From Bacteroidota bacterium (GTDB lineage: Bacteria; Bacteroidota; Bacteroidia; Bacteroidales; GCA-2748055), in the NCBI GenBank assembly GCA_024640885.1, contig JAHEEC010000005.1:1-64000 (forward strand): 64,000 bases of DNA, read 5' to 3'. The notes beneath the pieces were generated by a model that was not told where the DNA came from, did no database searches, and worked only from the letters and a program-made list of their open reading frames with translations. A program made the position numbers and the translations under genes. Of this stretch, positions 1 to 64,000 are shown piece after piece. Position 1 is the stretch's first letter, and every line of letters starts with the position of its first letter.

Positions 1-1
1 C

Positions 2-118
2 CTGGGACTGCCCTATGAATTTCGTTCTTTCCATGGAGACCACAATGCAACAGGCAGATATCCCATAGGTCTGACATATCTAGATTCTGTAATGAATCGA
101 AAAGGAGTAGTAAATTAG
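2..118 (+). CDS. C-terminal end of an esterase-like alpha/beta hydrolase (partial)
   Basis: An open frame enters from the left edge and stops with TAG at 116-118, giving the last 38 residues of a protein. It contains the run Phe-His-Gly-Asp-His about 10 to 14 residues in, followed by a helix-like tail ending in Asp-Ser-Val-Met-Asn-Arg. A late Gly-Asp-His segment of this kind is common where enterochelin-esterase/esterase-D type hydrolases carry their catalytic His, so the His may be the third member of a Ser-Asp-His triad. The catalytic Ser would lie outside the window. The assignment is an inference from a short tail; that the frame is a real coding end is more secure than its function. Confidence 0.4.
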   Translation: MGLPYEFRSFHGDHNATGRYPIGLTYLDSVMNRKGVVN

Positions 119-197
119 GAGTTTTACTGATCGGTAGCAGCACAATAAGAAATGATCACCCGGGCCATGGAATACTCGTGATTGAAAAAATTTGAGG

Positions 198-485
198 ATG
201 GAATCAAAATGCATTTACGATCAGTCGTTTGATAAAGTGAACTTTTCAGAAAAGCCCCTGATCAAAGGCGAATATGAGAACTGTTCGTTTACAAATTGTG
301 ACTTTTCAAACGCTGACCTTTCAGAGGTCATATTTCTTGAATCCGAATTTAGTGACTGCAACTTCAGCAATGCCGGATTGGGTAAGACCTCTCTCCTGGA
401 TGTGACATTCGACAACTGCAAGATGCTGGGGCTTATATTCGACGCGTGCAATGAAGTTGGTTTTGCCGCCACCTTCAGGAATTGA
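198..485 (+). CDS. Pentapeptide-repeat protein, apparently shortened
   Basis: About 96 residues with consecutive A(D/N)Lxx/F-type pentapeptides (for example CSFTN, CDFSN, ADLSE, CNFSN, AGLGK), which would fold into a right-handed quadrilateral beta-helix. ATG at 198 is preferred over the in-frame TTG at 192. Family members with this N-terminus are, from memory, roughly twice as long; here the frame ends at TGA (483-485) right after Phe-Arg-Asn, where the repeat pattern would call for a Cys. The bases after the stop still read Pro-Leu-Asn-Gly-Ser before the pattern is lost. It may be a pseudogene or a genuinely short protein. The biochemical role is unknown. No neighbour suggests a function. 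Confidence 0.6.
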   Translation: MESKCIYDQSFDKVNFSEKPLIKGEYENCSFTNCDFSNADLSEVIFLESEFSDCNFSNAGLGKTSLLDVTFDNCKMLGLIFDACNEVGFAATFRN

Positions 486-585
486 CCGTTAAACGGATCC
501 CCAAAAGGGAGCTGCTTTTTTATATTTATCGGGAATAGATACATTCACCCGGCCTTGATAAAAACCTGATTCAAATCAACCTGTT

Positions 586-951
586 ATGAAAAGAAAACTG
601 ATCGGCATCTATTCCCTGATCCTGGGAATTTCAGTGATCGGGATGTGGATTATGATTCTCTCTTCCTCAGGGATGGAGGAGGGAAAAATGGAATCTTCAT
701 TTCACCTCGCTTCCGAATTTTTGATGGCCAACTTCTGTATTGTCAGCGGTTTCCTGCTTCTGTTAAATCGAAGCAAGGCCGCCGGGATCACAATTCTGGC
801 CCACAGCATGGTCATGTATTCCGTGCTGAATGCCGCCGGCTACTACGGTGAGAGAGGAAATATTGTACTGACCTGCATGTTTATCCTGATATTCCTTTTG
901 TCCTGTGTATCGGTCATATCCCAGACCAGGATCAAAGCCATAACCGGATAA
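586..951 (+). CDS. Small membrane protein of unknown function, four predicted helices
   Basis: A 121-residue protein with four hydrophobic stretches, near residues 7-27, 45-60, 67-85 and 92-112, joined by short polar loops (for example Asn-Arg-Ser-Lys and Tyr-Gly-Glu-Arg). The start has Lys-Arg-Lys before the first helix, as expected for an inner-membrane protein with a cytoplasmic N-terminus. I recognise no family motif. The stop codon TAA (949-951) directly abuts the stop of the convergent FISUMP gene, with no bases between them, so no separate terminator fits. The upstream 100 bases contain the decayed end of the pentapeptide-repeat gene and no clear promoter. Confidence 0.65.
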   Translation: MKRKLIGIYSLILGISVIGMWIMILSSSGMEEGKMESSFHLASEFLMANFCIVSGFLLLLNRSKAAGITILAHSMVMYSVLNAAGYYGERGNIVLTCMFILIFLLSCVSVISQTRIKAITG

Positions 952-1983
952 TCAATCATCCCTGACGCACCGCACAGAGAAACCATCGGATTTCACATCG
1001 TTGTACCTGTGTACCGTAGAGTAGGCAGAGTAAATATGGCGGCCCCATGCGGTGTAAGTGTCAAACTCGGTTGCACTCCAAAAATTGGCATTGTCACCCA
1101 GATGGCCGAATGAGCCATTATAGCGCCTGCCACCCCCGGGCAGGACAAGAAATCCGGAACTCCCAAATGCAGGATTATCCTTTAAGTATCCCCCGGCCCA
1201 CAGGTCCTGATCGGCTGCAAACCGGGCGCCCTGGTCGGTGCCCCTGTATCCTGCCCCGTCCGCATCAGCCATGGACATTCCCAGGTACATTTCCAGCTCT
1301 TTCCATTCGCTGTCGCTTGGCAGGTGCCAGCCATCAGGGCATACGCCCTGGACCCCGCTGGGATTGCTATTGCTGCTTGCTTCACCGTTCATTGCAGCAT
1401 TCCAGGTATATAGTGCGCCGTACGCTGCTCCATTGGTCAAATCGTTGTCATACCAGCAGTATGCTGCATCTGCCGCTCCCAGCCCCTCCCACTCAGAGAC
1501 CCCCTCAACCAGTGGAATGGCCTCTCCATCACTATTATTGATCACCTTCAGGTTTTCAGCCATCCATACCTGGTTTCCCATCTCCACAGTCTGATACACA
1601 TTGCCGTCGAAATCGGCCACGGGCCGGGGTGTGGTTCTAAGATCCAGTTCTTCGCCGTATGATGTTCCCAGTCTGTTTGTGGCATAGGCTCTTATGCGGT
1701 AGTTGGTACTTGGATCCAGTCCGGCAATGGTACTTGTGAATTTTCCGGCTCCCGGTCCTTCATCGCTCTTATGATCATCAACGGTGGGATTTGCAGCGGT
1801 ACTCCAGCATATCCCCTTGGCGCTGATTGTCAGGCCGCCATCATCCGTAACCTCTCCTCCCCCCACGGCCGAAACGTCTGTGATTAAACTGGCGGAGTTT
1901 GTGGTGACAACCGGCAGGGATGGATCTTCTTTCTTGCAGGACATTGAAGCAACTAAAATGACATACAGGAAGATCTTTCTCAT
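952..1983 (-). CDS. FISUMP-domain surface lipoprotein with an Ig/FN3-like domain
   Basis: A 343-residue lipoprotein: the N-terminus has a short hydrophobic segment and a lipobox-like Ser-Met-Ser-Cys with Cys at about 16, followed by Lys-Lys-Glu-Asp. Residues about 25-118 form a beta-sandwich-like domain of the kind often seen before FISUMP (motifs ICWSTAANPT and YRIRAYATN). Residues about 123-342 match the Fibrobacter succinogenes major paralogous domain (FISUMP, TIGR02145): GNVYQTVEMGNQVWMAENL, CPDGWHLPSDSEW, FWSATE and a Cys-Val-Arg end. Such proteins sit on the outer surface; their ligands are unknown. Start ATG is at 1983; the gene is divergent from the ferredoxin-nitroreductase gene across 111 bases. 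Confidence 0.85.
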   Translation of the reverse strand: MRKIFLYVILVASMSCKKEDPSLPVVTTNSASLITDVSAVGGGEVTDDGGLTISAKGICWSTAANPTVDDHKSDEGPGAGKFTSTIAGLDPSTNYRIRAYATNRLGTSYGEELDLRTTPRPVADFDGNVYQTVEMGNQVWMAENLKVINNSDGEAIPLVEGVSEWEGLGAADAAYCWYDNDLTNGAAYGALYTWNAAMNGEASSNSNPSGVQGVCPDGWHLPSDSEWKELEMYLGMSMADADGAGYRGTDQGARFAADQDLWAGGYLKDNPAFGSSGFLVLPGGGRRYNGSFGHLGDNANFWSATEFDTYTAWGRHIYSAYSTVHRYNDVKSDGFSVRCVRDD

Positions 1984-2045
1984 AGGATGCGGGGGTTCTG
2001 TGGATTCCTCAAGATAATATTTAATCCGGTTGTATTCAACCCCAA

Positions 2046-2076
2046 TTGATTTATAATAGATTGATCGTTACATTTG
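2046..2076 (+). promoter_or_regulatory. Bacteroidota-type promoter for the ferredoxin-nitroreductase gene
   Basis: TTG at 2046-2048, a 20-base spacer, then TACATTTG at 2069-2076. This matches the Bacteroides housekeeping consensus (TTTG at -33, TAnnTTTG at -7). Transcription would start near 2081, leaving a leader of about 14 bases before ATG 2095. Confidence 0.6.
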
Positions 2077-2094
2077 CGACCTTAATTCTATCAG

Positions 2095-2928
2095 ATGCCA
2101 ACCATTAATCTTGAAAACTGCACCCGGTGCTTAAGGTGTGTGAAGGATTGCCCATCCAACGCCATCGACATAGAGAAAGGAACCATAAACAGCAATTGCA
2201 TCCACTGCGGTCATTGTGTGGCCATATGTCCGGAGGCCACTGTCTTCCCGGATTCCGGTGTGGTGGCAAAACTGAATGCTTCTGGTCTTACTCACCCTGA
2301 TTTTCAACAATTATCTGCATCGATAAGGACCTGCAGAAGTTACCTGGATAAGGAATTGGAGGAAGCACATCTCAACTTGCTGATTGAAAATATGAAGCAC
2401 TACCCTTCGGCCAGCAACGCACGCCCCGTGGAGGTCACCATAGTGAAAACCAAGGAGGCAATTCAACGGCTGAATGACCTGACCGCACAGAAGTTGATCC
2501 GCACGATCCGGATCATTACCTCTCCCCTGGCAGTGCCCCTCCTGAAGATCGCTGCACCGAAATTAGAGATATCCAGGTTGGCCGGTTACAAGAAGAATTA
2601 TATGGCAAGGAATACCCCCGGGTCCTCCCTGATATGCCATCATGCACCTGCAGTCATGTTATTTCATGCCCCTGTCACCAGGTACAGCATGGCCGGCGCA
2701 GATGCCTATATCTGGTCAACATACACTTCCATCTATGCCAATACCCTAGGCCTGGGAACCTGCTTCAATGGTTTTATTGTGAAGGCCATGGAGCGCAGCA
2801 GGTCCCTGCGCGATGAATTCAGGATCCCCGGCGGCCACATGGTGTACGCGGCCCTGCTGGTGGGTCATCCAAGGATGAAATATGCCAATGAGGCAGGAAG
2901 GGAAAAACCCGCGGTAACCTATATCTAG
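2095..2928 (+). CDS. Ferredoxin-nitroreductase fusion protein
   Basis: A 277-residue cytoplasmic redox protein. The N-terminus has two 4Fe-4S motifs of the CxxCxxCxxxCP type, with Cys at 9, 12, 15, 19 and at 35, 38, 41, 45. From about residue 72 it continues as a nitroreductase-fold flavin domain, with the opening Ser-Ile-Arg-Thr-Cys-Arg-Ser-Tyr, Pro-Ser-Ala-Ser-Asn-Ala-Arg-Pro (FMN phosphate contact region), a Gly-Leu-Gly-Thr-Cys segment and a final Val-Gly-His-Pro. The family passes electrons from the iron-sulfur domain to FMN and on to an unknown organic acceptor. The gene stands alone behind a strong promoter. The fold is secure; the substrate is not known. Confidence 0.88.
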   Translation: MPTINLENCTRCLRCVKDCPSNAIDIEKGTINSNCIHCGHCVAICPEATVFPDSGVVAKLNASGLTHPDFQQLSASIRTCRSYLDKELEEAHLNLLIENMKHYPSASNARPVEVTIVKTKEAIQRLNDLTAQKLIRTIRIITSPLAVPLLKIAAPKLEISRLAGYKKNYMARNTPGSSLICHHAPAVMLFHAPVTRYSMAGADAYIWSTYTSIYANTLGLGTCFNGFIVKAMERSRSLRDEFRIPGGHMVYAALLVGHPRMKYANEAGREKPAVTYI

Positions 2929-2954
2929 GGGACCTGCACCATATTTTAGAAGAA

Positions 2955-2973
2955 TCCGATTTCTTCCATCGGA
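2955..2973 (+). terminator. Terminator-like hairpin after the nitroreductase gene
   Basis: TCCGAT (2955-2960) and ATCGGA (2968-2973) form a 6-base stem with a 7-base loop, 27 bases after the stop codon. A short T-rich stretch (TGTTTT) follows at about 2983-2988. The stem is weak, so this is only a candidate. Confidence 0.3.
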
Positions 2974-3033
2974 CCGTATGCCTGTTTTACAGATTGCACC
3001 CAGGAAAAAGGCTCATTTCAAGCTACCCCCCCC

Positions 3034-3064
3034 TTGATAAAACTCTGACTATTGCCTACATTTA
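3034..3064 (+). promoter_or_regulatory. Bacteroidota-type promoter for the DegT-type aminotransferase
   Basis: TTG at 3034-3036, a 20-base spacer and TACATTTA at 3057-3064 (one mismatch to TAnnTTTG). The predicted start of transcription near 3069 lies after the TTG codon at 3052 and before ATG 3088, which supports 3088 as the true start codon. Confidence 0.5.
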
Positions 3065-3087
3065 TTAGGTCAATAAAATCCAGGGTC

Positions 3088-4446
3088 ATGAAGACAAAGC
3101 ACTTATCAAGAAGAAAATTTATTATCAATACCTCCGCCGGTACAGTGGGTACCATGCTGGCGAGCCAGATACCGGTTTTTGCCAGCCCGGTAAGGGGTGT
3201 GGCTTCAGAACCTGCTTTGAAAGGCGGCATCCCCGTGAGGACGAAGGGATGGTTGAAATGGCCTGTCTGGAGTGATGAAGCAGAAACCCCCATGCTAAAG
3301 GTCCTTCGAAGCGGGAACTGGTACCGTGGGGATGGCACCAAATGCAGTGAATTTGAAAAGAAGTACGCCGGGCTGATCGGTGCCAAACGGGTGGTGGCCA
3401 CTGCCAGCGGGACCACCGCTTTAATTACGGCACTCCATGTGACAGGCGTCGATGCGGGCGATGAGGTCATTGTTTCACCCTATACATTCATTGCTACCTA
3501 CAACGTGGTCTTCAACCAGAAAGCCCTTCCGGTTTTTGCCGATACCGACCAGGAAACATTTACCATCAATCCTGCAAAAATCGAGGAGAAGATCAATGAA
3601 CGCACCAGGGCCATTCTGCCCGTTCACATTTACGGACTTCCGGCCGACATGAACCACATCAACTCCATTGCCAGGGCACATGACCTGGCCGTCATCGAAG
3701 ATGCCTGTCAGGCCTGGCTGGCTGAATACGGGGACAAAATGTGCGGGACCCTTGGTGATCTGGGATGTTTCAGTTTCCAGGCCTCCAAGCACATTCCCTC
3801 GGGAGAGGGGGGAGCGGTTGTGGGGGACAATGATATGCTCATGGACCGGTGCTTTTCATACCACAATTGCGGACGTCCATTCGGAGAGAGTATGTCGGGC
3901 TTGCATGGCTATCCCGTACGGGGGTCAAACAAAAGGATGACCGAACTGCAGGCGGTGATCCTGATGTCCCAGATGGAACGGGCCAGGAGAGATGCGGATA
4001 AACGGCTGGAAAATGCCCTCTACCTGGATTCAAAACTCAAAGAGATCCCCGGGATCATCCCCTACCGGTTATCCGAGGGTGCCACCAGGTCGGCATACCA
4101 CCTCTATCCCTTCCGGTATAAAAAGGAGCATTTTGATGGTCTTCCAAGGGAACGGTTCCTGGATGCCCTGGAAGCAGAAGGGATCCCCTGTTCAGAGGGT
4201 TACGGCAAACAATATTTTGATGGACTGATCGAAGAGGCGATCAGCTCCAGGGGATATAAAAGACTGTTTTCAGAGCAAAGGCTCAACCGCTACAGGGAAG
4301 AGCTGCACCACCTGCCCGATAATGACCAGCTGACCGGTGAGGCAGTGATTTTTTACCAGAACATGCTGCTGGCAGAGCGGCAGGATATGGACGATATCAT
4401 CAACGCCATCCGGAAAATTTATGAAAACAGGAAACAGTTGCTTTAA
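3088..4446 (+). CDS. DegT/DnrJ/EryC1/StrS-family PLP aminotransferase with a Tat-type signal
   Basis: 452 residues from ATG 3088. The first 35 residues look like a twin-arginine signal: Ser-Arg-Arg-Lys-Phe-Ile followed by a mildly hydrophobic stretch and Val-Phe-Ala-Ser. The rest is a fold-type I aminotransferase of the sugar-aminotransferase group: SGTTALITAL (phosphate grip), SPYTFIATYN, HIYGLPADM, an acidic EDACQAW motif for the pyridine nitrogen, and SFQASKHIPSGEGG with the Schiff-base Lys at about 234. Cytoplasmic members transaminate nucleotide-linked keto-sugars; an exported one is unusual and its substrate is unknown. There is no nucleotide-sugar pathway nearby. It converges on the sorbosone-dehydrogenase-like gene with 23 bases between. 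Alternative: the signal acts as a membrane anchor. Confidence 0.85.
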   Translation: MKTKHLSRRKFIINTSAGTVGTMLASQIPVFASPVRGVASEPALKGGIPVRTKGWLKWPVWSDEAETPMLKVLRSGNWYRGDGTKCSEFEKKYAGLIGAKRVVATASGTTALITALHVTGVDAGDEVIVSPYTFIATYNVVFNQKALPVFADTDQETFTINPAKIEEKINERTRAILPVHIYGLPADMNHINSIARAHDLAVIEDACQAWLAEYGDKMCGTLGDLGCFSFQASKHIPSGEGGAVVGDNDMLMDRCFSYHNCGRPFGESMSGLHGYPVRGSNKRMTELQAVILMSQMERARRDADKRLENALYLDSKLKEIPGIIPYRLSEGATRSAYHLYPFRYKKEHFDGLPRERFLDALEAEGIPCSEGYGKQYFDGLIEEAISSRGYKRLFSEQRLNRYREELHHLPDNDQLTGEAVIFYQNMLLAERQDMDDIINAIRKIYENRKQLL

Positions 4447-4469
4447 GCCACCGGGTGTATGAAACAGAA

Positions 4470-5879
4470 TTATTCCCTGATGAACTTCACAAGCGTACTT
4501 TTCCCATTGATCGTGGCTTCAAGAAAGTATATGCCCGGGGAGAGATGATCCAGGGAGAACCCGAAACGGGTACCTGAAATGGATTCAGTGTAGAGATCCC
4601 TTCCCCAGATGTCATAGAGGTGCACCTGTTGGAATTCCTGGTCATCCGCAATGGATTCCAGGTTCAGGAAACTCTCCGCCGGATTGGGATAGAGCCTGAA
4701 TGCGGGAGTTTCAAAGGCAGGTCCCCGGGAAGTGGTCCCGGTATCTATGAGCCGGAATATTTCACCATCCGACAAAGCCGCCACATAGATTTCCCCCTCT
4801 TGATCCTCTCCGAAACAGGAAAAATAATGACCGGGGAATGAGCCCTGATCTTTGGCAACCCATATGCCTGCGCTGTCAAGAATGCTCCAGAACTGCCCGC
4901 TGCAGTAATCTGTAAGCAGGTATGCGCCTGTCATTGAAGGGAATTTTGATCCTCGATAGACAAATCCCCCGGTGACCGAACAGGCTCCGGTGAGGTTCTG
5001 GTCAATCTCAAATACCGGGAAAACATAATCCCCTGCCACAGTACATTCCGAAAAATTATATTCATGCAGGGCTTCATAGCACCTCCATCCATAATTTTCC
5101 CCTCCCGGACTCAGGGCTGACTGGAAATTGATCTCCTCATAGCTGTTCTGTCCCACATCAGCAATCCACAGATCCCCGGTCTCCCTGTCAAAACTGATGC
5201 GCCAGGGATTTCTGAGTCCAAAAGCCCATATCTCCTTCTGTACATCGGCCTCATTGATGAAAGGATTGTCACCCGGGACGGAATAGGGCTCTCCGTTATT
5301 CACATCAATTCTCAATATTTTACCAAGCATCGAGGCAAGGTTTTGTGAATTGTTCTGAGGATCCCCCCCGCTCCCTCCGTCACCGGTCGCGATATAGAGC
5401 ATGCCATCGGGTCCAAACCGGATGTCCCCTCCATTATGGTTCTCATAGGGTTGATTAAAAGTCAGAAGCACCACTTCACTTTCCGGATCGGCCCTGTCCG
5501 GATCGGTAAGGCTTACCGAATACCGGGATATGTTTGTACGGGGACCATCAGTGGTGTAATTCACGAAGAAATATCCAGTTTCTGAGTAATCCGGATGGAA
5601 GGCAAGCCCCAGGAGCCCCATTTCTCCGCCTGATCGAACCTTGGATTGCATATCCAGAAACGGTTCGGCATTGACACTTCCGGAGGAATCCATGATCCTG
5701 ATGATTCCTGATTGCTCCACCACGAAAATTCGGGAATCCCCTGCATTGGCCATGGAGACAGGCCTGGTAAATCCCGAGGAAAATGGTTCAAGGGCAAGCT
5801 GGGCCACCATTTCAGTATGCAGGATTGAACTCAGGAAAAGCAGGGAGCAGAGGATTTTAAATGACCTGGCAGGATCCAT
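4470..5879 (-). CDS. Secreted PQQ-dependent glucose/sorbosone-dehydrogenase-like protein with T9SS sorting domain
   Basis: About 469 residues from ATG 5879 (GTG at 5885 is an alternative). A signal peptide ends near Val-Ala-Gln. Residues about 35-375 are a six-bladed beta-propeller of the glucose/sorbosone dehydrogenase (GSDH/yliI) family: FAGDSRIFVVEQ-like first blade, LLGLAFHPDY, YENHNGGDIRFGPDG, YIATGDGGSGGDPQNN, FGLRNPWRISFDRETGDLW and GQNSYEEIN. The last 80 residues (YPNPAESFLNL to the C-terminus, with Ser-Pro-Gly-Ile-Tyr-Phe) form a type A T9SS sorting domain, so the protein should cross the outer membrane and be released or anchored at the surface. The likely activity is oxidation of an aldose with PQQ; the electron acceptor is not evident. 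It lies downstream of the kinase gene on the same strand, with an 94-base gap lacking an obvious promoter. Confidence 0.88.
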   Translation of the reverse strand: MDPARSFKILCSLLFLSSILHTEMVAQLALEPFSSGFTRPVSMANAGDSRIFVVEQSGIIRIMDSSGSVNAEPFLDMQSKVRSGGEMGLLGLAFHPDYSETGYFFVNYTTDGPRTNISRYSVSLTDPDRADPESEVVLLTFNQPYENHNGGDIRFGPDGMLYIATGDGGSGGDPQNNSQNLASMLGKILRIDVNNGEPYSVPGDNPFINEADVQKEIWAFGLRNPWRISFDRETGDLWIADVGQNSYEEINFQSALSPGGENYGWRCYEALHEYNFSECTVAGDYVFPVFEIDQNLTGACSVTGGFVYRGSKFPSMTGAYLLTDYCSGQFWSILDSAGIWVAKDQGSFPGHYFSCFGEDQEGEIYVAALSDGEIFRLIDTGTTSRGPAFETPAFRLYPNPAESFLNLESIADDQEFQQVHLYDIWGRDLYTESISGTRFGFSLDHLSPGIYFLEATINGKSTLVKFIRE

Positions 5880-5973
5880 AACCACGTTTTATTGAGTCAG
5901 GTGAAAAAAAGTTCCTAATAATAGGTACTCATTTAACACCACAGAACCCCGCTTTGTTTACCTGGTCCCCGGT

Positions 5974-7275
5974 TTAAAAAGTAAGGGAGAACACGGTTTT
6001 TTCGCCAGGTATGCTCGTAAAATGGATGGTCCCATGGTGGTTGTTCATGATCTGCCGGGCCAGGCTTAAACCGATCCCCGTTCCGTTTAACTTGGTGGAA
6101 TAGAATGGCACAAAGATTTGATCTTTTATCTCCGGAGCTATGCCCGGTCCGCTATCCTCCACCGTGATCTCTGTCATCCCCGCCAGTTGCCTGGCGCCGA
6201 TCACAATGACCTTTCGGGGGGAAGCCTGCAGGCTCTCCTGGGCATTTTTTACCAGGTTGATCAAAATCTGTTCAACCTGCCCCCTGTCGGCCACCAGTGT
6301 GACCCCGGGATTTTCAATGTGGAACCTGCATTGGATCCCGTTTTTCAGGAACTCTTCGGAAAAAAGAGCCTGAATATGATCGAACAGTTCGGCAACGGGG
6401 AATGTGCTCTTTTCGGGGACAGGCAGGGAGGAGAGCCTCCGGTATTCCTTGATGAAATGAATGAGCCCTTCCCCTGTATTTTCAATGGTGGAGAGCCCGG
6501 TAATCATTTTTTCAGGGGAATCCACTGAGTTTTTAAGGGACTTTGACAGGGAGAGTATGGGGCCCATGCTGTTCATGATCTCATGGGTAAGCACCCGGAT
6601 CAGCTTCTGCCATGATTCACTTTCCTGGGCATCGATCTCGCGTTGAATATCCTGGATGGAATAAAGGGAATAATGCTGGTTATCCAGCACAAAGCTGTTG
6701 CACCTTACGGACGCCTTGAATTGGGCCAGTTCAATGATCCTTGGGATTCCGGACCTTGAACTTTCAAGGGCCCCTGCCAGGGAAGGATTCACGGATCCAA
6801 GGCTTCCCAGGTTGGGCATTGGTTTGTACTGCCATATAGAATCGGCAGCCCTGTTGGAAAATACCACATCGCCTGCCTGGTTCACACAGATTAAACCGGT
6901 ATCCATCGAACCCACCACAAACTCCAGCAGGCTCCTTTGCTTCTGCTCCTCGAACCTGCTTTGACTGATCTCGGATTTAAGCTGGTTCAGGCGCGATTCA
7001 AGGCCCGAAAGCAATGGATCTGCGTCCCGAAAATGCAGCTCTGTGGCACTGCTCAATCCCACCGATTCAATGAAACTGGTCAGGATCCTGTTGACGCGCA
7101 ACACAAACCTGGTCAGCATGTATATCTGGACCAGGATAAGTATTGCTCCTACAATCAAGGTAAAGATCGATTCCCGCCCCTGCATTCTGAAGACCACCAG
7201 GATGACCGCCGTGCTGGTAATTATCAACAGCGAAATTCGAAGTAAAATATTAAAAAACAGCTTTTTACCTACCAT
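5974..7275 (-). CDS. Membrane sensor histidine kinase, NtrY-like partner of the sigma-54 activator
   Basis: 433 residues. Two membrane helices (about 8-29 and 38-58) with a very short loop, so little or no periplasmic sensor. A coiled linker and PAS-like region follow (about 85-215), then a dimerisation domain with the phospho-acceptor His at about 231 in LTHEIMNSMGPILSL, and an ATPase domain with N-box NLVKNAQES, VEDSGPGIAPE and GTGIGLSLARQIM. The start codon overlaps the end of the response regulator by 11 bases (7265-7275), so the two are translated together and almost surely form one two-component pair. The absence of a periplasmic domain suggests sensing in the membrane or cytoplasm. The output is likely the permease gene at 8817, given the sigma-54 promoter there. 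Confidence 0.92.
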   Translation of the reverse strand: MVGKKLFFNILLRISLLIITSTAVILVVFRMQGRESIFTLIVGAILILVQIYMLTRFVLRVNRILTSFIESVGLSSATELHFRDADPLLSGLESRLNQLKSEISQSRFEEQKQRSLLEFVVGSMDTGLICVNQAGDVVFSNRAADSIWQYKPMPNLGSLGSVNPSLAGALESSRSGIPRIIELAQFKASVRCNSFVLDNQHYSLYSIQDIQREIDAQESESWQKLIRVLTHEIMNSMGPILSLSKSLKNSVDSPEKMITGLSTIENTGEGLIHFIKEYRRLSSLPVPEKSTFPVAELFDHIQALFSEEFLKNGIQCRFHIENPGVTLVADRGQVEQILINLVKNAQESLQASPRKVIVIGARQLAGMTEITVEDSGPGIAPEIKDQIFVPFYSTKLNGTGIGLSLARQIMNNHHGTIHFTSIPGEKTVFSLTF

Positions 7276-8650
7276 TGCCAGGGGTTTGGAGTCCGTATTT
7301 CTTTAATTTATTATAGATCGTTGAACGGGCCACCCCGAGTTCTTCTGCCGTCCTGGAGATATTTCCATTGTGTTTATTCAGGATATCCAGCAATATTGTC
7401 TTTTGAAAGGAAGAAAGAGAGGTGGCCGGTTTGACATTCTGATCTCCCTCAGGTTTACCGGCGAAATTTTCCTCCGGGGTGATCTTCTCAGATTCTGACA
7501 GGATCACTCTCTTTTCAATATGGTTCCTGAGCTGTCTCACATTGCCCGGCCATTCCTGATGAAGCAGGAATTCTTTATAGGACGCCGAGAAATAGAGCCC
7601 ATTCCTCCCGTGCTTATTTTTGAACTCTTCCAGGAAACTTGTGGCCAGGAGGATGATATCATCCCCCCGTTCACGAAGAGGGGGGGCCACCAGCTCGATG
7701 GTGTTGATCCGGTAGAAGAGGTCCTCCCGGAAGCCTTTCGCCTGCACGCGTTCGTCCAGCTTCTGGTTGGTGGCGCAAATCAGCCTGAAATCGACGAAAA
7801 CGGGTTTATTGGATCCCAGCCTGTAAACCTCACGGTTCTGGATGACATTTAAAAGCTTCGATTGCAGATCCAGGGAGAGATTGCCAATTTCGTCCAGGAA
7901 AAGGGTTCCCCCCGAGGCGATCTCAAACCGGCCTGCCCGGTCCTTGCCAGCATCTGTAAAGGCCCCTTTCACATGCCCGAATAACTCGCTCTCGAACAAT
8001 GAGCCGCTGATGGCCCCCATGTCCACATGCACAAACACCTCGTCCTTCCGGTGGGACTGGTTGTGGATCTCCCTGGCGATCAACTCCTTGCCTGTTCCGT
8101 TTTCCCCAAGGATAAGAATGGATGAATCGGTGCCGGCAATCCTTCCGATCATATTCCGGATGGAGAGCATCGCTTCAGAGCGGCCAAGTAACTTTGAATG
8201 ACTGCCGGAGATCTCCCGGTTCAGATGCACCTGCTTGTTTCTGAGGCTGCGAATCATGTTCCTGGACTTTCTGAGCTGTAACCCTGACTTCAGGGTGGTG
8301 ATCAGCTTGTCATTGTTCCAGGGTTTCAGCACAAAGTCACTGGCCCCTCCCTTGATCGCCCGGACAGCCAGCTCCACCTCCCCATAGGCCGTCATCATGA
8401 TGACCACGCTCTCCCCATCAATCTTCATGATCCTTTTGAGCCAGATGAGGCCCTCCTCTCCGCTGCTGTCACCCGGCTTGAAATTCATATCCATCAAGAT
8501 CACATCGATACTTTTCAGTTCGAGGATTCCAGGGATCAGGTCCGGCTCATTGATGGCAAGGACCTGTTTAAATTCCGGTTCAAGGAGCTGTGTGAGTGCG
8601 GCAATCACATTGGGATTATCGTCCACCAGCAGGATGTTACCCTCTTTCAT
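7265..8650 (-). CDS. Sigma-54-dependent response regulator, NtrC type
   Basis: 461 residues in the classic order. Receiver about 1-120 with Asp10, Asp11, phospho-acceptor Asp54 and Lys104-like switch residue in FVLKPWN. AAA+ domain about 150-385 with Walker A GENGTGKE, a GAFTDA loop (instead of the usual GAFTGA) at about bases 7949-7966, Walker B GGTLFLDEIG and the arginine-rich sensor segment FREDLFYRIN. C-terminal Fis-type helix-turn-helix, NISRTAEELGVARSTIYNKL. It should activate RNA polymerase carrying sigma-54 from a distant site. It is first in a two-gene operon with its kinase and faces the permease gene across an AT-rich 166-base gap. Confidence 0.94.
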   Translation of the reverse strand: MKEGNILLVDDNPNVIAALTQLLEPEFKQVLAINEPDLIPGILELKSIDVILMDMNFKPGDSSGEEGLIWLKRIMKIDGESVVIMMTAYGEVELAVRAIKGGASDFVLKPWNNDKLITTLKSGLQLRKSRNMIRSLRNKQVHLNREISGSHSKLLGRSEAMLSIRNMIGRIAGTDSSILILGENGTGKELIAREIHNQSHRKDEVFVHVDMGAISGSLFESELFGHVKGAFTDAGKDRAGRFEIASGGTLFLDEIGNLSLDLQSKLLNVIQNREVYRLGSNKPVFVDFRLICATNQKLDERVQAKGFREDLFYRINTIELVAPPLRERGDDIILLATSFLEEFKNKHGRNGLYFSASYKEFLLHQEWPGNVRQLRNHIEKRVILSESEKITPEENFAGKPEGDQNVKPATSLSSFQKTILLDILNKHNGNISRTAEELGVARSTIYNKLKKYGLQTPGNGR

Positions 8651-8696
8651 GTATTATTTTACTACATAATTTGTATAAATTTATGAAAATTGTCTA

Positions 8697-8708
8697 AATT
8701 GTACAATT
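8697..8708. promoter_or_regulatory. Perfect 12-base palindrome, likely activator-binding site
   Basis: AATTGTACAATT is a perfect palindrome. Its centre is about 104 bases upstream of the start of transcription predicted from the sigma-54 promoter, the usual distance for an NtrC-type upstream activating site. A second TTGT half-site lies 9 bases before it (8690-8693). It is also about 50 bases from the start codon of the regulator itself, so it could serve autoregulation. Confidence 0.45.
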
Positions 8709-8746
8709 ATAATACACTTTGAATTTATGCTATTTTATAATTACAA

Positions 8747-8765
8747 TATATATCATTGATATATA
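8747..8765. repeat. 19-base inverted repeat between regulator and permease genes
   Basis: TATATATCA (8747-8755), a single T, then the exact reverse complement TGATATATA (8757-8765). It ends 15 bases before the -24 element of the sigma-54 promoter. It could be a site for a DNA-bending protein or repressor, or simply AT-rich symmetry; the sequence alone cannot decide. Confidence 0.4.
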
Positions 8766-8780
8766 ATCATTTAAACTGAA

Positions 8781-8796
8781 CGGCATGCTGATTGCA
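8781..8796 (+). promoter_or_regulatory. Sigma-54 (-24/-12) promoter for the FtsX-type permease gene
   Basis: CGGCATGCTGATTGCA matches the consensus TGGCACGNNNNTTGCW at all but two of the defined positions, with the invariant GG (8782-8783) and GC (8794-8795) at the correct spacing. Transcription should begin near 8807, only about 10 bases before ATG 8817, giving an almost leaderless message. The neighbouring NtrC-type regulator supplies the expected activator. Confidence 0.65.
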
Positions 8797-8816
8797 TTCC
8801 AAGAAATAAAAGCAAA

Positions 8817-11156
8817 ATGTGGCTCTCTTTTCTTAAAATAGCATTCAGGGTTCTGCTCAGGAACCGGAGATTTTCCCTTCTTAACCTGGTGGGTTTAACC
8901 ATTGGACTTGCAAGCTTCATTGTCATTCTGAGCTGGGTGAAAGATGAACTCTCCGTGGACAGGTTTCATTCCAAGAAACAGAGGATCGTACAATTGACCA
9001 TCAAGCATCCGGAGGGGATCCTGGATGCCAATGTGCCCTATGCCCTTACCGCAAGACTGGCAGAGCAATATCCGGAAATTGAGTCACACTGCACGCTGAT
9101 GCGGATGGGTGACATCTCAAACTGGTCATTTATCTTCAATCCTGATTCCGCGGAACAACAGAAAGCATATGAACCAGCAGTGGCAAAGGTGGAACCTGCT
9201 TTTTTTGAGATTTTTAATTTTCAGTTGCTGTACGGGTCCAAAGCCGGATTGCTGGACCGGCCCAACGCAGTGGTGATCAGTTCAAGGATTGCGGATATTT
9301 ATTATCCAGGAGAGAACCCGGTGGGTCGCTCCATGTTGGTCAACAACAACCAGTTGTTCACCATTTCGGGGGTGGTGGAGATCCCGGGAAATACATTTTT
9401 CCAATTCGATTTCTTTATACCCACATTCGCGGATCTGTCCAATGACTGGAACTGGAGGGATCCTTCTTACCTGCTGCTGGCCCCGGGTGTGGATCAGGAA
9501 AGCTTCAATGAGAAAATCGCCTCCTCCCTGAATGACCTGTACCCAGATCCGCTGCCGGGAACGTTCGAGGTCGGCGCACTTCCCATCCAGAAAACCCACC
9601 TCACTTTCGGGGGAACGGGGAAGATATGGCTCTTTAGCACTGTGGCACTTTTATTGCTCTTTGTGGCATCCCTGAACTATATGAACCTTGCAACCGCAAA
9701 CTATACCAGCAGGATGCGCGAGACCGGGATCCGCAAGGTACTCGGGGCCAGAAGGGGACAATTAATGATCCATTTTTTCCTGGAAACCTATATCCTTGCC
9801 CTGGCGGCCCTGGTTCTTGCACTCTTTTTAGCCGAATTGATCATGCCGGCAATGACTCCACTGTTTGGCAAACGCATTGAGATCGGTTACCTGGATCAAC
9901 CCCTCTTGCTGGCGGTGCTCTTCCTGATGGCCGGCCTTCTGGGAACCCTGGCATCCATTTACCCATCCCTGTTGTTTACCGGAGGGAATCCTGTGGAGGT
10001 GCTGCACCGCTCCTCCCACCCCGCTGGCAGAAGATCAGTGCTCATCCTGATCACCATTATTTTCCAGTTCACCCTCTCCATCGCATTAATGATCTCTACC
10101 CTTGTGGTGATCAAACAAACCAGGTTTACCACTCAGGCGGACCTTGGATTTTCGGTGGATAACGTGGTGAGCATCCCCATGAACCAGGGCCTGGGAATCA
10201 ATTTTCTTGCTTTCATTGAGCGGCTTGAGTCTCATCCGGATGTGGACATGGTAACGGCCGGACAATCGTATCCTTACAATGAGGATTCCAAGACCAATAT
10301 TGAATGGACCAACATGGAAGATCCCTCCATGGGACTATGCAGGTACTCCATCTGCCTGAAAAACTACCTGGAGCTCTTTGATATGAGGTTGGAAAGCGGC
10401 AGAGGCTATTCGGAGGGATTTCTGACGGATGTGGATAAATACATCATCAACGAGAAGGCTGCCGACATGATGGGATTTGAAGATCCGGTGGGACAACGGC
10501 TGACCATGTGGGGAAGAGAGGGGGAGGTAATCGGGGTGGTACGCGACTTCCACCATGTGTCATTGCACAGGGAGATCCTCCCCCATGTATTCAATATCCA
10601 TCCTTCAAATTACAACTGGCTGAGGTATGTGTTCGTCAAACTTAATACCGGCAGGAGCGATCAGACCCTTTCCTACCTTGAATCTGCTTGTCAGGAGTTT
10701 GCACCGGAATTCCCTTTCACATATACATTCCTGGAGGATGATCTCAGGAAACAGTATACCACCGACCAGAACCTGAGCCGGATCCTGGGTCTCTTTGCCC
10801 TTTTGGTCCTGGTTGTTTCCAGCCTGGGAATATACGGGCTGGCCTATTACTCCGTTGAAAAACTATCCCGGGTCATTACCATTCGCAAAGTCTTTGGGGC
10901 AGGGGTCGGGCAAATCCTGGCACTCTATTACAAAAACATGCTGAGCCGTTTGGGAATCAGCCTGATCCTGGCCATTGGGCTATCCCTGTTTTTTACGTCC
11001 CGGTGGCTCCAGAACTTCGCCTACCGGATTCACCTGGATCCCTTTGTCTTCCTTGTACCTGCAGTCCTGGCCCTGCTTATCGCCGGCCTGGCCACCATGA
11101 TCGCCATCGGGCGATCCGTGAGACAGAACCCGGCGGACCTGATCAAACAGGAATAG
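8817..11156 (+). CDS. ABC transporter permease, MacB/FtsX type
   Basis: 779 residues with the architecture of Bacteroidota FtsX-type permeases: a first helix (about 20-40) after NPRRFSLLNLVGL-like basic residues, a periplasmic MacB core domain (about 45-245), a three-helix FtsX block (about 270-420, with MRETGIRKVLGARR), a second set starting near 415 with a further periplasmic domain, and a final FtsX block (about 655-775, with VITIRKVFGAG). This duplicated form does not pump by itself but couples ATP use to periplasmic work, often moving lipoproteins or peptides. No ATP-binding subunit is encoded next to it, so it must borrow one. Expression is probably driven by the sigma-54 promoter just upstream. 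It converges on the amino-acid permease with a 6-base gap. Confidence 0.9.
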   Translation: MWLSFLKIAFRVLLRNRRFSLLNLVGLTIGLASFIVILSWVKDELSVDRFHSKKQRIVQLTIKHPEGILDANVPYALTARLAEQYPEIESHCTLMRMGDISNWSFIFNPDSAEQQKAYEPAVAKVEPAFFEIFNFQLLYGSKAGLLDRPNAVVISSRIADIYYPGENPVGRSMLVNNNQLFTISGVVEIPGNTFFQFDFFIPTFADLSNDWNWRDPSYLLLAPGVDQESFNEKIASSLNDLYPDPLPGTFEVGALPIQKTHLTFGGTGKIWLFSTVALLLLFVASLNYMNLATANYTSRMRETGIRKVLGARRGQLMIHFFLETYILALAALVLALFLAELIMPAMTPLFGKRIEIGYLDQPLLLAVLFLMAGLLGTLASIYPSLLFTGGNPVEVLHRSSHPAGRRSVLILITIIFQFTLSIALMISTLVVIKQTRFTTQADLGFSVDNVVSIPMNQGLGINFLAFIERLESHPDVDMVTAGQSYPYNEDSKTNIEWTNMEDPSMGLCRYSICLKNYLELFDMRLESGRGYSEGFLTDVDKYIINEKAADMMGFEDPVGQRLTMWGREGEVIGVVRDFHHVSLHREILPHVFNIHPSNYNWLRYVFVKLNTGRSDQTLSYLESACQEFAPEFPFTYTFLEDDLRKQYTTDQNLSRILGLFALLVLVVSSLGIYGLAYYSVEKLSRVITIRKVFGAGVGQILALYYKNMLSRLGISLILAIGLSLFFTSRWLQNFAYRIHLDPFVFLVPAVLALLIAGLATMIAIGRSVRQNPADLIKQE

Positions 11157-11162
11157 GATGCG

Positions 11163-12509
11163 TTAAGCCCGGGTATTGCGCTGGTGATTGCGTTTGAGCA
11201 GGTAATAAACAGGGATCCCCACCAGGATCACCCCGATGGCGATGGATGATTCTGCGGGTCTTTCCAGGAATGCCAGCACAAGGATCACAATGGAGAAGAG
11301 GATGAACAGGCCCGGGGCAAAAGGGTAGCCAGTCATTTTTCGTACGGAACCCCTTTTCATCCTGAGCTTGAAGATGCCAAGCACAGCCAAAATGGGGAAG
11401 ATCCCCAGGGAAAAACTCAGGACGGTGATGATCTGGGCAAAGGTGCCTGATAAAACGAATATGATGGCCAGCCCGCTCTGCATGAGAATTGAAATTCCGG
11501 GAACGTTGGACCGGTTGATCCGCTTTGCCACCTGAAAGAAGTGGCCCGAGGTGGCCATGGCATAATAGACGCGCGGGCCGATGATGATCAGCACGCTGAT
11601 GGCTGAAAGCAGGATCACGGCAATGAATATGGAGAAAAACTGGTCCAGTGACCTGTTGAACAGGTTGTTGGCTGTCAATCCTCCGATGGAGATCACATTC
11701 TTCATCTCCTCTGCGGGAACCGCATAGATATAAAGCGTATTCAGGAGCACGTAGATAAGGGTCACAAACAGGGTGCCCGTGATCAGCGAACGGGGAATAT
11801 TTTTCACCGGGTTCATCACCTCAGAACCCACATAGGTGGAAGCATTCCAACCGCTGTAAGCAAACATGATCCACATGAGCGCCAGTCCAATGGATTTCAG
11901 GTCCGCCTTTTCAGCAGCCCCTGACAGCTGTACCCTGAAATGCTCAAAGCTGCCCTCGCCAAAGAGAAAACCGGTGACCACCAGCACCAGGATCAAGCCC
12001 ACCTTGAGCAGGGTAAGCAGGTTCTGGACCCTGGATCCCGACCGCAGTCCGAAATAATGAATCAATGTAAAGACCAGGATGATCCCGATGGCAATGGCTT
12101 TTTTGGATAGTTCGATTTGTTCGGGCCCTGCCCCCCCGGGCATGGTTCGCATCACATACTCGCTGAAAGCCAGGGAGGAGGCTGCAACCGGTGCTGAAAA
12201 TCCCACAAGAAATGATACCCAGCCCGTTAAAAAGCCTGCCAGGGGGGAGAATAGTTCGGAGAGAAACGCATAGTCACCTCCTGCCCTGGGAAAGTTAGCC
12301 CCCAGTTCACTGTAGCTCAGCGCCCCGCAAAGGGCAACCAGCCCGCCAATGCACCACAGTATTAAAAGCAACTTTGGATCGTGGAGCTGTGCCAGGAGCA
12401 ATCCAGATGTGGTAAATATCCCTGCACCGATCATATCCCCGACCACGATATTGGTCAGGGAGAAATATCCCAGTTCTTTCTTAAGGCCAAATCGGTTTCC
12501 GGAAGGCAT
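11163..12509 (-). CDS. Amino-acid permease, APC superfamily
   Basis: 448 residues with about twelve hydrophobic helices. The first helix region carries the APC signature, Gly-Asp-Met-Ile-Gly-Ala-Gly-Ile-Phe, an unwound helix that binds the substrate backbone. Further family features are ALSYSELGANFPRAGGDY after helix 2 and the YSGWNASTYVGSEVMNPVKN stretch. It most resembles the amino acid/polyamine-organocation antiporter-type members with a short C-terminal tail. The substrate cannot be read from sequence. It follows the small PLDc_N gene by 9 bases on the same strand, so both are probably in one transcript. Confidence 0.9.
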   Translation of the reverse strand: MPSGNRFGLKKELGYFSLTNIVVGDMIGAGIFTTSGLLLAQLHDPKLLLILWCIGGLVALCGALSYSELGANFPRAGGDYAFLSELFSPLAGFLTGWVSFLVGFSAPVAASSLAFSEYVMRTMPGGAGPEQIELSKKAIAIGIILVFTLIHYFGLRSGSRVQNLLTLLKVGLILVLVVTGFLFGEGSFEHFRVQLSGAAEKADLKSIGLALMWIMFAYSGWNASTYVGSEVMNPVKNIPRSLITGTLFVTLIYVLLNTLYIYAVPAEEMKNVISIGGLTANNLFNRSLDQFFSIFIAVILLSAISVLIIIGPRVYYAMATSGHFFQVAKRINRSNVPGISILMQSGLAIIFVLSGTFAQIITVLSFSLGIFPILAVLGIFKLRMKRGSVRKMTGYPFAPGLFILFSIVILVLAFLERPAESSIAIGVILVGIPVYYLLKRNHQRNTRA

Positions 12510-12518
12510 CCCGAGAGG

Positions 12519-12734
12519 TTACCTGTTGATTCGCTTATCCTTCCCGATAAGGAAATAGAGCACCGATCCCAGGAAGGGCAGGAAGATGATGATCAGCACC
12601 CACATGATCTTCTCATTGCCCTGGAATTCATTGGTCAGTACGCTGAGAAGGGCCAGGAGGGGCAACAGGATGATAAAGAGGATCACAAAAAGGGTGATCA
12701 GGAGTCCTCCACCAAAAAGGAATAGAAAAGTCAT
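12519..12734 (-). CDS. PLDc_N-type small membrane protein
   Basis: 71 residues: two hydrophobic helices (about 4-32 and 43-62) separated by a polar hinge. The second helix has the PLDc_N family pattern, Trp-Val-Leu-Ile-Ile-Ile-Phe-Leu-Pro-Phe-Leu-Gly-Ser-Val-Leu-Tyr-Phe-Leu-Ile-Gly, ending in a basic tail. In cardiolipin synthases this unit sits before the catalytic domains; here it stands alone, as it does in many Bacteroidota. Its role is unknown. It is the first gene of a probable two-gene transcript with the amino-acid permease and is divergent from the PhoPQ-related gene. Confidence 0.75.
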   Translation of the reverse strand: MTFLFLFGGGLLITLFVILFIILLPLLALLSVLTNEFQGNEKIMWVLIIIFLPFLGSVLYFLIGKDKRINR

Positions 12735-12838
12735 GTCTGTTATTTTAAATTGTCCCTTAAATCTATGAATAAATCAGGTGCGAGTCAAAAGACAATTATT
12801 CTTAAATTGGCTACTGCAAATCCATTTAAGCCCGATAA

Positions 12839-14236
12839 ATGAAAATTTCACAATTTATTTGCGCACTGATGATCCTGATGGCATCATGCAGCACGCCGGA
12901 GTCAACCCCCGGGACAACCTTCCCCCTGAAAGATTACGTAGAGGCCGGCGACCCGGCTTTCAGCTATTCGGTGGTTGATACGCTCCGGGGTGAGCACTGG
13001 ACCGAATACAGGATCAAAATGATTTCCGGAACATGGCTTACTGAAGCGGAGGTGGATCACACACAGTGGTGGCACTGGGTGAATATTGTTGTGCCTGATG
13101 AGCTCTGGGAAACCGAATCCATGATGATTATCGGGGGCGGCTGGACAGGCGATACCCTCCCCATTTCCACTGATGCCTGGCTGGCGGAGGCCGCCGTTGC
13201 CACAGGATCCATCATATCCCATGTGAGCAACATCCCTTTCCAGCCTCTCAATTTCAAGGGGGATGAAAAGGATGACCGGTATGAGGATGACCTGATTGCA
13301 TATGGCTGGCGGCAATACCTGGAGAGCGGGGCCTCACAGGATAAGGAGGAATGGCTGGCCAGGTTCCCCATGACGAGGGCGGTGGTAAGGGCCATGGATG
13401 TGGTGCAGGAAATCTCCGGTTCCAGCAAGGTGCCGGTCAAGGAATTTTTTGTGACCGGGGCCTCAAAAAGGGGGTGGACCACCTGGACCACCGCTGCTGT
13501 GGATGACCGGGTGATGGGGATTGCCCCCATCGTGATTGACCTGCTGAACGTAGTACCATCCTTTAACCATCACTGGCAATGTTACGGGGCATGGTCCCCT
13601 GCCGTGCAGGAATACGTGGATGAGGGCATCATGGATTGGATGAACAGCGAAGAGTTCAAAAAGATGCTTGAACTGGTGGAGCCCTACTCTTTCAGGGACC
13701 GGCTGACCATGCCCAAGCTGCTGATCAACGCTACCAGCGACGAGTTCTTTGTGACCGACTCCTGGAGATTTTACTGGGACGACCTGAAAGGGGAAAAATA
13801 CCTTCAATATGTCCCCAACGGGAACCATGGCCTTCACGGCACCTATCAGCCCGTCAGCCTGATCTCCTTTTACCGGGACATTATCTCTGACACACGAATA
13901 CCTGGGTTCGACTGGCACATCAGCAATGATACCATTTACATGAAGGTGGATCCAGAGAGCGATTATACCATCCGGAAATGGGAGGCTGTGAATCCTGAGG
14001 CGAGGGACTTCCGGATTTATGTGGTGGGAGATGCCTGGCAAATGGAAGAAATGGCTAAAAAGGAGGACGGGGTATATGCGGTCCATATCCCCGGACCTGA
14101 TGCAGGCTACAAGGCCGCCCTGTTGGAGATCATTTTCAACCAGGGATCGCAGTTTCCCCTCACCTTTACAACCGGGACACTCATCACCCCGGACACCTAT
14201 CCCTTTCCTCCAAGGGAAGATGTTGTGGTTCAATAA
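12839..14236 (+). CDS. PhoPQ-activated pathogenicity-related (PqaA-type) lipoprotein hydrolase
   Basis: 465 residues. A lipoprotein signal ends at Met-Ala-Ser-Cys (Cys at about 17). The body matches the PhoPQ_related alpha/beta-hydrolase family (PF10142): a Trp-rich strand TQWWHWVNIVVP, GGGWTGD, the nucleophile elbow Gly-Ala-Ser-Lys-Arg-Gly, an acid in ATSDEFF and the His of NGNHGLHG, together forming a plausible Ser-Asp-His triad. Family members are secreted or surface proteins; the enzymatic substrate has not been established. It is followed 63 bases later by a GH9 endoglucanase gene on the same strand, which suggests a joint role in outer-surface polymer breakdown, for example removing an ester, but that is inference. 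Confidence 0.87.
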   Translation: MKISQFICALMILMASCSTPESTPGTTFPLKDYVEAGDPAFSYSVVDTLRGEHWTEYRIKMISGTWLTEAEVDHTQWWHWVNIVVPDELWETESMMIIGGGWTGDTLPISTDAWLAEAAVATGSIISHVSNIPFQPLNFKGDEKDDRYEDDLIAYGWRQYLESGASQDKEEWLARFPMTRAVVRAMDVVQEISGSSKVPVKEFFVTGASKRGWTTWTTAAVDDRVMGIAPIVIDLLNVVPSFNHHWQCYGAWSPAVQEYVDEGIMDWMNSEEFKKMLELVEPYSFRDRLTMPKLLINATSDEFFVTDSWRFYWDDLKGEKYLQYVPNGNHGLHGTYQPVSLISFYRDIISDTRIPGFDWHISNDTIYMKVDPESDYTIRKWEAVNPEARDFRIYVVGDAWQMEEMAKKEDGVYAVHIPGPDAGYKAALLEIIFNQGSQFPLTFTTGTLITPDTYPFPPREDVVVQ

Positions 14237-14299
14237 TCGCTATTTTTTAGTTATGCCCGAAGATTTACCATCCATATAATTCAAAACAACCCGAACCAC

Positions 14300-16000
14300 A
14301 TGAAATCATCAATAATCCTGCCCGGCGCACTGTTTTTCATGCTCCTATCCTGCAATTCCAGTGTCACCAGCCCCACCGGGGAGGCGTCTGAGCTGATCCG
14401 GATCAACCAGCTTGGATATTATCCCCAATCGGTGAAAGAATTTGTGTTGGTGGATACCGAAGCTGAAGGCTTTAAGGTCATTGACCATGAAGGCAAAACC
14501 TGCTTTGAAGGCCTCCTGTCCAGGTCAGGCAGGTGGGAAGCATCTGGGGAAGAGGTTATGCTGGGGGACTTTTCGGCTTATGAAACTCCGGGAAGCTACA
14601 GGATCTATATCGAACCCGGAATGGTCTCTCACCCCTTTGAGATCGGGGAGAAGGTGAACCTTGCTCCGCTGAATGCCGCCATCAAGAGTTTTTATTTCCA
14701 GCGCGCTTCCATGCCCATTGAAGAGCGGTACGGGGGGATCTATGCCCGGGGTGCGGGCCACATGGATGACCGGTGCACCTTTCATCCCTCCTCAGGAAAG
14801 GAGGGTGGCACCCTGAATTCGCCTGGGGGATGGTATGATGCGGGCGATTATGGCAAATACACTGTCAATGCAGCCATCACCGTGGGACAGATGCTGAACC
14901 TGGTGGAACTTTTCCCGGATGTGGTAAAAGATGCGCAGCTGAACATCCCGGAAAGCGGGAACGGGGTCAGTGACCTGCTGGACGAGATCCGGTACGAGCT
15001 GGACTGGATGGCCACCATGCAGGATGCAGATGGAGGGGTTTACCACAAACTGACCGCTAAAAATTTCGGGGGATTCATCATGCCGGAAGCCTATCACCTT
15101 GAGCGGTTTATCATAGGTAAGGGGACTGCTGCCAGCCTGGACTTTGCAGCTGCCATGGCCCTGGCCTCCAGGGTCTATAAAGATATTGACCCGGTTTTTG
15201 CAGGGGAATCACTCGCCTCGGCTGAAAAAGCCTGGGAATGGTCCCTGGCCCACCCCCAGGTGGTGTACAGGAATCCCCAGGATGTGAACACTGGTGAATA
15301 CGGGGATGACCAGTTCAGTGATGATTTTTTCTGGGCCGCCGCAGAGCTTTATCTCACTACCGGAACCGTGAAATACCTGGATTACCTCATGGACAACCAG
15401 GAGCCCTGCATCCACCAGATCACCAACAGCTGGAAGTACTTCATCCGCAATACCGGCTTTCACAGCCTGCTCGCCCACAAAGAGAAACTGGATCCTGCAC
15501 TTGCTTCATCCCTTACCGGGAAACACCTGGAACTGGCCGACCAGATCCTTACGGGGATGGAATCGATCCCTTACCATGTGGGGCTTGATCATTTTGAATG
15601 GGGTTCCAACAGCGATGTGCTGAATCAGGCCATGATCCTCTGTTATGCCCACCTGATTTCCGGAGATCCCAAATATCTCACAGGGGTCATCCGGAACATG
15701 GATTATATACTTGGCAAGAATGCCACCGGGTATTGCTTCCTCACCGGGTCAGGATCAAAACACGTCATGAATCCCCACCATCGTCCCAGCGGTGCCGATG
15801 GAATTGAGGAGCCCGTTCCCGGATTTATCGTGGGAGGACCCAATGATGCCAGGCAGGATCGCCGCGAGGTGAAGTATGCATCGGATCGCCCTGCAAAGGC
15901 ATTTGAAGATGTGATGGCCAGCTACGCTTCCAACGAGGTTTGCCTCAACTGGAATGCCCCGGCGGTCTTCGTGCTGGGTTACCTGGAACAGGTATTCTGA
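14300..16000 (+). CDS. Glycoside hydrolase family 9 endoglucanase, lipoprotein
   Basis: 566 residues. A lipobox-like Leu-Leu-Ser-Cys near residue 18 suggests anchoring at the outer membrane. Residues about 30-115 are the Ig-like CelD N-terminal domain (IRINQLGYYPQS opening). The (alpha/alpha)6 catalytic domain follows: GGWYDAGDYGKYTVN with the two catalytic-site Asp at about 178 and 181, a conserved HHRPSGAD segment, and the catalytic acid Glu at about 546 in SNEVCLNWNAP. All expected catalytic residues are present. It should cleave beta-1,4-glucans (cellulose, mixed-linkage glucan or related). No SusC/SusD pair is nearby. It lies between the PhoPQ-related gene and a gene of unknown role, probably in one transcript with the former. 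Confidence 0.93.
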   Translation: MKSSIILPGALFFMLLSCNSSVTSPTGEASELIRINQLGYYPQSVKEFVLVDTEAEGFKVIDHEGKTCFEGLLSRSGRWEASGEEVMLGDFSAYETPGSYRIYIEPGMVSHPFEIGEKVNLAPLNAAIKSFYFQRASMPIEERYGGIYARGAGHMDDRCTFHPSSGKEGGTLNSPGGWYDAGDYGKYTVNAAITVGQMLNLVELFPDVVKDAQLNIPESGNGVSDLLDEIRYELDWMATMQDADGGVYHKLTAKNFGGFIMPEAYHLERFIIGKGTAASLDFAAAMALASRVYKDIDPVFAGESLASAEKAWEWSLAHPQVVYRNPQDVNTGEYGDDQFSDDFFWAAAELYLTTGTVKYLDYLMDNQEPCIHQITNSWKYFIRNTGFHSLLAHKEKLDPALASSLTGKHLELADQILTGMESIPYHVGLDHFEWGSNSDVLNQAMILCYAHLISGDPKYLTGVIRNMDYILGKNATGYCFLTGSGSKHVMNPHHRPSGADGIEEPVPGFIVGGPNDARQDRREVKYASDRPAKAFEDVMASYASNEVCLNWNAPAVFVLGYLEQVF

Positions 16001-16080
16001 AAAACCTCGGAAGCCCTGCCCGCTATGTTAATATTTACCGGTTCTGCTTGAAATGACTAACTTTCGGGAAAACCTGACCA

Positions 16081-17235
16081 ATGACCAAACACACCCTCTC
16101 CCTGCTGCTGGCCTTAATCACTTATACAGCTGCCTATTCTCAGGATAAGCTCGTGGTGGATGACCGCACCGGTCTTCTCTCCCAGGATGTGGAAGAAATG
16201 TTAAAATCAAGGCTGGCCGACCATGACATCACCTATACCACCCTGGTGGATTTCAAGACCCGATGCGAATACTACTTTACAGAGTTGAACCTTCAGGGGA
16301 CTGATGTCATCATGACCCTGAAGGACTGTGACAACAGGACCCTGGGCAGCAGAACCCTGGGCAGCGGGATCCTGACATCCTCCCCCCAGGAAAAATCGAT
16401 CCTCCTCTCCTACCAGATCATGGAAATTGTGGAATCCAAAGGAGATCCTGCGGGTCAGGTTATTGAAGAAGCGGAGGGCAAGCCCTTCGAGATCAGCGAC
16501 CACAATACACGGTACTTCTTTGCCCCTTCGGCCTACAACCTGAAGAAGGGTGAACTCTATTACAATACCGTATACTTCCTCCTCCACGATATTCAGTACG
16601 GGCTCACCGATAATTTCTCCATTGGTATGGGTACCAGCATCATTGGGATCCCCATTTACCTGACGCCCAAAGTATCCTTTCCCATCGGCGAGAGATCTGC
16701 CTTCGCACTGGGGGATATGCTTATTTTCGGAACCTATGGCACCAATGCAATGGGGAACCTCCTCTACGGGAGTTTCAGCACGGGAGGGATCCAGGGCAAT
16801 ACCAGCTTCGGAGTGGGGTACCTGCTGACCAATGAAAGTGACATCACAGCCAAAACCTCCTCCCCGGTGTTTAACCTCTCCGGGATGGCCAGGGCCTCCT
16901 CGCACATCTATTTGCTCACCGAGAATTACCTCTTCGGAGTGAATACGACCCAATGGGCCACTTATGAAAGTTATAACCAGGCTACGGATACATGGATTTA
17001 TATGTCTGAGGAATACCCCCAGAAATTATGGCTGTGGTACGGGGTGGCCGGGATCAGGATCATCAACAAAAACAAGGACTTTGTAAGCTGGCAGATCGGG
17101 ATCACCTACGTTGTGAACTTCCCGGGAACTATTCCTGAGCAATATGCAAACTGGCAAACCGGCGGCCAGGATGGGGTCAATGCCATCGCATTCCCTGCGG
17201 TAAGTTATACCCGGAAATTCGGAAAGCAGTATTGA
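16081..17235 (+). CDS. Conserved Bacteroidota protein of unknown function with barrel-like C-terminus
   Basis: 384 residues with a signal peptide ending near Ala-Tyr-Ser-Gln. The first part (about 20-125) is polar and contains a near-exact tandem of Thr-Leu-Gly-Ser (residues about 87-95). From about residue 140 it has alternating, glycine- and aromatic-rich strands: YFFAPSAYNLKKGELYYN, YGLTDNFSIGMGTSI and YLTPKVSFPIG. This part recalls a widespread Bacteroidota family whose members start the barrel with a similar Lys-Lys-Gly-Glu block; no activity is known for it. It may be an outer-membrane beta-barrel. Its stop is 22 bases from that of the convergent giant protein. Confidence 0.6.
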   Translation: MTKHTLSLLLALITYTAAYSQDKLVVDDRTGLLSQDVEEMLKSRLADHDITYTTLVDFKTRCEYYFTELNLQGTDVIMTLKDCDNRTLGSRTLGSGILTSSPQEKSILLSYQIMEIVESKGDPAGQVIEEAEGKPFEISDHNTRYFFAPSAYNLKKGELYYNTVYFLLHDIQYGLTDNFSIGMGTSIIGIPIYLTPKVSFPIGERSAFALGDMLIFGTYGTNAMGNLLYGSFSTGGIQGNTSFGVGYLLTNESDITAKTSSPVFNLSGMARASSHIYLLTENYLFGVNTTQWATYESYNQATDTWIYMSEEYPQKLWLWYGVAGIRIINKNKDFVSWQIGITYVVNFPGTIPEQYANWQTGGQDGVNAIAFPAVSYTRKFGKQY

Positions 17236-17257
17236 TCCCATCCGCCTGCTTACCACA

Positions 17258-20200
17258 TCATTCCACCACCACAAGGAAGTTGTGCGGAATACCATCCGTT
17301 GTAATTCTCAGGAAGTAGGTTCCCGAGGTCAGATCCCTCACATCGATGTGTGCCTCCGACACCATGGAACGCTTGATATCTTCCCTGTAAACCAGCGAAT
17401 TGGTAATTGAATAGAGTTCCAGGATCACTGCCCGCTCCACGTCCAGTTCAAGGGCCACATGCACCACGTCACTGGCAGGGTTCGGATAGATCCTCACCTC
17501 CCCGGGCAGGCCGGTCCGGTCTCCGGCCCAGGTGCCCGCATCCACAAATACCGAATCCACGCCGGTGCAGCCATTATCGCTTGTCACCATGACCCAGTAA
17601 AGCCCCTGCTCAGTAACCTCAAAGGTGGTGGCAGCGGAATTATCCTGCCACAGGTATGAGGTATATCCGGAACCTGCATCCAGTGTGGTGGGTAACCCTG
17701 GGTAGATGGTATCCTGTCCGCCACCGATTTCCACCGAAGGTGAATCCCATATGGTAATGTCATCGGTGATCACATTGTTGGAGCCATCCATGTCCGCCAG
17801 GTAGATCAATGCGGCCTGAACCTGGTAGTTTCCTGCCTGCGAGAAATTATACTTATTGGCAAAGGGGATAACCCTCGATTCACCCGGAAGGAAATCGCTC
17901 TCCAGCATTACAGTCTCAATGACCGATGAACCGTTGTTCACCGAATAGGTGAGATAGATGTTTTCCTGGGTCGAAATCCTGTAATACCCGTTATTGACCA
18001 ATTCAACAGAGACCTCAGACTCCCCTTTGACCCCGCATGAAGTGGTGGGAGTCACGATGCCGGTGATCCCCAGATCCGGGATATCATAAACGACAAATAC
18101 GCTGTCATGGGTCTCACACCCATTGGCTGCCGTCACCAGTACACTGTATACCCCCGCGGAAGGGTCACTGATGGTGTAGTCAGACGTGGTCTGCCCGTCC
18201 TGCCACAGGTAGGATGTGTAACCGGGGCTGGCGGTGAGGGTGACCGGGCCACCGGCAAGGATCGTATCCTCTCCGTTTCCGATATCAATGACCGGGCTGC
18301 CAAAATGATCCACCTCCACCAGGATAATGTCGTTGGAGGGAACAAGGTCCGGTTCAAAGAGTGTGTAGGCCATGATCTCATAGGTACCGGGTACACTGAG
18401 ATCCTCAGCCCTGTCAAAGGTGTGGTACAGTACAGACCCGCTCTCGAAGATTCCCGCCAACACCACGCTTTCAATCACCGCTGCGCCTCCATTGATGGAA
18501 TAGGCCACTGAGACCTCCGCCGCCGGGTCGATATCCCAGTTTCCATTGTTTTTAATAGCGACCCGGAGATGCTCATCCTTTTGCAGGAGGCAATTATCCA
18601 CAGGATGGGCCACCTCCAGGAGTTCGATATCGGGAGCCCCCAAAAGGATCTGGACCTCATCGTATACCGAACATCCATTCAAATCGGTCACGGTAACGCC
18701 ATAAAGTCCTACCCCCTGTTGTGTCACTTTAAAGGTCTGTGCCGTACTTCCGTCCTGCCACTCATAGGAGGCAAATCCCGGACCGGCGTCAAGGGTATGT
18801 TCAAAAGCCGCAACCACCTGGTAATCATCACCCAGGTCCAGGAGGGGTGCTTCAAATACTCCCACGGACTGGATCAAGGTATCATTCAATGACTTATGAT
18901 CATTGGAATAGTCTACGAAGACAGTGAAGTCATACCATTGCCCTGTCACCACCGTCTCGGTCTTTGAGAAGACAAAATCGAGGGTGTGGCCCGGCAGGAG
19001 CTGGGACGACAATGTGATCCCGTCCGTTTCAATGGCCCCTCCGTCAATCCGGTAACCCAGCTGGATGGTTTCCCCCGGGGGGATGGCCACACTGCCGGTG
19101 TTCCTGATCCTGGCAGAAACCGTGATGCTTTCCGACAGCTCACAGGAGGTGGCCGGGGCAAGCAACTGGTCCAGTGCCAGGTCCATCACATTGAGTGTGA
19201 CCATGACCGAATCGCTGCTGGCACACAGGTGCTCATCGCCCACCGTCACATGATATAATCCAAGTCCGTGTTGAACCACCGTGAAAGTTTCAGCAGTGGA
19301 ACCGTCCTGCCATAGGTACTGGGCATATCCGGAAGCCGGTTGAAGGATATATTCCGAAGCAAAAACCGCCGTGTCGGGCCCCAGGCTGGCATCCGGATAG
19401 CCGTATGCTTCCAACATGTAATGGAGGGTATCGTTTGAAGGATTTACATCATTTTTGAGGGAGGTGTAAAGTTCCAGTCCGTATGCTCCCGGGGTTGAGA
19501 AATCAAAGAGCCGGGAATAGCTGAAGTCAAGGGTCATTCCCGGTTTAAACCGTTGGGATAGCACCAGGAGGTTCTCGAAATGATCAGATTGATTCAGAAC
19601 CCCGTGGACGACGATGGTATCCCCTATCTCCACTGTATCGGTACCGAAATTCTTCAGCATGATCTCAATGGGAAGCTGGTCCCCCAGCTCACAATCCGAA
19701 AGCGGGGCCGCATAGGTGCTGATGCCCACATCCACGATCAGCTGCAGCACCTCAACCGTATCCCTGGTCACGCATCCCAGGCCATTGGTGACCCTCACAT
19801 GATAGGTCCCGTCGGTACTCACCTGGAAGGTTGAATCGGTGGAGCCGTCCTGCCACAGGTAGCTCTGTCCGGGTACCCCTGAGAAGGCCCTCAGGACCAC
19901 CGTGTCGGGCCTGACGGTTGAAATATCTTCCCCAAGTTCCACATCGGGCTTGTTGACCTCTATGACCCTGGAGAGGGTGTCCCCTGATACTGCTTTATAA
20001 AAATGCGGATCATCGGTCACAAAATAGACCTGTGTATTGTAATCACCCTGTTTGCTGAAATCAAACTGGTCCGACATATTAAAGTCCCTGGTAATCCCTG
20101 AACCCCAGTTCTGTGTGATATGAAGGGTCTCCTCGCTGGTCTGTATCACTCCTGATCGCTCGATGGAATAGCCAACTACCAGGCTGTCTCCGGGTACGAG

Positions 20201-23200
20201 GTTTCGGATTGAACTGTTTTTCAACCGCAGGTTGAAAGTCTGCTGCGCACTTAATTCGCAGGTGCTGACCGGGGCAAGTATATCCATGATATCTATATCC
20301 ACCGGGGCTTCCATCAACCTGACATCGTCCAGTGCGACGCCATCAAACCCGTTATTCACCTTATCGGCCATAAAGATTAACCTGAACAGTACATGCTCCT
20401 GGTTATGAAGTATAGCAGGAAGCAGGTGCCTGACGGTCATCCACCCGCCGGATTGACCGCTCCATCCGTTCACCCCGAGTGCCTCTGCGGGTTTCCCGGT
20501 ATACCAGTTCCAGTAACCATCGTAACCTGAACTGTTTGTAATGAACGACCAGGTATCCCCGTCATCCAGTGAATACTGGATTGCAGCACCATCCTTTCCC
20601 GGCTCCGTATCCACCCATACCCTGGCTTCAAAAAGCGGATTTTCAAGCCCCGTAAGGTCAAAACTCGGAGAGGTAAGGTGACCGGGTTCAATGGTCACCA
20701 GGTCTCCGGTGAGCAGGAAATCATCAAGGTTCCAGCCCGCCCCTGCCTCGCCTGCAGCCGAACTCTGGAAAAGGGAAAACCTGAATCGCAGTGCATCCGT
20801 GAAGCTCAGGGAATCATGGATCACAAAATCCCGCACCAGGTATTCTATTTCGGAAATGGCTCCCTGGGTGTTCCTCCAGAGCACATACCAGTTCACCCCG
20901 TTGTCGGGGCTCACCTCCAGTTTGACCGAATCGCCCGCCTGAATTTCGATCCAGCTGGCGAATTCCAACTTGAGGTCGCTGAAGCTGGAGACATCAATGG
21001 CCGGGGAGGTGGCCGTATATGCGTTCCCCGGGTTGATCCCGTTCTCATACAAATAGGGTTTGGCCCCGAGGCCCGACAGGTCGGTCCCGATACAATAATA
21101 GCCTGCATTGGCAAAGTAGGGCAGGAAGCCCAGGTTGGGTATGGCCCGCTCAAATTCACCCGAAAAACTCCATCCCAGCTCGGTTTCAAAGCCATCTTCA
21201 AAAATGACCTGACCCCTGTCGGCGATCATATCTCCATATTTCATGGAAAGTCCGGTTACCCAGCTGTTATCACCCGAAGCGGCTCCATTGATCACGGTGC
21301 CTGAAGGGGTCCCAAATTCCCAGAGCTGGTTCCCCTGGGATCGCCAGAATGCCTCTCCCTGTTCAAAATCTTCCATGTAAGGCGGGGTGTAGGTAGGAAC
21401 AATATAAATCTGGGTCGCAACCAGGTCATTGGCTTTAAACTGGTCCCCCGGGAGGGTGGTTTTTGCCATTACCGATGGGATCAACCCGGGTTGCGAGAGG
21501 TCCACCCTTGTGGGAAAGGTAAATACTACGGAACCCCCGACAGGGATGTCCTTGTTCATATAGTCTACCTTCCAGCTGGTTCCCCCATTCAGGGAATAGG
21601 CCACCGGAACAGGATCTACGATCTCTGCACCCCCGAAGTTGGTGATCCTGACTGTCACGGAGTCACTGGCTGTATGGCCGCTTCCGCTCAGGGGATAGAT
21701 CCATTCCGAAACACCCACATCCTTGGAGATGAACTCGCCGGTCACAAAAACATCATCCACGTTCCATCCCGAATAATTGTTAGCCCCATCGGTGGGCCCG
21801 AGCCTGTAACGGATCTTCAGCTGGGTTGTTCTGGAAAAGTTGTCTGAAATGGGCAATCTTTCAAGGATCCATTGAAAATCACTGATATAGGTATTGTCAT
21901 TGCCCCATAATTTGTTCCATGTGGCGCCATTGTCCTTGCTCACCTCAATGCCTGCATAATCCCATACTTCAAGGTTCAGGTACCTCCTGAAGAAGAGGTT
22001 CAGGTTCTTGTAATACTCCACATCGATGGTGGGGGAAGTGGCCAGGTAACTGGACGCACTGCTGAGTCCGGGTTCGTAATGGTATGGATTGGCGCCCAGC
22101 CCGGTAAGATCTGTCCCCAGCGACTTTGCCCCGCTGTATGCGCCCGGGGGATTTGGATTTCCGGGGGATCCGCCTGATCCGTCGGGGGTTCCCACCTCGA
22201 ATTCACCGGTCAGGGTCCAGTTATGGACCCCTTCAAATTGCTCTGCGTACCTGGTTTCATAGATCATCCTTTCACCGGCGGGTGACTGATTTGAGGAAGG
22301 GTAGAGGCTGTCGCCCGCTACGATCCCGCTGGCCGGAACCATCACATCCAGGATGTTTTGGTGTTTCGCGTCCAGCGCGATGTCACAGGTAAGCCAGAGG
22401 TAGGACAAGCCTGAAGGAAGGCGGTAATCAAGATTCGAAAAGGTTGCCACTCCACCCACAAAATCGGTGGGCGAACCCAGGGGATGATCCGTGCTGAAGG
22501 TAAGGCTGGATGTGCTGTACAGCTTAACCCCTCCCGGTTGAATGTCGCTGTCATCGCTGTTGAGTGAATTGAACCTGATCTGGTCCAGTACCACCGAATC
22601 CGTGTTACCGAACACTTTCATTCCCAGCTGGATGACAGGCACATCGGTGGCCCCGGAAGGGACAATATTATCAAAGGATTGTACGAAATCGATCTCCCCG
22701 ATATACCGGGGTTGTGAGGCGGTTTCCTTGATGATTACCTGGTCGATACAGGTGCCGTAGCCCCATCGGGTCTGGCCCTCGAAAGCCACATAATAGTGCT
22801 GGGAGGGATTGGGTAAAGTCAGGACCTGCTCTGTCCAGTCGTACACAGGATCAAGGTATTCATGAAGCAGCACCCAGGGAGCTTCCGGTGAAACCTTGTA
22901 ATAGACCCTGAGAATATCCCAACCGGTAACTCCTTCAAAGGTCCAGGGGATCTGGCAAAGGTAAAAACTGAGCTCAAGGGCTGTGGCCCCCAGAAGGTCC
23001 ATTTCGGGAGTTACCAGCTTGGTCCGTTCATTGTTATCCCCCTGCTTAAAAAATATTGCATTGAATGTCCCCTCGTAAGCAGCAGGCGGATTCCGGGTAA
23101 TGTCTTCCTCCTCCGGGGGTACGGTCCAGTTGTTGTCATTGGGACTGTGGCCCCCATTCCGATAGCGCCAGGGTTCGTTCCCAGAGGCCATCTCCTCGGT

Positions 23201-23314
23201 CCATCCTTCCGGTTTTGTTCCCCCTTCAAAGTCCTGTGTGAGATGGACCTGGGAATATGTGGATAAAAAACTACCTGCAAAGATCAATGCCACAACTAAT
23301 TTCAATAGTTTCAT
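17258..23314 (-). CDS. Giant secreted repeat protein with T9SS type A sorting domain
   Basis: About 2018 residues from ATG 23314; an upstream in-frame codon at 23377 is less likely because the signal peptide (Met-Lys-Leu-Leu-Lys ... Tyr-Ser-Gln) begins at 23314. In order: a MAM/choice-of-anchor-J-like jelly-roll domain (about 25-190), a region like those in BNR-anchored proteins, several further jelly-roll segments built around LTGEFEVGTP and GWNVDDVFVTGE, then five tandem units of about 184 residues (bases about 17545-20305), and a C-terminal type A sorting domain (RIYPNPASDVVHV to the end, with Ser-Gly-Thr-Tyr-Phe-Leu). No enzyme motif was found. It is likely a surface adhesin or scaffold exported by T9SS. 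Its 5' end faces the PKD-repeat gene across 87 bases. Confidence 0.85.
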   Translation of the reverse strand: MKLLKLVVALIFAGSFLSTYSQVHLTQDFEGGTKPEGWTEEMASGNEPWRYRNGGHSPNDNNWTVPPEEEDITRNPPAAYEGTFNAIFFKQGDNNERTKLVTPEMDLLGATALELSFYLCQIPWTFEGVTGWDILRVYYKVSPEAPWVLLHEYLDPVYDWTEQVLTLPNPSQHYYVAFEGQTRWGYGTCIDQVIIKETASQPRYIGEIDFVQSFDNIVPSGATDVPVIQLGMKVFGNTDSVVLDQIRFNSLNSDDSDIQPGGVKLYSTSSLTFSTDHPLGSPTDFVGGVATFSNLDYRLPSGLSYLWLTCDIALDAKHQNILDVMVPASGIVAGDSLYPSSNQSPAGERMIYETRYAEQFEGVHNWTLTGEFEVGTPDGSGGSPGNPNPPGAYSGAKSLGTDLTGLGANPYHYEPGLSSASSYLATSPTIDVEYYKNLNLFFRRYLNLEVWDYAGIEVSKDNGATWNKLWGNDNTYISDFQWILERLPISDNFSRTTQLKIRYRLGPTDGANNYSGWNVDDVFVTGEFISKDVGVSEWIYPLSGSGHTASDSVTVRITNFGGAEIVDPVPVAYSLNGGTSWKVDYMNKDIPVGGSVVFTFPTRVDLSQPGLIPSVMAKTTLPGDQFKANDLVATQIYIVPTYTPPYMEDFEQGEAFWRSQGNQLWEFGTPSGTVINGAASGDNSWVTGLSMKYGDMIADRGQVIFEDGFETELGWSFSGEFERAIPNLGFLPYFANAGYYCIGTDLSGLGAKPYLYENGINPGNAYTATSPAIDVSSFSDLKLEFASWIEIQAGDSVKLEVSPDNGVNWYVLWRNTQGAISEIEYLVRDFVIHDSLSFTDALRFRFSLFQSSAAGEAGAGWNLDDFLLTGDLVTIEPGHLTSPSFDLTGLENPLFEARVWVDTEPGKDGAAIQYSLDDGDTWSFITNSSGYDGYWNWYTGKPAEALGVNGWSGQSGGWMTVRHLLPAILHNQEHVLFRLIFMADKVNNGFDGVALDDVRLMEAPVDIDIMDILAPVSTCELSAQQTFNLRLKNSSIRNLVPGDSLVVGYSIERSGVIQTSEETLHITQNWGSGITRDFNMSDQFDFSKQGDYNTQVYFVTDDPHFYKAVSGDTLSRVIEVNKPDVELGEDISTVRPDTVVLRAFSGVPGQSYLWQDGSTDSTFQVSTDGTYHVRVTNGLGCVTRDTVEVLQLIVDVGISTYAAPLSDCELGDQLPIEIMLKNFGTDTVEIGDTIVVHGVLNQSDHFENLLVLSQRFKPGMTLDFSYSRLFDFSTPGAYGLELYTSLKNDVNPSNDTLHYMLEAYGYPDASLGPDTAVFASEYILQPASGYAQYLWQDGSTAETFTVVQHGLGLYHVTVGDEHLCASSDSVMVTLNVMDLALDQLLAPATSCELSESITVSARIRNTGSVAIPPGETIQLGYRIDGGAIETDGITLSSQLLPGHTLDFVFSKTETVVTGQWYDFTVFVDYSNDHKSLNDTLIQSVGVFEAPLLDLGDDYQVVAAFEHTLDAGPGFASYEWQDGSTAQTFKVTQQGVGLYGVTVTDLNGCSVYDEVQILLGAPDIELLEVAHPVDNCLLQKDEHLRVAIKNNGNWDIDPAAEVSVAYSINGGAAVIESVVLAGIFESGSVLYHTFDRAEDLSVPGTYEIMAYTLFEPDLVPSNDIILVEVDHFGSPVIDIGNGEDTILAGGPVTLTASPGYTSYLWQDGQTTSDYTISDPSAGVYSVLVTAANGCETHDSVFVVYDIPDLGITGIVTPTTSCGVKGESEVSVELVNNGYYRISTQENIYLTYSVNNGSSVIETVMLESDFLPGESRVIPFANKYNFSQAGNYQVQAALIYLADMDGSNNVITDDITIWDSPSVEIGGGQDTIYPGLPTTLDAGSGYTSYLWQDNSAATTFEVTEQGLYWVMVTSDNGCTGVDSVFVDAGTWAGDRTGLPGEVRIYPNPASDVVHVALELDVERAVILELYSITNSLVYREDIKRSMVSEAHIDVRDLTSGTYFLRITTDGIPHNFLVVVE
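17545..20305 (-). repeat. Five tandem protein-coding repeats of about 184 residues
   Basis: Each unit starts with an acidic strand and a Cys-containing segment (APVSTCELS, APLSDCELG, APATSCELS, HPVDNCLLQ, TPTTSCGVK), continues as a CARDB-like beta-domain, then a PKD/Ig-like part with the signature Tyr-Leu-Trp-Gln-Asp-Gly-Ser-Thr and ends with Asn-Gly-Cys. Unit starts fall near 20300, 19735, 19187, 18640 and 18085, so unit length is 548-565 bases. The last two units have drifted most. Confidence 0.75.
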
Positions 23315-23401
23315 ACTTGAATGTTTTACGCTATGCAACCTTATAACCAAACCACAAGTTTTTACGTATAGTTGCACAATAAGGTTTGCTTCTTAGACCC
23401 G

Positions 23402-26400
23402 ATGGATCCTAAATTTAATAAACTCTTCCTGAAATACCTGATTCGTGCGGTGTTTGTGGTGTTGCTGCTTGGGAACACGCTCCATTCTTATTCCCAGATC
23501 GATACGGATTTCTGGTTCGTGGTCCCCGAACTATCCCACCGGGGATCCACCGGGGGGACACCCGGTACACTTCGGATCTCCACCCTTGACCTACCGGCCA
23601 CGGTCACCATCAGCATGCCTGCCAACGTCTACAACGCCATCACCAATCCCACCGGGTTCCAGGATATCGTGGTGGATATCCCGGCCAACGGGGCCACGGC
23701 CGTGGATCTGACCGCCCTGATCGACGTGTTTGGAAGCCCGGTCAACAGGCTTGAAAACAAACCCCTTACCCCCAGCGGGATCAATAATTTCGGGTTGCAT
23801 ATCACCTCCACCAATATGATCAACGTCTACTGGGAAGTGAACTACGAATATGCCGCGGACCTGTGGACCCTGAAAGGATCCAACGGGCTTGGGAACCTCT
23901 TCTACACCCCGTTTCAGACGGTTTACGATAACAGGCTCACCATTCCGCAGGCCTACTCGGCCATCGATATCGTGGCCACCGCCGACAACACCCAGGTATT
24001 CATCACCCTTCCCCCGGGTAAGGGTGCCAGCTACGGATCATTGCCCCAGAACATTGCCCCGGGGGCAACCCATATGGTGACCCTGAACCAGGGACAAACT
24101 TTCTCGGTCTTCCCGCTCTTGTACAGCAACCTTGCCTCCGACCGGCTTGCGGGAACGAGGATCCAGTCCACCAATCCCATCGCCGTGACTGTCAAAGATG
24201 ATGCCCTCAATACGGGCTCCGGGGGACAGGATCTGATCGGTGACCAGCTGGTACCAGTGGACATCATTGGCGACAATTACATTGTGCCCGACATTTGGAA
24301 TCCCAACCATATCTATGTACTGGCCACGGAGGACAACACCAGCATCTATTTGACCAATGCCGCCGGGGCCCCCATCGGGCCCACACCCTACACCACACTG
24401 AACAGGGGTCAGCAGGCCCTTGTGGTGGTGCCCAACGGATCAAAATATGCACGGATCACATCCCGGGTCAATGCCGCCGACCCGGTAAAACCCTTTTATG
24501 TCTTCCAGGTGGCACCCATCGGGAACCGGAACCGCGGGGGTGCCCTGGTCCCTGCCATCGGATGTACCGGCAATACACAGCTTGCATTTACCCGCGCCCG
24601 CGAAAAAGAAAATGCCTTTAATTTCTTCATCATCACCGAAAAGGGGAACGAGGACAAGTTCCTGATCGACGGGGTCAGGAACGACGGGGTGATTGATCCC
24701 GGCTCATTTACGGAGATTGCAGGCAGTGATGGCTGGGTGGCGCTCTTTACGAACCTCATCAATGAAACCAAACTCCCAACCGGGCAACACCTGGTAAGCA
24801 ACACGGGGGGGATCTTTCACCTGGCCATCTACAACGGGTTTCAATCGGCCCAGAACGGGGGCCTTTATTATGGATATTACTCTGATTTTGGAGGGTTGAA
24901 TGTGGGTGCCACAGTGGCAGGGACCAACTCCGAAGAGATCAGGGCCTGCTACGGGGAACCGATCCAGCTCTATGCTTTCGGGGGGACCACCTACCGGTGG
25001 ACACCCGATACCTACCTGGATAACGCCAACATCAACATGCCCACGGCCATCAACCTTCCACCGGGTCCGCACCTCTACACAGTGGAGGTCTCGGGGGCCT
25101 GTGGATCGGGTTCCATTCCCCTGACCCTCCTGGTCTCCACACCCGTGGTTGCCAATTTTGAAACCGACGTCACCTCGGGATGCTCCCCCCTTGAAATCCA
25201 GTTTGAGGACCAGTCCACCGGGATGTTCTCCTGGCAATATGACCTGGGTGACGGCACCCCGTTGATGAGGTACGACCTCGACGGGCTCGACGTTCCCTAT
25301 CCGGAACCGCCCGATCCTTTCGTATTCACCCATACGTATACCAATACCACCAACCTGCCCATCGATTACGAGGTCACCCTGCTGGTAAAGAATGCCAGCG
25401 GTTGTGCCGACATCCGGACAAAAACCATTACGGTCTTCCCGGAGATTCATTCCGATATCGACCTGGACCTGGATGAAGGTTGCGATCCACTTGAGGTGGA
25501 GTTCTTAAATAACTCCTGGGGGAATACCGGAACCTGGCTCTGGGAGTTCGGGGATGGGGGGTCTTCGGTGGAGGAGCACCCTGTGCACCAGTTCAGGAAC
25601 CTTTTCGGGCCGGGCAACCTGGTCTTTGATACACGGCTCATCGCCATATCGCCTTATAATTGCCGGGATACCTCTTCAATCCCCATCACGGTCAGCCCCT
25701 ACATTGAGGCCAGCTTCGCCTACGACACGGTGGCCGAATGCTCACCCCATGAAATCGTGATCACTGACCAGTCCGTCGGTGCAGACCTCTATTCATGGGA
25801 TTTCGGGGACGGGTCCACCAGCAACTCTCCCGGTCCTCAGATCCTGAAAACCTATGTGAACAACACCTCCTTCCCGGTGACCTACACCATCACCCTGAGG
25901 GTGGATAATTTGCAGGGCTGCACACACACCATCCAGCGGGAGGTTACGGTCTATCCCCAGGTGGATGCCGATTTTTCAGTGCTTCCCCTGGAGGCATGTT
26001 CCCCTGCAGAGATCATCTTCCAGAACAATTCCACCGGGGCGGCCACCTACCTTTGGGATTTTGGGGATGGGGGCACATCCACAGAAATTCATCCCATTCA
26101 CCGCTATGACCGCAACATGCTTCGGCACGATACGGTATTCAGGGTTTCCCTGGTGGCCACCTCCACGGAAATCTGCCGGGACACTGCCTATTTCGATGTG
26201 GTGATCCATCCCTACATCGAAGCGGCCTTTACCATCGATGACGTGGTGGGGTGCCATCCGTTCCCAGTCACCATTCACAACGAATCGATCAGTGCGGACC
26301 AGTATTTCTGGGATTTCGGGGATGGAACCCCCGTGAGCAATAACGGCTCCCCGGTACTGACACACACCTACTTCAATGCCACCGGCGCCACGGTGGTCTA

Positions 26401-29400
26401 TCCCCTCCAGCTAATCGTTTTTAACGAGGAGGGATGCAGCGACACCATGGTCAGGTACATCACGGTACATCCAGAGATCAGTGCAGGCTTTTTACCCGAT
26501 GCCCAGGCGGGGTGCCACCCGCTGACCGTCACTTTTGCAGATCTTTCGGTGAATGCGGTGAATTACCTCTGGGACTTTGGCGACGGGGCCGCATCGGTGG
26601 AACCCTCGCCCGTTCACACTTTCGTGAATTTTGGCACCACGGATACCACCTACATTGTGAGCCTGACCACCTCCACTTCGGATGGGGAGTGTGTCAAATC
26701 CCTCACCTGGCCCATCACGGTCCACCCGCAGGTGGTGGCAGAATTCACTTTCCCCAATGCCCATGGATGCGGACCCTTTGAAGTCACCTTTGATAACCTT
26801 TCCATCGGTGGATTCACCTATACCTGGGATTTTGATGACGGTACCGTAATTGCCACACTGGATGACGGGCCCCAGACCCATAGCTTCAGCAACACAGGTT
26901 TCATTGACAACCAGGAATTTGATGTGAGCCTGCGGGTGGAAAATTCATTCGGCTGTACCAGTGAAATCATTAAGACGGTCACTGTCTACCCGGGTATTGA
27001 CAGCGATTTCGGGGCTTCCGACACCGAGGGGTGCCACCCCCTGGAAGTTGACTTCAATAACCTGACCATCGGGGGAGAGACCTACGTGTGGGATTTCGGG
27101 GACGGATCAACCTCCAACCTTCTGGATCCGGGCCATATCTTCTCCAATACGGGTAATATCGATTCGGTCTATACAGTCAGATTGCAGGCCATTGCGCCGA
27201 ATAATATTTGCAGGGATTCATTCTTCATGGATATCACGGTGCATCCTTACATCCGGGCAAACTTCACCATTCCTGACGACCTGGGCTGCAATCCATTCGA
27301 AGTGACCATTCAGAATGCTTCCATCAACGGGGACCTGTTCCACTGGGATTTCGGCGATGGAACCGATACGACCACCACGAATGCCGCCCCCCTTGTGCAC
27401 CGCTATTTCAATACGGATTTTGCAAACCAGCAGGATTACGTGATCACCCTGGTGGCTGAGAACTTGGCCGGATGCACCCATGAGATCTCACGCACCATCA
27501 CCGTGGAGCCTGATATCATGGCCGCTTTTGATCCCAGCCAGCTTTCTGGGTGCCATCCCCTGACCGTTGATTTTCTCAACCTGTCAGCCGGCGCCTCCTA
27601 TTATTTCTGGGACTTTGGCAACGGCACCTCTTCACAGGAGGTCAGTCCCTCCCAGACCTTCACCAACATCGGTCAGGCAGATTCCACCTACCGGATCTGG
27701 CTGCGGGCCACTGCCGGCAACCATGTGTGCAAGGACTCCATATTTGTCGATATCGTGGTACATCCATACATCATGCCGGATTTCACCTTCCAGGAGCAGG
27801 TCAACTGCACGCCGTCACCGGTCATTTTCAACAACGCTTCGGTGGGTGGTACAACTTTCCGCTGGGACTTCGACGACGGAACCGATACCACCACCTATAA
27901 TAAGAATTCCGTGCAACATACCTTCAACAACACCAGCTATAGCAGCAATGGGGTCTTCCAGGTAAGTCTGACCATCGAGAATGCAGCAGGCTGCATGAAC
28001 CAGGTGGTAAAGACCGTGGAGGTCTATCCGGCCATAGAGGCCCTGTTCGATGCGAGTGTGGGAGAAGGTTGCCATCCCCTGGAGGTGAATTTCGAGAACC
28101 TCTCGAGCGGGGGATACATTTTTGCTTGGGACTTTGGAGACGGGGCATCCAGTAACTCAGATTCGCCGGACCACACCTTCACCAATTTCACCGATGCGCC
28201 CATAACCCGGCAGGTTCACCTGCTGGCGACCTCCCGCTACAACTGCACCAGTGAGGTAACGGGCGAGATCACCATTCATCCCAAACCCGTTGCCCGATTT
28301 GAGCTCCCGAAGATCATCGATTGTCCTCCCTTCGATCTGCCCATCCTCAATACGAGTCTCAATGCGGACCAGTACCTGTGGAACATCGGTACCGATACCA
28401 CCATTAATACAAGGTCGGAGTCCCCCTTCAACCATGTCTTTGAGAACCTGACCGATGATATAGCCACTTACGTGTTGCGGCTCAGGTCCGCCTCAGATTA
28501 CGGGTGTGTGGACTCGGCAAGGCAGAATATTTATGTTTACCCGAGGACCATTGCCGATTTCACTGTGAATGACGGGGATTGCAGCCCGTTCCCGGCCTAC
28601 TTTATCAACCAGTCGGTTCGGGGCCAGACCTACCTCTGGGATTTCGGGGATGGAAATACCATGGCATCCACCGATCCCACCAACCTCTATTTCAACATCT
28701 CCGGGAGCGATACCACCTACCAGGTCACCCTCACCTCCACCTCGCGTTACGGATGTGTGGATTCGGACACCGCCACCATTGAGGTCTATGCCCAGCCCGA
28801 AGCAGAGTTCGTTCCCTCCCCCACCCACCAGATGTACCCCTCCTCGGATGTGGATTTCACCAACCTCTCCAATGCGGGTGACTGGTCCTACAGATGGGAG
28901 ATGGGCGACGGTTTCACCACCACCCTTACGGATCCGGTGACCCACTCATACGACACCTGGGGTGATTATGTGATCTGGTTGCATCTCTCCACGGCCCACT
29001 GCGCAGATTCGGTCTCCCATTCGGTCCGGATCCTGCCAGCTGCCCCTGTGGCGCAATTTGACACCACTGTGCCGGCCTGCGAGCCCTACACGGTCCAGTT
29101 CAGGAATAACTCCGTCTACGGGGAAACCTACCTGTGGGAATTCGATGACGGGTCCACCTCCACCGAGTTTGAACCGGAACACACCTTTAGCGAGTCCGGG
29201 ATCTACAATGTTAAACTCACGGTGACCGGGGCGGGAGGTCGCGAGATTGCTTACAGCCAGGTGGTTGTATGGGATATGCCGGTGGTCGATTTCAGGGTTG
29301 CCCCTGAACTGGTCATGTTGCCCGACGATGAGATCCGGCTCTTCAACCTATCAAAATACGGCTCCACCTACCTGTGGGATTTCGGCGATGGGAACACCTC

Positions 29401-29845
29401 CACCGATCAGAATCCCCATCACCTCTATTCGGTCATCGGGGTGTATGACATATCACTGGATGTATGGACCGAGAACGGATGCTACGACCGGATCGTGAAG
29501 CCTGCCCTTGTGAGGGTGGAGGGTGCAGGGGTGATCCTCTTTCCCAATGCCTTTAAGCCGGATATGGATGGCCCCAATGGCGGATATTATAACCTGAATG
29601 ATCCTGAAAAGAACAACATCTTCCATCCTTACTGGGAAGGGGTCCAGGAATTTCACATGGAGATTTACGACCGGTGGGGAGAGAAGCTTTTCTACAGCAA
29701 CGATGTGAATATTGGCTGGGACGGTTACAACAACGGGACCCTCTGCTCGCAGGGAGTTTATGTCTGGAAGTCATGGGGCCACTTCATCAACGGGAAGATC
29801 TTTCAGCTGAAGGGGGATGTGACCCTTCTCTATGATAACCGGTAA
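23402..29845 (+). CDS. Giant PKD-repeat surface protein with gliding-motility (type B) C-terminal domain
   Basis: About 2147 residues from ATG 23402 (the signal peptide MDPKFNKLFLKYL ... Ser-Tyr-Ser-Gln fits this start; 23372 is an alternative). Residues about 25-450 resemble the IgGFc-binding N-terminal domain (TDFWFVVPELSH, FGLHITSTNMINVYWE). Then come 17 PKD-like domains (bases about 25150-29515), nearly all with the YxWDFGDG signature. The last 90 residues carry the CHU_C/gliding-motility type domain (FPNAFKPD, MEIYDRWGEKLFYS, GWDGYNNG, GVYVWK), a type B T9SS signal. No catalytic motif was seen. It is probably a long, cell-surface or extracellular adhesin. Head-to-head with the other giant gene. 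Confidence 0.88.
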   Translation: MDPKFNKLFLKYLIRAVFVVLLLGNTLHSYSQIDTDFWFVVPELSHRGSTGGTPGTLRISTLDLPATVTISMPANVYNAITNPTGFQDIVVDIPANGATAVDLTALIDVFGSPVNRLENKPLTPSGINNFGLHITSTNMINVYWEVNYEYAADLWTLKGSNGLGNLFYTPFQTVYDNRLTIPQAYSAIDIVATADNTQVFITLPPGKGASYGSLPQNIAPGATHMVTLNQGQTFSVFPLLYSNLASDRLAGTRIQSTNPIAVTVKDDALNTGSGGQDLIGDQLVPVDIIGDNYIVPDIWNPNHIYVLATEDNTSIYLTNAAGAPIGPTPYTTLNRGQQALVVVPNGSKYARITSRVNAADPVKPFYVFQVAPIGNRNRGGALVPAIGCTGNTQLAFTRAREKENAFNFFIITEKGNEDKFLIDGVRNDGVIDPGSFTEIAGSDGWVALFTNLINETKLPTGQHLVSNTGGIFHLAIYNGFQSAQNGGLYYGYYSDFGGLNVGATVAGTNSEEIRACYGEPIQLYAFGGTTYRWTPDTYLDNANINMPTAINLPPGPHLYTVEVSGACGSGSIPLTLLVSTPVVANFETDVTSGCSPLEIQFEDQSTGMFSWQYDLGDGTPLMRYDLDGLDVPYPEPPDPFVFTHTYTNTTNLPIDYEVTLLVKNASGCADIRTKTITVFPEIHSDIDLDLDEGCDPLEVEFLNNSWGNTGTWLWEFGDGGSSVEEHPVHQFRNLFGPGNLVFDTRLIAISPYNCRDTSSIPITVSPYIEASFAYDTVAECSPHEIVITDQSVGADLYSWDFGDGSTSNSPGPQILKTYVNNTSFPVTYTITLRVDNLQGCTHTIQREVTVYPQVDADFSVLPLEACSPAEIIFQNNSTGAATYLWDFGDGGTSTEIHPIHRYDRNMLRHDTVFRVSLVATSTEICRDTAYFDVVIHPYIEAAFTIDDVVGCHPFPVTIHNESISADQYFWDFGDGTPVSNNGSPVLTHTYFNATGATVVYPLQLIVFNEEGCSDTMVRYITVHPEISAGFLPDAQAGCHPLTVTFADLSVNAVNYLWDFGDGAASVEPSPVHTFVNFGTTDTTYIVSLTTSTSDGECVKSLTWPITVHPQVVAEFTFPNAHGCGPFEVTFDNLSIGGFTYTWDFDDGTVIATLDDGPQTHSFSNTGFIDNQEFDVSLRVENSFGCTSEIIKTVTVYPGIDSDFGASDTEGCHPLEVDFNNLTIGGETYVWDFGDGSTSNLLDPGHIFSNTGNIDSVYTVRLQAIAPNNICRDSFFMDITVHPYIRANFTIPDDLGCNPFEVTIQNASINGDLFHWDFGDGTDTTTTNAAPLVHRYFNTDFANQQDYVITLVAENLAGCTHEISRTITVEPDIMAAFDPSQLSGCHPLTVDFLNLSAGASYYFWDFGNGTSSQEVSPSQTFTNIGQADSTYRIWLRATAGNHVCKDSIFVDIVVHPYIMPDFTFQEQVNCTPSPVIFNNASVGGTTFRWDFDDGTDTTTYNKNSVQHTFNNTSYSSNGVFQVSLTIENAAGCMNQVVKTVEVYPAIEALFDASVGEGCHPLEVNFENLSSGGYIFAWDFGDGASSNSDSPDHTFTNFTDAPITRQVHLLATSRYNCTSEVTGEITIHPKPVARFELPKIIDCPPFDLPILNTSLNADQYLWNIGTDTTINTRSESPFNHVFENLTDDIATYVLRLRSASDYGCVDSARQNIYVYPRTIADFTVNDGDCSPFPAYFINQSVRGQTYLWDFGDGNTMASTDPTNLYFNISGSDTTYQVTLTSTSRYGCVDSDTATIEVYAQPEAEFVPSPTHQMYPSSDVDFTNLSNAGDWSYRWEMGDGFTTTLTDPVTHSYDTWGDYVIWLHLSTAHCADSVSHSVRILPAAPVAQFDTTVPACEPYTVQFRNNSVYGETYLWEFDDGSTSTEFEPEHTFSESGIYNVKLTVTGAGGREIAYSQVVVWDMPVVDFRVAPELVMLPDDEIRLFNLSKYGSTYLWDFGDGNTSTDQNPHHLYSVIGVYDISLDVWTENGCYDRIVKPALVRVEGAGVILFPNAFKPDMDGPNGGYYNLNDPEKNNIFHPYWEGVQEFHMEIYDRWGEKLFYSNDVNIGWDGYNNGTLCSQGVYVWKSWGHFINGKIFQLKGDVTLLYDNR
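25150..29515 (+). repeat. Seventeen PKD domains with a two-domain higher-order repeat
   Basis: PKD units average 257 bases. From unit 1 to 13, two subtypes alternate. Even-numbered units have a short body ending mostly in His-Pro-Tyr-Ile; odd-numbered units have a longer body with Asn-Thr near the loop, a Gly-Cys-Thr segment and a Tyr-Pro end. Starts of successive even units are at 25451, 25967, 26483, 27002, 27521, 28040 and 28553, a regular period of 513-519 bases. Units 14 to 17 do not follow the alternation. Confidence 0.75.
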
Positions 29846-29958
29846 AAGTGAACCAACCTTCCGGGAACATCTTGAGAATGATGCGAATGACAGGCCATTT
29901 AGTAAATTGATCACCTGGCAGATTGACACGTATAGATCAAGATCGTAACTTGGAGTCC

Positions 29959-30999
29959 ATGAAATCCCTGAAACTATTCTACCCCCTCTGCATCCTATTA
30001 TTATGTGGAGTATTTGTCAACCGCTCCTGCACATCGCAGAAAAGTGAAAAGGAGAGTGTTGCAATCCCTGCCGCCCCGGATCTAGATTTCGGAGCCTTTC
30101 CGGCAACGGTCATTGCCAACGACCATGTGAGGATGAAGATTTACCTGCCGGATGCGGAGAAGGGGCTCTACCGCGGAACCCGGTTTGACTGGTCGGGAGT
30201 GATAGGCAGTGTCAGGTTTAAGGACCATGAGTACTTTGGCTACTGGAAGGAGACCCATGATCCTCTGTTCCATGAAGATCTCACGGGTCCCGTAGAGGGT
30301 TTCATCGAACCCGGGCTCGGCTATGCGGAGGCCCGGCCCGGAGAGGGATTCATCAGGATCGGGGTGGGCATCATCGAGAAAGCGGATGAACCCGCTTTCA
30401 ACTGGAGGAAAACTTATAAGATCCTGGATCACGGCCGGTGGAAAACCGAAAACGGCACGGATTGGATATCATTTACCCATCAGCTGAATAATAACTCGGG
30501 GTATGCCTATACCTACCGAAAAACCATAAAGCTTAAGGATGATGGGTTCACCATTGAACACAATCTGCTGAATACCGGTGCACTGGCCATCGAAACTGAT
30601 CAGTTTAACCATAACTTCTTTATGATCGACGGGGAGCCCAGCGGTACCTCTTTCCAGCTCAGCTTTCCATTTGCAATCAGCACCGAAGATGACCTGAAAC
30701 ACTACCTGGAAATCGACGAACGTCAGCTTTCATTCATCGGGGACCTGGAGAAGGACAGCAGTGTTTTTCTCCTCCTTGAAGGCTACAGCCACGATCCGCA
30801 GGATCACAGGGTGACCGTCCTGAACCGCAAAACGGGCGCAGGCGTAACCTTCACGGTGGACCAGCCCATCTACAGGATGGCCTTCTGGGCCTGCAGGACC
30901 ACCTTAAGCCCCGAGAACTCTGTCTGGATCTCCGTGGCACCTGGCCGGGAGCATCAATGGATCTCGGACTATACACTATTTATTAAAGCAATTCCTTAA
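29959..30999 (+). CDS. Galactose-mutarotase-like exported protein of unknown activity
   Basis: 346 residues from ATG 29959. The N-terminus has a hydrophobic segment and then Arg-Ser-Cys-Thr-Ser, a poor lipobox, so it may be a lipoprotein or a soluble periplasmic protein. The body is rich in beta-strands with GTRFDWSGVIGSVRF, YEARPGEGFIRIGVG-like and HNLLNTGALAIETDQFNHNFF segments, which recall the aldose-1-epimerase (mutarotase) superfold; the NHNFF stretch could hold the site His. A promoter-like TTG-N20-TAACTTGG (29923-29953) would start transcription almost at the ATG. The aldo-keto reductase gene follows 12 bases later, so they probably work on related sugars. Confidence 0.65.
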   Translation: MKSLKLFYPLCILLLCGVFVNRSCTSQKSEKESVAIPAAPDLDFGAFPATVIANDHVRMKIYLPDAEKGLYRGTRFDWSGVIGSVRFKDHEYFGYWKETHDPLFHEDLTGPVEGFIEPGLGYAEARPGEGFIRIGVGIIEKADEPAFNWRKTYKILDHGRWKTENGTDWISFTHQLNNNSGYAYTYRKTIKLKDDGFTIEHNLLNTGALAIETDQFNHNFFMIDGEPSGTSFQLSFPFAISTEDDLKHYLEIDERQLSFIGDLEKDSSVFLLLEGYSHDPQDHRVTVLNRKTGAGVTFTVDQPIYRMAFWACRTTLSPENSVWISVAPGREHQWISDYTLFIKAIP

Positions 31000-31011
31000 A
31001 AATTTATCTCC

Positions 31012-32052
31012 ATGAAAATCTACACCGACAACACCCGCAGGGAATTTTTAAGAAAATTGATCGCCGGCACCTCCATGATGGGCATGGCGCCTGTACTGGG
31101 TACAATGCAGTCCTGTGACAGGGAGGCCTCCGCATTGAAGATTCCACAGCGTGCATTCGGAAAAACCGGCGCCACGGTGGGGATCTACAGTCTTGGCGCA
31201 CAGGCCACCGTGGAACAGGTGGGTATGAAGGAGCAGGCCGTCGAGATTGTGAATCGCTGCATTGACTTGGGTATTAATTACATCGACACCTCAGCCTGGT
31301 ACGGGATGGATGGCAACAGCAGCGAGGGGGACCACCTGAGGGGGACCAGTGAACGGCATGTGGGAGAGGTGATGAAGACCAGGCGGAAAGAGGTGTTCCT
31401 GGCCACCAAGACCCATGACCGCAGCTATGACGGTGCAATGCGCCACCTGGAAAGTTCCCTGAAGAACCTCCAGACAGACCAGATCGATCTGTGGCAGATC
31501 CACAACATCAAACCGGGCGGCGACGAGGATATTGATTTCATCTTCTCCGATGAGGGGTGCCTGAAGGCCCTGATTAAGGCACAGGAGGAAAAGGTGGTCA
31601 GGTTCCTGGGCATCACGGGTCATGCCGATCCCGATCCCATGAAGGAGCTGGTGGACCGCTATCCCTTCGACACCGTCCTGATGGCGCTGAATGCCGCCGA
31701 CAAGCACTACAATTCATACATCGAAAAGCTGCTGCCCACGGCGGTTGAAAAAGAGATGGGGATCATCGGGATGAAGATCCCGGCCCGGGACAGGATCTTC
31801 TCACACGGCGGGATCATCACCATGAAAGAGGCCATGAGCTATACCATGTCCCTTCCCATCAGCACCATCATCGTTGGGATCGATAAGATCGCTGAACTGG
31901 AGGAGAACATCAGGATCGCACAGGAATTCGAACCGCTCACGGCCGATGAGATGCTGGCCATCGAAGAGAAGGTGAAGCCCCACCATGAGCACCTGCTGTT
32001 TTACAAGGGTTTGTCAGACTGGCCCGCCGAGTGGTCCGGGAACAATGTATAG
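31012..32052 (+). CDS. Aldo-keto reductase with a twin-arginine signal
   Basis: 346 residues. The start Thr-Arg-Arg-Glu-Phe-Leu-Arg-Lys followed by a Gly/Met-rich hydrophobic stretch is a Tat signal. The rest is an (alpha/beta)8 aldo-keto reductase: IDTSAWYG (catalytic Asp-Tyr), FLATKTHDR (Lys), LWQIHNI (His) and a final IIVGIDKIAELEENI NADPH-binding segment. The family reduces sugar or other carbonyl groups with NADPH. Tat export with an NADP cofactor already bound is a known pattern for such proteins in this phylum, but how the cofactor would be re-reduced outside is unclear. It closes the gene pair with the mutarotase-like protein and converges on the GH30-like gene. Confidence 0.88.
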   Translation: MKIYTDNTRREFLRKLIAGTSMMGMAPVLGTMQSCDREASALKIPQRAFGKTGATVGIYSLGAQATVEQVGMKEQAVEIVNRCIDLGINYIDTSAWYGMDGNSSEGDHLRGTSERHVGEVMKTRRKEVFLATKTHDRSYDGAMRHLESSLKNLQTDQIDLWQIHNIKPGGDEDIDFIFSDEGCLKALIKAQEEKVVRFLGITGHADPDPMKELVDRYPFDTVLMALNAADKHYNSYIEKLLPTAVEKEMGIIGMKIPARDRIFSHGGIITMKEAMSYTMSLPISTIIVGIDKIAELEENIRIAQEFEPLTADEMLAIEEKVKPHHEHLLFYKGLSDWPAEWSGNNV

Positions 32053-32076
32053 TCAAATACCAACGGGCCACAAGGA

Positions 32077-34569
32077 TCACTCCTGGATGATCATTCTTCG
32101 TGACCATCCCTCTCCTGCTGAATTTTCCAGCCTGAAGAAATAGAGTCCTTCCCTCAACCCGTCCCGGGGGATCAATAGGCGGTGCGCTCCCGCGGGAAAT
32201 TCTCCCAGGGACCTCTGCATGACCTGTTTTCCCAGGGCGTCTATGACTTTCAGCCACATTCGCTCTCCCTCCATCAGGCTGAACTGAAGTGTGGTGGATT
32301 GGGAGAAGGGGTTGGGATATGCGTTGAAATGATCCACTGAGAACTGTCCAATGCCTACTCCAAAGATGGTCACCGCTTCAGGAAGGGATATATTGCCGGC
32401 CGAATCGGTGGCAAACAACAGGTAAATGCCATTGGGCAGTCCCGATATGGAAAATTGCACGGCAATGCCGGCCGCTGCCTCCACCGAGTCAATGGTGGCC
32501 CCGCGAATGGCATCAATTTGCGCAGGAGTACCGTCAGGAACCAGGTAGATCGAACCATCCTCAGAGCTGGTGGCCTCCACGGTTCCTTCCACATGGAGCG
32601 AGTCGGTGGCCTCAAGTACAGGGGGCTCCTCGTCCGGTACCACAAGAGTCATGACTGTCACCGCATCAGAGGGTTCGCTCTCATTGCCGGCCTCATCGAA
32701 AGCTGCGACCGTAAATTGATAGGTTGTGCCCGGAATCAGCAGGGTCACAGAAAAACTGGTGTCGTATGCCGTATCCATCCACATTCCGTTGGCAAATATC
32801 CTGTATGCGGTTACCCCGGTGTCATCGGTGGAGGGGTCCCAGGCGAGCTCAACCGAGGTTTGCGAGACTGAACCTGCGGAAAGGTTTCCAGGAATGGAAG
32901 GTGCTTCAGTATCCGGGGGGAGGGTAGTGGCCGAAACCGGAAGGGAGCTCTGGCTTTCATTGGGAACGTGATCAAAGGCAGAGACCGATATTTCATAGGC
33001 TGTGGCCGGATCCAGCCCGGTAACCACATAACTTGTGTCAGGGCTGGTTCCATGAAGGATCCCGTCCAGGTAGATCCTGTACCCCTCCACCCCCACGCTG
33101 TCGGTGGAAGGGTCCCAGGTAAATGCCAGTGAACGGGTGGTTGCTTCCGCAAGAGAAAGATTTTCCGGGATGGACGGGGCCACCGTATCCAGGGAAGGGT
33201 CATAGGGCGAAAGCTGCATCGCCACCGTGGTTATGGAATGGGCCGTTGCCGTGAATAGTGAATCGGTCAATGTTCCCAGCAACAAGCAATTTTCGCTGTC
33301 CGAAGTGCGGTAAACCAAGGATTCCGTAATGCGGTATCCCGGAACATCCACGTGCACTGCCATTTCGCTGGTGGAAGAGCGGTTGATCACTACGCAGGTG
33401 GCAGAATCGCCTTCGGGGTTTATAAAGGTCAGCGAGGCCCCGTCGGTGCCGGTCAGGGCATGACCTGTCATTTTCCATCCCGGTTGAATGAAAGCGGAGA
33501 ACTGCTTGAAGGCATAAAAATCCTTGGTTTTCGTATACCCTTTCTCAGGATCGATCCATCTGGAGCGGTCCCAGGGAAAATCAAGGGTCACCAGTCCGCC
33601 TGATTCCCAGATCAGGGGCCAGTAGAGGTAAGCCACCACCTTTTCATCATAAAACGATTTATAGATCAGGCCTGCCAGTGAGAACCAGTCACCGCGGTCA
33701 TATTCGGTCTGGAAATGGGGGAGTTCGGGGTAGAGGTTGCCCACCTTGGCAAAGTCGGTGGAGGCATAGGGATTGTTTTCATCCACCCCATGGTAGAGGT
33801 GATGTGAGATGCCATCCAACCTGGAGACATCCAGGTTGTTCACATACCGTTCCACATTGTCATATCCCATTCCCACGGTCTCTGGCCCCAGAATCGCCGG
33901 TCTTCTTTCCATGTTCGCCAGGGTGTCGTAGACCGCCACAAGGGCCCTGTCATACCCGGCAATGGTATCCGTGGTGGTGATCCGCTCCTTTGGATACAAC
34001 AGGCAACTCTCGTAGGGAGCTTTCCAGTCCGGTTCATTCTGGATGGAGATGTAATCGGGAAAGATGCCATGTGCATGGTATTCCTCCAGGGAGGATTTCC
34101 ACCAGTGCGCAAAACCTGCATAATCAAAGAGGGTCTTTCCTCCCTCTACGCTGTACCTCAGTGTGCCTCCATTGCTTCGATCGTTATTGCTTTTCAGGTA
34201 TCCCGGGGGCCCCCATGAGACGGACATGACCGAAATGGGGTATCCCAGCACTTTTTCCGAAGCCTCCACATATTCCTGGACCCTAGTCACCATGCCCGGA
34301 TCATAATCATGGGCATTTCTAACCCGGAGGATATCCAGGCTCAACTCTCCGAAAATGGCTTCATAGATTTCGGCCTTATTGGGATGGGCATTGAGCCATC
34401 CCTCATAATAGGCAAGGGCTGCCCCGAACCCCACAACGGTCTGATAGCGGGTCCCGGTTTGAATGGTCAGTGCCTCTTCATTGCCGCTCTGCGCATTCAG
34501 GAAACCGGGGATGGAAAGAAAAATTGTGAGCCCGAGGAAGTAAGGAAGAATATGTGACTTAAATTTCAT
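32077..34569 (-). CDS. Secreted GH30-like glycoside hydrolase with two FN3 domains and T9SS signal
   Basis: 830 residues. Signal peptide ends near Leu-Asn-Ala-Gln. A GH30-type (beta/alpha)8 domain and side beta-domain cover about 30-470: QTVVGFGAALAYYEG, SVSWGPPGYLKS, ISIQNEPDW with acid/base Glu at about 179 and HFQTEYDRGDW with nucleophile Glu at about 289. Then two fibronectin type III domains (about 475-560 and 570-655), a further beta-sandwich region and a type A sorting domain (about 750-830, AYPNPFSQSTTLQF, GLREGLYFFRLE). GH30 members cut beta-glycosidic bonds, often in xylan or beta-1,6-glucan; this protein's subfamily is not clear. It should be delivered to the surface by the T9SS. 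Confidence 0.88.
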   Translation of the reverse strand: MKFKSHILPYFLGLTIFLSIPGFLNAQSGNEEALTIQTGTRYQTVVGFGAALAYYEGWLNAHPNKAEIYEAIFGELSLDILRVRNAHDYDPGMVTRVQEYVEASEKVLGYPISVMSVSWGPPGYLKSNNDRSNGGTLRYSVEGGKTLFDYAGFAHWWKSSLEEYHAHGIFPDYISIQNEPDWKAPYESCLLYPKERITTTDTIAGYDRALVAVYDTLANMERRPAILGPETVGMGYDNVERYVNNLDVSRLDGISHHLYHGVDENNPYASTDFAKVGNLYPELPHFQTEYDRGDWFSLAGLIYKSFYDEKVVAYLYWPLIWESGGLVTLDFPWDRSRWIDPEKGYTKTKDFYAFKQFSAFIQPGWKMTGHALTGTDGASLTFINPEGDSATCVVINRSSTSEMAVHVDVPGYRITESLVYRTSDSENCLLLGTLTDSLFTATAHSITTVAMQLSPYDPSLDTVAPSIPENLSLAEATTRSLAFTWDPSTDSVGVEGYRIYLDGILHGTSPDTSYVVTGLDPATAYEISVSAFDHVPNESQSSLPVSATTLPPDTEAPSIPGNLSAGSVSQTSVELAWDPSTDDTGVTAYRIFANGMWMDTAYDTSFSVTLLIPGTTYQFTVAAFDEAGNESEPSDAVTVMTLVVPDEEPPVLEATDSLHVEGTVEATSSEDGSIYLVPDGTPAQIDAIRGATIDSVEAAAGIAVQFSISGLPNGIYLLFATDSAGNISLPEAVTIFGVGIGQFSVDHFNAYPNPFSQSTTLQFSLMEGERMWLKVIDALGKQVMQRSLGEFPAGAHRLLIPRDGLREGLYFFRLENSAGEGWSRRMIIQE

Positions 34570-34651
34570 GGGGTGGATTTCAGTGAAGGTATTGTCTATT
34601 GTAACCTGCTAAAAATAGAAATATAATCCTATTATTCCAGCTGAAATGGGA

Positions 34652-34668
34652 GTTTTAAGCTTTAAAAC
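34652..34668. repeat. Short inverted repeat upstream of the GH30-like gene
   Basis: GTTTTAA (34652-34658) and TTAAAAC (34662-34668) around GCT form a perfect 7-base inverted repeat, 83 bases before the start codon of the GH30-like gene. It could be an operator for that gene; there is no T-run to make it a terminator. Confidence 0.3.
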
Positions 34669-34689
34669 AGGCTTCCAGACAATCGCCAT

Positions 34690-34950
34690 CCTGTGGATGC
34701 AAATTCAGCTACCGGGACAAACCATGTCCTCGTTGCCTGAGGAAAAGGGTCTTGCCTGCCGGGCCACCATTTTCCGGCCGGGCACACAGGCCGCCGGGGA
34801 GGATCCTTCCAGGGGGAAGGGAACTCTTCGGGGATGGGTACATCCCCAGGCCCGATTTCATGCCGGAAACCGGCAGGTGGTATTGCTATGAAATGATGAT
34901 CATGGTTGCCACTGCTTACATTGGGTCAAAGGTTATGCCTCCTCCAAAAT
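34690..34950 (+). pseudogene. Possible decayed fragment of a LamG/lyase-like glycan-active protein
   Basis: The 417-base gap 34570-34986 has no intact gene. In the + strand, one frame reads CRATIFRPGTQAAGEDPSRG (about 34757-34816) and, after a frame change, the next reads GDGYIPRPDFMPETGRWYCY (about 34832-34891) followed by Glu-Met-Met-Ile. The second piece recalls the Trp-Tyr-Cys-(Ile/Tyr)-Glu segment of concanavalin-like polysaccharide-lyase domains. The reading needs at least one frameshift and has no start codon in place, so a remnant is more likely than a gene. Low certainty. Confidence 0.25.
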
Positions 34951-34986
34951 AATCCTTACTTTTAAGCTCTAAGGAATGCATCAGCC

Positions 34987-37230
34987 ATGGCAAAGAAAGG
35001 AGTCCCATCTTATTATGGATTAAGAATTTATATCTCTTCTTCCGCCCTCTATTTTTTTCTTGTCATCCCCTTCCTGGCCTTCCTGGCCTTTCAGAGTGTT
35101 CCGGAATTCATGAAGGAGAAGCCAGGTAAACTGGGGGAGGCAATGAACGTGGCCGACTCCCTGGAGATCTCCCTTGATTCCGTTGCACGGATGGATGAAA
35201 TGGATATTGACAGCCTGGTCAACAGGGCCATTGTACTGGGGGAGAATGTGGCAGACAGCGCGGCAAGCGGCAGAGCGCAGGCTGGTATTGTCATCCACGA
35301 TGACCGGGAGGATACCCGCATCGGACCTGGTGAAGACAGCCCATTCGCGGCCTATTTCCTGCTGGTTTTCTTTTTTACCCTGTTGAGTTACCTGGTGGGG
35401 TTCCTCTACAACCGGCCATTCAAAAGGTACTTCAGACTGACCAGGTCAGGAAAGGATGTCCCTCAAAGACTATATGCTTCCTGTAAGAAACACCTGTTCC
35501 ATACGCCGGTTGTGAACGCCCTGATTGTGGGCATGCCCGGGATCATCATTTTTATTTACACACTGATTGCAATCCTTGCCAGATCCAACTTCGACGGGGA
35601 AGCGGAACGGGACCTCTTTACCAAGCTTCATTACCTGACCCTGGTGGCTACCATTCTTGAATTCCTGTTTGTCTATTTCTGGCAAAAGCACAGGGTACAT
35701 ATCAAGTACATTGAATATCTCTACTCCCCCGAAGAGCTCCGCAGGCAGGTATTCCGAAGGAAAGGAGGCAGGATCAGGAACCGTTTGCTGGTAGCCAGCG
35801 GAATGACCACCTTCATGCCGCTTGTGATCGTGATGGTTTACCTGCTGTTAAGCGTTACCTCCATCAGGGATCTTGAGCTGGATGAGATTACACCCGAACA
35901 GAAGAAGATCCTGGTGGGGCCATTGAGCTTTATTGCAGATTCCAATGGAGAGACCAATTCCATTAAAAAATTCGAGAACTTATTCTATGTAAATGCCATA
36001 GATTCCATCGTCATGCTGGCCGGCATTGGGAGCGGAATCCTTATTTCACTGGTATACCTGATGCTGTTCATCAAATGGACCAACCAGGACATTACGCAAC
36101 CAGTGAAGGAGCTTCTGGGTAACATCCGGAACACCCGTGGGGGGGAGAAAGAGCTTTATACCGTCGTGCGGACCAACGATGAAATCGGGGAACTGGCCGA
36201 AGGGTATAACGAAATGACCAGGCAGATCCACGAACATGTGGAAAGCATCTCGAAAATGAACAGGGATCTTGAGGTCACTGTGAAGGAGCGGACCAACGAA
36301 GTGGTCATGCAGAAGGAGGAGATCGAAGCCCAAAAAGAGGAGATCGAAGCCCAGCTGGACCTGGCCACCTCACAGAGGGACACCATCATGAGGCAGAAAG
36401 AGCAGATTCTGGATAGCATCAGGTATGCGGAAAAGATCCAGTCGGCTATCCTGCCACCCATGGAATACCTGGCCGAATCATTCACGGACCATTTTATCCT
36501 CTTCAGGCCCAGGGATATCGTGAGCGGGGACTATTACTGGACCACGCGGCAGGGAGACAGGCTCATGGTGGCTGTAGCCGATTGTACCGGCCATGGGGTC
36601 CCGGGGGCTTTTTTAAGCATGCTGGGCATCTCTTCCATGAATGAGATCGTAAGCAGGAGTGATTCCATCAAAGCCAACGAGATCCTTGAAAAGTTAAGGG
36701 ACTTTGTAATTAGGTCCCTTCATCAAACCGGCACCAGGGGAGAGGCCCGGGATGGGATCGAGATCGCGCTGGCCGTGATCGACACACGGAAGAAAACCCT
36801 GCAATTCGCAGGTGCAAACAGGCCGCTTTACATGGTCAGAAGGAAGGAAAAGTCATCTGACGGCAACGGGAAGAAAAAGTACAGATCCGGGGATGAGATC
36901 TTCGAAGAGAGCTCCTCCCACAGGCTTCTTCAAATCCGGGCCGATAAAATGCCCATTGGCATTTATGACCAGGAGCCCATCCCTTTCAAAAACCATGAAA
37001 TCAAATTGGAAGCCGGCGACTCAATTTACCTTTTCTCCGATGGATACGTGGACCAGCTGGGGGGACCATCCAGGAAAACTTTCAGGTCAAAACATTTCAG
37101 AAAGCTTTTGCTTGAAATCCAGGAGCACCCGATGGAAACTCAGAAAGGGATCCTGGTAGAACAGCTGGAATCCTGGCGGAACAAGGTGGAACAGATCGAT
37201 GATATCCTTGTGATAGGAATTAAAATATAG
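34987..37230 (+). CDS. Membrane SpoIIE/PP2C-type protein phosphatase (SiaA-like) with HAMP domain
   Basis: 747 residues. About six hydrophobic helices (near 20-38, 118-138, 178-200, 215-233, 273-293, 340-362) with a periplasmic stretch between the first two. A HAMP domain (about 362-415) and a Glu/Lys-rich coiled coil (about 415-480, with a repeated KEEIEAQ) lead to a SpoIIE phosphatase domain: FRPRDIVSGDYYW and VAVADCTGHGVPGAFLSML hold metal-binding Asp residues; a further one is in YLFSDGYVDQ. The family dephosphorylates a Ser/Thr phosphoprotein in partner switching. The SiaC-like target and SiaB-like kinase lie immediately downstream on the other strand (10-base gap), which makes them the obvious partners. 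A HAMP domain implies signal input through the membrane part. Confidence 0.9.
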   Translation: MAKKGVPSYYGLRIYISSSALYFFLVIPFLAFLAFQSVPEFMKEKPGKLGEAMNVADSLEISLDSVARMDEMDIDSLVNRAIVLGENVADSAASGRAQAGIVIHDDREDTRIGPGEDSPFAAYFLLVFFFTLLSYLVGFLYNRPFKRYFRLTRSGKDVPQRLYASCKKHLFHTPVVNALIVGMPGIIIFIYTLIAILARSNFDGEAERDLFTKLHYLTLVATILEFLFVYFWQKHRVHIKYIEYLYSPEELRRQVFRRKGGRIRNRLLVASGMTTFMPLVIVMVYLLLSVTSIRDLELDEITPEQKKILVGPLSFIADSNGETNSIKKFENLFYVNAIDSIVMLAGIGSGILISLVYLMLFIKWTNQDITQPVKELLGNIRNTRGGEKELYTVVRTNDEIGELAEGYNEMTRQIHEHVESISKMNRDLEVTVKERTNEVVMQKEEIEAQKEEIEAQLDLATSQRDTIMRQKEQILDSIRYAEKIQSAILPPMEYLAESFTDHFILFRPRDIVSGDYYWTTRQGDRLMVAVADCTGHGVPGAFLSMLGISSMNEIVSRSDSIKANEILEKLRDFVIRSLHQTGTRGEARDGIEIALAVIDTRKKTLQFAGANRPLYMVRRKEKSSDGNGKKKYRSGDEIFEESSSHRLLQIRADKMPIGIYDQEPIPFKNHEIKLEAGDSIYLFSDGYVDQLGGPSRKTFRSKHFRKLLLEIQEHPMETQKGILVEQLESWRNKVEQIDDILVIGIKI

Positions 37231-37240
37231 ATAAACCAAC

Positions 37241-37645
37241 CTATACCTCGATCTTCACATATTCAAAGGGAAGCCGGCACATCCTCGACATCTCCATGCC
37301 CACTTCAAGCATGTCCTCATCATCCTCCTCGTAGTGCCAGTAGATCCCGATCTTGACGCCCTTGCTGTCAAGATTGCTTAGGGTTTTAAACAAATCCAGG
37401 ATATATTTAGCAGAAGTAGAATTGAAATACTCGAAGCTAAAGTGGAATTCCCGGGTGCTGCTTTTGTCAGTCGCCCCCCCGGAGGTAACCTCCTTGGTAT
37501 ACTTTTCCAACCATTCCAGCACGGGCATATAGAAATTCCTCACATTCTCAGGACGGGATTCTCCTGAAAATTGAAACAGATTTTTTTCGGGATCCAGTGA
37601 AACACTTGGGGTGTTTAATGTGGGCTCAATGATAAGCTTTTCCAT
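37241..37645 (-). CDS. SiaC-like regulatory phosphoprotein (DUF1987)
   Basis: 134 residues from ATG 37645 (an in-frame ATG at 37657 would overlap siaB by 8 bases). It matches the SiaC/DUF1987 family: Glu-Lys-Leu-Ile-Ile-Glu-Pro-Thr start, SGESRPENVRNFY, a strand HFSFEYFNSTSAKYILDLF and a C-terminal IYWHYEEDDEDMLEVG. The phospho-acceptor in the Pseudomonas protein is a Thr in a Tyr-Leu-Asn-Thr-Ser-Ser context; here the matching stretch is Tyr-Phe-Asn-Ser-Thr-Ser, so a Ser stands at that position with a Thr next to it. It is the likely substrate of the kinase encoded just upstream and of the phosphatase across the strand. Confidence 0.88.
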   Translation of the reverse strand: MEKLIIEPTLNTPSVSLDPEKNLFQFSGESRPENVRNFYMPVLEWLEKYTKEVTSGGATDKSSTREFHFSFEYFNSTSAKYILDLFKTLSNLDSKGVKIGIYWHYEEDDEDMLEVGMEMSRMCRLPFEYVKIEV

Positions 37646-37649
37646 TATA

Positions 37650-38162
37650 CTATCCATTAATTATGATTTGCATTTTAAAGTATGAGTAAGTCTCATCCAG
37701 GGGTGAAAAACTGAAGTTTATATCCACATCGGTCCGAAGGGCCATGGTGATCAACCCCAGGCCTGCACCTCGATCATCCACACCGGCCTCTTTATTGATC
37801 ACATCCTCGTATAATGATTTCAGTGCTTCATTATCCAGCTGGTTGACCCGGTCGAGCTTAAAGGTGAGATCCCCGATATCATCGTTCAACACCATGTTTC
37901 CCGATGTCACCGAATATTGATCTGCCATTCTCTCTACCAGGATCATTGGAGCGACCTTGGGACTGTTGAGATCTGCAGTATTGCTTGCCGCGTACTTGAA
38001 TATATTGTCAATTGACTCGACGAATGTACTGTAAAGCCTTTTCCTTGCAGGTTTCTTCATTTCATTGAAATCCTTTGCGGATCTCAGCTTATTCAGAAGC
38101 TTCTCCATGGTTTCGAAGGTGAAGGAACCCATATAGTATATCAAGGTCTTTGTCTTCGGCAT
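37650..38162 (-). CDS. SiaB-like protein kinase (DUF6272, GHKL fold)
   Basis: 170 residues from ATG 38162; an upstream ATG at 38198 would add 12 unusual residues. It has the GHKL-type ATP-binding marks of this family: an N-box-like FVESIDNIFKYA, and a glycine-rich GVDDRGAGLGLITMAL that would close over the nucleotide. In Pseudomonas, SiaB phosphorylates SiaC while SiaA removes the phosphate. The 4-base gap to the SiaC-like gene shows they are one translation unit. It is divergent from the ABC-transporter gene at 38272, sharing a 109-base region that contains promoter-like sequence for the transporter. Confidence 0.87.
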   Translation of the reverse strand: MPKTKTLIYYMGSFTFETMEKLLNKLRSAKDFNEMKKPARKRLYSTFVESIDNIFKYAASNTADLNSPKVAPMILVERMADQYSVTSGNMVLNDDIGDLTFKLDRVNQLDNEALKSLYEDVINKEAGVDDRGAGLGLITMALRTDVDINFSFSPLDETYSYFKMQIIING

Positions 38163-38224
38163 AGAAATACCCGGTCTATTTTCATTCCTGAAGAACAAAG
38201 TAACTAAAAAAAAGTCTAATCCGA

Positions 38225-38253
38225 TTGTAACCTTTTAAAATTGAATATATTCG
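38225..38253 (+). promoter_or_regulatory. Promoter-like sequence before the ABCG-type transporter
   Basis: TTG (38225-38227), 18-base spacer, TATATTCG (38246-38253), one mismatch to TAnnTTTG and a spacer slightly short of the norm. It would begin transcription near 38258, 14 bases before ATG 38272. Confidence 0.4.
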
Positions 38254-38271
38254 CAATATAACTCCTGTATT

Positions 38272-41200
38272 ATGAGTGAAGCCATTTTAAAAGTTCTGAT
38301 GCAGCTCTTTGCATTAATTGTTGATATTGATGAAGTTCAGGAAATCAAAGAGGAGGAGCGGGGCATCATCCGGGCCTTCCTTTCCCGCCAGCTCAATGCC
38401 GACCTGGTGGACCATTACATGGACGTTTTCGAAGAGTTCCTGGTACTGTATCATCAGAACAGTGTGGATAAAGGCTCCATCAGGAATAAAAAAAGAACCT
38501 CCCTGACCGCCGTCAGGATTCTTTCAATTTGTGAAAAGATCAATGAAGAGCTGGAACAGAAACAGAAAGTGTATGTGATCATCCAGTTAATAGAGTACAT
38601 TGCGTACGGGATCGAAATCCGGGAGACCGAACTGGATTTTCTCTTTACAGTGGCTTCAGCCTTCAACATCCCTGAGGATGAATACCAGAACATCCTGAAT
38701 TTTGTGATTTTCTCCCTCAAGGAGATCCCCCACAAGGAAAACATCCTGTTGATCAACAACGAGGAATATCCCAGTGTTCCCGGAGCACATCACGTCGTTA
38801 ATAAGAACCTCCTCGGAGAGATTACCTTTCTGAATATCACCAGCGTAAATACATTCGTGGTACGCTACCGCGGCAAGGAGGACCTGCTCCTGAACGGTCA
38901 GCATCTGCACTCCGGGTTGTCCTATACATTTGTGCACGGAGCCTCAATCAGGGGTCCGAACATTCAGCCCATCTATTACACGGATGTGGCCGGGACCTTC
39001 TCCAAGGCCACCATTGCCTCAAAGATTTCATTCATCGCCCGCAATGTGGAATTCAGATTCCATAACAGTGATAACGGATTGCAATCTTTTAACCTGCAGG
39101 AGGAATCCGGAAAGCTGGTTGGCATCATGGGCGGAAGCGGTGTGGGGAAATCTACCCTCCTGAATGTGCTGAATGGGAACCTGAAGCCCCAGAGCGGGGA
39201 GATCATGATCAATGGCCATGACCTTTACCTGGAAAAGGAGAAAGAGAAGCTGAATGGCGTCATCGGGTTTATTCCCCAGGATGACCTCCTGATGGAGGAT
39301 CTGACGGTATATCAGAACCTCTATTACAATGCCAGTCTCTGTCTGAATGATTACGGAGATGACAAGATCCGGGAAATTGTTAAACAGGTGCTGATCGACC
39401 TTGATCTTTATGAGATCAGGGACCTCAAAGTGGGCAAACCGTTGAACAAGGTGATCAGCGGCGGCCAGCGCAAGAGGGTCAACATCGGACTAGAACTGAT
39501 CAGGGAACCCTCCATCCTCTTTGTGGACGAACCCACGTCGGGCCTCTCATCGGTAGACTCTGAAATGGTGATGAACCTGCTGCGGGAACAGGTGTTCAAA
39601 GGCAAGCTGGTGATTGTAAATATCCATCAACCCTCTTCCGACCTGTATAAAATGTTTGACAGGATCATATTCCTGGATAAGGGTGGATACCAGATCTACT
39701 ATGGCAATCCTTCAGAGGCGGTGGTTTATTTTAAAACAAAAAGCAACCATGCCAACGCCAAGGAGGACCAGTGCATCACCTGCGGGAATGTGGACCCGGA
39801 CCAGGTCCTTCAGATCATCGAGGCAAAGATCGTCAATGAGCACGGGAAACTGTCCCGAACCAGGAAAGTGAGCCCGAAAGAGTGGTACAAGCACTTTATG
39901 GAATGCACCAACTTCCATGTGGCCGACAAACCTGAGAAGAGTGATCTCCCCAAGAATTATTACAGCATTCCAGGGATTGTGAAACAGCTGAAGATATTCT
40001 TCATGAGGGATATTCTTTCCAAACTCACAAACCGTCAGTACGTGCTGATCAGTTTGCTTGAGGCTCCCCTGCTGGCCGTGATCCTTGGCTATTTCACCAA
40101 ATATTTCAGTGGCACATCGGATAACCCCGGGGCCTATGTATTCAGGAACAATGAAAACCTGCCCTCCTACCTGCTCATGAGTGTGATCGTGTTCCTGTTC
40201 CTGGGTCTGACCATCAGCTCTGAAGAGATCATCAAGGACAGGAAGATCCTGCAGCGGGAGTCGTTCCTCAACCTCAGCCGATTCAGTTATTTAAACTCGA
40301 AGATCCTCATCATGTTCCTGATATCGGCCATCCAGACTATTTCCTATGTCCTGATCGGTAATTTGATTTTTGAGATCAGGGGCATGACCATGAGTTACTG
40401 GCTGATCCTCTTCACCGCCTCCTGTTTCGCAAATATGCTTGGCCTGAATATTTCATCGGGGTTGAATTCCGTGATTACCATCTATATCATTGTGCCTTTC
40501 CTTTTGATCCCCCAGATACTGTTCAGCGGTGTGCTTGTCAAGTTCGATAAGCTGCATAAAAGCCTTTCAAACTATGAATATGTCCCCTTTATTGGCGATT
40601 TGATGACTTCACGGTGGGCATTTGAGGCCCTGGCTGTGGAACAGTTCAAGAACAACAGGTACGAAAAGGAATTCTTTGTATATGACAAGGAGATCAGCAA
40701 TAAAAAATATTATGTCTCATACCTGATCCCCACCCTTGAGACCAAGGTGAATGACGTATTGCTGAACCTGAACAACGAAGAGGAGAGGGATAAGGTCACT
40801 AAGGAACTGGTATTGCTTGAGAATCAATTGGAATCCTTAAAATCCACATTCCCTGAAGTCCCCCTTGATCCAACCGTAACCCTGGATATCAATACTTTTG
40901 ACGAATCCAAGGCCGAAGCAATGAAAGCCTACCTGAGGGACCTTATGACCCGTCTCAGGCTGAGTATAAAAGATACAAACCTGAAAAAGAACCAGAAACA
41001 GTCCGATCTGATCGATCAGATGGGTGGCCTGATTGCCTATACTAAATTCAGGAATGAGTATGACAACAACAGGCTTTCGGAGATCCTTCTCAACAGAAAT
41101 GCATCCGAGTACTGGATTGAGGTGGACAACCGGCTGATCAGCAAGCATGAGCCCGCTTTCAGGGAACCCACCTCAAATGTGGGCCGGGCTCACCTTTATG

Positions 41201-41367
41201 CACCGGTAAAGAGGCTTGGGTCATTGACCATCGATACACTCTGGTTCAACGTGATATTCATTTGGTTCACCTCATTCATCCTTTACTTGGCCCTCTATTT
41301 TGATCTGTTGAGGAAATTGCTCACCTGGTTTGAGAACATCAGGCTGAGGAAGGGAATCAACGGATAA
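38272..41367 (+). CDS. ABCG-type ABC transporter with N-terminal helical and FHA-like regions
   Basis: 1031 residues. Residues about 1-155 are helical and acidic, TerB-like in pattern. About 160-262 look like an FHA/beta-sandwich domain (LLLNGQHLHSGLSYTFVHGA). The ABC ATPase (about 270-500) has Walker A GGSGVGKST, signature VISGGQRKRVN and Walker B ILFVDEPTSGLSS. An ABC-2 permease part (about 580-770, six helices) is then broken by a long charged, coiled-coil-like insert (about 800-960) before a last helix (about 985-1010). ATPase before permease in one chain is the ABCG order; such half-transporters work as dimers. Substrate unknown. Divergent from the SiaB/SiaC genes, and so a candidate output of that switch, but this is inference. 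Confidence 0.87.
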   Translation: MSEAILKVLMQLFALIVDIDEVQEIKEEERGIIRAFLSRQLNADLVDHYMDVFEEFLVLYHQNSVDKGSIRNKKRTSLTAVRILSICEKINEELEQKQKVYVIIQLIEYIAYGIEIRETELDFLFTVASAFNIPEDEYQNILNFVIFSLKEIPHKENILLINNEEYPSVPGAHHVVNKNLLGEITFLNITSVNTFVVRYRGKEDLLLNGQHLHSGLSYTFVHGASIRGPNIQPIYYTDVAGTFSKATIASKISFIARNVEFRFHNSDNGLQSFNLQEESGKLVGIMGGSGVGKSTLLNVLNGNLKPQSGEIMINGHDLYLEKEKEKLNGVIGFIPQDDLLMEDLTVYQNLYYNASLCLNDYGDDKIREIVKQVLIDLDLYEIRDLKVGKPLNKVISGGQRKRVNIGLELIREPSILFVDEPTSGLSSVDSEMVMNLLREQVFKGKLVIVNIHQPSSDLYKMFDRIIFLDKGGYQIYYGNPSEAVVYFKTKSNHANAKEDQCITCGNVDPDQVLQIIEAKIVNEHGKLSRTRKVSPKEWYKHFMECTNFHVADKPEKSDLPKNYYSIPGIVKQLKIFFMRDILSKLTNRQYVLISLLEAPLLAVILGYFTKYFSGTSDNPGAYVFRNNENLPSYLLMSVIVFLFLGLTISSEEIIKDRKILQRESFLNLSRFSYLNSKILIMFLISAIQTISYVLIGNLIFEIRGMTMSYWLILFTASCFANMLGLNISSGLNSVITIYIIVPFLLIPQILFSGVLVKFDKLHKSLSNYEYVPFIGDLMTSRWAFEALAVEQFKNNRYEKEFFVYDKEISNKKYYVSYLIPTLETKVNDVLLNLNNEEERDKVTKELVLLENQLESLKSTFPEVPLDPTVTLDINTFDESKAEAMKAYLRDLMTRLRLSIKDTNLKKNQKQSDLIDQMGGLIAYTKFRNEYDNNRLSEILLNRNASEYWIEVDNRLISKHEPAFREPTSNVGRAHLYAPVKRLGSLTIDTLWFNVIFIWFTSFILYLALYFDLLRKLLTWFENIRLRKGING

Positions 41368-41379
41368 AGCCACGAAACT

Positions 41380-41440
41380 GGGGCCCCGCCAGTGTGGTTA
41401 TTTTCGCCACATATGTGGTATGTCGGCCGCTCCTGAGGAG
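41380..41440. terminator. Palindrome-rich spacer between convergent genes
   Basis: Within 80 bases between the ABCG-type transporter and the metallophosphoesterase genes lie GGGGCCCC (41380-41387), CCACATATGTGG (41407-41418) and CTCCTGAGGAG (41430-41440). TGTGG (41393-41397) can also pair with CCACA (41407-41411). Stacked hairpins suggest a two-way transcription stop, but there are no clear T-runs. Confidence 0.35.
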
Positions 41441-41447
41441 GGTCCTT

Positions 41448-42374
41448 TCATCTTTCAATAATTAGTCTGTCCTCCGGTGTGTCAGGATTCTCCGTCGAAT
41501 AGAAGGCCATCTCAAGGCGGTTCAGTGTGACCGTGCACCGCATGGCACCATAATCCTCGTTAAAACATGCCATGGTGACCACATCCGGATCCATTCGGCC
41601 CCCGTTGCAGGCATAGATGCTTTTACCACCCAAACCGTTCACAATGTAATGCAATCCCTCTTCACCGGGTTTTTCCATCCTGGCATAAATATGGTCGTGA
41701 CCGCAAATGACCACATCCACCCCCCAATCGTAGAAATCCCATTGCATGTAGTCCGTATCGCCATGACTTCCGGGAGAATATGGAGGATGGTGAAAGTAAA
41801 CGATCCTGAATCTATCTCCCGCTTTTGTAACCTCCTCTTCCAGCCAGCTCCTCTGTTCTATCAGATCGGCATCGGACAATGAATTGATGGAAAAGAACAT
41901 GGCATGGCCCCAGCTAAAACTGTAATACTCCTCCTTCCCCGGGAGGGTGAAATAATTCAGGTAGGGTTGAAGGCCCCGGCTTCCGCTCCAATCATGATTT
42001 CCCGGTGACGGGAAGAAGCGGTTGGTCTTTTCCTCCCGGGCCTTTCCGTTGCAACGATACTCTTCAGGGGCATCATAATTGTAGATGAAATTCCCGTAGA
42101 ACCGCCCGATATTGCGTTCCAGTGTGGAGTAATCGCCGTATTCATAGTTGTTGTCACCCGTGGTCAGTATAAAGTCAGGGAACCAGGTTTTTACCAGGCT
42201 GGCCACCTTCAACTCTGACTCGCTTTGCTTCCCGTAATCACCAATGACCGCAAAGAGTACCGAATCCGCATCTATATTCACAACAATCCCTGGCGGATCG
42301 ATGAGATCCATGGAATTGCATCCAATCAGGAATGCAAGACCGCACAGGGCCCATATTTTCACAAAGGCATTCAA
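41448..42374 (-). CDS. Metallophosphoesterase lipoprotein (purple-acid-phosphatase-like)
   Basis: About 308 residues. A signal ends in Leu-Ile-Gly-Cys (Cys at about 19), so it is a lipoprotein. The calcineurin-type metal site is intact: GDYG, GDNNYEYG, GNHDWSG, FHHPPYSPGSHGD and GHDHIYAR, in the expected order for a dinuclear metal phosphoesterase. The substrate is unknown. The start is read as TTG 42374 overlapping the permease stop by 4 bases; GTG 42362 gives a shorter, equally good signal peptide. It is the third gene of a coupled operon with an ABC-2 exporter. Confidence 0.88.
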   Translation of the reverse strand: MNAFVKIWALCGLAFLIGCNSMDLIDPPGIVVNIDADSVLFAVIGDYGKQSESELKVASLVKTWFPDFILTTGDNNYEYGDYSTLERNIGRFYGNFIYNYDAPEEYRCNGKAREEKTNRFFPSPGNHDWSGSRGLQPYLNYFTLPGKEEYYSFSWGHAMFFSINSLSDADLIEQRSWLEEEVTKAGDRFRIVYFHHPPYSPGSHGDTDYMQWDFYDWGVDVVICGHDHIYARMEKPGEEGLHYIVNGLGGKSIYACNGGRMDPDVVTMACFNEDYGAMRCTVTLNRLEMAFYSTENPDTPEDRLIIER

Positions 42375-43537
42375 CGTGCTTTCATGTGTCTCATTTTAAA
42401 TGCCCAGGTTCCCACGATCAGGTATAGCAGGGTGAGAATCACCATTGCCACAATGTCGGGAACCGCATCCCGGATCTCAAGTCCCCTGATCAGCACCTTG
42501 TTGAGCGCCTCCACTGCAAATTTGGGAGAGAGGATATCGTTCATCATCACCTCGTGGTTCCCCAGTGAAAAAAGCTTGCCCCCGCTGATGGGGAAAGCTG
42601 CCCCGGTAAAGAACATCAGCAGGAAAAGCGGGAAGGTGCCTATAATGGCCACCTCTTTGACGGATCGGCACATGGCAGCCACAATCAGGCTGAAACTGAT
42701 CATGGAGATGGCCGTGAGTATGGAAATCAGCATGATGAAGCCCAGGGTTCCGGGGATCAAGGTATAACCCAGTGCCATGGCCGTCAAAAGTGCAAGGGTC
42801 AGGGACAGGATGGCCAGGATGATCTGAACCAGTGAGATCCCTCCGAGGAATTCCAGTGCAGTCAGCCTGGAAATTTTCAAACGCTCCAGTGTCCTGGTCT
42901 CCGGCTCACGCACGATAGCAGCCGATGCCGAAAATATGATCATGATGATCGAAAGGATCAGAAGTCCGGGTACGTAAAGTTCAAACATGGAACGCTCACC
43001 GGAATGACCCAGGGTGGTCTCCCTCCACTCCACCGGAAGATTTATCCCCGCTTTGGCCAGCACGAACCTGTTGATCAGCTCCTCCGTCCAGATGGCCCCG
43101 ATCATATAGGCTGCACTGGTTACATCTCCCACAAGTTCTATCTGTGCTACCGCCCCATTGGTGCTGTCGCCAAGAAAGATGCACCGGGTCAGATCCGCGG
43201 GGATAACCACCACCACATCTGCATCTTTTTTGCGCAGCCGTTCAATGGCACTCTCCCTGTCGGTTTCCGTACCATATTGAAGCAGGGGGATTTCAGGTGA
43301 GCCTGAGACCAGCGATCCGTAGAATAAAAGGGAATCCCCCAGGTTTATCCTGGTACCGTTCATTTCCATCCCCCGATCCTCATTGACAAGGGTCACCTGA
43401 TAATGTGGAGTTTCAGTCTCCACCATCAGGTAGTAGATGGCAATGAACAGGGGTGCCATTACCACGATCATGATCAGGATCCAGTAATCCCGGATTTGTT
43501 CCCTGACACCTTTAATAAAAACTGCATACCATCTCAT
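42371..43537 (-). CDS. ABC-2-type transporter permease
   Basis: 388 residues with one N-terminal helix (about 20-40), a large extracytoplasmic region (about 45-180) and five or six helices from about 185 to 380, including LYVPGLLILSIIMIIFSASA and a GTFPLFLLMFFTGAAFPI segment typical of ABC-2 membrane proteins (YhgE/YbhS-like). It shares 4-base overlaps with the ATPase gene upstream (43534-43537) and the phosphoesterase gene downstream (42371-42374), an arrangement that couples their translation. It should form an exporter with the ATPase; the cargo is unknown. Confidence 0.88.
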   Translation of the reverse strand: MRWYAVFIKGVREQIRDYWILIMIVVMAPLFIAIYYLMVETETPHYQVTLVNEDRGMEMNGTRINLGDSLLFYGSLVSGSPEIPLLQYGTETDRESAIERLRKKDADVVVVIPADLTRCIFLGDSTNGAVAQIELVGDVTSAAYMIGAIWTEELINRFVLAKAGINLPVEWRETTLGHSGERSMFELYVPGLLILSIIMIIFSASAAIVREPETRTLERLKISRLTALEFLGGISLVQIILAILSLTLALLTAMALGYTLIPGTLGFIMLISILTAISMISFSLIVAAMCRSVKEVAIIGTFPLFLLMFFTGAAFPISGGKLFSLGNHEVMMNDILSPKFAVEALNKVLIRGLEIRDAVPDIVAMVILTLLYLIVGTWAFKMRHMKAR

Positions 43538-44499
43538 GCCCTCAGGCTCTTTCCGGTTAAGTAAATAAACACATCCTCCAGGGTGTTCTCACGAACTTTC
43601 ATCTCCCTGATTGAAACCCTTTCATTGTCAAGGACCTGGTATATTTCATGGATCCTTGGGACCAGGTTCATGGCCCTGATGAGAAAGACATCACCCTCCA
43701 TCACCACATGATAGCCCATTTCCTTGAGCCTGTACTCTGTCCTGCCCAGGTCCGACAGGTCAACGGATTGCACCCTTAACTCCAGGATATCCCCCTCCCC
43801 TATGGAACGCTTCAGGTTGTTGGGTGTATCAAGCCTGAGCAACCTTCCCGAATCGATGATGGCGACCCTGTCGGCGATCCGTTCAGCCTCATCCATGTTG
43901 TGTGTGGTTACGATCACCGTTTTTTCCCGTGAAGTTTCCTTAATGAACTCCCGGACCACTACCCTGCTCTGCGGATCCAGCCCGGCTTCGGGTTCGTCGA
44001 AGACCACAATATCGGGATCATGCATCAGGGCAAGGATCACATTCATCCTTCGCTTCATTCCCCCGGATAGTGTCCCCGCAAGCTTGTTTCGCTTCTGCTC
44101 CAGGCCCATCCGCTGCAATAGCGCTCCTGCCCTTTCCCGTGCCTCCCTGCCCGGAATACTGTACATCCTGGCACTGAAAACCAGCTGCTCAAAACAGGTA
44201 AGTTTGGTCCAGAGTATGTTTTCCTGTGGACAGATGCCCACCCTTGCCCGCACCTCCTCGTTTCCAGCCTCCTCAATGGGCAGGCCATGTATAAAGATCT
44301 CTCCCGAAGTGGGCCGAAGCAGTCCGCACATCATCCTGATTGAAGTTGTTTTCCCTGCTCCGTTGGGTCCCAGCAATCCGAAGATCTCACCCTGTTTCAC
44401 CTGGACCGAAAGGCCGTTCACCGCGACCAGGTTCCTGTATTTCCTGACCACGTTCCTTACTTCAAGGGCTATTATTTCATGGTTGGTTCCGGCATTCAT
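43534..44499 (-). CDS. ABC transporter ATP-binding protein
   Basis: About 321 residues from ATG 44499 (TTG at 44511 would add 4). Walker A LLGPNGAGKTTSI, Q-loop region, signature LSGGMKRR and Walker B IVVFDEPEAGLD, then the switch His in VIVTTHNMDEAERIADR. A C-terminal extension (about 240-320) is seen in many ABC-2 ATPases. It is the partner of the coupled permease. It is divergent from the superoxide-reductase gene. Confidence 0.93.
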   Translation of the reverse strand: MNAGTNHEIIALEVRNVVRKYRNLVAVNGLSVQVKQGEIFGLLGPNGAGKTTSIRMMCGLLRPTSGEIFIHGLPIEEAGNEEVRARVGICPQENILWTKLTCFEQLVFSARMYSIPGREARERAGALLQRMGLEQKRNKLAGTLSGGMKRRMNVILALMHDPDIVVFDEPEAGLDPQSRVVVREFIKETSREKTVIVTTHNMDEAERIADRVAIIDSGRLLRLDTPNNLKRSIGEGDILELRVQSVDLSDLGRTEYRLKEMGYHVVMEGDVFLIRAMNLVPRIHEIYQVLDNERVSIREMKVRENTLEDVFIYLTGKSLRA

Positions 44500-44512
44500 A
44501 ACATCCTCCAAG

Positions 44513-44544
44513 TTCGGAAAAACTTTAATACTTTTCTATATTTG
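44513..44544 (+). promoter_or_regulatory. Bacteroidota-type promoter for the superoxide-reductase-like gene
   Basis: TTCG (44513-44516), 20-base spacer and a perfect TATATTTG (44537-44544). The start of transcription would be near 44549, about 24 bases before ATG 44573. Confidence 0.55.
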
Positions 44545-44572
44545 TCATTCCGTTACCTAATACCAGCAGAAG

Positions 44573-44962
44573 ATGCCTAGATTGTTTTCACCCGTCGACA
44601 TTAGCAAAGAAGAGAAGGAGGTCAGGAAGGACTATTTTGACCGTCATACCCCGGTTGTCATCTGTGACGACTCAGCCAGGGAAGGCGAGAAGTTCAGGGT
44701 AAAGGTAAGGCTGGGCACCGAATACACCCACCCGGATGAGCCTGATCACCATATCAAGTATGTGCAATTGTGGAACCGTGAGACCTTCCTGGCAGAGGCC
44801 CATTTTGCGCCGGGAACAATGGGCAACAATCCCTCACACGTGGAAGTGGATTTTTTCATTGTGCCGGGGCCGGTCAGTTTGAACCTTTCTGCCATGGCAG
44901 TCTGTACAAAACACGGATTGTGGCAAAGCAACCCCAGGGAGGTGTCCATCATAAAAAACTGA
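44573..44962 (+). CDS. Superoxide-reductase-like protein (neelaredoxin type)
   Basis: 129 residues of the neelaredoxin/desulfoferrodoxin C-terminal fold without the rubredoxin-like N-domain. Likely iron ligands are His25, His53, His59, Cys111 and His114 (YTHPDEPDHHI; AVCTKHGLW). In known superoxide reductases the ligand His is preceded by Glu-Lys, with a catalytic role for both; here the pair is Asp23-Arg24. The enzyme reduces superoxide to hydrogen peroxide without producing oxygen and fits an anaerobe or micro-aerobe. It stands alone behind its own promoter. Confidence 0.82.
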   Translation: MPRLFSPVDISKEEKEVRKDYFDRHTPVVICDDSAREGEKFRVKVRLGTEYTHPDEPDHHIKYVQLWNRETFLAEAHFAPGTMGNNPSHVEVDFFIVPGPVSLNLSAMAVCTKHGLWQSNPREVSIIKN

Positions 44963-44980
44963 TCCTCTGATTATTACAGG

Positions 44981-45502
44981 CTAATTTAAAAGCTCTTCTG
45001 TCTCTTCGATCTCCTCATACCCTGAGGTCCCGATCCATGAGACAAATGCGATCTTCCATTCACCATCGATCTTCTCCAAAAAACGAACCTGGATGCTGTT
45101 GATCTCGGTCACATCATCATCGTACTCGGAGATCCATTTCTGATCACATACCACGAAGGCTGTACTTGGGTAGATCTTCATCCGGTAGTTAAATTTCTTG
45201 ACCGATATGTGCAGGTCAGGACTCAGATCATCCTCGGTTTCATCGCTGATCAGGTGCCTTCCCACTTCGTCCCATCCCTCGAGGAACACATAGTTATCGG
45301 CCCCGGCGGTCAGCCTCATGTTCAATGAGTCATGCACATGGGTTGCATAGACCGCTTCAAAATCCCGCTCCAGGTAGGCATCTGTTTCCCTGTTGATCAC
45401 TTTAATAATGGCTTCCTTTTCCTTTTCATAATCGAAAGAATCCTGACAGCCGGTGATGGCCCCTGCGATGATGGCCAGCAAGCAAAGAATTTTGTATTTC
45501 AT
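44981..45502 (-). CDS. NTF2/SnoaL-like lipoprotein of unknown function
   Basis: 173 residues from ATG 45502; codons up to 45571 are in frame but lack a signal-like start. The lipobox is Ala-Ile-Thr-Gly-Cys. The rest is a DUF4440/SnoaL-type cone fold: DFEAVYATHVHDS, FVVCDQKWISEY and a C-terminal KIDGEWKIAFVSW. Many such lipoproteins exist in this phylum, without known activity. It is 18 bases from the convergent superoxide-reductase-like gene. Confidence 0.72.
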   Translation of the reverse strand: MKYKILCLLAIIAGAITGCQDSFDYEKEKEAIIKVINRETDAYLERDFEAVYATHVHDSLNMRLTAGADNYVFLEGWDEVGRHLISDETEDDLSPDLHISVKKFNYRMKIYPSTAFVVCDQKWISEYDDDVTEINSIQVRFLEKIDGEWKIAFVSWIGTSGYEEIEETEELLN

Positions 45503-45596
45503 AATATCAGATTTAAATGAATGGCTGGTGAATGTAGACCCCGTCCAACCCTGATATGCAAAATACAACAATGCCTTATTAAAGTCAATTTATTAT

Positions 45597-45604
45597 TACA
45601 TTTG
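45597..45604 (+). promoter_or_regulatory. -7 element before the 7TMR-DISM kinase gene
   Basis: TACATTTG matches TAnnTTTG perfectly, but there is no TTG at the normal -33 spacing. Transcription would begin near 45609, which would make the GTG start at 45610 leaderless. Confidence 0.35.
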
Positions 45605-45609
45605 CTTTG

Positions 45610-47547
45610 GTGAAATTGTGCGCTTTCATAGGACTAATCCTGTTCCTTTTTTCAGGCCAGAATCATGCCAGGGATCCCTTACATCCCATGCCGGAAGGGG
45701 GTGTGCTTGACCTGAGAAACACCACCTTGGATGATCATTCCCTTTACAGCCTGAACGGTGAGTGGTGCTTCTTCTGGGAGAAACTGGTCACCCCTGAAAC
45801 CTATGCTGAGGAAAAAAATCAGGGAAATGAAATCCTGGTGCAGGTTCCATCCTATTTCACCAATTACCGCATCCAGGGAAAGGCCTTACCGGGAATGGGA
45901 TACGGGACCTACAGCCTGACCATCCTGTTGCCCGAGAACAACAAGTCTCCCCTCTGTTTCGACATCCCCGTATTCGATGTGGCATTCAAGTTCTACCTGA
46001 ATGATCTGGTCATCGGATCCAATGGCAGGGTGGGTACCTCAAGGGAGGAGGAAGAGCCCTGGTACGAACCTTCGAGTTTTTGTTATATCCCCGAAAACGA
46101 CACCCTCCAGGTTCTGATCCAGATCTCAAATTTCCACCACCGGAGGGGGGGATTCTGGAAATCTGTCTTTATCGGCGGCCCGGACAAGGTGCTGGAAAGT
46201 ATGGAACGCTACAGGATGTATAGCTATTCCACCAATGGGATCCTGTTTTTCTTTACGCTGTTCTTCTTTCTTTTCTGGATCGTCTCCAGGGGGCAGATCC
46301 ATATGTTGTTGTTTGCCCTCACCGCCCTTGGAATACTTTTGAGATCTGTGAATACAGGTCTTTACACCTCCAACGCCTTCCTCTATACACCCTGGGCCTG
46401 GCAGATCCGCATGGAATACTTTGGATCCTACATGGCTTTTGTGTTCGGGATGATGTTCCTGCACCACACATTCCCAAAGCGCTACATGAAGCAGGTGATC
46501 AGGGTCAATACGGCCCTCTTTACCCTGGCCAGCATATCCCTCTTTATTTTGCCGGTTGACAAATTTACCTACGAAATGCTGCTGTATCAGCCACTCATTC
46601 TGATTTTTCTACTTCACTACCTGGTCATCAGCCTGATGGGCATCTTCAGGAAAAGGATCATCGATATCATTTTCTTTGTCTCCCTGGCCTTCTTTTTCTA
46701 CACCCTTGTAAACGATATCCTGCTCGCCAATTCAGCAGGGGCCATCCACAACAATTACCTGACGCATCTCTCGTTCGAGCTGTTTATCTTTGCGATGGCC
46801 GTGATGATCATTATCCAGTGGGTCGGGAATTATAAGAAACGAATCCAGCTTGAGTCATCCCTCCGATTTAAGAATAAAGTGCTCTCGGTGATCGCCCACG
46901 ATCTGAAAAACCCGGTGGCCAGTGTGGCTCAGTTCGCTGATCTTCTGGCTACAAAACCTGCACTGGCAGAGAAAAAAGAGTTCCTGGACTCCCTCCAGGA
47001 ATCGTCCCAGGCGGCAGTGAACCTGCTTGACAACCTGCTTTACTGGGGAAGGAGCCAGACAGATGAACTTAAAGTCTCACCGGTGAACTTTGAAGTGGAC
47101 CAGCTGTTTAAGGAGGTGGAGTCATTGTTTCTCCACATGGCCCTGCAGAAGGAACTTGATCTCCAGACTGAATGTGCACCGGGGATCACGGTATTTGCCG
47201 ACAAGGCCCTTGTGAACATGGTGGTCAGAAATCTTGTATCAAACGCCGTGAAATTCACTCCCAGAAAAGGAACGATCAGGATCAGCGCTCAACGGGAGGG
47301 CACGGGGGTAAGATTCTCGGTGAGTGATTCCGGCGTTGGCATTAAAGAGGAGATCCTTGAAATCCTGGAAACTGAAGGGCACCTGGATTCTTCTGAAGGT
47401 ACGGAGCGGGAGATGGGGACAGGACTTGGTTTGCAGCTGGTGAAGGACCTGCTGGAAAAGAACGGAGGAAAATTGATCATTGAGAGTCAGCCCGACCAGG
47501 GGTCCACATTTACATTTATATTACCCACATCAACTAAAGGCGAATGA
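45610..47547 (+). CDS. 7TMR-DISM sensor histidine kinase
   Basis: About 645 residues from GTG 45610 (or TTG 45607). A signal-like N-terminus leads to an extracytoplasmic 7TMR-DISMED2 domain (about 30-190, with a carbohydrate-module look). Seven membrane helices follow (about 205-410, starting at GILFFFTLFFFLFWIVSRGQ). The dimerisation domain has His at about 430 in VLSVIAHDLKNPVASV, and the ATPase domain has RNLVSNAVKFTPRKG, DSGVGIKEE and GTGLGLQLVKDLLEKNGG. No receiver domain is fused. It should respond to an extracytoplasmic ligand, perhaps a sugar. The stop overlaps the aminopeptidase start (ATGA, 47544-47547). No response-regulator gene is adjacent. Confidence 0.9.
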   Translation: MKLCAFIGLILFLFSGQNHARDPLHPMPEGGVLDLRNTTLDDHSLYSLNGEWCFFWEKLVTPETYAEEKNQGNEILVQVPSYFTNYRIQGKALPGMGYGTYSLTILLPENNKSPLCFDIPVFDVAFKFYLNDLVIGSNGRVGTSREEEEPWYEPSSFCYIPENDTLQVLIQISNFHHRRGGFWKSVFIGGPDKVLESMERYRMYSYSTNGILFFFTLFFFLFWIVSRGQIHMLLFALTALGILLRSVNTGLYTSNAFLYTPWAWQIRMEYFGSYMAFVFGMMFLHHTFPKRYMKQVIRVNTALFTLASISLFILPVDKFTYEMLLYQPLILIFLLHYLVISLMGIFRKRIIDIIFFVSLAFFFYTLVNDILLANSAGAIHNNYLTHLSFELFIFAMAVMIIIQWVGNYKKRIQLESSLRFKNKVLSVIAHDLKNPVASVAQFADLLATKPALAEKKEFLDSLQESSQAAVNLLDNLLYWGRSQTDELKVSPVNFEVDQLFKEVESLFLHMALQKELDLQTECAPGITVFADKALVNMVVRNLVSNAVKFTPRKGTIRISAQREGTGVRFSVSDSGVGIKEEILEILETEGHLDSSEGTEREMGTGLGLQLVKDLLEKNGGKLIIESQPDQGSTFTFILPTSTKGE

Positions 47548-48980
47548 AAATCATCAAGAAGAAGGAAATTGAGGAGAGGAGCAACAGGATCCTCCTGGTC
47601 AGGAAAGAGCAAAACCTGAGTGAATATGTACCTGATGCGAAACAACGGAATTACGTGCAGGAGCGGTTGAACCTCAAAAAGGAGGTTGCCCTTTTAAACC
47701 AGCTGGACCACCTGGTGATCATCAGGGTCCTGGGCCAAACAGACGAGCCCAAAAACAACAGGCTGGAAGTTGCAAGAAAGGCCGGATTTGAGGTACATCC
47801 CATGTTGAATGACCATGATGTGGATTCCGTTGATGTGGTGAACTGCGGCGTAGAACCTGAAGAGTGTGTGGCTTTTGCCGAAGGACTTGCTCTCACCGGT
47901 TACCAGTTCCTGAAATATATGACAGGCGAAAAAGAGAAACAGAATAAACTTGAAAAAATCTTCCTGGTGGATGAAGCCCTTACCGGTGATCAGGTGGATA
48001 AACTGAACCACGTGGTTAAGGCCGTTTACCTCACCAGGGACCTTGTGAATGAGCCCCTCTCCTTCCTCACGGCTGTCCAGCTTTCCCTTGAGATTGAAAA
48101 GATGGGGAAAGAGGCAGGATTTGAGGTGGAGGTATTTAACAAGAAAAAGATCGAATCACTTAAGATGGGAGGACTGCTTGCGGTGAACCGGGGGAGCCTT
48201 GACCCGCCTACCTTCTCCATACTTACATGGAAACCCGAAGATGCGGTGAATAAAAACCCTCTGGTGCTGGTGGGTAAAGGAGTCGTATTTGATACCGGGG
48301 GACTCAGCCTTAAACCCACCCATGACTCAATGGATTACATGAAATGCGACATGGGTGGGGCAGCGGCCGTGGCCGGGGCCCTTTATGCAGTGGCCATGAA
48401 CAGGCTCCCGGTATGGGTGGTGGGGCTGATCCCTGCCACTGACAACCGGCCCGATGGAAATGCCTATGTGCCCGGTGATGTGGTTACCATGTACGATGGC
48501 ACCACGGTGGAGGTCCTCAATACAGATGCTGAAGGCAGGATGCTTTTGGCCGATGCGCTCAGTTATGCGAAAAAGTACGGCCCTGAGCTGGTCATTGAAC
48601 TCTCCACCCTGACCGGGGCTGCCCATGCAGCCATCGATAAATACGGCATAGTGGGAATGGGCAACGCCAGCCGTGAAGTCATGGATAACCTAAAGGAGAG
48701 TGGGGAATATACCGCTGAAAGAATCGCGGAATTTCCTTTCTGGGACGATTACAAGGAACAGCTAAAATCAGAGATCGCAGACCTGAAGAACATCGGGGGA
48801 AAATATGGCGGGGCGATTACTGCCGGTAAGTTCCTTGAGCATTTTACCGATTATCCCTATATACACCTTGATATTGCAGGACCCTCCTATAACAAGTCAG
48901 CTTATAATTACAGGGGATTGGGAGGAAGCGGAGTTGGGGTCAGGATCCTATACAACTACCTGCTGAACAGGTCAATTTAA
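47544..48980 (+). CDS. Leucyl aminopeptidase, peptidase family M17
   Basis: 478 residues. An N-terminal macro-like domain (about 1-165) and a C-terminal catalytic domain with two-metal site residues: VGKGVVFDTGGLSLKP (metal Lys and Asp), the CDMGGAAAVAG segment and NTDAEGRMLLADAL with Asp, Glu and Arg. The protein removes N-terminal residues from peptides as a hexamer. Translation is coupled to the histidine kinase gene, and the PdxA gene follows 11 bases later. Confidence 0.92.
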   Translation: MKIIKKKEIEERSNRILLVRKEQNLSEYVPDAKQRNYVQERLNLKKEVALLNQLDHLVIIRVLGQTDEPKNNRLEVARKAGFEVHPMLNDHDVDSVDVVNCGVEPEECVAFAEGLALTGYQFLKYMTGEKEKQNKLEKIFLVDEALTGDQVDKLNHVVKAVYLTRDLVNEPLSFLTAVQLSLEIEKMGKEAGFEVEVFNKKKIESLKMGGLLAVNRGSLDPPTFSILTWKPEDAVNKNPLVLVGKGVVFDTGGLSLKPTHDSMDYMKCDMGGAAAVAGALYAVAMNRLPVWVVGLIPATDNRPDGNAYVPGDVVTMYDGTTVEVLNTDAEGRMLLADALSYAKKYGPELVIELSTLTGAAHAAIDKYGIVGMGNASREVMDNLKESGEYTAERIAEFPFWDDYKEQLKSEIADLKNIGGKYGGAITAGKFLEHFTDYPYIHLDIAGPSYNKSAYNYRGLGGSGVGVRILYNYLLNRSI

Positions 48981-48991
48981 CCATTCAATCC

Positions 48992-50077
48992 ATGAGCGGA
49001 AAAATCAAAATCGGAATATCCCAGGGAGACATCAACGGGATCGGCTATGAGGTGATCATGAAAACCCTGATGGACCAGCGCATCAGCGAAATCTGCACGC
49101 CTATTATTTACGGGTCCCCCAAAGTGGCTGCCTATCACAGGAAAGCCCTGGATATTGAAAATTTTTCTCCCACGGCCATTAACTCACCCGAAGAGGCCAA
49201 AGGCAACAGGTGCTATATAATCAACTGCATTGACGAAAACATCAGGGTAGAGCTTGGGAAATCAACGGAAAGTGCCGGTATTGCCTCTTTTACTGCACTG
49301 AAAACTGCCACGGATGCACTTGAATCGGGAAAGATCGATGCCCTGGTAACCGGGCCCATCAACAAGCAGAATATCCAGCATTCAGAATTCAATTACAGCG
49401 GTCATACTGAATACCTTCAGGCGCGATTCAGGGTGGATGAGGTCATGATGCTGATGGTGGGCGACCTGCTGAAGGTGGGACTGGTGGCGGGTCATGTACC
49501 CATATCCCGGTTAAGCTCCCTGATCACCGTTGAATTGATCCTGGAAAAGCTGAAGATCCTCTCCCGCTCCCTGCTCATGGATTTCGGGATCAGGAATCCC
49601 CATATTGCCATTTTGGGTTTGAATCCCCATGCGGGGGACAACGGGTTGCTGGGTACAGAAGAGACGGAGGTGATCATCCCGGCCCTGGAACAGGCAAAGC
49701 GCGCCAACATTTCGGTATTTGGCCCCTTCCCTGCCGATGGTTTCTTTGGAGCAGGACGGTTTAATAAATATGATGCAGTCCTGGCCATGTACCACGACCA
49801 GGGCCTGGCTCCTTTTAAAGCACTGAATATGGAGACCGGGGTAAATTTTACTGCCGGCCTTCCGGTGGTCCGGACAAGCCCCGCACATGGAACCGCCTTC
49901 GAACTGGCAGGAAAGAACGAGGCTTCTGCCACCTCATTCAGAAATGCGATCTATCTGGCCATTGACATCGTGCGCAACAGGGAGCTTTATAAAGAAATCT
50001 CACGGGATCCACTTCCTGCGGGAAGGACCAGTTTGGATGGAAAAGATGAATCCCCCGAAGACCTTGAAAGTTCCTGA
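48992..50077 (+). CDS. pdxA: 4-hydroxythreonine-4-phosphate dehydrogenase
   Basis: 361 residues. Family segments: ISQGDINGIGYEVIMK near the start, DALVTGPINKQNIQ, YSGHTEYLQ with a metal His, GLNPHAGDNGLLGTEE, MYHDQGLAPFKAL and VRTSPAHGTAFELAG with further metal His. It makes the precursor of pyridoxine ring synthesis from 4-phosphohydroxy-threonine with NAD. The C-terminal tail (about 340-361) is charged and overlaps the start of the receptor gene by 41 bases, so the receptor is probably translated from the same message. Confidence 0.93.
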   Translation: MSGKIKIGISQGDINGIGYEVIMKTLMDQRISEICTPIIYGSPKVAAYHRKALDIENFSPTAINSPEEAKGNRCYIINCIDENIRVELGKSTESAGIASFTALKTATDALESGKIDALVTGPINKQNIQHSEFNYSGHTEYLQARFRVDEVMMLMVGDLLKVGLVAGHVPISRLSSLITVELILEKLKILSRSLLMDFGIRNPHIAILGLNPHAGDNGLLGTEETEVIIPALEQAKRANISVFGPFPADGFFGAGRFNKYDAVLAMYHDQGLAPFKALNMETGVNFTAGLPVVRTSPAHGTAFELAGKNEASATSFRNAIYLAIDIVRNRELYKEISRDPLPAGRTSLDGKDESPEDLESS

Positions 50078-52097
50078 CAGCCGCTTTGAATCTCAGGGCC
50101 GGGTTCGGTTCAGGCGCTGGTCAAAGAAGAAATGGGCAGTCCTGGCCACTTTTCACAAGGTCATCCTCATCGGAACCCTTTGCTTCAGTTACAATCTGGT
50201 GGCACAGGAAACCGAAGGTGTCAGGATCGACACCAACCGGGTAGGGATCCACCTGGAACTGGAAGAGGTTGAGGCGGTAGCAGATTCTCCGTTTCAACTT
50301 GAAAACACCTCCTTGAAACCGCTGGTAATCGTCACCCGGCAGGATATCGCCGCAGCGCCGGCAGGTTCCATAGATGACATCCTCGAGTATTTGCCACAGG
50401 TGGATATCCGGAACCGCGGAAAATTCGGGACACAGGCGGATCTGAGTATCCAGGGGGGATCATTCGATCAATCCCTGGTCCTTCTGAACGGGCTCAACGT
50501 TTCGGATCCGCAGACGGGTCATTTTCACCTGAATCTCCCGGTGGAACTCTCCGCCATCCACCACGCGGAACTGGTGGCCGGATCGGCTTCACGCAGATTC
50601 GGGACCCACGCGTTCAGCGGTGCCGTGAACCTGGTGACCCTTCCCTATGACTCCAGCGGGTTCAATTCGGGTTTTACATATGGACAGCATAACTACTACA
50701 GGGCATACCTCAACACAAACGTAAGCGGGAAATATGTTTCCACAATGACCTCCATCGGTACCTCGGGCAGTGATGGCTACCGGGAGAACACCGATTTCCG
50801 TTCCACCAATATTTTCTTCCACTCGTCTGCTTCGCCTGGAAATTTACACGCCGATCTGATGATGGGCCTCAATACCCGGGCCTTTGGCGCCAATGCATTT
50901 TATACACCCAGGTTCGCCCGCCAGTACGAGGAGACCACCACCGGGCTGACAGGGATTAAAGTCTCGCTCAAAAAGCGTCATTCCGAATTCACAATGAATG
51001 GCTACTTCAGGGTAAACAAGGATTATTTCGTGCTGGACCGGAATGATCCCTCTTTTTACAGAAATGATCACATGACCAGGGTTGCCGGAACCGGACTGGA
51101 AGGGCGTTTCTCTACCAGGGCAGGGATCACCCACAGCGCGCTCCAGTTCAGGCGCGAGTCCATACTCAGCACCTCCCTCGGTGAGCCCGTAGAACCTGTG
51201 GCATCAATGGCTGGCGGGGATGAGATCACTTACACCCATGGCCATGCGCGGAACCATTTGCACTGGAACATCAATCAGACCCTGGAAAAGGGCTGGTTTT
51301 CCCTGGACGGGGGCATCCTGCTCCATATGAATTCAGACCTGGAATTCAAACCCTATGTGCTGCCCGGACTGGATATCCGTTTTATCCTGCCCCACAGCAT
51401 CACTATCTTCACTTCTGTGAATCGTTCCATGAGGCTCCCGACTTTTACGGACCTTTATTACCAGGGCCCCACCAATGTGGGCAATCCGGCCCTGCTCCCG
51501 GAACGTGCCACGACCTATGAACTGGGCGCGGCATGGCAGGGAGCGGTGTTTCGGGCCGCAGTGAATGGATTCTACAGGCAGGGACGGGAGCTGATTGACT
51601 GGGTATGGATGGAGGATGAGAAATGGCACACCATGAACCTCACCGAGGTGGATGCACTGGGGGGTGATCTCAGGGTCGATTATTCCCCGGGGACCATGGC
51701 GGGGGATCCCCTCGCCCTTGAAAAATTGAGTTTCTCCTATACCTTCACCCGCCTTACCAGGGTCTCGGATGAGGTGATTTCACGATACCTCCTTGACAAC
51801 CTGAGGCATAAAGTGGTAATGGCGACCAGGTTCACACTGGTCAGGAACCTCTCACTGTCGGTTATTCTCAACTTCCAGGACAGGAACGGCAGTTTCCTGA
51901 AATACGATCCTGCCACCGGGAACTCAACCCAGCAACCTTATGATCCATTTCTCCTGGTGGATACAAAGATCACCTACTCATTCGGAAGGTTTCATCTTTT
52001 CCTGGAAGCCAATAACCTGATGGGTGTGGAATACTATGACCTCGGGAACGTGGTCCAGCCCGGAAGATGGAGCATGGTGGGAATTGAGATCCGCTGA
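50037..52097 (+). CDS. TonB-dependent outer-membrane receptor
   Basis: About 686 residues from ATG 50037 (ATG 50046 is also possible). An N-terminal basic and hydrophobic stretch leads to Asn-Leu-Val-Ala-Gln, a signal peptide set back by about 30 residues. The plug domain has VIVTRQDIAAAPAGSIDDIL, LSIQGGSFDQSLVLLNG and HAFSGAVNLVT. The rest is a 22-strand-like beta-barrel ending in Val-Gly-Ile-Glu-Ile-Arg. It lacks the CarboxypepD-like domain of SusC, and the plug is BtuB-like in style. The ligand is unknown; being downstream of pdxA it may bring in a cofactor or metal, but that is inference. Confidence 0.88.
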   Translation: MEKMNPPKTLKVPDSRFESQGRVRFRRWSKKKWAVLATFHKVILIGTLCFSYNLVAQETEGVRIDTNRVGIHLELEEVEAVADSPFQLENTSLKPLVIVTRQDIAAAPAGSIDDILEYLPQVDIRNRGKFGTQADLSIQGGSFDQSLVLLNGLNVSDPQTGHFHLNLPVELSAIHHAELVAGSASRRFGTHAFSGAVNLVTLPYDSSGFNSGFTYGQHNYYRAYLNTNVSGKYVSTMTSIGTSGSDGYRENTDFRSTNIFFHSSASPGNLHADLMMGLNTRAFGANAFYTPRFARQYEETTTGLTGIKVSLKKRHSEFTMNGYFRVNKDYFVLDRNDPSFYRNDHMTRVAGTGLEGRFSTRAGITHSALQFRRESILSTSLGEPVEPVASMAGGDEITYTHGHARNHLHWNINQTLEKGWFSLDGGILLHMNSDLEFKPYVLPGLDIRFILPHSITIFTSVNRSMRLPTFTDLYYQGPTNVGNPALLPERATTYELGAAWQGAVFRAAVNGFYRQGRELIDWVWMEDEKWHTMNLTEVDALGGDLRVDYSPGTMAGDPLALEKLSFSYTFTRLTRVSDEVISRYLLDNLRHKVVMATRFTLVRNLSLSVILNFQDRNGSFLKYDPATGNSTQQPYDPFLLVDTKITYSFGRFHLFLEANNLMGVEYYDLGNVVQPGRWSMVGIEIR

Positions 52098-52100
52098 CCG

Positions 52101-52841
52101 TCAATCGTACCTGTATACCCTCTTCTGGTTGTAAACAAACTGGAACAATTGATCATCCACCGGAAAACAGAACATGTAATAGACCGCTTCATTGTGGACG
52201 GGGAAATAGACATATCCGCTGGCCACCTTGCCTGAAGGTAAAAGTCCCCGGCGCATTATCTCCTCTTCCACAATCTCTTTTTCTGAACGGATATCCACGA
52301 TCCCTGCCTCCAATTGCCGATCATTGGCTGCATAGGTTTCTGCTGTCCCCAGGGTGTTGAATACACCATCCACAATATAACCCGGATTCTCGGTGGCAAT
52401 GAAGGCGGAAGTGTGGGCCAGGATCCCGATGCCGGCCTCCAGGATTCCCAGGAAGACATTCATCTGCTTTTTCTCTTCTGCTTTCTCCAGGGTTTCATCA
52501 TAATGGTGCAGGATCCGCTCGGGATGAAGGGCCATCCTCGGAGGTAACATGGAGGAATCGGCCGAGACACTGTCAAGCAGCACGTAATAGAAATCGGAAG
52601 GATCCAGGGTCAGATCACGGGGGGTCCTGTTGATCACCACAAAGTCGAAAACCAGGTGCTCTCCCTGAATCCCGTCAAAACCAAGTTCCACATCTATGCT
52701 GTCGTTACTCAGGGGAATATACTCCCGGCCCATGGCAAAATTTCCTTCGGGTGCCTCCGGGGTGATCTGGGTAACCAGCCTGGGAGCCACACAGGAAGAG
52801 AGCAGAAGGGCACCGAGCAAAAGGGCATGCGTTTTTTTCAT
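52101..52841 (-). CDS. Lipoprotein of unknown function
   Basis: 246 residues with a lipobox Leu-Leu-Ser-Ser-Cys (Cys at about 17). Past residue 50 it has an Ig-like strand block (LVFDFVVINRTPRDLTLDPSDFY), a central helical segment rich in Glu and Lys (about 118-128), a short hydrophobic stretch near 135-155 and a C-terminal Pro-Val-His-Asn-Glu-Ala-Val-Tyr-Tyr. No family is recognised. It follows gcvH by 55 bases on the same strand and may be read on the same transcript. It converges on the receptor gene with a 3-base gap. Confidence 0.65.
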   Translation of the reverse strand: MKKTHALLLGALLLSSCVAPRLVTQITPEAPEGNFAMGREYIPLSNDSIDVELGFDGIQGEHLVFDFVVINRTPRDLTLDPSDFYYVLLDSVSADSSMLPPRMALHPERILHHYDETLEKAEEKKQMNVFLGILEAGIGILAHTSAFIATENPGYIVDGVFNTLGTAETYAANDRQLEAGIVDIRSEKEIVEEEIMRRGLLPSGKVASGYVYFPVHNEAVYYMFCFPVDDQLFQFVYNQKRVYRYD

Positions 52842-52896
52842 GCGGCATGGATTGTGGTGACAGGATAAATGTCACAAAAACCCTGCCGAAAAAACA

Positions 52897-53274
52897 CTAT
52901 CCGATCATGGAACGATACTCATCGGCCGGTATCAGCTCCTTCAGCTGCTCCGGATCGGAGAATTTAATCCTGATCATCCATCCCTCTCCAAAGGGCTGGG
53001 AATTCACCAGCTCAGGGGTGTTTTCCAGTGCAGGATTCACTGCCACAATCTCCCCGTCAACCGGCATGTAGAGATCCGAAACGGTCTTAACCGCTTCAAT
53101 GGTCCCAAAGGTATCCCCTTTGGAAAGGACCTCTCCTTCGGTTTCGATTTCAATAAAAACCACGTCACCCAGCTCTCCCTGGGCAAAATCGGTCACTCCA
53201 ACCACAACCTCGTCACCTTCCACTCGGATCCATTCATGTTCAGAAGTGTACTTCAGATCATCGGGTACGTTCAT
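52897..53274 (-). CDS. gcvH: Glycine cleavage system H protein
   Basis: 125 residues from ATG 53274; the frame extends up to 53361 but the earlier residues are not protein-like. It matches lipoyl-carrier protein H: LKYTSEHEWIRVEGD start, GDVVFIEI, and the lipoyl Lys63 in GTIEAVKTVSDLY. It shuttles the aminomethyl group between the P, T and L proteins. The gene lies downstream of sprA, as in many Bacteroidota, without other gcv genes here. Confidence 0.94.
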   Translation of the reverse strand: MNVPDDLKYTSEHEWIRVEGDEVVVGVTDFAQGELGDVVFIEIETEGEVLSKGDTFGTIEAVKTVSDLYMPVDGEIVAVNPALENTPELVNSQPFGEGWMIRIKFSDPEQLKELIPADEYRSMIG

Positions 53275-53374
53275 AATGAAAATGTTAGTGCTCACATTTT
53301 GAGCGTTAATATGATGGCGGGCCGGTTTGTCAGAGTCCTGTGCTCCCTGCTCCTCCAACACCCCAACCTCCTTT

Positions 53375-53382
53375 CAAATGTA
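53375..53382 (-). promoter_or_regulatory. -7 element likely driving gcvH
   Basis: On the minus strand the bases read TACATTTG, a perfect TAnnTTTG. The -33 match is weak (CTG at an 18-base spacing). Transcription would start near 53370, giving a leader of about 95 bases. Confidence 0.4.
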
Positions 53383-53429
53383 ACACTTTTCAAAATATTT
53401 CAGGACCTGCTAAAGATCATATATTGGCC

Positions 53430-56400
53430 CTACAATGTAAAGGTCAAACTGAATCCCACGTTGTAATTGGCATTGGGATAACTATTTGAAATATAAGGCG
53501 TTGTAAGGCGCTGGTCGTAGAATGCCCGGATGGTGAATTTATCGCTCAACATGTAGTCAGCCGTAGCTTTCAGGCTGAAAATACGCTGTCCTGCTGTGAT
53601 TTCGCTACCGGAGATATCCTCCAGCTTGCGGATCACTGTCCGGTTGTTTCGCATGGAAAAATCCAGCCTGATGTTGAGATCACTGCTGAACTCCTTCTGG
53701 TTGATGATCAGTGGGACTTCATTGAACCTGTATCCGGCCCCCACAATAAACTCCCCGCTGTTTACCTCATTCACCTGGGTATTGGCCATATTCATGGCCA
53801 CGGTGCGGGATCGTTTATATTCGATGCGGGTGGTCAGGCTGTTCTTCCAATCCATATTAAGATCCAGAAGCGGACTGAAATTCTCATTGATGCTCACCGT
53901 ATTGATATTCTGTTCCACCATGAAGTTCCCCTGGAGGTCCAGGGCAATGGGGACACCGTTGATGGTATCATAGAGATAGAAAGGGTTGCTGATGAAGGAT
54001 CCCACACTGTATGTGGAACGGTAGGAATGGTTCATGACAATGGAGTTCACCACCTTTTGCAACGCCTCGATCTTCCCCAGCCCGTCGAAACGCACCTGCC
54101 AGTTGGGCATGATTTGCAGGATCGATTTGATGGCATTGAGTGAGATCCTGCCGGGATCTCCCCCGCCATACGCTGCAAGAAAGGCCGGGATCAGTACTTC
54201 CTGGGAGGTGGGACCGTAGCCCTGGTAGTAGCCGGCCGAATCCTTGTCAAGGCGGACCCCTGTCCTGTCATAATATTCATTGGCCAGCCTCAGGGATACC
54301 TCCTTGCGGTACTCATTCTTCAATAATCCAAAGGTCTGGGAGGATTCGACCTTGTCGTCGATCCTTTCAAATGCGGTTCCCAACGAGATATAGGACATGC
54401 TGAAATTTCCGCTGTAGACCCTGCCCCTGGCGGTATCGGAAGGAAGATTCCCAAATTCATCAGCTGTATAATATTCCGCAAGGTTGGAGGCAAACATCCG
54501 GTTGGCGGTCAGGTCGATTTTCAACCCGTTAAATGGCTCGATATTGGCCCTTGCGGTGAATCGATCCGTCTGACTGAGCGTGAAGGGTGTGTTCAGATTC
54601 TGATCCGTGGTGAGCAGGTTTCTCCGGAAGGCCTCCTCTGCAATGTATTCATTCTGCCATCCTGAAATGAACTCCCATCCCGGTGCCATCTGGCCCTGGT
54701 AGCTCTGCATCCCAAAATAACTGGTGCCAGGGAGGTATCCTGGAAGGAATGTGCCCCCGCTCCGGGAGTAGGTGATGTTGAATGTCCGTACGCTCATCAG
54801 GATCCGAACGGTTGACTCGGCAATGAAAATAAGTGGATTGGGTCCCTTCTGCAGGGTTCCGGTAACCCTTACAGTGGCACTCCTGACCGCTTTCTCCGAA
54901 GTAATCCTCACCCGGGTATCACTGAGGATCTCGGTGGTAACCTCCACGGGCTGGTTGTTTTCGTCCAGCACCTCCACGGTGACGTTCTCGGTCCTCAGGT
55001 TATGGGGGACATACCTGCCCCGTCCCTCGCGCAGGTAAAGATTATCCTTGGTGTATATCTTGGTCTTTGTCCGGGTCTCGCTCTCCCGCTCCCTGGTCCG
55101 GGAATTCCTGTATTTGTCGTTGATCCGCTTCAGGTAGGGAATTTTGTTGTAGAGGTTGACAAAGTTCAGCTGTCCGTTAAGCTGGATGGTGTTGGAGTTT
55201 TTAATGCTGTTTCCAAGGTTTATGGGACCAAATTCAGGATCATCCGGGATGATGGGTCCCACATCCCAGCCGTAGGTTCCGCTGTACCTGGCATTGGCAC
55301 TGGTCCAGTCAAGCAGGGGTATTTTGTTGATGGGAATGGTATAAGAGATATCAAACTGGTGGATATAATTGGTTGTCCGGCCCCCTGCAAGGATGCTCCG
55401 CCACAACGAATCCCTGTAGATCTCATATCCGTCCAGATCCCTGTTCCACCTCCCCTCGGGTTCATCGATCCTGGCTATGTTTGTGGAGGAGAAATCGAAC
55501 CTGAGGTTTCGGGTCAGGTCGAATTTAAGGTCAAAATAGCGGTTCCAAAGAAAATCCTTCTTGAAGGTGGGCGATACGATAAAACCTGGATTATTGATGT
55601 TCCTCACCTGCTTTTCGAGGTAATAACGGTCCATATCGGTCCTGAAGGAGACCCGGGAAGGGGTATAGTTGAAATTAAAGTCCTTGATCAACCGGAGCCA
55701 TTCGCTGTTCATCCATTTCACCGACTTGAGGGGCTGGACATTCCGTGGCCTGGTATTGAAATTATAGCTGATATTTCCCCTCACCTTCCTCGTGTTGTAG
55801 AAATCCAGGTTGGGGCTCCTGCTCACCATTTCATTCAGGGAAAAACTGGCGGACCAGTTGGAGAGGCTGTAAAAATGTTTCTGGGTGCCGGCCTTGTTCA
55901 TTCTCACATTGGTCACTGCAAATGACTTCCTTTCCACCATATCCCTGGCATTCCTGATAATGGAATCCCGCTCCGTCTCGGTGGCGGCATCCTCGATGGC
56001 CTCCTTCAGGGGGATATCAGGATCCAGGGGATTGTACTCCGGATTGACAATGGCCTTTGAGTAACTGGCAAAGACCGGGATATTGACCCCCGATTCCTGC
56101 TTGAAGAACTTGCCCATCTGCAGATTGGATGAAATATCATACTGGATGATCTGCTCACGCTGCCGTTCCTGCACTTTCTGTTCGATGCTTCCGAAGCCGG
56201 GTTGACTGGTGTTACCGGCAACGGTGATGTTTCCAAAATCGGCCAGTTTCAGGGTGGCCCTTCCAATGGCGGCCCACCCTCCTTTTTCATTGAAATCGGT
56301 CAGTCGCAGTTCATTGAGCCAGATCTCACCTGATTTAGGCAATCCGTCATCCTGCCCGTAGGGATTATTGCCCGCTTTGGGATTGCGCACCCCGATCATG

Positions 56401-59400
56401 ATGGTGCGGATGCTGCTCATGTTTGGATTCCCGGAGACAGAGATTCTATTTCCCTTTGTATCCAGTATGGAATAAACCGAGTTCACGGATACTTCACTTT
56501 CAGGATCGGCCATGGCCCTGTTCCGGGCTTGCTTCACCTCCTTAAACTGGTCCAGTTCAATCTCAAATTTATTCCCTTCGGGCCATACGATAAAACGGTC
56601 GCTCTCGCTGTCATTGTCATATTTGCCTGGTGGGGTGAGTTTCATGGGAACCTCGTATTCATAATAGTTATCCTGGTAATCGGTCCCGAGCCTGATGAAC
56701 GCCACCAGCTCATTCTGCTCAAGAACGGTGCCCGGAATGGCCTCGGCATGTGCCTCCATCCTGATCTTTTTATACTGCCGGATATCCAGCTCCGTGTTTT
56801 TGTAAGCTGCCCGGGCATCTCCGTCAGCCAGTTCACGAACCTTCAACACAATGGATTGCTCATTCAGCTGCCTCAACTGTGGCTGGGTAGGGTCAATCTG
56901 GCGGGTAAATCCCGGAGGCAACACGTAGTTCACAGGTTCTTTTCCCGCATTCTCCTCGATGTTGACCGCCGAAATAGCCAGTGCCCCTTCGGGGGGTTCT
57001 ACCCCCGTCCAGCTTTCACCACCCTGGGTGAATGGCAGGGCGTATCGCCTCCACTCTCCCCTTACCAGGTCCATCCTGGCGAACCTGAGAAAAGTGGTGT
57101 CCTCAAAACCGGTCATGAACATCCGCATAAACCGGATGGTCTTAAAATCTGAGATATCACCCACCGTAGTCTCGTAGTTGTATATGGGGATGCGAAACTG
57201 GTACCAGGTCACATCCGCCTTTTTACCATTTTCATAGGTGACCCGGTCCACCACTTTGTCCACGATGTTGTTCCTTCCCACCTCCAGTTCATTCCTGTTC
57301 AGGTCCACACGGTATACAAAATAGCTCTCACCTTCGCTCAGGGTATTGTCCCGGTTGATGTCCTCAATATCGGGAAGGGAGGTTCCAGAGGTGGGATAGG
57401 ATTCAGGATTATCAATGTCGCTTGGGGAGTTTCCTTCATGATTGTTATAATCCTTGTAGCGGCTCAGGATATCCAGCTGCTCCGCATCGCTTTGTGAGCT
57501 CCTGTAATACCTGTAGTTATCCGATGAAGGGTCCGACCGGATAGCCTCCCGGGTTGCACTGGTGATGCGTCCCGCATTGAAAAGATCGTCGATCTGGTTC
57601 AGGTAATCATCCGGTTTTTCGGAGAAATATTGCAGCTCCGCCTCAGTGGAGAGGCCGTCAAGCCCCACATCCTGGTATTTTCTGGTTTCATCTCCTGCGC
57701 TGAAACCCTGAACCAGTGACTGCGTAAGGGGAACCCTGCCCCAGACAGTGGTGTCCACCTTTTCAATGACATTGGAAGTGGGCAGCCCGTTCTCAAAGGT
57801 TTTTCGGGAATCTTTCAGCACATCTTCCGAAATGTTCCCCAGGTTAAAATAGAGTTGACCCCCATTGTGGTCGGGCATTTCCGCAAAGGGATCCATAAGC
57901 CAGAATTCGATGAATTCCACATTGGCCTGTTCAAAATCACTGGAGTAGATTTCCCGCATGACGCCACCCCACCGCCGTGTGGGTTCAAGCAACTTTCCGT
58001 CTTCATCGATCCGTTGGTAGTCATAGTTATAGGGGCCCCGTTCCCTTGGATAATAGGCCATATTCAGGACTGAGATCCGGGTGGGAATCCCATTGGGATT
58101 CTCCTTGTTGGGAAAGATGTCCTGTTCATACAATTCATACACATATGCACTTGACTGGAGGTCAGGATTGGCCTTGATATAATCGGGGGTCCTGGAATCG
58201 TTGTTCACAAAGAGCGGGTCAATTTGGTACCAGGCCATTTTGGCCCTGCCGTATCCGTAGGCCCTGTTATTATTGAGCTCCGCTTCAGGGAAGAAACCCC
58301 TGGGTGTACTGGCCAGTTTCCAGGATGAGAATTGCTTCAGGTCAATGGAGGTTTCACTTCCCTCGAAGTCATCGATATAGGCATTCCCCTCCTTTTCAAT
58401 GGCTTTTGAATGGCCCGGGATTAGCTGGGCAAACTCACCCACCACCGTGAGAGAGGAAGGGGCCTTCGTCTCAAGGAAAGGCAACTTGTCCACCAGGGTG
58501 GTGATCAGCTGCGATTCGGTGCTGTAACTTCCGTTCAATCCCCAGATGGTATTGGAGATGGGTTCATCCCCGATATTCACTTTCTGGGTCAGGGGCCGTT
58601 CGGTAAGGTGCATGGCCGTCGCCCCGAGGGTGAAGTTGTCGGAGATCTTGTAATCCAGGTGTGTCCCCACCAGGGTTTTGGTCTGGAAATTGAAAAGCGA
58701 CTGGTTCTCAAGGGAGATGCGAATGGGTGTCCCGGACTCGAGGATCCCCTGGTTGATGATGGTCACCCTTCCCAGCATGTAGTCCACAGTGAAATCCTGT
58801 CCCTCCACCAGTTCCCTTCCCCCGGCGGTCACTTTCACCGATCCCTGGGGCACGTTCATGGCATTGAGCATAATCTCCGAACTGTTGGAAGAGGAGTATT
58901 CGCCCGCGATCAGGAATTTATTCTTTTCAGCGATCTGCTGTGCCTTGGTCTTGGTGGAATCGTAAAGTTCCTGGAACACATACTTTTCTATGGCTCTGTC
59001 CACATTCTCCCCTTCCAGGCTGTCACGGAGGATATTCGCCAGGTCCGAGCCGAAAGGTTCAAGCAGTGTGAAGAATACCCTGCCGTTGGAGGGATTGATG
59101 GTCACCCCGTTCATGAAGTCGAAGATCCCGTCAGGATAAGGATCCTGCTGGGAGTTCATGTTATCCAGGTTGAGCAACCGGATCAGGATGGACTTGTTCA
59201 GGTTGCCATCGGGGAGGTAGTTGATGGCGTTCCCGGTTTTGTCATCCCTGTAAAGCACATCCAGCGTGAAATCCTCCTGGCTGACCTGGTATGCTCCCAG
59301 GGCATAGACGTTTTTCATCATCAGCGGCCAGGCGTAGCTGTTGGGGGTGAAATTGGTAGGTTTCATGAGCTTCAGGATCAGGGAGGAGGGAGCGCTGATC

Positions 59401-60800
59401 CCGCTGGACTGTGATAATTCCCCCACCTGGAAAGTCTGTCCCCGGTAGGTATATTCATAGGCTACCGCCAGGATCTCATCGGTATTGAGGGCCGTATTCA
59501 GAGAGATATAACCCAGTTTTTCGTTAAAGGTGTACTCCCTGGGTGAGAGCAACCTGGCATTTTCGATCTTTTCGAAATCCACCCCGAGTACCAGGCTGGC
59601 ATCTTCCAGTTCACCGGTCGCATTCTTGATGTCCCTGATGGCCGAATAGGTGGTCGTCAGCTGCTCATAGGCATCATTGAGCGGGTTCCTGGGATAATCA
59701 CCGGTCTGGCCTGAATTGCGCTGAAAGAGATCCGACCGGGGCTCTGATTCACCCAGGTCATTGACTGCCACAATGTTCCGTGAGTTTTCAAAATTCGTGG
59801 TCTTGTTGGTGACCCAGACCTCCATCCGGGTGATGGAGACATCGGAGGTGATGATGGGCAACCTGGCGAGTGCCTTGTTGTAATTGTCGCGAAAATACTT
59901 GGAGAGAAAGAAGTGCTTGTTGGCATCATAGTCATCCACTGTGACCGAATATTCAGTGAGCTGTGCACCGCCCTGCACATTGATCACAGAGGACTCTCCC
60001 CGCTGTTGGGAAAAGACACTGGTTACCCTGAGTTTGCCGAATTGAAGTTCGGTCTTCAATCCAAAAAGACTCTGGCTCCCGGTGATCAGGGAGCCGGGAA
60101 GGGGCATGTTCACATTTCCCGCTTCGATTTTCTTGATGATCTCGTCCTCTTTCCCTGAATATTCCAGCTTGGTCTGGTTTTCGAAATCGAAGGTGGCTTC
60201 TGTATTGTAACTGATGTCCATGGCCATCTTATCCCCGATGGAGCCGGCCACGTTCATGATGATCTTTTCATCGAAGGTGAAGGAAGGAACGCTCCTCAGC
60301 CTTTCACTGATGTTGGGATTATCCTGTTTTGACAGGTTAAATCCAAAAATCAGCTCCGCACTTCCCGACGGGACAATATTGATGGTATTGGAGCCAAAGA
60401 GTTTATCAAAGGCCTCCCCCCCCACCTGGAGGGGCGGAATAAATGAGAGCTGCTGGTCAAGGGAGGCCCCGCTGGATTTGATTCGCCAGTACTCGTTCAC
60501 CTGCTGATCAAATTCATACCGCTGGAACTCCTCCTTGGTCATCGTGGAGGGATTGCGGTAATTCCAGCTCCCGATGGTCTCCGTAAAGACATATTTCCGG
60601 GTCAGCGGATCATAAATAACCTGGGATTTGATATTGGACGGATTCTGCAGATAGAGCGGCGAATGGAATCCCGAATAGCTGAAGGGATAGGAACCTCTGT
60701 CCGTGAACGGGTAATGGAGTGTCGTATCCTGGGCATTTACTCCAAAAGCCAGCAGAATTCCAAAGACAATCAGGGATATGTGATTATACCAACGGCTCAC
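53430..60800 (-). CDS. sprA: SprA, outer-membrane translocon of the type IX secretion system
   Basis: 2456 residues, the usual size for SprA (also called Sov). A signal peptide (Val-Asn-Ala-Gln near residue 24) is followed by a long protein with many amphipathic strands: it forms the 36-strand barrel through which folded T9SS cargo leaves the cell. Landmarks recalled from the family include HYPFTDRGSYPFSYSGFHSP near the start, YSGKEDEIIKKIEAGNVNMP, PGHSKAIEKEGNAYIDDFEG, ETSIDLKQFSSWKLASTPRG and a C-terminal strand ending Phe-Ser-Leu-Thr-Phe-Thr-Leu. The start is GTG 60800, whose G is the last base of the ruvA stop codon (TAG), so the two are translated together. The window also holds four T9SS cargo genes. 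Confidence 0.95.
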   Translation of the reverse strand: MSRWYNHISLIVFGILLAFGVNAQDTTLHYPFTDRGSYPFSYSGFHSPLYLQNPSNIKSQVIYDPLTRKYVFTETIGSWNYRNPSTMTKEEFQRYEFDQQVNEYWRIKSSGASLDQQLSFIPPLQVGGEAFDKLFGSNTINIVPSGSAELIFGFNLSKQDNPNISERLRSVPSFTFDEKIIMNVAGSIGDKMAMDISYNTEATFDFENQTKLEYSGKEDEIIKKIEAGNVNMPLPGSLITGSQSLFGLKTELQFGKLRVTSVFSQQRGESSVINVQGGAQLTEYSVTVDDYDANKHFFLSKYFRDNYNKALARLPIITSDVSITRMEVWVTNKTTNFENSRNIVAVNDLGESEPRSDLFQRNSGQTGDYPRNPLNDAYEQLTTTYSAIRDIKNATGELEDASLVLGVDFEKIENARLLSPREYTFNEKLGYISLNTALNTDEILAVAYEYTYRGQTFQVGELSQSSGISAPSSLILKLMKPTNFTPNSYAWPLMMKNVYALGAYQVSQEDFTLDVLYRDDKTGNAINYLPDGNLNKSILIRLLNLDNMNSQQDPYPDGIFDFMNGVTINPSNGRVFFTLLEPFGSDLANILRDSLEGENVDRAIEKYVFQELYDSTKTKAQQIAEKNKFLIAGEYSSSNSSEIMLNAMNVPQGSVKVTAGGRELVEGQDFTVDYMLGRVTIINQGILESGTPIRISLENQSLFNFQTKTLVGTHLDYKISDNFTLGATAMHLTERPLTQKVNIGDEPISNTIWGLNGSYSTESQLITTLVDKLPFLETKAPSSLTVVGEFAQLIPGHSKAIEKEGNAYIDDFEGSETSIDLKQFSSWKLASTPRGFFPEAELNNNRAYGYGRAKMAWYQIDPLFVNNDSRTPDYIKANPDLQSSAYVYELYEQDIFPNKENPNGIPTRISVLNMAYYPRERGPYNYDYQRIDEDGKLLEPTRRWGGVMREIYSSDFEQANVEFIEFWLMDPFAEMPDHNGGQLYFNLGNISEDVLKDSRKTFENGLPTSNVIEKVDTTVWGRVPLTQSLVQGFSAGDETRKYQDVGLDGLSTEAELQYFSEKPDDYLNQIDDLFNAGRITSATREAIRSDPSSDNYRYYRSSQSDAEQLDILSRYKDYNNHEGNSPSDIDNPESYPTSGTSLPDIEDINRDNTLSEGESYFVYRVDLNRNELEVGRNNIVDKVVDRVTYENGKKADVTWYQFRIPIYNYETTVGDISDFKTIRFMRMFMTGFEDTTFLRFARMDLVRGEWRRYALPFTQGGESWTGVEPPEGALAISAVNIEENAGKEPVNYVLPPGFTRQIDPTQPQLRQLNEQSIVLKVRELADGDARAAYKNTELDIRQYKKIRMEAHAEAIPGTVLEQNELVAFIRLGTDYQDNYYEYEVPMKLTPPGKYDNDSESDRFIVWPEGNKFEIELDQFKEVKQARNRAMADPESEVSVNSVYSILDTKGNRISVSGNPNMSSIRTIMIGVRNPKAGNNPYGQDDGLPKSGEIWLNELRLTDFNEKGGWAAIGRATLKLADFGNITVAGNTSQPGFGSIEQKVQERQREQIIQYDISSNLQMGKFFKQESGVNIPVFASYSKAIVNPEYNPLDPDIPLKEAIEDAATETERDSIIRNARDMVERKSFAVTNVRMNKAGTQKHFYSLSNWSASFSLNEMVSRSPNLDFYNTRKVRGNISYNFNTRPRNVQPLKSVKWMNSEWLRLIKDFNFNYTPSRVSFRTDMDRYYLEKQVRNINNPGFIVSPTFKKDFLWNRYFDLKFDLTRNLRFDFSSTNIARIDEPEGRWNRDLDGYEIYRDSLWRSILAGGRTTNYIHQFDISYTIPINKIPLLDWTSANARYSGTYGWDVGPIIPDDPEFGPINLGNSIKNSNTIQLNGQLNFVNLYNKIPYLKRINDKYRNSRTRERESETRTKTKIYTKDNLYLREGRGRYVPHNLRTENVTVEVLDENNQPVEVTTEILSDTRVRITSEKAVRSATVRVTGTLQKGPNPLIFIAESTVRILMSVRTFNITYSRSGGTFLPGYLPGTSYFGMQSYQGQMAPGWEFISGWQNEYIAEEAFRRNLLTTDQNLNTPFTLSQTDRFTARANIEPFNGLKIDLTANRMFASNLAEYYTADEFGNLPSDTARGRVYSGNFSMSYISLGTAFERIDDKVESSQTFGLLKNEYRKEVSLRLANEYYDRTGVRLDKDSAGYYQGYGPTSQEVLIPAFLAAYGGGDPGRISLNAIKSILQIMPNWQVRFDGLGKIEALQKVVNSIVMNHSYRSTYSVGSFISNPFYLYDTINGVPIALDLQGNFMVEQNINTVSINENFSPLLDLNMDWKNSLTTRIEYKRSRTVAMNMANTQVNEVNSGEFIVGAGYRFNEVPLIINQKEFSSDLNIRLDFSMRNNRTVIRKLEDISGSEITAGQRIFSLKATADYMLSDKFTIRAFYDQRLTTPYISNSYPNANYNVGFSLTFTL

Positions 60801-61381
60801 TACATTAACTTCAAGGCAGCCTTCACCACCTCCTCCACAGAAAGTTCCGGCTCCTTTGATAAAATGCGGGTCAGGATCTTCTCCACGTTCTTCTTTGGAA
60901 AACCCAGCGCTACTAAAGCAGATAACGCTTCATCGCGACTTGTATTGTCCTTGGAAAAGAATAATTCGTCAATACCTGCACCTTTACCAACCTTATCTTT
61001 CAGGTCCACGATGATCCTTTGGGCAGATTTGGCTCCGATCCCTTTGATCCCCTGTAAAACAGCAACATTCCCGGCCAGAATGGCCTGGGTTACCTCCTCG
61101 GGGGAGAGAGAAGAAAGGATCAGCCTGGCCGTATTGGCTCCTATCCCCGATACGGAGATGAGTGACTTAAAGATCTCCCGCTCTTCCCGTCCGCTGAACC
61201 CGTAAAGCAGCTGCGCATCCTCCCTGACCACAAAGTGCAGGTAGATCCTGCCATTGTGCTGGTTGCTTACCTGGCTGTATGTAAAAACCGAAATGTGGAT
61301 AAAATAGGCAAGAGGTCCTGCCTGGACGATCAAATGGGCTGGTGATTTTTCAACAAATTCCCCCTCGATGAATTCATACAT
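60800..61381 (-). CDS. ruvA: Holliday junction DNA helicase subunit RuvA
   Basis: 193 residues: N-terminal OB-fold (about 1-62, MYEFIEGEFVEKSPAHLIV), two helix-hairpin-helix motifs (SVSGIGANTARLIL and LQGIKGIGAKSAQRIIVDL) and a small C-terminal domain (about 145-193) that contacts RuvB. It binds four-way junctions and guides branch migration. The stop codon shares a base with the sprA start. Upstream lies infB, with a structured 113-base gap. Confidence 0.96.
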   Translation of the reverse strand: MYEFIEGEFVEKSPAHLIVQAGPLAYFIHISVFTYSQVSNQHNGRIYLHFVVREDAQLLYGFSGREEREIFKSLISVSGIGANTARLILSSLSPEEVTQAILAGNVAVLQGIKGIGAKSAQRIIVDLKDKVGKGAGIDELFFSKDNTSRDEALSALVALGFPKKNVEKILTRILSKEPELSVEEVVKAALKLM

Positions 61382-61413
61382 ACCTTTGTTTTTGGTATGC
61401 TAATATAACAATA

Positions 61414-61492
61414 CTCTTCGGGATATTTTAACCCGGAGTTATTGTTTGGGAAAGCTAAAAAGGCCAGCTGGTTTCTCAGGCATCCCGAAGAG
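61414..61492. repeat. Long-range 11-base inverted repeat between infB and ruvA
   Basis: CTCTTCGGGAT (61414-61424) is the exact reverse complement of ATCCCGAAGAG (61482-61492), with 57 bases between. The right arm begins two bases after the infB stop codon. In the transcript the arms could pair into a long stem with an inner loop that itself contains a CCAGCTGG palindrome. It may be a transcription stop or RNA stability element; there is no T-run behind it. Confidence 0.5.
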
Positions 61493-61494
61493 AC

Positions 61495-64000
61495 CTACAG
61501 GGTCTTCTTCATCTCGGTCTCCTCGTAAGACTCGACCATGTCGCCCACCTTGATATCATTGAAATTTGCTATGTTCAGGCCACACTCAAGTCCGGATACC
61601 ACCTCTTTGGCATCATCCTTGAAACGCTTGAGGGATCCCAGTTCTCCGCTGTAGATCACAATACCGTCCCTGATGAGCCGCACCTTGGAGGATCGCTTGA
61701 TTTTTCCTTCCCGGACCATGCATCCTGCAATGGTGCCCACCTTGGTGATTTTAAATGCTTCTATGATCTCCAGGGTACCAATGATCTCCTCCTTGATCTC
61801 CGGCGAAAGCATCCCTTCCATGGCGGCTTTCACCTCCTCGATGGCATCATAAATGATGGAATACAGGCGGATGTCAATCTGTTCCTTCTCGGCAAGTTTC
61901 CTTGCACTCAGGGATGGCCTTACCTGGAACCCGATCACAATGGCATTGGATGCTGCGGCCAGGAGAATATCAGATTCCGAGATCTGTCCCACCGCCTTGT
62001 GCTTGATATTCACCTGGATCTCCTCGGTCCCAAGTTTGATCAACGAATCCGACAATGCTTCGATGGACCCGTCCACATCTCCTTTTACGATAATATTCAA
62101 CTCCTGGAAGTTCCCGATGGCAATGCGTCGTCCGATTTCATCAAGGGTGATGTGTTTGGTGGTGCGCAGTTCCTGTTCACGCTGCAACTGCTCGCGTTTG
62201 TTGGCAATCTCTTTGGCTTCCTTGTCGGTACCCATGACATTGAAGCTCTCCCCTGCCTGTGGCGCACCGTTCAGGCCAAGCACAAGCGCCGGTGTGGAAG
62301 GTCCTGCTTCGGTGATCTTCTTGCCCCTTTCGTTGAACATGGCCTTCACGTGACCGTAATGTTGTCCCGCGAGCACCACATCACCGATCCTGAGGGTCCC
62401 AGATTCCACAAGGATTGTGGCGATATTACCCCGTCCCTTGTCCAGTGTGGATTCAATCACAACCCCCCTGGCAGTTTTATTTGGATTTGCTTTTAGATCA
62501 AGTAATTCAGCCTCCAGCAACACCTTCTCCAGCAACTCGGGAATGTTGATATTTCCTTTTGCAGAGATCTCCTGGGACTGGTACTTACCACCCCAGTCCT
62601 CCACCATGTAATTCATATTGGCCAGCGCTTCCTTGATCTTCTCAGGATTGGCCGACGGTAAATCAATCTTATTGATGGCAAAGACGATGGGAACACCTGC
62701 TGCGGCAGCATGGTTGATGGCCTCCACGGTCTGTGGCTTAACCCCGTCATCGGCGGCAACCACGATGATGGCCACATCGGTGATCTGTGCACCCCTTGCC
62801 CTCATGGCTGTAAATGCCTCGTGACCGGGTGTGTCCAGGAAAGTGATCTTGCGGTCCCCGTCCAGCACCACGCTGTACGCCCCGATATGCTGTGTGATCC
62901 CACCGGCTTCCCCGGCTACAACATTGGCATCCCTCACCACATCCAGCAGCTTGGTTTTACCATGGTCCACATGCCCCATCACTGTGACAATGGGAGGCCT
63001 TGGGAGCAGATCCTCGGGATCATCTTCTTCATCCCTGATGGATTCCACCAGGTCCACACTTACAAATTCAACGGTAAATTCGAACTCATCGGCCACCAGC
63101 GCCATGGTCTCTGCATCCAGGCGCTGATTGATGGATACGAACAACCCCAGGTTCATACAGGTCTGGATCACTTCGGTGGCTGGTAAATTCATCATGGAGG
63201 CCAGCTCGGCCACAGATACAAACTCTGTCACCTTCAGCACATTCCTGTTCATTTCCTTCTGGTCGCTCTCCTCCTGCAACCTGGCCTGCACCGCGTCACG
63301 TTTTTCCCTCCTGTATTTGGATGTTTTTGATTTGGATCCTTTGCTGGTCAGTTTTGCCAGCGTATCCTTGATCTGCTTCTGGACATCCTCTTCATTCACT
63401 TCGGGCCTCATGGCGCGCTTGCGCTTTTTACCGCCCTTCTCTTTTTTACCGCCAGCCTGGCTTCCAAAATCCACCGGCCCGGCTTCCTTCCTGATCCTTT
63501 TCCTTTTCTTCTTCTGGTCCAGGTGCAATTCCTGGTCCTTGCTTGATGCAACCGGTTTCTTTTTAGGCTCCCTCTTTTCAGGAAGGTCAATCCGGCCTAC
63601 CACAGTGGGACCACTTAATTTCTCCACCCGGGTGGGGATCAGGTTCTGTTCCTCCCTCTTTTGTAATAATTTCTTTTTTGCCTCGGCTTCGGCTTCGGCG
63701 GTCGCGGCTCCTTTTTCTTCACCCGCATCCACAGCTCCTTCAGCGACAGTGGCCTTAGCAGCTTTATCATCTTTGGCGTCCGCTTCCTGGGCAATCACCG
63801 GTCCCTTTTCCGGGGCCGCTGCCGCTGCCGGTTCCTCTTTGGCAACCTCTTCGTCCTTTGAGGACGCCTGATCCTTTGATTTCTTTGCAGGACGGGTCTT
63901 CTGATTCATGGAATCGAGATCAATCTTTCCGACCACCTTTGGACCTGCCCCATCGGCTTCTTTTTCCCTGGCAGCCTCCACGGCTATTTCGGCAACCTTC
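61495..64000 (-). CDS. infB: Translation initiation factor IF-2 (5' end outside the window)
   Basis: At least 835 residues; the frame is open through 64000, so the start lies beyond the edge. The N-terminal part is long, charged and low in complexity (Ala/Lys/Glu-rich), as in Bacteroidota IF-2, with a repeated VGRIDL/VGKIDL element. The GTPase domain has [21 protein letters not shown] and NKIDLPS. Domains II-IV follow, ending in Glu-Glu-Thr-Glu-Met-Lys-Lys-Thr-Leu. It places initiator tRNA on the 30S subunit. The GTG codon at 63981 is internal, not a start. Confidence 0.97.

Follow-up and report, generated by a model that had tools for sequence, protein, structure and literature searches.

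Results and discussion

A Sia-type switch beside an ABC exporter gene

The locus described here probably encodes a SiaABC partner switch in which an ABCG-type ABC exporter would replace the diguanylate cyclase as output, with SiaC acting on the exporter by direct contact. We infer this contact from the conserved adjacency of paired SiaC and ABC clades. The locus lies in a window of 64,000 nucleotides (the whole stretch of DNA that was analysed) from a Bacteroidota genome of 4.37 Mb (G000), which is assembled in 276 contigs with a completeness of 98.29% and a contamination of 7%. The features concerned are as follows.

34987-37230, + strand: siaA-type phosphatase gene, 747 aa, with six transmembrane (TM) segments, a HAMP-like region, a coiled-coil linker and a SpoIIE/PP2C domain
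37241-37657, - strand: siaC, 138 aa, SiaC-family phosphoprotein
37650-38162, - strand: siaB, 170 aa, SiaB-family kinase of the GHKL type
38163-38271: intergenic region of 109 bp between the divergent start codons of siaB and the ABC gene
38272-41367, + strand: ABC exporter half-transporter gene, 1031 aa, with NBD and ABC2/ABCG-type membrane domains and, by prediction, TerB-like and FHA-fold domains

According to the ORF listing, the phosphatase gene and siaC converge across a gap of 10 bp and siaC and siaB overlap by 8 bp, giving the layout phosphatase><SiaC-SiaB<>ABC. An earlier note on this DNA had recognized the three Sia-type genes at these positions, which the ORF listing and family searches bore out, and it was correct in placing the phosphatase gene on the strand opposite to siaB and siaC. 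Its proposal of a Sia switch without a cyclase, in which SiaC needs another target, also stands, but it left out the adjoining, divergent ABC exporter gene, which is the fourth part of the Sia unit. Elsewhere in the window, positions 23372-29845 encode a 2157-aa extracellular protein in which numerous PKD-like repeats and, at the C-terminus, a segment characteristic of surface proteins of Bacteroidota can be recognized by eye. An 830-aa secreted protein (32077-34569, - strand), glycoside hydrolase-like by eye, bears a sorting signal at its C-terminus and two repeats of fibronectin-III-like type; its gene is placed between those of an aldo/keto reductase and the phosphatase, and is missing there in several relatives.

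The phosphatase, SiaC and SiaB clearly read as intact proteins of the Sia type. The SpoIIE domain of the phosphatase (PF07228, 81.6 bits, E 9e-23; SpoIIE/PP2C residues 523-746) retains the motifs GDYYW, ADCTGHG, SDG and DDILV, including those for metal binding, and its sole relative in the PDB is the PP2C domain of Pseudomonas aeruginosa SiaA (6K4E, E 2.6e-31), with which the motifs align. Six hydrophobic segments (about 20-38, 122-140, 179-197, 214-232, 275-293 and 344-362) precede a HAMP match (PF00672, residues 369-416) that at 21 bits falls below the cut-off of 25. The window protein has the PP2C/SpoIIE domain, HAMP-like region and intact metal-binding motifs that characterize a SiaA-type phosphatase, although HAMP scores above the cut-off in an ortholog (L037, 29.2 bits) and not in the window protein itself. 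At another locus (L058), a 630-aa protein adjoining the gene pair was considered as a SpoIIE phosphatase and ruled out, being a 7TMR-DISM histidine kinase.

The window SiaC matched PF09345 with 115.9 bits (cut-off 24.5), and its relatives in the PDB are P. aeruginosa SiaC structures (6K4F, 6KKO/6KKP). Its Ser80, in the motif YFNSTSAK, aligns with Thr68, the position at which SiaB phosphorylates SiaC in P. aeruginosa (PMC7647112). This site was Ser or Thr in all 137 aligned SiaC proteins, with Ser in clade I of the SiaC tree described below and Thr throughout clade III and in every convergent pair but one. SiaB matched DUF6272 (111 bits) and the 'SiaB family protein kinase' model NF038262 (130 bits, cut-off 85), and carries the GHKL motifs of an N box (ESIDN, from residue 49) and a G1 box (DRGAGLG, from residue 130). 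All three proteins scored below the cut-offs of the Pseudomonas equivalogs (phosphatase, NF038263, 198 bits against 700; SiaC, NF038265, 69.8 against 150; SiaB, NF038264, 66 against 225), as is unsurprising between phyla. The pairing of kinase and substrate in this group is supported by natural fusions of SiaB-SiaC (291 aa, L145:6924-7799) and SiaB-SiaB-SiaC (505 aa, L225:3394-4911). SiaC has also expanded in the order of Bacteroidota that we sampled, reaching 21 genes per genome (in each of G181 and G185), nearly always without GGDEF, and its genes often lie in tandem arrays of two or three (L227, L228, L229).

Conservation of the SiaC-ABC gene neighbourhood

Among 13 orthologous loci at the genus level, two of which are interrupted by a contig end, the layout phosphatase><SiaC-SiaB<>ABC was found in all 11 with enough contig. 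The earlier note had called for a survey of the gene neighbours of SiaB-SiaC pairs, and this, carried out across the order, revealed three paralogous pairs, each beside its own clade of ABC genes: divergent in module I (the window), convergent in module II (for example at L122 of the culturable relative Marinifilum flexuosum), and in an operon in module III. The last of these, found in about 25 families, is a one-strand SpoIIE-SiaB-SiaC-ABC operon in which the ABC gene occupies the place of siaD; in most loci a few tens of bp separate the SiaC and ABC genes, in some the two overlap by 4 bp, and genes for CheR, CheB and GAF-domain proteins are found upstream in some. The opposite-strand layout that had been noted as unlike that of Pseudomonas therefore holds for the window, but it is just one of three arrangements, and the module III paralogs keep the phosphatase gene on the same strand.

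The phylogenies of the two proteins follow the same division. In the ABC tree, clade III contains 25 operon-borne genes out of 27, clade II contains 20 convergent ones out of 44, and clade I comprises 11 divergent loci together with L060; the SiaC tree resolves the same three groups. At L060, which is basal in clade I of both trees, a clade-I SiaC gene lies beside a clade-I ABC gene in another orientation, and SiaB was not found within the 19 kb of locus sequence. SiaC-ABC fusions were absent from the fetched loci, where the only fusions with SiaC were those with SiaB.

Adjacency was also far more frequent than chance would give. In a sample of 60 genomes from the order, at least 40 of 97 ABC genes had one of the 158 SiaC genes listed within 1.5 kb, compared with about 1.9 expected. 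Of these 40, 25 had SiaC upstream on the ABC strand, 13 were convergent and 2 divergent. Counted by genome in this family-spread sample, SiaC stood directly upstream of ABC in the same direction in 25 of 30 ABC-bearing genomes. Two genomes outside the order have adjacent SiaC and ABC genes, convergent in G072 and as an operon in G076, and these were the only genomes outside the family to carry both genes in an evenly drawn sample of the phylum.

Co-occurrence across species was considered as proof of the SiaC-ABC link but counts as supporting evidence only. SiaC was present in 31 and ABC in 30 of the 60 genomes of the order, with both in 30 (Fisher 5e-16), a value that overstates the association because there were few changes on an rpoB tree: SiaC changed 6 times and ABC 5 times, and of 4 independent pairs 3 agreed and 0 disagreed (p 0.25). 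Presence is clustered by phylogeny and co-occurrence by itself is not significant, so the argument draws on adjacency preserved in three arrangements and on the matching of SiaC clades with ABC clades.

These data also bear on the explanation that the switch and the exporter are linked by position or co-expression only and that SiaC acts on the product of a gene elsewhere, for instance a regulator of transcription or a further sensor protein. Among the SiaC genes listed, 57 of the 97 ABC genes had no SiaC neighbour, so the transporter can occur without an adjacent switch, and many of the SiaC paralogs, which number up to 21 per genome, are distant from any ABC gene. Module II, moreover, keeps other neighbours as well (rlmL-like and guaA-like genes), so that part of its SiaC-ABC adjacency may be plain synteny, making it the weakest of the three modules. 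Against this explanation, three SiaB-SiaC clades keep three ABC clades in three orientations, one of them the self-contained operon of module III, and we consider a purely positional link unlikely.

Several neighbourhoods contain further genes. At L169 (1108-11469) and similar loci (L185-L204) the operon runs CheR-CheB-GAF protein-GAF/PAS/SpoIIE phosphatase-SiaB-SiaC-ABC and continues with genes for two apparently exported proteins of ~300 aa and ~145 aa; a similar pair is found beside clade II ABC genes, and the proteins in both settings matched no Pfam family. The window genome has two further ABC paralogs on contig C160 (L135, 5151-8213 and 10422-12716), which are divergent and without SiaC nearby, and between which lies a response-regulator-like gene (9325-10461). 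On contig C142 of the same genome (L141:7485-9122), a solitary SiaC gene is located directly behind a gene for a MacB_PCD/FtsX-type ABC permease and also adjoins a GAPDH-like gene, an arrangement conserved in several genomes (also L048 and L174). This is possibly a second link between SiaC and a transporter.

Domains of the exporter

From its domain matches, the ABC protein is an ABCG-type exporter half-transporter, with the NBD followed by an ABC2 membrane domain in one chain. ABC_tran (105.9 bits, residues 271-423) and ABC2_membrane (73.1 bits, residues 572-787) were both identified, the NBD contains MGGSGVGKST (Walker A), ISGGQRKR (signature) and FVDEPTSG (Walker B), and the protein matched ABCG2 structures with an E-value of 4e-39. 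A putatively TerB-like helical part (about 1-150) and an FHA-fold part (about 154-245) precede the NBD (about 270-425), and a large domain lies ahead of the last TM segment.

Domain searches of the N-terminal part returned only a TerB match below threshold (PF05099, 18.3 bits, cut-off 24.4) and no FHA match, so we predicted its fold instead. In the AlphaFold2 model of residues 1-265 (pLDDT 88.5), the best structural match of the helical part was the TerB-like Porphyromonas protein PG1108 (2h5n, Z 8.3). Residues 154-245 matched FHA chains with Z 6-7.5 (Foldseek probability 0.9-1.0, best E about 0.01); these Z values are middling, yet almost all of the matches listed are FHA chains. An FHA fold in this part of the exporter is therefore supported by the predicted structure. 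Within the N-terminal part, conservation is highest over the first 14 residues, MSExILKALMQLFA.

An FHA fold raises the alternative that phospho-SiaC is the active form and is read by this domain, or that the domain reads the ABC protein after phosphorylation by SiaB, as in the mycobacterial exporter Rv1747, whose FHA domain reads phosphothreonine (PMC3908365, PMC5549992). The many FHA structures matched by residues 154-245 are in keeping with such a reader, as is the precedent of an FHA exporter encoded in one operon with its own kinase (PMC3908365). However, an alignment of 67 ABC sequences shows no conservation of the Arg that binds phosphate in the canonical FHA GR motif and contains no SRxH motif, leaving only the NG motif and a frequent Ser191. 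Furthermore, Pseudomonas SiaC binds its target in the unphosphorylated form (PMC8457831). Given the loss of the phosphate-binding residues, we retain a phospho-SiaC reader as a rival only, and regard it as quite improbable.

Absence of a diguanylate cyclase

The earlier note had found no GGDEF gene near the switch and named a GGDEF partner elsewhere in the genome as the finding that would overturn its proposal. A search of the whole window genome detected no GGDEF protein, whereas the same search was positive in 8 of 14 control genomes. Since the genome encodes no GGDEF protein, SiaC needs another target. The expectation that c-di-GMP signalling is rare in this group was likewise confirmed, GGDEF being found in one of 28 genomes of the family, as a single weak match, and in 3 of the 60 genomes of the order, only 1 of which carries SiaC. 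The rare GGDEF proteins of the order occur singly (G202:C122:4066-4539, G178:C54:59171-59632 and, at L034, G011:C279:7479-7814). That a SiaD-type cyclase was missed in an incomplete or mixed assembly and that the circuit is an ordinary one is hardly credible: the assembly is fragmented, slightly incomplete and partly contaminated, as given above, but GGDEF is lacking in 27 of 28 family genomes, and of the 31 genomes in the order sample that carry SiaC, 30 are without it.

Proposed mechanism and comparison with known systems

In the SiaABC switch with an exporter as its output, which we favour, a signal would reach the membrane phosphatase through its six-TM/HAMP part, and the triggered sensor would cause the phosphatase to dephosphorylate SiaC at Ser80. 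That SiaB phosphorylates this residue and the phosphatase strips it is suggested by the protein families, their intact motifs and the conservation of the site. SiaC, most likely in its unphosphorylated form by analogy with Pseudomonas, would then bind the N-terminal TerB/FHA region of the ABC protein, on the cytosolic side, and alter the exporter's transport activity until SiaB resets SiaC.

The closest known circuit is SiaABCD of P. aeruginosa (PMC7647112, PMC8457831), with which the window locus shares a SiaA-type PP2C/SpoIIE membrane phosphatase, a SiaB-type kinase and a SiaC protein with Ser/Thr at the position of the phospho-site; the order A-B-C-output is common to SiaABCD and the operonic paralogs of module III. 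The Pseudomonas circuit turns on SiaD, which makes the messenger c-di-GMP: SiaC attaches to the coiled-coil stalk of SiaD when it is unphosphorylated, and a phosphate on Thr68 blocks this binding (PMC8457831). The window locus differs in that an ABC exporter takes the output position, the phospho-site is Ser80 in place of Thr68, and the phosphatase, with six TM segments, is encoded on the opposite strand. The locus would work like SiaABC but falls outside the SiaABCD pathway, since the defining cyclase SiaD was looked for and is absent.

The nearest analogue of the proposed output is Rv1747 of Mycobacterium tuberculosis (PMC3908365, PMC5549992), which likewise combines an N-terminal FHA fold, an NBD and a membrane domain in a single half-transporter chain, and whose gene lies beside that of a Ser/Thr kinase, PknF, in one operon (PMC3908365). 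PknF, however, is of the Ser/Thr protein kinase type and has Rv1747 itself as its substrate, whereas the window kinase is of the GHKL type and has a separate substrate, SiaC, together with a phosphatase; the window exporter carries, besides a putative TerB-like domain, a single FHA fold whose phosphate-binding residues are degenerate. HptB-HsbA-HsbD of Pseudomonas and Bgr of Sinorhizobium, as they are cited in PMC8457831, are also phosphorylation switches in which a protein with a STAS or STAS-like domain controls an effector by contact, although the effectors there are diguanylate cyclases. Searches of open-licence papers for SiaC, DUF1987 or DUF6272 with ABC transporters, for SpoIIE with Bacteroidetes, and for TerB with FHA and ABC found nothing relevant.

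In the literature we found, the sole characterised target of SiaC is a diguanylate cyclase. The study of the SiaC-SiaD complex proposed DUF1987 proteins as general modulators of adjacent proteins (PMC8457831), and the ABC exporter is a concrete non-cyclase candidate for such modulation. We tentatively extend this, as a doubtful generalization, to much of the order, where SiaC proteins may make up a partner-switch network that is independent of c-di-GMP and has the direct control of ABC transporters as its common output, namely TerB-FHA-ABCG exporters and perhaps the MacB/FtsX-type permeases encoded beside another SiaC clade. If SiaC does bind the exporter here, the Sia switch would be a general module that could gate transport by protein phosphorylation in bacteria lacking c-di-GMP, and both the large expansion of SiaC and a conserved exporter family would gain a testable function.
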